From a virus: 22,729 nucleotides of DNA. Of this stretch, positions 1 to 22,729 are shown in pieces. Location of the stretch: positions 1 through 22,729 of the IMG/VR virus record IMGVR_UViG_3300028299_000169. The stretch is one strand, 5' to 3'. The first letter of the stretch is position 1. Each line of letters starts with the position of its first letter. A program made the translations under genes and the position numbers. The notes below the pieces were generated by a model. That model ran no database searches and was not told the DNA's origin. It saw only the letters and a program-made list of their open reading frames with translations.

Positions 1-1
1 T

Positions 2-154
2 TTAATGTTTGTTCCTGTTTTGCGCTGGTGTCAAAAACACGAAATAAGATTTGTGGATTATGAACCGTCTTTCGTGCCTCAATGCCCCAAATGCAGGGAA
101 GAATTTTTCAATAAACTTTCTCCGAAAGATAACCTTACTAACCCCACAGCTTGA
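2..154 (+). CDS. Partial small hypothetical protein with CxxC motif (5' end outside window)
   Basis: An open frame runs from the window edge to a TGA at 152-154. An ATG at 5-7 could be the start, giving about 49 residues, but the frame is open to the edge, so the gene may begin earlier. It contains a single Cys-Pro-Lys-Cys pair near the middle, which hints at half of a zinc-binding site. It is followed within 15 nt by the next small gene in the same direction, as expected in a dense phage early region. I recognise no family. Confidence 0.45.
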   Translation, partial: LMFVPVLRWCQKHEIRFVDYEPSFVPQCPKCREEFFNKLSPKDNLTNPTA

Positions 155-168
155 ATAGGAGGGAAGGG

Positions 169-324
169 ATGAAAGAAAATGAATTTATTAGTAAAGTATT
201 TACTCCTGATAATAGAATAGAGTATGTGCCAAATGAAATAGCATTGGTTAGATATTCTTTGCGATATACAAAATTACTATCTTACAAGGAAATTTTTGGC
301 AGAAGAAAGCGAGTCTTAAAATGA
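169..324 (+). CDS. Small hypothetical protein (51 aa)
   Basis: ATG at 169 is preceded by a purine-rich SD (AGGAGGGAAGGG, 157-168). The 51-residue product is basic at its C-terminus (RRKR near the end) with no recognisable domain. Its TGA (322-324) overlaps the next start as ATGA, so the two are probably translationally coupled. The good ribosome site and the overlap are the evidence that it is real. Function unknown. Confidence 0.5.
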   Translation: MKENEFISKVFTPDNRIEYVPNEIALVRYSLRYTKLLSYKEIFGRRKRVLK

Positions 325-596
325 GCATTAGGGATTTTGAAGATTTTTTAAAAGAAAAACACGGAGAACAGTATGTCGGCACTGGCGATATGATGCCAGA
401 GGATTATGAGAAATGGCTCTCTGAACAGGATATTGATGCGTGGATAATTTGGGGCGATATGTATAAATCCGCCATCAAGTCAGAGTTGAAGGAGAAGATA
501 GATACTTGCGAAGTATTTACTACGGATAGAACATTGACGAAGGGAATAGAATTTATATCTAAATCCCAAATCCTAAAAATTATTGATGAGGCGTAG
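321..596 (+). CDS. Hypothetical acidic phage protein (91 aa)
   Basis: The start ATG overlaps the previous stop (ATGA). The product is acidic, mostly helical in appearance, and carries two tryptophans in a DAWIIWGD segment around residues 39-46. No catalytic motif is visible. The stop TAG (594-596) directly abuts the ATG of the next micro-gene at 597, so it sits in one co-translated string. Function unknown; a host-interaction or regulatory early protein is only a guess from position. Confidence 0.6.
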   Translation: MSIRDFEDFLKEKHGEQYVGTGDMMPEDYEKWLSEQDIDAWIIWGDMYKSAIKSELKEKIDTCEVFTTDRTLTKGIEFISKSQILKIIDEA

Positions 597-695
597 ATGG
601 ACTTATTTGACTATATACTTGTGTTTCTTGGTATTTTAGGAGCAGTTTCAACCATTATATTTTTATGCACACGATTAGCATATGTTATAAAGTAA
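597..695 (+). CDS. Single-pass membrane micro-protein (32 aa)
   Basis: ATG at 597 directly follows the upstream TAG. Of 32 residues, about 22 (ILVFLGILGAVSTIIFLC and what follows) form one hydrophobic stretch with short charged ends (Asp near the N-terminus, Lys at the C-terminus), as in a single transmembrane helix. There is no separate SD, so coupling to the upstream gene is likely. Family unknown. Confidence 0.45.
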   Translation: MDLFDYILVFLGILGAVSTIIFLCTRLAYVIK

Positions 696-705
696 AGGAG
701 GAAGA

Positions 706-840
706 ATGAAATTTTTTTTAATCTACTGGAGTTTTTTACCCGAATGGATAAATATTATTATCAACTGGTTCTGGTATATTTCTCTTGTAGGAATGGGAAC
801 AATGGGATTAACTTTTATTTACTATTGGTTTAGAAAGTGA
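706..840 (+). CDS. Small Trp-rich membrane protein (44 aa)
   Basis: A strong SD (AAAGGAGGAAG, 694-704) sits just before ATG 706. The 44 residues are very hydrophobic and rich in Trp and aromatics, with two possible membrane segments (around residues 3-8 and 15-42) and a basic RK end. The product would sit in the host membrane. Phage micro-proteins of this kind are sometimes superinfection-exclusion or lysis accessory proteins, but nothing here identifies which. Confidence 0.5.
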   Translation: MKFFLIYWSFLPEWINIIINWFWYISLVGMGTMGLTFIYYWFRK

Positions 841-853
841 GAAAGGAGAGTAG

Positions 854-943
854 ATGAGCCAATTTTGGAAAGGCTTTGTATATGGCGTATTAACTATAAT
901 CGCAATCAGCTGGATATATGAGTGGGTAATGGTGAATCCATGA
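854..943 (+). CDS. Membrane micro-protein (29 aa)
   Basis: The SD GAAAGGAGAG (841-850) precedes ATG 854. The 29-residue product has one hydrophobic stretch (about residues 8-22, FVYGVLTIIAISWIY) flanked by polar ends. It is the third membrane micro-protein in a row after 597-695 and 706-840, so the three may work together. Size alone keeps confidence moderate. Confidence 0.4.
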   Translation: MSQFWKGFVYGVLTIIAISWIYEWVMVNP

Positions 944-986
944 GAATACTGGAAACAGTATTTCTCTAAGGAGGTTCTAACTGCTG

Positions 987-1055
987 ATGAATAATCAACA
1001 AAAAGCATTAAAACCGATTAAAAACAATGGGTATTTTGAGGTAAAAACGCCATGA
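987..1055 (+). CDS. Putative micro-protein (22 aa)
   Basis: ATG 987 lies about 11 nt after a strong SD (AAGGAGGT, 968-975). The 22-residue basic product ends in a TGA that overlaps the next ATG (ATGA at 1052-1055). It may be a real micro-gene or mainly a translated leader for the next gene. No homology is recognisable. Confidence 0.35.
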   Translation: MNNQQKALKPIKNNGYFEVKTP

Positions 1056-1255
1056 AAATCACTAAAGTTACGAAGTCTTATTTTGAAACCGAAGGCGAAA
1101 GAGTCTACTTTTTCGAGCCTTTGGATGAAGAAATGACCATCACCGAGTTGCAGGAATTGATGGATGAGAATGAGAAGTTTTTGCTCAATGAGATTCAGAA
1201 AATGAAGAAAGAGGTAATCACGGAGCCCTCCGTGATTGACAAGGAGAAGAAATGA
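1052..1255 (+). CDS. Hypothetical helical protein (67 aa)
   Basis: The start overlaps the upstream stop by ATGA, and its own stop overlaps the next start by ATGA (1252-1255). The product is highly charged. After a short beta-like N-terminus (residues 1-20) there is a probable amphipathic helix from about residue 28 (TITELQELMDENEKFLLNEI), suggesting a coiled-coil or dimer region. No family recognised. Confidence 0.6.
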   Translation: MKITKVTKSYFETEGERVYFFEPLDEEMTITELQELMDENEKFLLNEIQKMKKEVITEPSVIDKEKK

Positions 1256-1446
1256 AAAACAATATAATGGAATCAGTGAATGGTAACAAGAAAAGCAAAA
1301 TAGTAGAAATAAATAGAAACAAGATAATTGCAAAAAGGACTTTTTTGTTTACTACACCTATGGGTAACAATAGTGTAGGTAATGAAATATTATATGATAA
1401 TCTTTTTGCAGCAATTACAGGAGAAGAAGAATGGTTAAAAGAATAA
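1252..1446 (+). CDS. Hypothetical protein (64 aa)
   Basis: ATGA-coupled to the upstream gene. The 64-residue product has a basic N-terminal third (NKKSKIVEINRNKIIAKR) and a more neutral C-terminus. It runs into the next gene, whose ATG lies at 1431 inside this one. Function unknown. Confidence 0.5.
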   Translation: MKNNIMESVNGNKKSKIVEINRNKIIAKRTFLFTTPMGNNSVGNEILYDNLFAAITGEEEWLKE

Positions 1447-1589
1447 AAAATAAAGAAAAAAGTTATGTAGATAGGGTAGAAATAGTTGTGGACAAAATTT
1501 TAGAGGGTGGTTATACCGAAGATGAATTAGAAGAAATTATATCGGTATGCGAAAGTGAGCTTAGTATATTGCAAGAGAGGTCAAAATGA
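1431..1589 (+). CDS. Hypothetical helical protein (52 aa)
   Basis: ATG 1431 is preceded by AGGAGAAGAAGA (1419-1430), a usable SD inside the end of the upstream gene. The 52-residue product has a basic start and a charged helical region (EDELEEIISVCESELSIL). It ends in ATGA overlap with the next start (1586-1589). No domain recognised. Confidence 0.5.
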   Translation: MVKRIKNKEKSYVDRVEIVVDKILEGGYTEDELEEIISVCESELSILQERSK

Positions 1590-1759
1590 AAAAGTTTATT
1601 CCAGCAGAACAAATATTTCAGAAAAAATTGTGGTCAATGGTGTGTGCTGAACCAGATATTAAAGGAAGAATAAGATTGCAAAAAACAAGGTTTCTTGTTA
1701 GAAAAAATGTTTTTGATTTTACGGTGACTATCGAGAGGGGAGATAAATTAAATGTCTAA
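1586..1759 (+). CDS. Hypothetical basic protein (57 aa)
   Basis: Coupled by ATGA to the previous gene, with GAGAGG just upstream as SD. The 57-residue product is basic (many Lys/Arg) with a beta-like C-terminal half (RFLVRKNVFDFTVTIERG). Its stop overlaps the next ATG at 1752. No recognised family. Confidence 0.5.
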   Translation: MKKFIPAEQIFQKKLWSMVCAEPDIKGRIRLQKTRFLVRKNVFDFTVTIERGDKLNV

Positions 1760-1985
1760 AATAAAATCTATCACTTTGGACTTTCCAAATGACACAGAAG
1801 GGAATTGCATATATTATTGTGTAGGACAGATTAACAAGAACACAGGTTTAACGGTAACTAAAATAATGGAAAATGGTTATTGTTGTGGAGATGGTGCTAC
1901 ACATATGTTTTATAGTATATTTTCAGATAATAAACTTATTGCCGATATGCATCAATATGGACATATTGTTTATGAAGAAGAATAA
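1752..1985 (+). CDS. Hypothetical protein (77 aa)
   Basis: ATG 1752 overlaps the preceding gene by 8 nt; GAGAGGGGAGA (1734-1744) is an excellent SD 7 nt upstream. The product looks like a small mixed alpha/beta protein with Cys at residues 19, 23 and the pair 44-45, but the spacing does not match a known zinc finger. Function unknown. Confidence 0.55.
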   Translation: MSKIKSITLDFPNDTEGNCIYYCVGQINKNTGLTVTKIMENGYCCGDGATHMFYSIFSDNKLIADMHQYGHIVYEEE

Positions 1986-2193
1986 ATACGCAAGGTGTTA
2001 TGGTTGTTATGCTTATGAATCCCTTGAATCTCCAGGTTTGTCTTGTATAGCTGGGGAAAAACAAAATATCATACAAAATAATACATCCATGACAGCATTC
2101 GCAACAAGGCATTTCTGTAGAGTAAAAAATATTAAAGATTTAGTTAAACGCCAAGAAGAATTTTTAGGGCGTGGATTGAGGACAAGAAAATGA
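1972..2193 (+). CDS. Small Cys-rich hypothetical protein (73 aa)
   Basis: I place the start at ATG 1972 (overlapping the previous stop by 14 nt) rather than further upstream, because the residues before it lie on top of the previous gene. GAAG bases just upstream are weakly SD-like. The product begins MKKNKYARCYGC, with further cysteines at 'SCIAG' and 'HFCRV', so four Cys could bind one zinc ion. The C-terminal third is basic and helical. It ends in an overlap with the next ATG at 2190. Confidence 0.5.
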   Translation: MKKNKYARCYGCYAYESLESPGLSCIAGEKQNIIQNNTSMTAFATRHFCRVKNIKDLVKRQEEFLGRGLRTRK

Positions 2194-2357
2194 AACTTAA
2201 AATTCAACCGACAGTTGTAAATGGAAAATGGTGTATGACATGGATTGAGAATGACACTATTGCTTCAAGAGACATGAACATATTGGAGTGGCTAAGATAT
2301 TTTCCAAGAATAATATTACAAGAATGGGTAACAGGATATAAATTCCCTAAAATATAA
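2190..2357 (+). CDS. Hypothetical protein (55 aa)
   Basis: ATG 2190 overlaps the previous stop (ATGA). The 55-residue product is Trp-rich (four Trp) with an N-terminal beta-like stretch and a helical C-terminal half. TAA (2355-2357) is one base from the recombinase ATG at 2359, so the recombinase may be translated by reinitiation. Function unknown. Confidence 0.5.
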   Translation: MKLKIQPTVVNGKWCMTWIENDTIASRDMNILEWLRYFPRIILQEWVTGYKFPKI

Positions 2358-2358
2358 C

Positions 2359-2964
2359 ATGATACTAAAATCAACAGAAGCAAGTAAGTATATCGGCGTA
2401 AGCATAAACACAATCAAGACACTTGCCAATAACGGGAAGATTAAATCTTTCAAGACCACTGGCGGGCATAGACGTTTTATGCAAGAGGACTTAGACCACT
2501 TCACTGGAAAGGTTACAGAGAAGCACGATAAAGTCACTGTTGTCTATGCCAGATGTTCTACCGCAAAGCAGAAAGAAAACCTTGAACGCCAGAAAGACAG
2601 GCTGATGAAACACGCTGAATCACAGGGTTATAAATACATTGTGATTGATGAGATAGCCAGCGGAATAAACGAGAAACGCAAAGGCTTGCACAAGTTATTG
2701 AACATGGCTTTTCAAGGAAAAATTGAGCGTGTCCTGATTGAATACAAAGACCGAATTGCTCGCTTTGGTTATGAATACCTCTGGTCAATCTTCCGCAATC
2801 TTGGGATTACGGTTGAAATCATGGAGAACAGGGAAAAGAAATACGAAGAAGAACTGGCAGAGGACATCATGAAGATATTGACCTGTTATTCAGCCAGATA
2901 TTACGGGGCAAGAGGCGGTAGAAAGAAGAAAATAGCAGTTGTCGAATCTAACGAGATTAAATAA
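2359..2964 (+). CDS. IS607-type serine recombinase (MerR-like HTH + resolvase domain), no TnpB partner
   Basis: The 201-residue protein has the two-part plan of IS607 TnpA. Residues 1-50 form a MerR/excisionase-type winged helix (SINTIKTLANNGKIKSFKT, then TGGHRRF). From about residue 58 there is a resolvase catalytic domain with YARCS (Ser67 as the expected nucleophile), a QKENLERQ segment and YKDRIARFG, matching the conserved DR(L)ARFG Arg region of this family. The family joins DNA through a covalent Ser-DNA intermediate. Typical IS607 tnpA is followed by tnpB; here no TnpB-like gene follows, only sugar-modification genes. No SD precedes ATG 2359, and the upstream TAA is one base away, pointing to coupled translation. 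It may be an integrase or inversion enzyme for the phage, or a stranded transposase. Confidence 0.88.
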   Translation: MILKSTEASKYIGVSINTIKTLANNGKIKSFKTTGGHRRFMQEDLDHFTGKVTEKHDKVTVVYARCSTAKQKENLERQKDRLMKHAESQGYKYIVIDEIASGINEKRKGLHKLLNMAFQGKIERVLIEYKDRIARFGYEYLWSIFRNLGITVEIMENREKKYEEELAEDIMKILTCYSARYYGARGGRKKKIAVVESNEIK

Positions 2965-2970
2965 GGAGGT
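2963..2970 (+). promoter_or_regulatory. Strong SD for the natural start of the GT9 gene
   Basis: AAGGAGGT lies 8 nt before ATG 2979. It is the best ribosome site in this part of the window, and it serves a reading frame that stops after 15 codons because of a frame disruption (see 2979-3026). The internal ATG at 3032 has no comparable site. Confidence 0.75.
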
Positions 2971-2978
2971 GATGCTCA

Positions 2979-3026
2979 ATGCCCCAGTCAATTAGGATAC
3001 TAATTGTGCGTCTTGGGGCGATATAG
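2979..3026 (+). pseudogene. Out-of-frame 5' end of the GT9 glycosyltransferase
   Basis: From ATG 2979 the frame reads MPQSIRILIVRLGAI and then meets TAG at 3024-3026. This is the classic first strand and glycine loop of heptosyltransferases (ILxVRxGxIGD). In the frame of the downstream gene, the codons before ATG 3032 are ATA GGG GAC (3023-3031), giving I-G-D-M-I-G. Removing two bases of the ATAT at 3021-3024 would join them exactly as RLGAIGDMIG. So the gene has a 2-nt insertion (or equivalent) here: a real mutation, a strain variant or a sequence error. Confidence 0.75.
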
Positions 3027-3031
3027 GGGAC

Positions 3032-4132
3032 ATGATCGGTATTACTCCCCTATGTCGTTATCTCAAACAACAAGGCAACGAAGTCTATTGTCTTACCAAG
3101 AATACCGGAGAGGAAATCCTACGGTATAATCCGAATGTGGATAAACTGATACTTTACAATGATGAACTAAAAAAGATGTTCTCTGGATTAGACGAAGTTC
3201 CAAATAGAAAGTTAGGAGATTTCTTTAAGGCTACCGCGCAGGCTTATGAATGCGAAAGGATAATCAATCTCTGCGAGAGTTGGGAGGTTAAACTGGCCCG
3301 GTGTCCGCATGAGCCGGATTTCAAGTATCCGCTTACGATTGCGCGAGAGCAGTGCGACATAAATTACTATGAGCAGATATTCAGGTTGGCGGAAGAACCC
3401 GCAAAGGGAATTATGAGTTATTCTGCTTTTGATAGTTCTTTTTTTACTCCCGAAATGTTCTTCAGCCCGGAAGAAACAATCAAGATGGGCAACGACTTTA
3501 TAGACTTCCGCAAGCTCGGCAAGTTTGTAATCCTCTGGGGGCTATCCGGCAGCGCGGCTAACAAGACCTACCCTTATGTGCCGGAAGTTATATTTCCTAT
3601 CCTCAAGAAATATCCGAAAGTGTGTTTTCTTACCGTAGGGGATGAGGTATGCCGAGTGCTTGAATTTGAACTTAATCCTGATTTCTATAAAGACAAGAAT
3701 GTCAATAAACAAAAGTTATGCGAAAGGATTATAAGGAAATCGGCTCAATGGTCTATTCGTGAGAGTTGTCTGGCTACTAAATATGCTAATCTTGTGATTG
3801 CTCCGGACACAGGGATATTGCACGCTTCGGGGATGTTTAACACTCCCAAAATAGGGTTATTAAACCATACCACCATAAAAAATATTACAAAACATTTCAA
3901 GAATGACTTTTCTCTCCACGCTTCCGAAGGTCAGCATCCTTTCTTTGGGCCGGTAAGTTGTTCTCCTTGCTTTAAAATCCACTACTCCAAAAAGATAACC
4001 TGTAACATGGATGATGTAAAAGGAACGCAAGCGCCGATCTGCATGACTCATGGAATACCTGCTGATAAAGTAATAAAACGCATTGAGGAGGTAGTCAATG
4101 GAGCACCGTTTTTTCAAACCCAGGACGCTTGA
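3032..4132 (+). CDS. GT9 (ADP-heptose:LPS heptosyltransferase-like) glycosyltransferase, N-terminus disrupted
   Basis: The 366-residue open frame resembles glycosyltransferase family 9, which transfers heptose or related sugars from nucleotide donors to surface glycans. The C-terminal half carries the family hallmark: VILWGLSGSAANKTYPY (about 166-182, donor-domain start) and APDTGILHASGMFNTPKIGL (257-276), matching the DxGxxH and P-x-x-x-L donor-binding region. The usual first beta strand and RLGAIGD loop are encoded just upstream in another frame (2979-3026), so this ORF starts at an internal ATG with only AGGGG two bases before it. If translated only from 3032 the enzyme lacks part of its acceptor domain. 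Overlaps the next gene by 35 nt. Confidence 0.8.
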   Translation: MIGITPLCRYLKQQGNEVYCLTKNTGEEILRYNPNVDKLILYNDELKKMFSGLDEVPNRKLGDFFKATAQAYECERIINLCESWEVKLARCPHEPDFKYPLTIAREQCDINYYEQIFRLAEEPAKGIMSYSAFDSSFFTPEMFFSPEETIKMGNDFIDFRKLGKFVILWGLSGSAANKTYPYVPEVIFPILKKYPKVCFLTVGDEVCRVLEFELNPDFYKDKNVNKQKLCERIIRKSAQWSIRESCLATKYANLVIAPDTGILHASGMFNTPKIGLLNHTTIKNITKHFKNDFSLHASEGQHPFFGPVSCSPCFKIHYSKKITCNMDDVKGTQAPICMTHGIPADKVIKRIEEVVNGAPFFQTQDA

Positions 4133-4787
4133 GGATGCAAAAGGCTGGATACTTTCCTCCCACGAAAACGCATCTACAGAGGAAAGATGGGAAACAGAAA
4201 CCCCTATTTTTTCTCAACACATCCTCAAATATGCTAAAGATAACTTCCGGATACTTGATTATGGCTGCGGGATAGGAAGATTAGCCAAAGAAATATTATT
4301 ACAGAACGCCACTGTAAGCGTTGTCGGCCTTGATGATTCCAGTGTAATGCTTATGCAGGCCCCTTATTATGTAATGAACAAGAGATTTTCTACTGTCAGG
4401 CCTAAAGACCTGGAGGGGATGTTTGATGTTATTTATAATATCTATGTGATGCAACATATCCCCGCCATAGAGATAAGGGATTCCCTGCGCCGGATGTATT
4501 CGCATTTGAAAGACGAAGGGGTATTGATATATTGCTCAAGTAATTTCCGCCATGCTATCCGGTTTGATGACAAGATAGAATTCTTTGATGATTCATTCCT
4601 GGGGGTAAACTTATACGAGGAATTAACTAATTTTTTTGATGTCATAGAACCCTTATTCAGCAGGGAAGTATTAGATTCTAACCCCTTGCTCAAAAATATA
4701 ATTGAAGGTTCGGAGATTAGGGAAGATAAGACATTCCTGATACCGCACTATGCGTTAGTTTGCAGAAAGAAAAAGGGAATATGCTAA
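4098..4787 (+). CDS. Class I SAM-dependent methyltransferase
   Basis: The 229-residue protein has motif I RILDYGCGIGRLAKE (51-65) and VVGLDDSS with an acidic pair as motif II. The mid-region YNIYVMQHIP corresponds to motif IV, and LKDEGVLIYCSSN is the usual post-IV strand, so the complete Methyltransf_11/25 fold is visible. The N-terminal 45 residues are extra and might contact the acceptor. ATG 4098 has a good SD (GAGGAGGT, 4084-4091) and overlaps the GT9 gene. Placed among sugar genes, it most likely methylates a sugar or a glycan end; the substrate is not readable from sequence. Confidence 0.85.
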   Translation: MEHRFFKPRTLEDAKGWILSSHENASTEERWETETPIFSQHILKYAKDNFRILDYGCGIGRLAKEILLQNATVSVVGLDDSSVMLMQAPYYVMNKRFSTVRPKDLEGMFDVIYNIYVMQHIPAIEIRDSLRRMYSHLKDEGVLIYCSSNFRHAIRFDDKIEFFDDSFLGVNLYEELTNFFDVIEPLFSREVLDSNPLLKNIIEGSEIREDKTFLIPHYALVCRKKKGIC

Positions 4788-5314
4788 AATTAAATTTAGG
4801 TTGCGGTGATGATTACAAAGAAGGGTTTGTTAATGTAGATAAAGACCCTGCCATAAAAACCGACCTCGTCCATGATGTTTCAGAGAGGATGCCCTTTAAA
4901 GATAATAGCGTGGATGAAATCCAATGCTTCAATATCCTCGAACATCTGTCTAATTTTGTGGAGGTTATGTTTGATTTATATAGGGTGCTAAAAGAAGGTG
5001 GGATATTGATAATTTCAGTTCCGGAGTTCCCCTGCCGTGCCTGTGTCGGTGATCCTACCCACCAGAAGTTATTTATTATGGAAACTTTCTTTATGTTTTG
5101 CCATCCCGAAGTATTTAAGGCGAGTAATTTTATAGGCGCGGGAATGTTTGATGTAGAGGATGCGCGCAGGATATTTTGGGATTACGAGGATGGGAGAAAG
5201 CCAGGTTCTTACTATACTGAAATCAGGATAACCTTAAAAAAGGTTTCCCCGGATTACTGGAAAACAGAAAGAGAGAAAAGGTTGATATTTAAAGAAGGGA
5301 TATTAAAAAGATAA
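4781..5314 (+). CDS. Short class I SAM-dependent methyltransferase
   Basis: I choose ATG 4781 (177 aa) over an upstream TTG at 4760, because MLKLNLGCGDDYKEGFVNVD is the usual N-terminus of this family and the ATG overlaps the upstream TAA (ATGCTAA). Motif I LNLGCGD is at residues 4-10, the acidic NVDKD follows, then PFKDNSVDEI and NILEHLSN, then VLKEGGILIISVPE. These are the standard elements of small Methyltransf_11-type proteins linked to glycan biosynthesis clusters. The C-terminus is basic. It is the second of three consecutive methyltransferases. Confidence 0.85.
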   Translation: MLKLNLGCGDDYKEGFVNVDKDPAIKTDLVHDVSERMPFKDNSVDEIQCFNILEHLSNFVEVMFDLYRVLKEGGILIISVPEFPCRACVGDPTHQKLFIMETFFMFCHPEVFKASNFIGAGMFDVEDARRIFWDYEDGRKPGSYYTEIRITLKKVSPDYWKTEREKRLIFKEGILKR

Positions 5315-5320
5315 TTTACT

Positions 5321-6082
5321 ATGGATAACCGTTGCCCTTTATGTCGGCGCGAAGTCTATCAGTCAATAAAGACCAAAAGCAAGGTTGAGGATACTGACGA
5401 TTTTAATATTTCAACCTGGCTTATGTGCCAATGTGGATGTATCTTCAATCAAGAAGAACATGACCCTAAAGAAGTATTTACTAAAGATTACCTCAAAAAC
5501 TATGCGGAACTCAAGGATATAAAAGAAAACCTGGATTATTATATTTATACTTATTTGCCTTTTATCGAAGAGATAACCTATGGCCGTAAGTTTTTGGATG
5601 TCGGATACTGTTTTGATTTGAATATCCTTGAGATGCGCGGGCGCGGCTGGCTTGCTACTGGAATAGACTTGATAGAGAATAAGGATTACCATACCGGCGA
5701 CTTCTTGACCTTCGACTTCGGCAAGGAACGCTTTGACTTTATTAAGATGACCGATTTCCTGCAATGCGTCAAAGACCCGCTTGCCGCACTCCGTAAGGCT
5801 TACGGTCTGCTTTATCCTGCCGGCGTATTGATGATCGTTACCCCTGATACCGATTTAATCAAAAATGATTATTTTCCGAATTGGGGACATTGGAATACAA
5901 AAGGGAATAGGCAGTATGTAAATGAGCAGATACTCCGCGATATGCTGGCAAAGTGCGATGATAACCTCTCTGGAAAATTTACGGTAAAGTTAGTGCATCG
6001 GGATTTAAGCAAGAGGTTTGTTTCGTGGAATACAATCCACTTGATAGCGCAAAAAGAAAAGCGGGAGATTGCTATTGCCTGA
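5321..6082 (+). CDS. Zinc-ribbon-headed methyltransferase-like protein with degenerate motif I
   Basis: The 253-residue protein opens with CPLC (Cys5, Cys8) and a second cluster CQCGC (36-40), a zinc ribbon like those leading sugar C-methyltransferases. A Methyltransf_23-type domain follows: KFLDVGYCFD (90-99) where a LDVGCGxG loop is expected, then ATGIDLIEN, FDFIKMTDFLQCVKDP and GLLYPAGVLMIVTPD. The SAM loop lacks the usual glycines, so binding may be altered or lost. There is no good SD, and the start follows the upstream stop by 6 nt. Best guess: sugar methyltransferase or a non-catalytic relative. Confidence 0.75.
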   Translation: MDNRCPLCRREVYQSIKTKSKVEDTDDFNISTWLMCQCGCIFNQEEHDPKEVFTKDYLKNYAELKDIKENLDYYIYTYLPFIEEITYGRKFLDVGYCFDLNILEMRGRGWLATGIDLIENKDYHTGDFLTFDFGKERFDFIKMTDFLQCVKDPLAALRKAYGLLYPAGVLMIVTPDTDLIKNDYFPNWGHWNTKGNRQYVNEQILRDMLAKCDDNLSGKFTVKLVHRDLSKRFVSWNTIHLIAQKEKREIAIA

Positions 6083-6227
6083 AGATAAACTCCAGAAGCG
6101 TTATGAGATTTTAGATAAACTCATAGAGTTATTATCTCATGGTGAGGCTAAAATCAAGTGGGCTGATAAAACAATAACCGTAGTTGAGGATATAGAAACA
6201 CCTGAAAATTGCAAGATAACTAAATAG
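6075..6227 (+). CDS. Small hypothetical protein (50 aa), TTG start
   Basis: A frame from TTG 6075, preceded at 7 nt by GGGAG (6063-6067), gives a 50-residue charged protein (starts xPEDKLQKRYEILDKLIELL, helical) ending in TAG at 6225-6227. It overlaps the end of the methyltransferase gene by 8 nt. It is followed by a hairpin/terminator region. Similar short helical proteins are common before phage packaging genes, but I recognise no family. Confidence 0.45.
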   Translation: MPEDKLQKRYEILDKLIELLSHGEAKIKWADKTITVVEDIETPENCKITK

Positions 6228-6240
6228 TTGACTTGATGAG

Positions 6241-6306
6241 GTGCTGAAAGGCACTGACAAAGAGAGGCGATTTTTACACCGATAGGTGTAGAGGTCGCCT
6301 TTTTTG
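6241..6306 (+). terminator. Rho-independent-type terminator (double hairpin)
   Basis: A small hairpin GTGC/GCAC (6241-6244 with 6251-6254) is followed by a larger one. Its outer stem AGGCGA (6265-6270) pairs with TCGCCT (6295-6300), and its inner stem TACACC (6275-6280) pairs with GGTGTA (6285-6290) around a GATA loop. A run of T follows at once (6300-6305). It closes the methyltransferase cassette. It also lies only 13 nt before ATG 6313, which has no SD. Confidence 0.75.
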
Positions 6307-6312
6307 TTTATT

Positions 6313-6564
6313 ATGTCTAAAAAACTAAACAATGAGTATTACCTTCAAAATTGGATAGAATTTGTGCAGATTTTAAGATATTTTCGTGCGCGCAGGCTAA
6401 CTATTTTGGAGTGTAAGTTGATCCTTTGGCATTATTACAACAAGTTGACTTATCGTCGGATAGCATATCTTGAAGGCAGGCGTTGGTCGAGGCAGTATTG
6501 TGAGCAAGTTATTAAGAAAGGATTGACGAAAATAAAATATTACCTTACTTTCAAGAAATTATAA
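6313..6564 (+). CDS. Sigma-70 region 4-like / HTH regulator next to terminase
   Basis: ATG 6313 gives 83 basic residues. Residues 29-77 (LTILECKLILWHYYNKLTYR, then RIAYLEGRRWSRQYCEQVIK, then KGLTKIK) follow the layout of sigma-70 region 4: an E-R/C-x-(V/L)(I/L) helix, a 'LTYRRIA' turn, a recognition helix with Ser-Arg, and a 'xxLxKIK' end. Phage late-transcription activators of the ArpU/RinA type have similar size and HTH and sit directly before the terminase, as here. So I infer a late-gene activator or sigma-like factor. No SD is visible; the upstream element is a terminator. A TTG at 6304 in frame is less likely. Confidence 0.6.
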   Translation: MSKKLNNEYYLQNWIEFVQILRYFRARRLTILECKLILWHYYNKLTYRRIAYLEGRRWSRQYCEQVIKKGLTKIKYYLTFKKL

Positions 6565-6580
6565 GTAAACTTTAATTAGG

Positions 6581-6650
6581 GGGCGCAAGGAGCACAAGCC
6601 AGATAAACGCTATTAAGCAAAAAGACTTCTTCTGCGCCCTACTTTTTAAA
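6581..6650 (+). terminator. Long-loop hairpin with T-run upstream of terminase
   Basis: GGGCGCA (6581-6587) is exactly complementary to TGCGCCC (6633-6639), with about 45 nt between. A short T-run (6643-6647) follows, then A-rich sequence to ATG 6655. It could be a terminator, or a structured leader controlling terminase expression. The long loop makes a simple terminator less certain. Confidence 0.5.
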
Positions 6651-6654
6651 AAAT

Positions 6655-7185
6655 ATGAATATAAGACAACAACTTTATAAGAAAAATCGGATAAACGGAA
6701 TGAATATGTATAATGCGGCTCGTTCAGCCGGATATTCGCATAATACTGCCACAAAAGCAGGGTCGCGCTTAGAAACTAAAATGACTTCTTTATGCGACTG
6801 GATGGAAAGACAAGGGTTAACTGATAAAAAGTTAGCTCTTTTTTTATTAGAAGCACTTGAAGCGAATAAAGTTGTGGGTTATTTGCATCAATATAAAAAG
6901 GGCGAAAAAGGGAGAATTGAGAAAATTGGCACAGATGAAGTTATAAGCAATGAATTTTTAGAAGTGCCTGATATGACTAATCGGTTAAAAGCAGCAGAGT
7001 TGATTATGAAAGCAAAAGGACAATTAAAAGAAAAAGTCGAACACTCTGGTAAAGTTGAAGGCGAATTGGTAAAAGTCTATATCCAAAACAATGCCGCAAG
7101 TATTCAAGATAGAAAGAAACGGGAAAGTGGAGAAGTCTTTGACGCTTCTGCCAAAGCAAGAATTGACTTTGGCAAGCAAGACTAA
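6655..7185 (+). CDS. terS: Terminase small subunit
   Basis: The 176-residue protein lies immediately before the large terminase and overlaps it by 95 nt, the standard place for the DNA-recognising small subunit. Near the N-terminus, GMNMYNAARSAGYSHNTATK (residues 15-34) is the HTH typical of Terminase_2-type small subunits ('NaxxAaxxAGYS'). The middle contains charged helices, and RLKAAELIMKAKGQLKEK (about 111-128) resembles the oligomerisation region. The family binds the packaging start site and stimulates the large-subunit ATPase. There is no SD at ATG 6655. The family call rests on motif and synteny. Confidence 0.8.
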   Translation: MNIRQQLYKKNRINGMNMYNAARSAGYSHNTATKAGSRLETKMTSLCDWMERQGLTDKKLALFLLEALEANKVVGYLHQYKKGEKGRIEKIGTDEVISNEFLEVPDMTNRLKAAELIMKAKGQLKEKVEHSGKVEGELVKVYIQNNAASIQDRKKRESGEVFDASAKARIDFGKQD

Positions 7186-8461
7186 AAAACTTCTCTTATC
7201 GGGAGCATTTAGGTCAAGCAAAACAATCGCTGCTCTTTTGAAAATCATCTGCCAGCATCTTACTATCCCAAATAATCGCGGGTTAATCGGACGGCTTACC
7301 TATCCGGAATTACGCGATACCGTGCAAAAGGACTTTTTCAACCTTATGCCAAAAGAATGGATTGCTAACTGGAATGAAGGGCATGGGGAATTGAAACTTA
7401 AAAACGGCACAGAAGTTTTATTCCGCCATCTTGATACCGTATCACAGATGGAAATGCGCGGGATGGAGTTAGGCTTTGCATTGATAGATCAAGTCGAGGA
7501 GATAGACGAAAAGACTTATGAAACTTTACTCTCCCGGCTTAATTTACAGACTACACCTTTCCGGCAGATAGTTATGACTTGTAACCCGGCGCTCTTTTGG
7601 GGCTTTAAGCAATTTAAGCAAAACAAAGACCCTGATTGCGAATTGATAGAGTTCTCGATGCTTGATAATAAAGACAACCTGCCGGAAGATTACCTTTCCG
7701 ATATGCTGAAGCGTCCGGAGAGTTGGAAGAAACAATTTGTTTACGGTGTTTGGGATGAGAGTTTGATTTCTGATAGGGCGGTAATCCCGGTTGAATATAT
7801 CCAGCAGCAGAAAAGATTTATCGCTAAACCGAAACGGCTCTTTGACGATGTGCAGATGTTTGATGATGTAAACTCGACGCATACCTATCAGGCCGGGGTA
7901 GATATTTCGGAAGGCATAGGTTTAGATTATTCGACTCTGACTGTATTTGATTGCAACACCGGGGATCAGGTTGCCTTCTGGCGCGGGCAGATACAACCGG
8001 ACTTATTGGCGGGCAAGGTTGTTCCAGTCTTAAATTATTTTAACCAGGCGTTAGTGATACCGGAGATAAACGGCATGGGCCTGGCGTTCCTGACACGCTT
8101 AAAAGATAAATACGAGAATATCTACCATCGCACTGACTTTGACAAGGAAAGCGAAACCGAAAAGGAAATGCTCGGCTGGAAAACATCTTACTCGACTAAA
8201 CCTTTGCTTGTTGATAACTTCCTGAAGATGTTGCGTGAGGGAAGAATTAAAATCAGGGCAGAGGAGATTATTAACGAGATGCCGACATTCGTTTACTCCG
8301 ATGATACCAGGCGCAAGGGCATGGGGGCGCAGGAAGGTTTTTATGATGACAGCGTTATTTCCTGCATGTTAGCATTATGGAAGATGGCATTAGGGGAAAC
8401 GATTTTGTCTGCGCCGATTAACTTCGATAACCAATTTGGCGGCGGGCGCGGAGGATTTTAG
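7091..8461 (+). CDS. terL: Terminase large subunit (ATPase/nuclease)
   Basis: This is the packaging motor that translocates and cuts DNA at the portal. The 456-residue length is normal. The ATPase domain has a Q-motif-like LLPKQ (19-23), a P-loop GAFRSSKT (38-45), and a Walker B region GFALIDQVEEID, followed by VMTCNP as the coupling motif. The nuclease domain has AGVDISEGIGLDYS (first Asp), VIPEINGMG (Glu) and DDSVISCMLAL (last Asp), the RNase H-like triad. The P-loop has Ser in the position before Lys that is normally Gly. The start overlaps the small subunit by 95 nt with no SD, indicating translational coupling. The C-terminus is Gly-rich (GGGRGGF). Confidence 0.93.
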   Translation: MPQVFKIERNGKVEKSLTLLPKQELTLASKTKKLLLSGAFRSSKTIAALLKIICQHLTIPNNRGLIGRLTYPELRDTVQKDFFNLMPKEWIANWNEGHGELKLKNGTEVLFRHLDTVSQMEMRGMELGFALIDQVEEIDEKTYETLLSRLNLQTTPFRQIVMTCNPALFWGFKQFKQNKDPDCELIEFSMLDNKDNLPEDYLSDMLKRPESWKKQFVYGVWDESLISDRAVIPVEYIQQQKRFIAKPKRLFDDVQMFDDVNSTHTYQAGVDISEGIGLDYSTLTVFDCNTGDQVAFWRGQIQPDLLAGKVVPVLNYFNQALVIPEINGMGLAFLTRLKDKYENIYHRTDFDKESETEKEMLGWKTSYSTKPLLVDNFLKMLREGRIKIRAEEIINEMPTFVYSDDTRRKGMGAQEGFYDDSVISCMLALWKMALGETILSAPINFDNQFGGGRGGF

Positions 8462-8655
8462 TGGAAGGCCAGATTAAGCATTTTTACTGTTGCACTAACG
8501 ACTTATGTGCATTCAGGAATGAATGGGCGTCAAATAATCGATGCTTTGCTACTTATCCGGTGCGTTCATCCTGCCCTAATGTGATGCGCAAGGACGGGAA
8601 AAGCTGGAAGCAAGGTTCAGAAGAGAAAGATGAACATTATAAAATCGGAGTGTAG
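8461..8655 (+). CDS. Small Cys-rich hypothetical protein (64 aa), GTG start
   Basis: A GTG at 8461 overlaps the last base of the terminase stop and has a good SD (GGAGG, 8450-8454). The product has five cysteines in the first 40 residues (FYCCTNDLC, then Cys28 and Cys38), suggesting a compact metal-binding fold, and a charged Lys/Glu-rich tail. It fills the gap between terminase and portal exactly, which supports it being real. Function unknown. Confidence 0.55.
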   Translation: MEGQIKHFYCCTNDLCAFRNEWASNNRCFATYPVRSSCPNVMRKDGKSWKQGSEEKDEHYKIGV

Positions 8656-8657
8656 TT

Positions 8658-10472
8658 ATGACCGAAGATGTATTGATTAAACATTTGGGCGAGTGCCGGG
8701 CATCGGGTATAGCATATCGCGATAAGTTTAAACTGGTATGGGAAGAGTGCGAACAGCAGATACGTTGCGTCTCTCCCGCATCCTGGGATAAGAAAGAGGA
8801 ATGGCAGACCAAGATTTATATTCCTCTGCAAGCCAAGAAGGTCGAGATTGCCAAATCATATCTAAAGAAGATGGTATTCGGCAAGAAGCGCAACCATGAT
8901 ATTACCGGAGTTGAGAAAACCGACCAGGACAATGCTTATGCCCTTACTAATTTAATCGATGTGCTTCTGCAATCGGGCGGTTTCGATAGCCAGGTTGATT
9001 TTGTCATACAAGAGGCAATAGATATTGGCACAGGATTTACCAAGATGATTATGAAAGAGGATGGCACAGGGATAGATTTCATCTGGCGTTCCGTTTACAA
9101 TGTCATCTTTGACCCTGACTGCGGGCATGATATCGAGAAGGCACGGTTTGCCATAGACCTTTACCGCAGGGATATATCGTATGTAATCCAACAGGCGAAG
9201 AAATCCAAGTTCGGCTATAACAAGGAAGTGGTGCAGAAGTTCCTCGATGATGCGGTGCAGGAAACAGTAGCCCAAGAGTCAACCGCCAATCCTAATTCTT
9301 CACAAAGCAACAAAGAACTGACGATGATAGTCAAGTCGATAGACGGCACGCAGGATTTGACTATTCCTTCCAAATATCAGGTGGTAGATGTTGATGAATA
9401 TTATGTGGAGATACCTAACGATAAAGGCGTCTATGAGAAACACCGGATAGTAATGCTTAACGGAAAATATAAGTTAGTCGATTACGAGAATATATTTGGA
9501 TTTATCCCCTTCCAATGGTGCAGGGTCAAGCCGAGGAAATACGATTCATACGGCAGGGGCTATATCGAGAATACGCGCGGGTTGCAGGAGCTGATGAACT
9601 CCTGTATTAACTTAGGATTTGACAGCTTAAAGATATCCTCGATGGATATTATCGTCATAGACGATAACAAAGTAAAAGACTCGACTACCATAAAATATAA
9701 GCCGCTTGCTGTATGGAAAATGAAGGACATCAACGCGGTGAAAATACAGCGTCAGCCGGTATCAGCTATCTCTGATGTTCTTCGGGGCCTTACTATAATA
9801 GACCAAATAGACCAGGACGCAAGCGGTATCAGCCGTTCTGTTCAGGGCGCGCCGGAGATGGGAGGCAGTGGAGCATCGGGAGATACTTTAGGCGAGTATC
9901 GCTTGAAGATGCAGATGATAGACCAGCGCTTTTTAGATGTCGGGCGCTTTATCGAAACAGATTATTTTATTCCCCTAATCCGCAAGATATTCAGGGTTAT
10001 CACTAACCCTAAATTATTCGACCAGGCAAAGGTTGATCGGCTGATAGGGATGAACGAGATAGATGATGTGCAGGTTGTAAACGGCGTGGCGACAATAAAC
10101 GGCACAAAGAAAATCCCAAAGTTAGTCTTGAAGGATATCATTGACAAGGGCGAGATGGCTTACGACTTTAAGGCATCCGGCGTTAGCCAATTCGGAGATA
10201 GGTTAGAGATCTTGGCTAAGTTAAAAGATGCTTTGCAGGCCGCGTTATCTCATCCTACGCTTACCGCGCTTACCAAGATAGATAAAGTCTGGAAGAAACT
10301 CTGGCAGACATCCGAGATAGACGATTACGAAGAGTTAATCAGGACACCGGAAGAAGCAAGGGATTTGATGAAGGGAATGGCAGCGCCAGGGCAACCAGGG
10401 CAACGGGGACAATTACCCGCCCCAGGCGGCGGTGCATTGCCATCGATGATGCCCCCATCAGGAGGGATGTAA
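8658..10472 (+). CDS. Portal protein
   Basis: The 604-residue product follows the terminase and precedes scaffold and coat, as expected for the dodecameric portal through which DNA enters. Length and sequence style fit podovirus portal families (P22 gp1-like). There is a helical N-terminus with the Trp-containing WDKKEEWQTKIYIPLQAKKV segment (about 43-62), an aspartate-rich wing, a GYIENTRGLQELMNSCINLG stem region (about 304-323), and a late glycine-rich loop with SGASGD, typical of portals of this lineage. The C-terminus is Pro/Gly-rich with GQPGQRGQLP. ATG 8658 has SD GGAG at 7 nt. No integral membrane segment. The exact subfamily is uncertain. Confidence 0.85.
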   Translation: MTEDVLIKHLGECRASGIAYRDKFKLVWEECEQQIRCVSPASWDKKEEWQTKIYIPLQAKKVEIAKSYLKKMVFGKKRNHDITGVEKTDQDNAYALTNLIDVLLQSGGFDSQVDFVIQEAIDIGTGFTKMIMKEDGTGIDFIWRSVYNVIFDPDCGHDIEKARFAIDLYRRDISYVIQQAKKSKFGYNKEVVQKFLDDAVQETVAQESTANPNSSQSNKELTMIVKSIDGTQDLTIPSKYQVVDVDEYYVEIPNDKGVYEKHRIVMLNGKYKLVDYENIFGFIPFQWCRVKPRKYDSYGRGYIENTRGLQELMNSCINLGFDSLKISSMDIIVIDDNKVKDSTTIKYKPLAVWKMKDINAVKIQRQPVSAISDVLRGLTIIDQIDQDASGISRSVQGAPEMGGSGASGDTLGEYRLKMQMIDQRFLDVGRFIETDYFIPLIRKIFRVITNPKLFDQAKVDRLIGMNEIDDVQVVNGVATINGTKKIPKLVLKDIIDKGEMAYDFKASGVSQFGDRLEILAKLKDALQAALSHPTLTALTKIDKVWKKLWQTSEIDDYEELIRTPEEARDLMKGMAAPGQPGQRGQLPAPGGGALPSMMPPSGGM

Positions 10473-10473
10473 T

Positions 10474-10665
10474 ATGCCATATATGCACATCGGGAAAGTT
10501 GTCTATAAACAAAATCCTGACGGTTCGCGCGGGAAGAAAGTCGGCACGGCGAAGGGGAGCGTAAAAAAATATCTTGCCGCTTTATATGCCAATACAAGTG
10601 ATATTGCATACGGCAAGAAAGAAATAAAAGCGCGCTGGAAGCGTAGAAAGGCACAGGGACTCTAA
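10474..10665 (+). CDS. Small basic protein between portal and scaffold (63 aa)
   Basis: The SD AGGAGGG (10460-10466) precedes ATG 10474. The 63-residue product is strongly basic (many Lys/Arg, ending KARWKRRKAQGL), so it may bind nucleic acid. Its TAA overlaps the next ATG (TAATG). Such small basic proteins near the portal could be DNA-binding or packaged proteins. I recognise no family. Confidence 0.6.
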   Translation: MPYMHIGKVVYKQNPDGSRGKKVGTAKGSVKKYLAALYANTSDIAYGKKEIKARWKRRKAQGL

Positions 10666-10865
10666 TGTCGGGAAATTTCTGGATACAAAAAGCCGCAGCG
10701 AAGATGAAGAAAAAGGGGACACTCGGTAAATTTGGCAAGGCAACCGAAAAGAAAATAAAGGCAGGGAAGAAAGCCGGAGGATTGCAGGCAAAACGGGCGA
10801 TATTTGCTGCCAACATGAAAGAGATAGCAGAGCATAGGAAAAGACAGAAAAGGGCGGGGTTATGA
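10665..10865 (+). CDS. Second small basic protein (66 aa)
   Basis: The start overlaps the preceding stop (TAATG) and its stop overlaps the next start (ATGA). The product is very Lys-rich (AAAKMKKKGTLGKFGKATEK and on) with alternating Ala/Gly/Lys, resembling histone-like or DNA-condensing basic proteins. It pairs with 10474-10665, and both could bind packaged DNA or act as scaffold partners. Family unknown. Confidence 0.6.
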   Translation: MSGNFWIQKAAAKMKKKGTLGKFGKATEKKIKAGKKAGGLQAKRAIFAANMKEIAEHRKRQKRAGL

Positions 10866-11149
10866 GCGACCCTACGCAAGATATCCTGCGTGGTGATGCC
10901 CTGCATGGATTAAAGACGCATCAGGGATATAAAGTTCTAATTGATGAGATAATTTACCCGATTTATCGGGATGCGATACAGGATTTAAAAGATGACTTCA
11001 ATTCTGATAAAACTCTTGTGGCACGCGCCACAATTAAAGCAATCGATGACATCATTGCTAAGATAGATGACAAGATAAATTTTGCGGAACAGTTAGCAAA
11101 AGAAGTTAGGGAAAATTTTGACAAACATACGCAAGGCACTTCCGAATAG
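10862..11149 (+). CDS. Hypothetical helical protein (95 aa)
   Basis: ATGA-coupled to the preceding gene. The 95 residues are predominantly helical and charged. After a GLKTHQGYKVLIDEIIYPIY segment (about 16-35) there is a probable amphipathic helix (DIIAKIDDKINFAEQLAKEV). Small helical proteins of this kind are often found between portal and scaffold genes and could be assembly factors. No annotated family recognised. Confidence 0.65.
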   Translation: MSDPTQDILRGDALHGLKTHQGYKVLIDEIIYPIYRDAIQDLKDDFNSDKTLVARATIKAIDDIIAKIDDKINFAEQLAKEVRENFDKHTQGTSE

Positions 11150-11159
11150 GAAACCTTGC
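11131..11159 (+). promoter_or_regulatory. Hairpin over the end of the helical gene, just before the scaffold SD
   Basis: GCAAGG (11131-11136) pairs with CCTTGC (11154-11159), with an inner TTCC (11140-11143) / GGAA (11149-11152) stem. It spans the stop codon of the upstream gene and ends 6 nt before the AAGGAGG (11165-11171) of the scaffold gene. No T-run follows, so a terminator is unlikely. It might separate translation of the two genes or be a processing site. Confidence 0.4.
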
Positions 11160-11177
11160 CAAACAAGGAGGATTTAA

Positions 11178-11894
11178 ATGGGAGACCAGGTTATTCCGCA
11201 AGTAACTCCGCCAACGGCAGACCCGACGGTTACGCCGCCCGCGCCAGTTACTCCGCCGATACCAGACCCCGCCGAAGAGCAAAGGCGTGAAAATGAAACG
11301 CTCAAAAAGCAGTTAGCCGATAAGGACAGGTTCATCACGGAGATTAAGTCCGAGAAGGAAACCTTAGAGGCACGGTTGACACAGACGCAACCGAAACCAA
11401 CCGCACCGGTAGTCGATACTGATTTGCAAAAGGAAGCGGCTCGCATTTTGGAGATAGCTCAGTTAGACCCTGCGAAAGCAGGAGAGGAATTGGGCCGGTT
11501 AATTCAGACCGCCACAAGCAAGGCAGCGCAGGAAACTCTGCGTAACCTGGAACCGTTGATATCCCAGAATACTTATATCAATGAGGTTAAGGAAAAAAAC
11601 AAAGACCTGATTGATTTAGGTTTAGAACCGGCAATCACTATCCGCGCCAGTCAGTTAATCCAATCCGGAAAATCATTTAAAGATGCGGTTGATGCTGCCG
11701 TATCAGAATCGAGGATAAAGATGGACAAGTTAAAATCAAATACGCCAACCGTTCCGCCTACCCCGCCACCGCCGGGAGCAGTCGGCGAAGGGGGAGCAAA
11801 TAGGCAACCCGAACCGACACCGCCACCGAAAGAGGAAACTCCGGAGGATGAAATCAGGGCGGCACAGGAACGCAGGCGAAAGATGGGATTATAA
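11178..11894 (+). CDS. Scaffolding-like protein
   Basis: The 238-residue protein sits between portal and coat, the usual place for the internal scaffold that shapes procapsids. Its composition fits: a Pro/Thr/Val-rich unstructured start (about 5-32), a long charged coiled-coil (EEQRRENETLKKQLADKDRF, about 33-52, continuing to about 68), a helical middle, and a Pro-rich tail ending EIRAAQERRRKMGL (about 225-238), like the basic coat-binding ends of scaffolding proteins. It has a strong SD (AAGGAGG, 11165-11171). Scaffolds diverge fast, so the call is by position and composition. Confidence 0.75.
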   Translation: MGDQVIPQVTPPTADPTVTPPAPVTPPIPDPAEEQRRENETLKKQLADKDRFITEIKSEKETLEARLTQTQPKPTAPVVDTDLQKEAARILEIAQLDPAKAGEELGRLIQTATSKAAQETLRNLEPLISQNTYINEVKEKNKDLIDLGLEPAITIRASQLIQSGKSFKDAVDAAVSESRIKMDKLKSNTPTVPPTPPPPGAVGEGGANRQPEPTPPPKEETPEDEIRAAQERRRKMGL

Positions 11895-11911
11895 GTTAAG
11901 GAGCATTACAC

Positions 11912-12079
11912 ATGGGAGTCGGAGTAGGCCAGTATTGGGTAACAAACTCTCTTGGTGGTTCGCTAACCAATAACAAACTATCAAAGAGTATCAGGGAACA
12001 GAATATCGGCGAATTTGTTTTTAAGCAATTCGTTGATATCAAGGAACAGTTAGGTGCAAAGTCAGGGGATACCGTCTAT
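11912..12079 (+). CDS. Major capsid protein, exon 1 (N4 gp56-type)
   Basis: ATG 11912 has SD AAGGAG (11898-11903). The 56 codons, MGVGVGQYWV onward, end in ...GAKSGDTVY; the next codon in the unspliced frame is TAA (12080-12082). The segment looks like the N-terminus of N4 gp56-type coat proteins, including the conserved GDTV turn. The exon ends with GUCUAU, which pairs as P1 with GUAGAC (12090-12095) in the intron. Joining to 12728 gives GDTVY-INKAFDKTL with no frame break and a 320-residue protein. Confidence 0.88.
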
Positions 12080-12727
12080 TAACAAAATGGTAGACTTAAA
12101 ATTTCGCTATATGCTGGAACAACCCCAAAAGATAGGAGTCCTAACAATGGAAAAATCTTCTATACACGAGGTCAATCAGCAGGTAACAGAGACCGAACTT
12201 GCTTGGTTAGGGGGAATCATTGACGGAGAAGGAAGCATAGGAATTAACGGACGGAGAAATGGTAAATTTAATCTTTGTCCTGTGATGCAGTTAAGCAATA
12301 CCTCTCCTAATATGATTAACAAAGTGATAAGCATATTTGAAAGAATGGGGATAAAACATTATATCCAAACCCATCATTTAAGTTATGCGAACCCTAATCA
12401 TCAAGATATTTACAAGGTGATTATTGGAAGGTTATCGCAAATGAAGTTATTTCTTGAGGCAGTTATTCCTTATCTTGTGGTTAAGGATGGACAGGCAAAA
12501 ATGACCTTGCGTTTTGTGAATAGCAGATTAAGTAACGGCGCAAGGCCGGGTAATCCGAATTTCTGTCCGTATACCGAAGAAGAAAGGAAATTTGCTGAAA
12601 TAGTAAATCAACTTAATTGCGAAAGTAATCACCGATTAAGAAAATCGGAACTGGAATCCTCAACGACTATACGCGAAACAGCATTAGTTGGCTGATGATA
12701 TAGTCTGGCCTGCATAGAAATATGCAG
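12080..12727 (+). ncRNA. Group I intron interrupting the major capsid gene
   Basis: Directly visible pairings: P1 between exon end GUCUAU (12074-12079) and GUAGAC (12090-12095), with U-G at the splice site; P3 UUUCGC (12102-12107) with GCGAAA (12673-12678); P7 GACUAU (12665-12670) with AUAGUC (12700-12705); P8 CAGC (12679-12682) with GCUG (12691-12694). A possible P6 is GGAGUCC (12135-12141) with GGAAUCC, one mismatch. The 3' end is a 7-bp CUGCAUA/UAUGCAG hairpin with a GAAA loop (12710-12727), whose last base is the expected terminal G. The conserved 'UCAACGACUAU' and 'GAUAUAGUC' core strings are present, like T4 td. The intron is 648 nt and holds a homing endonuclease. Splicing not shown by experiment. 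Confidence 0.92.
12147..12695 (+). CDS. Intron-encoded LAGLIDADG homing endonuclease
   Basis: ATG 12147 has SD AGGAG (12134-12138) at 8 nt, so I prefer it to a GTG at 12054 or an ATG at 12087, which lie over exon 1 and P1 respectively. The 182-residue protein has one LAGLIDADG-like helix, LAWLGGIIDGEGSIGI (residues 18-33), with Asp/Glu at the metal-binding end. A beta-rich saddle follows with INKVISIFERMGIKHYIQTH (about 54-73) and a second helical half. One motif suggests it acts as a homodimer. It would cut intron-less capsid alleles to spread the intron. The stop at 12693 lies inside P8, so the last codons also encode P7/P3/P8 strands. Confidence 0.88.
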   Translation: MEKSSIHEVNQQVTETELAWLGGIIDGEGSIGINGRRNGKFNLCPVMQLSNTSPNMINKVISIFERMGIKHYIQTHHLSYANPNHQDIYKVIIGRLSQMKLFLEAVIPYLVVKDGQAKMTLRFVNSRLSNGARPGNPNFCPYTEEERKFAEIVNQLNCESNHRLRKSELESSTTIRETALVG

Positions 12728-13522
12728 ATTAACAAAGCGTTTGATAAAACCCTGAAGATCGATACCAAAGGCGCAACTTTAAACGAAACCTCAACCATAC
12801 CGGAACACAAATGGTTGGTAGTCAAGGATAGCGTAGTCGTAACCGAAATCGGCAACGCCGTGCCTTACACAAATAAGTTAGAGAATTTAGCCGAGTTTGA
12901 CGCGGAAAATATCTCTACCAAGACCTTAAAGGCCGATCAGCTGGAGGTTCTTGACAGCTTGGCGTATGTTGAGTTTGCAAAGGCCGCGTATGTGGCAGTC
13001 TGCACCAACACCGCAACGACAGCCTGGACAAGCAATTCAGTCGCTACCGTTACTGCAACAGCGAATATGTCAGATAAAAATGTGCGTGATGTTGTGGATA
13101 AGATGGAAACTATCCTCATCCCGAAATATTCGGATGGTCAATATCGCGCCATTGTTTCCGTAAATACCAAGAGGGGTATTTACGACTATCTTCAGGCCGT
13201 TGCACAATACACCACGCCTGAATTTAGGCACAAGAACGAAATCGGGCAGTATTACTCAACCCGGTTCGTCCAAGATGCACAGTTCCTCTCAAATACCAAA
13301 AATTCCATCTATGGCGAGGCTATTTTCTTCGGCCAGGAAGCGGTATTGGAAGCAATCGCATTGCTCCCGGAAGTCCGCATGAAAGTTCCTACCGATTATG
13401 GCCGCTCAAAAGGAGTCGCTTGGATTGCCATTGAGGCGTTCAAGAAGATGTGGAACATTGAGGATGACCTCAATTCCACCGGCAAAGGTATTTCCAGGAT
13501 AGTCATGGTAACGTCTGGGTAA
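12728..13522 (+). CDS. Major capsid protein, exon 2 (N4 gp56-type)
   Basis: The downstream exon supplies 264 residues (INKAFDKTLKID onward). Its features match the HK97-fold N4 gp56-type coat family: a beta-rich mid-region, an 'LVVKDSVVVTEIGNAVPYT' strand, a helical VDKMETILIPKYS segment, and the C-terminal QEAVLEAIALLPEVRMKVPT followed by DYGRSKGVAWIAIEAFKKMW. A reading beginning at ATG 12722 would be a separate ORF but has no SD and would lose exon 1; the intron model explains it better. The protein is the main building block of the head. Confidence 0.9.
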   Translation: MNKAFDKTLKIDTKGATLNETSTIPEHKWLVVKDSVVVTEIGNAVPYTNKLENLAEFDAENISTKTLKADQLEVLDSLAYVEFAKAAYVAVCTNTATTAWTSNSVATVTATANMSDKNVRDVVDKMETILIPKYSDGQYRAIVSVNTKRGIYDYLQAVAQYTTPEFRHKNEIGQYYSTRFVQDAQFLSNTKNSIYGEAIFFGQEAVLEAIALLPEVRMKVPTDYGRSKGVAWIAIEAFKKMWNIEDDLNSTGKGISRIVMVTSG

Positions 13523-13528
13523 CTCACA

Positions 13529-13566
13529 TAGGTAGGGGCGGTATCAGCCGCCCTTACCTAACTTTT
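13529..13566 (+). terminator. Strong hairpin after the capsid gene
   Basis: A 13-bp nearly perfect stem (TAGGTAGGGGCGG, 13529-13541, with CCGCCCTTACCTA, 13548-13560; one G-U pair) has a 6-nt loop and is followed by a short TTTT (13563-13566). It begins 7 nt after the coat stop. A weak T-run makes it a partial terminator or an mRNA 3' stabiliser for the abundant capsid message. Confidence 0.7.
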
Positions 13567-13582
13567 AACGAGAGAGAAGAAA

Positions 13583-14038
13583 ATGTATAATGACGGGATT
13601 TTCGCTGATGTCCGAAGGTTATGGTTCGGATATAAAAGAGGGGCTTCAGCTCCTGGTTTAGGCGCAGCCGCTGCCAATAGTGAAACAGAACAACTCACCT
13701 ATGTTGAGAGGTTCTATCCTAAAGGGCCGATCAAGATATTGAAGTTCGGGGTTATTGCGGCTTCTACACACGGAAAGGGTGAAGAGATTGTTGCCCTTTA
13801 CCGCAATGCGTCAAGATTAGGCGTAGCAGTTGCCTCTACTTCTTCTAATGAGTATGTTATTGATTCAGTCGCGGTAAACAAGATTTGCGCGGCTGGCAGT
13901 TACCTTAACATCATTTGCTCAACCAATGTCTGTTCAACCGGGTCAGTCGCTTGCTTTGTGGATTATGTTCCCTTGTATGACCAGAATAGATGGGGAGCTG
14001 GAACGCAGGACGGCAGGGCCAACAGAGTAGCAGCATAG
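13583..14038 (+). CDS. Putative capsid decoration / minor structural protein (151 aa)
   Basis: The 151-residue protein follows the coat gene and ends just before a strong terminator, so it is probably a virion protein. It is beta-rich and Ala/Ser/Gly/Val-rich with few charges, typical of small decoration or head-fiber proteins. The N-terminus MYNDGIFADVRRLWFGYKRG is followed by strands such as KILKFGVIAAS and GSVACFVDYVP, and the tail GTQDGRANRVAA. A GAGAG sequence upstream of ATG 13583 is the likely SD. I recognise no specific family, so head decoration is inference from position and composition. Confidence 0.6.
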   Translation: MYNDGIFADVRRLWFGYKRGASAPGLGAAAANSETEQLTYVERFYPKGPIKILKFGVIAASTHGKGEEIVALYRNASRLGVAVASTSSNEYVIDSVAVNKICAAGSYLNIICSTNVCSTGSVACFVDYVPLYDQNRWGAGTQDGRANRVAA

Positions 14039-14045
14039 AAGTAAC

Positions 14046-14074
14046 GGGGAGGGCTAATAACCCTCCCCTTTTTT
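14046..14074 (+). terminator. Rho-independent terminator
   Basis: A perfect 8-bp GC stem GGGGAGGG (14046-14053) / CCCTCCCC (14061-14068) with a 7-nt loop is followed by six T (14069-14074). It closes the head module. The next start, ATG 14081, comes 13 nt after the stem with no SD. Confidence 0.9.
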
Positions 14075-14080
14075 AAATTT

Positions 14081-15142
14081 ATGGAAAGAAAATTAAAGAT
14101 AGTGGCAATTTCCAACCACGGTTGCATGAGGGGGCAGAAAACATCAATTTGTCTTATGCAACGGGGGCATAAACTTCATTCTATCGCCAATAAGGTTACG
14201 CAGTATTCCGATCTTTATGAAACGATGATGGTTTACCAGGATATCCACCAGATGCGTAATGCTATTATGACGCACAAAGACGCGGATATCTTCCATTGCC
14301 ATAATGAACCATCTTGGTTTGTTACTATCATTAAAGAGTTATTGCCTAAAAGTAAAGTGATCCTTGATATGCACGACTCGATGTTGTTGCGCCGGACAGA
14401 CGATGAGGTAATAGAAGCTAATGATCCGGCTATCTTTAGATTATCAACCGACGAGCGTAATAACTGCCAGTTAGCGGATGGTATTGTTTATGTCTGCGAT
14501 GCAATGAAACAGATAGTGCATAACGAGTTTGCTCTTTCTCAACCTTGCATAGTTCTCCCTTCGGCATTGCCGAGGCAATTTTATCGGGTAGATTTTATCC
14601 GTTACCAACAGGCACTCGTTTACGAAGGCAGGATAGATAATGATAAGGAGTTATCGAAGGATTGGGGATTTTTTAAGTATGCTAACTATATCGAGTTTGC
14701 CAGGCAATGCAAAGAGATAGGCATACCGTTTCATATTTATACGCCGCGCAAGAATGAGGAAGTAAGGAAAGATTATAAGGACGCGATAGTCCATGAACCG
14801 TTAGGATACGATAAATTTATAAAGGAAATGGGCTGCCATGACTGGGGTTTGGTGGGGAATTGCTTTAAGACCCCGGAGTGGAAGAACGCCTTACCGAATA
14901 AGCTCTTTGAGTATATGGGGGCGTGCCTGCCGATTATATGTTTCAATGCCGATACCTCTTGGGATTTTATCAAGGATTACGGCATGGGGATTAAGGTTGA
15001 GAGTATGCAAGAGATAAAAGACAGGTGGGCGGAACACAGGGAATGCCGCAAGAATGTTATAAAACACAGGATGGAATTTTGTCTGGAGAATTATATCGGT
15101 AAATTAGAGGAACTCTATGAGAAAGTTCTTTCAATCGGTTAG
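14081..15142 (+). CDS. Glycosyltransferase (GT4-like)
   Basis: The 353-residue protein has a GT-B plan. N-terminal strand KIVAISNHGCMRGQKTSI (6-23), then ADIFHCHNEPSW (68-79) and VILDMHDSM (93-101), in the same positions as GT4 enzymes. The C-terminal donor half includes PNKLFEYMGACLPIICFN (272-289), matching the 'NKxfEymAxGlPvi' donor loop of GT4 transferases. It therefore probably moves a sugar from a nucleotide donor to a glycan or protein. It opens the second cassette right after a terminator and overlaps the next gene by 26 nt. The donor sugar cannot be told. Confidence 0.8.
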   Translation: MERKLKIVAISNHGCMRGQKTSICLMQRGHKLHSIANKVTQYSDLYETMMVYQDIHQMRNAIMTHKDADIFHCHNEPSWFVTIIKELLPKSKVILDMHDSMLLRRTDDEVIEANDPAIFRLSTDERNNCQLADGIVYVCDAMKQIVHNEFALSQPCIVLPSALPRQFYRVDFIRYQQALVYEGRIDNDKELSKDWGFFKYANYIEFARQCKEIGIPFHIYTPRKNEEVRKDYKDAIVHEPLGYDKFIKEMGCHDWGLVGNCFKTPEWKNALPNKLFEYMGACLPIICFNADTSWDFIKDYGMGIKVESMQEIKDRWAEHRECRKNVIKHRMEFCLENYIGKLEELYEKVLSIG

Positions 15143-15632
15143 AAAAAAATCGCTCCTTGATAATAAACCTGTCGTGGGAGTAGAAGTCGGCGTGTGGATG
15201 GGGCTTAACGCTTTTGAGAATTTAATGCTCAATCCTTATATGACTTTGCATTTAGTAGATTGTTACGAGAGGGGATTATCGGATGTCGCAAAGGATGCGG
15301 CAAATTATATTTTAGCCCCTTTCCATGAACGGATTATCTGGCATTATAAGACTTCTGTGGAGGCCGCCAAAGATTTTTTAGATGGTTCTTTGGATTTTGT
15401 TTATATTGACGCCGCCCATGATTATATTTCCGTAAAGCAGGACATTGAAGCATGGCGGCCTAAAATAAAATCAGGCGGAGTTTTGGGAGGGCATGATTTT
15501 TATGATGTCAAGCAAATGCCCGTGAAATCCAGAAAACATAATGGCGTGTCTGCGGCAGTGCATAATACATTGCTGCCAGGAGAAAAATTCCATTACTCCG
15601 TTGTAGCCGGAGATTGGTGGCTGACGGTATGA
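15117..15632 (+). CDS. SAM-dependent methyltransferase (Methyltransf_24-like)
   Basis: The 171-residue protein has motif I VVGVEVGVWMGLNA (19-32), acidic LHLVDCYE (45-52), and DFVYIDAAHDYISVKQDIEA (93-112) followed by IKSGGVLGGHDFYD (117-130). The 'DaaHxYxxvkxDi' and 'ggHDf' signature is typical of Methyltransf_24 proteins found in surface-polysaccharide clusters. ATG 15117 overlaps the upstream glycosyltransferase by 26 nt. It probably O-methylates a sugar within the cassette's product. Confidence 0.82.
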   Translation: MRKFFQSVRKKSLLDNKPVVGVEVGVWMGLNAFENLMLNPYMTLHLVDCYERGLSDVAKDAANYILAPFHERIIWHYKTSVEAAKDFLDGSLDFVYIDAAHDYISVKQDIEAWRPKIKSGGVLGGHDFYDVKQMPVKSRKHNGVSAAVHNTLLPGEKFHYSVVAGDWWLTV

Positions 15633-15661
15633 AATTATTATTTATTACTTTCAATGAATAA
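15629..15661 (+). other. Ten-codon ORF resembling a gene start
   Basis: ATG 15629 overlaps the upstream stop (ATGA) and reads MKLLFITFNE then TAA at 15659-15661, overlapping the next gene's start in another frame. The ten residues look like the first beta strand of a glycosyltransferase. It could be a remnant of a deleted gene or simply a coupling leader. I do not treat it as a functional gene. Confidence 0.25.
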
Positions 15662-16586
15662 GATATTTATTGTTATCCCGACTATCAGGCCAGATAAGAT
15701 TTTAGATTTCCTTGAAAAATGGAAGGAACAATTCAAGGATTATTCATTGATAGTGGTTGAGGATAACCCGAATAAAACATTTTCATTGCCGGATAATATA
15801 CAACATTATTGCTGGCAGGATATAGATAGTGATTTAAAAGATAAATCCTGGATTATATCAAGGCGCAGTTCAGCAATCCGTTCTTATGGATTTTATAAGG
15901 CATACAAGCAGGGCGCGGATATCATTATAACGCTTGATGATGATTGCCAGCCCTACGATTACCTTGATTCGTATATTAACTATTTGAATATGACCATATT
16001 TGATAATGCCTGGGAATATACCTGTAATATCCCTACGCGGGGTGTGCCGTATTTTAATAAAAACCGGGAAATGAAGTGTGTTTTAAATCACGGATTATGG
16101 ACAGGCGACCCTGATCTTGACGCAATACAGCAATTAACTAAAAACAAGAATATAGAGTTGATAGACAAAATCATCCCGCGAGGCAAATATTTCCCGATGT
16201 GTGGGATGAACCTGGTATTTGCCAGCGAGATAACGCCCTTAATGTATTTTCCCTTGATGGGAGAAGGTCAACCTTACGACAGATATGATGATATCTGGTG
16301 CGGTCTGTTCGCCAAGAAGATACTTGACCATTTAGGATTAGGCGTTCATTCCGGGCATCCTTTCGTTTATCACAACAGGGCATCAGATGTATGGAAAAAT
16401 CTTATCCAGGAATCATCGGGATATAAGATAAACGAAATTTTATGGCACACTGTCGATGATATTATCTTGACTAAAGATAATCCGATAGATTGTTACATTG
16501 AATTGGCGCAAAAGTTGCCTGGTTGCAATGAGTATTTTATTAACCTAAAAAAAGCGATGGCAATCTGGGCGGAGTTGTTTATATGA
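15654..16586 (+). CDS. GT75-like protein (reversibly glycosylated polypeptide / UDP-arabinopyranose mutase family)
   Basis: The 310-residue protein closely follows the RGP/UAM layout. IFIVIPTIRPDKILDFLEKW (4-23), WIISRRSSAIRSYGFYKAYK (66-85), DDDC (95-98, metal/nucleotide site), TRGVPYFNKNRE (128-139) retaining two Arg of the segment glycosylated in plant RGPs, NHGLWTGDPDLDA (145-157), PMCGMNLVF (181-189), and GQPYDRYDDIWCG with an HLGLGVHSG block. In plants these interconvert UDP-arabinopyranose and furanose; bacterial members are less studied. Activity here is inferred. Its neighbours are GT2, GT4 and a methyltransferase, so it may supply or transfer an unusual sugar. Its stop overlaps the next gene by ATGA. 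Confidence 0.82.
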   Translation: MNKIFIVIPTIRPDKILDFLEKWKEQFKDYSLIVVEDNPNKTFSLPDNIQHYCWQDIDSDLKDKSWIISRRSSAIRSYGFYKAYKQGADIIITLDDDCQPYDYLDSYINYLNMTIFDNAWEYTCNIPTRGVPYFNKNREMKCVLNHGLWTGDPDLDAIQQLTKNKNIELIDKIIPRGKYFPMCGMNLVFASEITPLMYFPLMGEGQPYDRYDDIWCGLFAKKILDHLGLGVHSGHPFVYHNRASDVWKNLIQESSGYKINEILWHTVDDIILTKDNPIDCYIELAQKLPGCNEYFINLKKAMAIWAELFI

Positions 16587-17287
16587 AACCGAAAATGACT
16601 TATATAATGCCAAGCATTAGGGATACCTTTTTTAAATCGGCATATAAATCCGTCTTAAATCAGACAGTAAAGGATATTGAACTTATCGTTGTGAATAATG
16701 ACCCGGAAAGAGATATTAAGATAGAAGATTCGCGGGTATCTATTATAAACGCAGACAGATTAAATTATGCAAAGAGCATAAACCTTGTTACAAAACAAGC
16801 GCAGTCGGATATTATCGCAATCGCACATGATGACGATATTCAATTCAGGGAAAGGACACTGATTGCCCTTGATTACCATAATCAGGGATACGATATAGTA
16901 TATGGCGGTTATATTATCATAGATTATTACGGGAAACCGATGGCTTACAAGACACCGATTCCCTTTGATTATGAAAGACAAAAACGCCAATCCGGAATGG
17001 TTACTTATGCGTTTATTTCTTATAAGAAGGAAGGCATACCTGATCTGCGCGAAAATTATGACATACTCTCTGATTACCTGTGGGGTCTTGATTGTTACAA
17101 TAAGGGTTTTACATTAAAGGCAGTAGAGATGCCATTCGGATATTACCGGATGTGGAAAAGCACAAGTCAATCCAATAAAAATCTTAGATTTGAAGAAGTC
17201 CTGCGGATGAGGAAAGAATTTAATGATGATACGATAAAAAGGGGGAGTTGGGAAAATGAAAATATTGTGCATAACGCCCTGGCCTAA
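16583..17287 (+). CDS. GT2-family glycosyltransferase
   Basis: The 234-residue protein is a GT-A enzyme. KMTYIMPSIRDTFFKSAYKS (4-23) then VLNQTVKDIELIVVNNDP (24-41) is the usual GT2 opening, DRLNYAKSINLVTKQAQSDI (58-77) the middle, and AHDDDIQFRERTL (81-93) holds the DDD metal site. The C-terminal part has YDILSDYLWGLDCYNKGFTL (about 158-177), matching the D/E-D base region and the acceptor subdomain. Coupled by ATGA to the GT75-like gene, and it overlaps the next gene by 32 nt. Confidence 0.85.
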   Translation: MKPKMTYIMPSIRDTFFKSAYKSVLNQTVKDIELIVVNNDPERDIKIEDSRVSIINADRLNYAKSINLVTKQAQSDIIAIAHDDDIQFRERTLIALDYHNQGYDIVYGGYIIIDYYGKPMAYKTPIPFDYERQKRQSGMVTYAFISYKKEGIPDLRENYDILSDYLWGLDCYNKGFTLKAVEMPFGYYRMWKSTSQSNKNLRFEEVLRMRKEFNDDTIKRGSWENENIVHNALA

Positions 17288-18197
17288 TACTTGGGTCGGA
17301 TACTGGACAAAGTATATAGAATCTCGCGGCCATGAAGTCAAGTGGCATATCAGTCCGTATGTAATACCTGAAAAGATTAGACCGGATTTAGATTGGTGCG
17401 ATATTGTTCTTTCTCATTGGGCGGATAAATACGCGATTATGCTTTCTGATCCCTTGATGAATACTAAACCATTATATGTTATCCTGCGTTCCTTTGAGAT
17501 TTTCAGCGCGGATGGCTGGGCTGACTTGGGTTCGATACAATGGAAAAATGTTAAGCAGCTATTTATGCTCAACGAGGCGCATCTGCATTCTTTTAAGTGC
17601 CGCGTCCAGGGGATAGAACCTACTTTTATCAAGAATGGGGTTGATTTGGACGAATGGAAACCGTCTGATACGCCGAAGAACCCGGATAAGATAGCCTGGA
17701 TATGCGATATCAACGAGAAAAAGGGCGTTGAGTTATGCGTGCAGGCGATAAGCGAGCTATTTAAACTAAATCCGGGCATTAAACTTGAACATATCGGCAG
17801 AAATCAGGACTTGCGCCGGTGGTATTACCTCGAACAGGTAATGCCGCGCCTTAATACCCGATGGTTTAACACAGGATACAAAGCCGATCATGGTTTCGTG
17901 CAGGACTTCCTTAAGGATAAGAAATTCATCATCTCTACATCCATTGCCGAAGGAAACCCGATGAATATAATCGAGGCGATGGCGCTGGGGGTGATACCTT
18001 TGGTGCATACCTGGCCCGGAGCGGAGATGCAGTTTCCGGAAGAGTGCTTATGGACTACCTTTGACGAGTTGAGGGATATTTACCAGAAACTCAATAACGA
18101 CCCATTGACTTCTTCGCGTATGCGCTCCTGGGCTGAAGATAGATACGATTACAGGAAAAATTATAAATCAGTGATAGATGTGATGGAGGCAGAATGA
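17256..18197 (+). CDS. Glycosyltransferase (GT4 family)
   Basis: The 313-residue GT-B protein begins MKILCITPWPNTWVGYW, the typical opening strand. After an acceptor half, FIKNGVDLDEWKP (124-136) is the usual linker, KIAWICDINEKKGVELCVQA (145-164) opens the donor domain, and SIAEGNPMNIIEAMALG (229-245) carries the EX7E motif (Glu232, Glu240) of retaining GT4 enzymes. It ends close to the next gene with ATGA. SD GGGGGAG (17242-17248) precedes the start. The sugar specificity is unknown. Confidence 0.88.
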   Translation: MKILCITPWPNTWVGYWTKYIESRGHEVKWHISPYVIPEKIRPDLDWCDIVLSHWADKYAIMLSDPLMNTKPLYVILRSFEIFSADGWADLGSIQWKNVKQLFMLNEAHLHSFKCRVQGIEPTFIKNGVDLDEWKPSDTPKNPDKIAWICDINEKKGVELCVQAISELFKLNPGIKLEHIGRNQDLRRWYYLEQVMPRLNTRWFNTGYKADHGFVQDFLKDKKFIISTSIAEGNPMNIIEAMALGVIPLVHTWPGAEMQFPEECLWTTFDELRDIYQKLNNDPLTSSRMRSWAEDRYDYRKNYKSVIDVMEAE

Positions 18198-19336
18198 AGA
18201 CGCTCATTATCGGCATGGGTGAAATAGGCAACGCACTCAAGGATATATTGAGCCTAAAGTATGAAGTGCAGACTTATGATATCAGGGACGTAACTCCTAT
18301 ACCTATTGAAGCTGAAATCCTGCACATCTGCTATCCGCATATAGAAAACTTTGTGGAGATTACCAACAAGTATATTGAATTAGTTAATCCGAAGTATGTC
18401 GTGGTGCACTCGTCCTGCATGGTGGGCACTACCGCACAACTTACTGGCTCTTTGATATTCCATTCTCCATGCCTGGGTAAGCATCCGTATATTACCGAAC
18501 ACATGAAGGTATATCTTAAACTTTTATCTTATAATCACGATAAGTATTACAGGGCGATGGATGTAGTGAAATATTTTACCGATGCCGGTATCAATATGGA
18601 ATTACAACACGGCGGCACGGACGCAACCGAGTTGATGAAGCTCTTGGAGTTGACGCGTTACTGCGTATTCCTGGCTTGTGCTAAAGAACAAGAGAAAATC
18701 TGCGAGCAATTCGGTTATGGTTATGAAGGAATAGTAAACAGATTTGAGCATATCAGGAATGAAGGGCTTGATAAGTTAGGCGCGCACTCTTACCGTCAGC
18801 CGGAGTTTCAGAGTATCTTTGAAAAATATATCGGCGGGCATTGCACCTTAGAGGATACGGAATTGCTATTGCGCCAGGTAAAGAGCAATTTAATAGAGGA
18901 GGCCTACAAGATAGGGCGTGGAACGAATATCTGGCCTAATTCTAATGTATATAACACAGCAAAAATCGGCAAAGGTTGTTCGATTGGCCAGTTTTGCGAG
19001 ATTGGCGATAATGTGGTTATTGGCGATAATATTAGAATCGGCGCGCACACTTTTATTCCTTACGGCGTTACTATTATGGATGATGTATTCATTGCTCCGA
19101 GGGTTAGTTTTAGCAATGACAAGCATCCTCCGGCAGGTAAGGATAAATGGGGCAAGATTTTGGTTAAGAAAGGCGCGGTTATAGGGATGGGCTCGATTAT
19201 CCTTCCTGGTGTAACGATAGGCGAGAGGGCGGTAGTCGGGGCTGGTTCGGTAGTTACAAAAGATATTCCCGATGGAGAGGTATGGTATGGCACAGCAGCA
19301 TACCCTCGTAGTAAACGGGAAGAAGTTTATAAATAG
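18194..19336 (+). CDS. Fusion: NAD-binding Rossmann-like domain + left-handed beta-helix acyltransferase
   Basis: Residues 1-135 begin MKTLIIGMGEIGNALKDIL, a GxGxxG dinucleotide loop, and contain LHICYPHIENF (43-53) and VVHSSCMVGTT (70-80), similar to 6-phosphogluconate/prephenate dehydrogenase-type Rossmann domains. A helical segment follows (about 140-235). Residues 240-375 are hexapeptide repeats: IGKGCSIGQFCEIGDNVVIG (258-277), IGMGSIILPGVTIGERAVVG (330-349), and AGSVVTKDIPDG, as in WbpD/WlbB-type sugar N- or O-acetyltransferases; His311 in NDKHPP could be catalytic. The predicted role is oxidation and acetylation of a nucleotide sugar in one chain. Fusion of these two domains is unusual. 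The start overlaps the GT4 gene (ATGA). Confidence 0.82.
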   Translation: MKTLIIGMGEIGNALKDILSLKYEVQTYDIRDVTPIPIEAEILHICYPHIENFVEITNKYIELVNPKYVVVHSSCMVGTTAQLTGSLIFHSPCLGKHPYITEHMKVYLKLLSYNHDKYYRAMDVVKYFTDAGINMELQHGGTDATELMKLLELTRYCVFLACAKEQEKICEQFGYGYEGIVNRFEHIRNEGLDKLGAHSYRQPEFQSIFEKYIGGHCTLEDTELLLRQVKSNLIEEAYKIGRGTNIWPNSNVYNTAKIGKGCSIGQFCEIGDNVVIGDNIRIGAHTFIPYGVTIMDDVFIAPRVSFSNDKHPPAGKDKWGKILVKKGAVIGMGSIILPGVTIGERAVVGAGSVVTKDIPDGEVWYGTAAYPRSKREEVYK

Positions 19337-19456
19337 ATGGGATTCAAAAGTAGGGCAAACTGGAAAGTTGAGGTTTGCTTAAAAGTTAAATGTATCAACA
19401 AGAATAAGAAGTGTGATAAGTGTTACAGGCACAGCGAATATAAGGAAAATGGATAA
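19337..19456 (+). CDS. Small Cys-rich hypothetical protein (39 aa)
   Basis: ATG 19337 directly follows the upstream TAG. The 39-residue product is basic with CLKVKC, then CDKC and a following His (YRH), four Cys in a zinc-knuckle-like spacing. It overlaps the next Cys-rich gene by 8 nt. It may be a real small zinc-binding protein. Function unknown. Confidence 0.5.
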   Translation: MGFKSRANWKVEVCLKVKCINKNKKCDKCYRHSEYKENG

Positions 19457-19835
19457 AGACCTAAAGGGCAATGTTATAGAACAACGCAAGAAGGATTCTC
19501 ATTCCGTAGAGGTTGACGGAACGGGAAGGTTCTGCGGCCATAGGTTTTTGTTAAAGACAAAGTTATACGGCGAGAAGCGTTGCACCTATTGCGGACGGTG
19601 GTTTCAATGGGAAGATACACAGATGTTTGAGTTTATCCGCACCAGTAATATCGACGATATGAACCCGAGGGGGGGTGGGATAGAACCCTTGCACTGCGGT
19701 TCAGAACATTGCCAGGAATACCACAGGCGTTATTTACAGGCGGTTGCAAAGCGTAGGAAAGAGAACACAGAGAAATATAATGAGAAAATGTTTGAAACAT
19801 TTAAGGCACTTAAAAAACAAGGAGTGATAGAGTGA
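19449..19835 (+). CDS. Zinc-binding-like hypothetical protein (128 aa)
   Basis: I choose ATG 19449 (128 aa) over GTG 19413, since AAGGA lies just before it and the longer form would run over the upstream gene. It has FCGHRF, CTYCGRWF (about 45-52) and HCGSEHCQEYH (about 82-92), giving Cys/His sets that could bind one or two zinc ions. The C-terminal region is a charged helix. It overlaps the next start by gTGA. Family unknown. Confidence 0.6.
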   Translation: MDKDLKGNVIEQRKKDSHSVEVDGTGRFCGHRFLLKTKLYGEKRCTYCGRWFQWEDTQMFEFIRTSNIDDMNPRGGGIEPLHCGSEHCQEYHRRYLQAVAKRRKENTEKYNEKMFETFKALKKQGVIE

Positions 19836-20776
19836 GCGTTCATTTAAAGACGGTTAATTTTGGTGCGGCAAATGCCGGATTATCTACCGTCGGATATACG
19901 CTTTATAATAATGACGGTTCAGTAAATAAGTCGCGTTCCACATCTAATGTATTTGAAATCGGGACATCGACGGGAAATTATGCCTGCCCGATAAATTTCC
20001 CCGATAAAGAAGAAGTGATACTTTTATGGGATACCGGCGGCGCAACCCCGCGTTATGCTACGGATGAAAGCATGGTGCAGATGAATTCCATACAGGAAGA
20101 AACTGACAGAATACGGGCTATCTGGAACTCCCTTAAAAATATCGGGGAAACTTACGCTAAGTTAATCGATAAGATAAATAAACTGGATAAGACAGATAAC
20201 AAGAAAGATTTTGAGGCGATATTAAAAGAAATAAAGAAAATAATTATTCCCGAAATCCCGACACTCGCGGACATAAAGGATGCGTTAAATGTTACGGTTA
20301 ATCCCCCGTTAGTTCCTGCGCCGGTAGTGAATATCCCGAAAGTAATTATCCCTGATTATACCAATAGGATTTTTGAGTTGAAGTTGTTATTATCCGATAT
20401 CAATACCGCACTTAAAAAGATACCTACCGCGCATAAGGATTATACCGGACATCTTACAGAGGTTATCAATAAGATGACCGTTTTAAACAAGGATATTATT
20501 TCTAACTTAGAGAATAAGCACAAAGAAGTTTCCAAGACCAACGATGTAAAAAGCAATATCGGAAATTTAGTCTTTGAGATGAATAACCTGAAAAAAGAAT
20601 TATCCGCGCTGAATACTAATGTCCACGCCGTCAATACCAACATCAGCGAAACGATGAAACCATCTAAATTTTTGCAGGATATATACCAGATACTTGAACA
20701 GGCGAATGATTTAAAGAAAATCACAGATGATTATCAAAAGAAAATGAACAGTTTAAAACTTGCGGGGATAGGATAA
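19832..20776 (+). CDS. Coiled-coil virion protein, possible tail/head fiber or needle
   Basis: GTG 19832 has SD AAGGAG (19819-19824) and overlaps the upstream stop. The 314-residue protein has a beta-rich start (TVNFGAANAGLSTVGYTLYN, about 7-26, and FEIGTSTGNYACP) of about 85 residues. Then there is a long helical stretch with heptad-like spacing (about 85-140), a Val/Pro-rich linker (PPLVPAPVVNIPKVIIPDYT, about 157-176), and further helices to the end. This beta-head plus coiled-coil plan suits a fiber, needle or head-fiber protein, and it sits before the adaptor gene. I cannot assign a family; structural role is inference from layout and position. Confidence 0.65.
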   Translation: MSVHLKTVNFGAANAGLSTVGYTLYNNDGSVNKSRSTSNVFEIGTSTGNYACPINFPDKEEVILLWDTGGATPRYATDESMVQMNSIQEETDRIRAIWNSLKNIGETYAKLIDKINKLDKTDNKKDFEAILKEIKKIIIPEIPTLADIKDALNVTVNPPLVPAPVVNIPKVIIPDYTNRIFELKLLLSDINTALKKIPTAHKDYTGHLTEVINKMTVLNKDIISNLENKHKEVSKTNDVKSNIGNLVFEMNNLKKELSALNTNVHAVNTNISETMKPSKFLQDIYQILEQANDLKKITDDYQKKMNSLKLAGIG

Positions 20777-20778
20777 AA

Positions 20779-21459
20779 ATGGCTAAGCAGACACTTTTAC
20801 AGTTGATAAATAAGGTAATGGCAAACTTGGGCGAGGCGCAACTCGCCTCTACCACCGGATTAAGCGGGATATCGTTACTGGCATTTAATACCCTAAACGA
20901 GTTGCTTTATGATATTGCCTTTAATGACCGGTTAAAGCCGCTTGAAACTAATGTTACGATGACCTTGACCGTGAATGTTTCCACCTACGCTGACCCGACA
21001 GATTTATTTGCTTTTGATAAGGATAGTTTCCGTTACAACGAAGCAACAGAAGTCGTATTTTATACCCCCCAGAGGTTTGACCGGGAATACAAGACGCAGA
21101 CCGATACAGGGATACCGAATAAGATATACGAGTTCGCGGGATATTGGAAACCTTACCCGATACCGGATGCCAATGCAGATGGTAAATTGATTAAGTATAG
21201 AGGATGGAAAAATCCCACGCCATATGACACTGCGACGCCTACGGGGACATCTTATATGCCGGAGGGGTTTGACCTTACTTTGCTGGCAGATTTTACAACC
21301 TACAAAATCCTACATTATAAAGAGAATGTTCAGGCGCAGGTTTATTACGCAAAGGTATTCGGGGATGGGCGCAACAATGAAGGTTCACTTGATAAGTTTA
21401 AGAGATTATTCAGAAGTCCTGACTTATCGGACGGAAGTATTTTTGTTGAACCGATGTAA
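20779..21459 (+). CDS. Head-tail adaptor-like protein (P22 gp4 / T7 tail tubular A position)
   Basis: The 226-residue protein begins MAKQTLLQLINKVMANLGEA then QLASTTGLSGISLLAFNTLN with a helical LLYDIAF, the usual first helices of podovirus adaptor/tail-tubular proteins that form the ring under the portal. Beta strands follow (TMTLTVNVSTYADPTDLFAF), and KIYEFAGYWKPYPIP precedes a helical C-terminus. It lies directly before the gp10-like tail hub, as gp4 does in P22. ATG 20779 is 3 nt after the upstream stop. Confidence 0.75.
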   Translation: MAKQTLLQLINKVMANLGEAQLASTTGLSGISLLAFNTLNELLYDIAFNDRLKPLETNVTMTLTVNVSTYADPTDLFAFDKDSFRYNEATEVVFYTPQRFDREYKTQTDTGIPNKIYEFAGYWKPYPIPDANADGKLIKYRGWKNPTPYDTATPTGTSYMPEGFDLTLLADFTTYKILHYKENVQAQVYYAKVFGDGRNNEGSLDKFKRLFRSPDLSDGSIFVEPM

Positions 21460-21461
21460 AT

Positions 21462-22729
21462 ATGCTAAAACAGGCAATCTTTCAGAATTTTAGGGGGTTA
21501 AACAGGACGAGTGATAGGCTTAACAGCCCGCCGGACTTCATCTACGATCTCCTCAACGGTTTCATTAAGAAGGATGTTAAGTCTAACCTCGGCGTGGTTA
21601 CTCAACGCGACGGTTCGGCTAAGTTTAACTCTGTCCAGTTAGATTCGGATTACGGGACTACCAAGAAAATCAGGATTATGTTTGAGGCCAAGTGGGATGG
21701 CGGCTCTACTGATGTAATAATCCGGGCCGGGACTGCCTGGGGTAAATTTGACGGGATAAATACCTTTGATGCCATAGACACAGGACGCGCCGATGACGCC
21801 CAAGGCCAATGTATAATGTTTAAGAATGAACTTATTATGGCGGATGGCGGTAAACTCCGTAAAAGCACTGCGGCAGGGGCAATATCTGACCTTTCTTCCG
21901 ATGCCAATCTACCGGATAAGTCCGATTGTGTCTGGGTGCATAGAGATAAGGTCTGGACGAATGACTTAGATACCCCTATGCTGGCGGTTTTCTGCAAGAC
22001 GAACTCTGCAAACGGCGCAACCTCCTGGACAGGGGCTACCGATGCCGGAACGCTCGATCTAAGCACTGTGCTGCCCGTAGGTGATAGGATAAGGGGTTAC
22101 AGAACCTATGGCGGGTCGGATAGCGGGATGATTGCCATAATCTGCGATAAATATACCGTGATTTACGCAGCCGGGGCGAATGTTTACACTTTTACCTTTG
22201 TGCAATACTTTCCTACTACCTGTCTTTCCATAAACGGACTTGCCTATGTAGGAAATGATATTGTATATCCTTCGCGGGATAGCCTTACCTCTTTAATCGC
22301 ATCCTATACCAACAACCAGTTGGAAGTGAAACCTTTGTCTAATTATATCAACAACCTCTGGCGCGATTTAATCAGGCAGACAAGCGACACGACACAGATA
22401 GCCGGAGTGTTCCATAAGAAATTGAACCATTATTATATTACCTTCCCTATATCTAATAATTACCAGACTTTAGTTTACTCTGCCGACATAGGGAACTTCG
22501 TAGGCCGTTGGGTCTATCCTTATGAGATATATTCCTGGTGCGAAAGGATAGACGGAACAATCTTATCCGGAAGCGATGGGTATGCCTATACGATGAATAC
22601 CGGAAATACCGATGAAGGGACTACGGTATCCTGGAAAATGGCGATGCCCGCATTATATCTCGGCAGCGCCGTAAATTATAAGAAACCTATCGAGTTTGAG
22701 GCTCTGGTGCAAGGAACTACTAACCTTGA
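21462..22729 (+). CDS. Tail hub / stabilisation protein (P22 gp10-like), truncated by window end
   Basis: An open frame from ATG 21462, right after the adaptor stop, continues 422 codons without a stop to the window end, so it is partial. MLKQAIFQNFRGLNRTSDRL (1-20) with SPPDFIYDLLNGF is the typical N-terminus of podovirus tail hub or tail-tube proteins of the gp10 type, followed by WD-like beta blades (KNELIMADGG, KVWTND, RIRGYRTYGG, VYPSRDSLTSLI, GTILSGSDGYAYTMNTG). That suggests a beta-propeller. Position after the adaptor matches P22 gp10. Confidence 0.75.
   Translation, partial: MLKQAIFQNFRGLNRTSDRLNSPPDFIYDLLNGFIKKDVKSNLGVVTQRDGSAKFNSVQLDSDYGTTKKIRIMFEAKWDGGSTDVIIRAGTAWGKFDGINTFDAIDTGRADDAQGQCIMFKNELIMADGGKLRKSTAAGAISDLSSDANLPDKSDCVWVHRDKVWTNDLDTPMLAVFCKTNSANGATSWTGATDAGTLDLSTVLPVGDRIRGYRTYGGSDSGMIAIICDKYTVIYAAGANVYTFTFVQYFPTTCLSINGLAYVGNDIVYPSRDSLTSLIASYTNNQLEVKPLSNYINNLWRDLIRQTSDTTQIAGVFHKKLNHYYITFPISNNYQTLVYSADIGNFVGRWVYPYEIYSWCERIDGTILSGSDGYAYTMNTGNTDEGTTVSWKMAMPALYLGSAVNYKKPIEFEALVQGTTNL

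Follow-up and report, generated by a model that had tools for sequence, protein, structure and literature searches.

Introduction

Phage group I introns accompanied by homing endonucleases include those of T4 td and nrd, of the SPO1 DNA polymerase gene and of the Bastillevirinae (PMC2988022, PMC11878797). According to reviews, phage introns prefer genes for nucleotide synthesis and DNA metabolism (PMC12350094); polymerases, ribonucleotide reductases and terminases are named as intron hosts, and the usual enzymes are GIY-YIG, HNH and related nucleases (PMC3984707). Capsid genes are known hosts as well. In mycobacteriophage LittleE, splicing of the intron in the major capsid gene was proven by RT-PCR and N-terminal sequencing (PMC3706429), and the lactococcal phage Tuc2009 is cited in the same paper for a group I intron in a capsid subunit gene.

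Here we analysed a linear IMG/VR virus record of 22,729 bases, referred to as the window. Its head module consists of terminase, an SU10-like portal, a probable scaffold gene, the capsid gene and an SU10-like adaptor. We estimate at about 95% the probability that the major capsid gene of this uncultivated tailed phage is interrupted by a mobile group I intron (12080-12739) encoding an I-CreI-like endonuclease.

The window intron shares several features with that of LittleE: both are probable group I introns with a putative LAGLIDADG endonuclease, both lie in the gene of an HK97-fold major capsid protein (MCP), and both are preceded by U and end in G. The two phages and their capsid families are different, however, and the endonuclease frames differ in orientation: bottom strand in LittleE, sense strand in the window, where the frame overlaps the intron core. 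Splicing is proven in LittleE, while in the window we infer it. Tuc2009, from a different host group, is likewise cited as a phage whose capsid gene contains a group I intron. The T4, SPO1 and Bastillevirinae elements resemble the window intron as phage group I introns with homing endonucleases, but they occupy metabolic or replication genes and mostly carry GIY-YIG or HNH enzymes (PMC3984707).

Results

All features described below are on the plus strand. Exon 1 of the capsid gene (11912-12079, 56 codons from the ATG at 11912) is placed by its open reading frame and by alignment to intronless relatives. It has a Shine-Dalgarno sequence, AAGGAG, just 5' of it and ends in GDTVY. The in-frame TAA that follows (12080-12082) would stop translation of an unspliced mRNA after exon 1. 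Exon 2 (12740-13522, stop codon 13520-13522) runs from FDKTL to MVTSG and is placed by alignment and by its match to the PHROG 1357 major head protein (E 1.5e-8). The original prediction that exon 1 closes at this TAA and that a capsid frame resumes downstream was thus borne out by the reading frames and the relatives. Capsid genes of the intronless relatives are continuous, with an empty site in the closest relative, L006, and in all aligned relatives covering it.

Pfam gave no match for exon 2 alone and no meaningful match for a 320-residue spliced protein. This 320-residue joined form scored 26.2 bits (E 4.4e-6) against TIGR04387 (N4-gp56), below the family cut-off of 60 bits, and the window MCP is therefore only a distant relative of that family. 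The AlphaFold model of L006 was of moderate confidence (pLDDT 68, pTM 0.68), and a Foldseek search with it matched HK97-fold phage capsids, including that of phage N4, with E-values down to 3.6e-12. The PHROG 1357 profile and the predicted fold of the relative give good support for an N4-gp56-like HK97-fold major capsid protein. Judging by the L006 model, the intron lies in the codons of a strand at residues 53-61, which we interpret as strand one of the E-loop hairpin.

Elsewhere in the window, genes for glycosyltransferases, methyltransferases and hexapeptide acyltransferase-like proteins form a block between capsid and adaptor (14081-19336), and further methyltransferases are found at 4098-6082. 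The protein encoded at 15654-16586 gives a strong match (E 4.6e-47) to PF03214 RGP, the reversibly glycosylated polypeptide family, which is known chiefly from plants. At 2359-2964 there is a serine recombinase with a MerR-type helix-turn-helix (IS607-like resolvase).

The sequence between the exons has the anatomy of a group I intron of 660 nt (12080-12739). P1 is formed by GUCUAU (12074-12079) and GUAGAC (12090-12095), with the wobble pair U12079.G12090 at the 5' splice site, which is also the site picked independently by alignment scoring. The P3 5' strand UUUCGC (12102-12107) pairs with GCGAAA (12673-12678), and the P4 5' strand UGCUGG (12112-12117) pairs with UCAGCA (12176-12181). Between the P4 strands, a minimum-energy fold of that stretch only predicts a P5-like hairpin (12132-12163; 12132-12138 with 12157-12163). 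The catalytic core (12665-12705) is supported by its helices and the RF00028 alignment and contains P7, read from the sequence (12665-12669 with 12701-12705), the P3' strand and P8 (12679-12682 with 12691-12694). P7 and P3' are separated by UAC only and no P7.1 is visible; P7.1/P7.2 are IA-type elements. P9 is a hairpin with a GAAA loop (12710-12727; 12710-12716 with 12721-12727), and the tail ATTAACAAAGCG (12728-12739) follows it. The strand CAAA (12083-12086) can form a P10 of 4 bp with the start of exon 2, UUUG (12740-12743). The locus therefore has the P3/P4/P7/P8 core, the U.G pair in P1 and a terminal G with P10, and removal of the intron restores a conserved protein free of gaps at the joint. 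The same architecture is found in the homologous introns L037 and L066, and the anatomy recurs in introns sharing the 18-nt P3-P4 strand of the window.

The helices proposed in the original prediction (P1, P3, P7, P8 and the GAAA hairpin) are all complementary, and P4 pairs too. The accompanying expectation of an RF00028 match over 12080-12727 held in part. Rfam does return the family (E 6.5e-10, 49.1 bits), but the match spans only the 3' core (12462-12727) and misses the gathering cut-off of 50 bits by 0.9, since the 5' core strands are on the far side of the ORF from the rest. Within the alignment, the P7-P3'-P8-P7'-P9 portion, including the 3' strand of P3 and P9, is good; the 5' half is misplaced within the ORF, since the true 5' core strands precede it. 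An Rfam match to SNORD11 at 5460-5539 was far under its cut-off and was regarded as chance.

The intron encodes a LAGLIDADG homing endonuclease of 182 residues (12147-12695). It matches Pfam LAGLIDADG_3 with 34.9 bits (E 1.9e-8), where the cut-off is 22.5. The AlphaFold model (pLDDT 84.9, pTM 0.78) has an alpha-beta-beta-alpha-beta-beta-alpha fold with one LAGLIDADG motif, as in single-motif I-CreI-type enzymes, and Foldseek returned I-CreI, I-CvuI and I-MsoI with E-values of about 1e-8 to 1e-7. These three act on chloroplast 23S rDNA sites. They share with the window enzyme the single-motif fold and the intron-encoded origin, but are only 15-21% identical to it. Since it carries a single motif, the window enzyme should act as a homodimer. 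The motif reads IIDGEG, with Glu where LAGLIDADG usually has its last Asp; judging by its sequence, the protein may plausibly be active despite this substitution. No match to the endonuclease was found in the phage collection, and neither exon 2 nor the endonuclease retrieved relatives from IMG/VR when used as a single-sequence query, so that alignment queries were needed.

The endonuclease ORF would lie within the P6 domain, and it overlaps the P4', P7, P3' and P8 strands. Its Shine-Dalgarno sequence AGGAG (12134-12138) and start codon (12147-12149) are inside the predicted P5-like hairpin. Because the ORF runs through core strands and the ribosome site sits in this hairpin, splicing and endonuclease translation should compete, and the two would probably be mutually exclusive on one transcript.

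To place the splice sites, all pairs with T before the intron and G at its end were ranked by alignment to the intronless references L006, L012 and L001. Searching for P1 by complementarity alone had given false optima (e.g. in L037 and L066), and for this reason sites were fixed by alignment and P1 was read afterwards. The pair 12079/12740 came first or joint first against the three references (1016 v 1002, 611 v 597, 421 v 415): L006 and L012 both favoured it outright, and with L001 it shared the best score with a pair that has a poor P1; of these two, 12079/12740 is the one with the U.G P1.

The original prediction had ended the same intron at G12727, right behind P9, giving a joint GDTVY-INKAFDK and an MCP of 320 residues. 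The Rfam model does stop at 12727 and this joint remains in frame, but we consider it quite unlikely. It scores lower against all three references. L006, which is 62% identical, reads GDIVY-FDKTLKIDTKG where the 12727 joint would give GDTVY-INKA-FDKTLKIDTKG, and INKA is absent from every aligned relative covering the site. A G12727 end would also allow a P10 of at most 3 bp. Furthermore, tails similar to ATTAACAAAGCG (TTAACANAANNG types, (T)TAACA..G) are present in other introns that interrupt unrelated genes, blastn similarity to other introns extends past 12727, and the introns of L004, L037 and L066 likewise end beyond P9. The prediction was thus 12 nt off. Given the best alignment to relatives, the terminal G, the likeness of the tail and the 4-bp P10, we set the 3' splice site after G12739; this is the most likely end on the sequence, and the spliced MCP would have 316 residues (GDTVY-FDKTL). 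The 8-base sequence TTAACAAA occurs twice (12079-12086 and 12729-12736). We did not adopt a deletion footprint as the explanation, since the second copy is the 3' tail of the intron.

Two further explanations concern the nature of the interruption. The intron might be degenerate and no longer splice, in which case the gene would give no full capsid protein or the contig would derive from a defective genome. The borderline Rfam score would fit this, but all core helices and the endonuclease ORF are intact, both exons are open and in frame, and the surrounding terminase, portal and adaptor genes are intact, so we regard it as even less probable than the earlier 3' end. Alternatively, the capsid gene might be broken, in the absence of a ribozyme, by an assembly error or by a free-standing gene for a homing endonuclease. 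The ORF map would then be identical, with a stop right behind exon 1 and a reading frame between the exons. This explanation is practically refuted by the ribozyme core: the RF00028 match comes with paired core helices, P1 is complementary to the gene's own exon, and other phages carry related introns at different sites. A group I intron encoding a homing endonuclease in the major capsid gene, as originally predicted, is thus well supported by RF00028, LAGLIDADG_3, the I-CreI-like predicted fold and the continuous capsid genes of relatives.

About seven sites in this capsid family are occupied by group I introns. Site A, located in codon 40 behind GACGT, is 16 codons upstream of the window intron in the same gene of other phages. 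There, the introns of L037/L222 and L221 contain a LAGLIDADG ORF related to the window endonuclease (about 36-42% identity for the L037/L221 protein), and those of L066/L220 contain a different ORF. The splice scan found nothing for L066 within its window, and this intron was assigned to site A by reading its sequence against L037. In L066, positions 3500-4020 hold a short ORF lacking LAGLIDADG similarity to its L037 relative at the same site. The window intron occupies site B (GDTVY/FDKTL). Site C (GVAW/YYLGG) is occupied in an isolated phage, Vibrio phage 1.232.O (L004; MG592596.1, 2812-4072), by an unannotated intron with an RF00028 score of 83 bits; the annotation of this phage has a capsid protein cut short at GVAWLH, and behind the capsid gene there is an HNH nuclease gene. 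Introns scoring above the RF00028 cut-off are also located at TEYG/NSVP in L262 (2669-4663; a contig of Aromatoleum anaerobium strain LuFRes1), at NS/VP in L263, at FFFG/EDTV in L261 and near residue 182 in L265. These four are bacterial genome contigs and probably represent prophages. Unlike the window intron, those of Vibrio phage 1.232.O and L261 have no ORF inside. Eight capsid genes (L207, L209, L211, L216, L210, L217, L143 and L199) appear to be interrupted by more than one intron.

For a view of the genes that such introns interrupt, two samples were selected solely on intron sequence, blind to the host gene. The 18-nt P3-P4 strand, representing the lineage of the window intron, retrieved 15 contigs with 12 distinct introns. 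Eight of the 12 interrupt genes with matches to PHROG major head proteins (five PHROGs) and three more lie in homologous capsid genes (L214, L207, L215), which brings the MCP count to 11 of 12, with L205 unclassified. The P7'-P9 pattern retrieved at least 119 loci and at least 83 non-redundant sites. Among the matches listed, MCP was the top class with 33 of 65 classified sites, before DNA polymerase (15), tail sheath (4), ribonucleotide reductase, helicase and RNA polymerase (3 each) and other genes (4), while 18 were unclassified. These counts come from one sequence motif per sample, with classes assigned by cluster representative and from a collection, IMG/VR, that favours hallmark genes; the MCP calls for L194 and L107 are weak. 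On contigs of at least 20 kb, MCP genes still account for 13 of 31 among the matches listed, so the share is not merely due to short contigs called viral by their capsid gene. An apparent N-terminal bias of introns within capsid genes was dropped because assigning genes by exon 2 picks up early insertions more readily, and because several introns sit late in the gene.

Discussion

We propose the following mechanism. The precursor RNA would fold through P1-P10, and a guanosine would attack the 5' splice site marked by the U.G pair, after U12079. The freed exon would then attack after G12739, and with GDTVY linked to FDKTL the product would be the HK97-fold capsid protein of 316 residues; before splicing, translation would end at the TAA at 12080-12082. 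The homodimeric I-CreI-like endonuclease would cut the intronless GDTVY/FDKTL site in co-infecting relatives, and repair of the cut would copy the intron in. Splicing in vivo, cutting, mobility and the competition with translation are all deduced from the sequence. Few phage proteins are expressed as highly as the capsid protein, and an intron in its gene must therefore splice very efficiently.

It had been suggested that the window intron may be new. This has weak support: group I introns in capsid genes are published (LittleE, Tuc2009), the same capsid family carries several others, and the window intron adds a member. A broader reading, to which we give somewhat less than even odds, is that this intron lineage is concentrated in MCP genes of many unrelated HK97-fold families; that capsid genes, and not those of nucleotide metabolism, are the leading home of group I introns in uncultivated phages; and that nearby sites in one capsid family were repeatedly colonised by related elements. 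We found no description of such repeated colonisation or of a high capsid share in the open-licence literature.

Many introns occur in one type of gene, at about seven sites in one family and across many unrelated capsid families. Structural genes that are conserved and highly expressed may therefore be major targets of introns. The finding also suggests that gene-calling truncates many phage capsid genes, as in Vibrio phage 1.232.O. Why phage introns favour certain genes thereby becomes testable at large scale.
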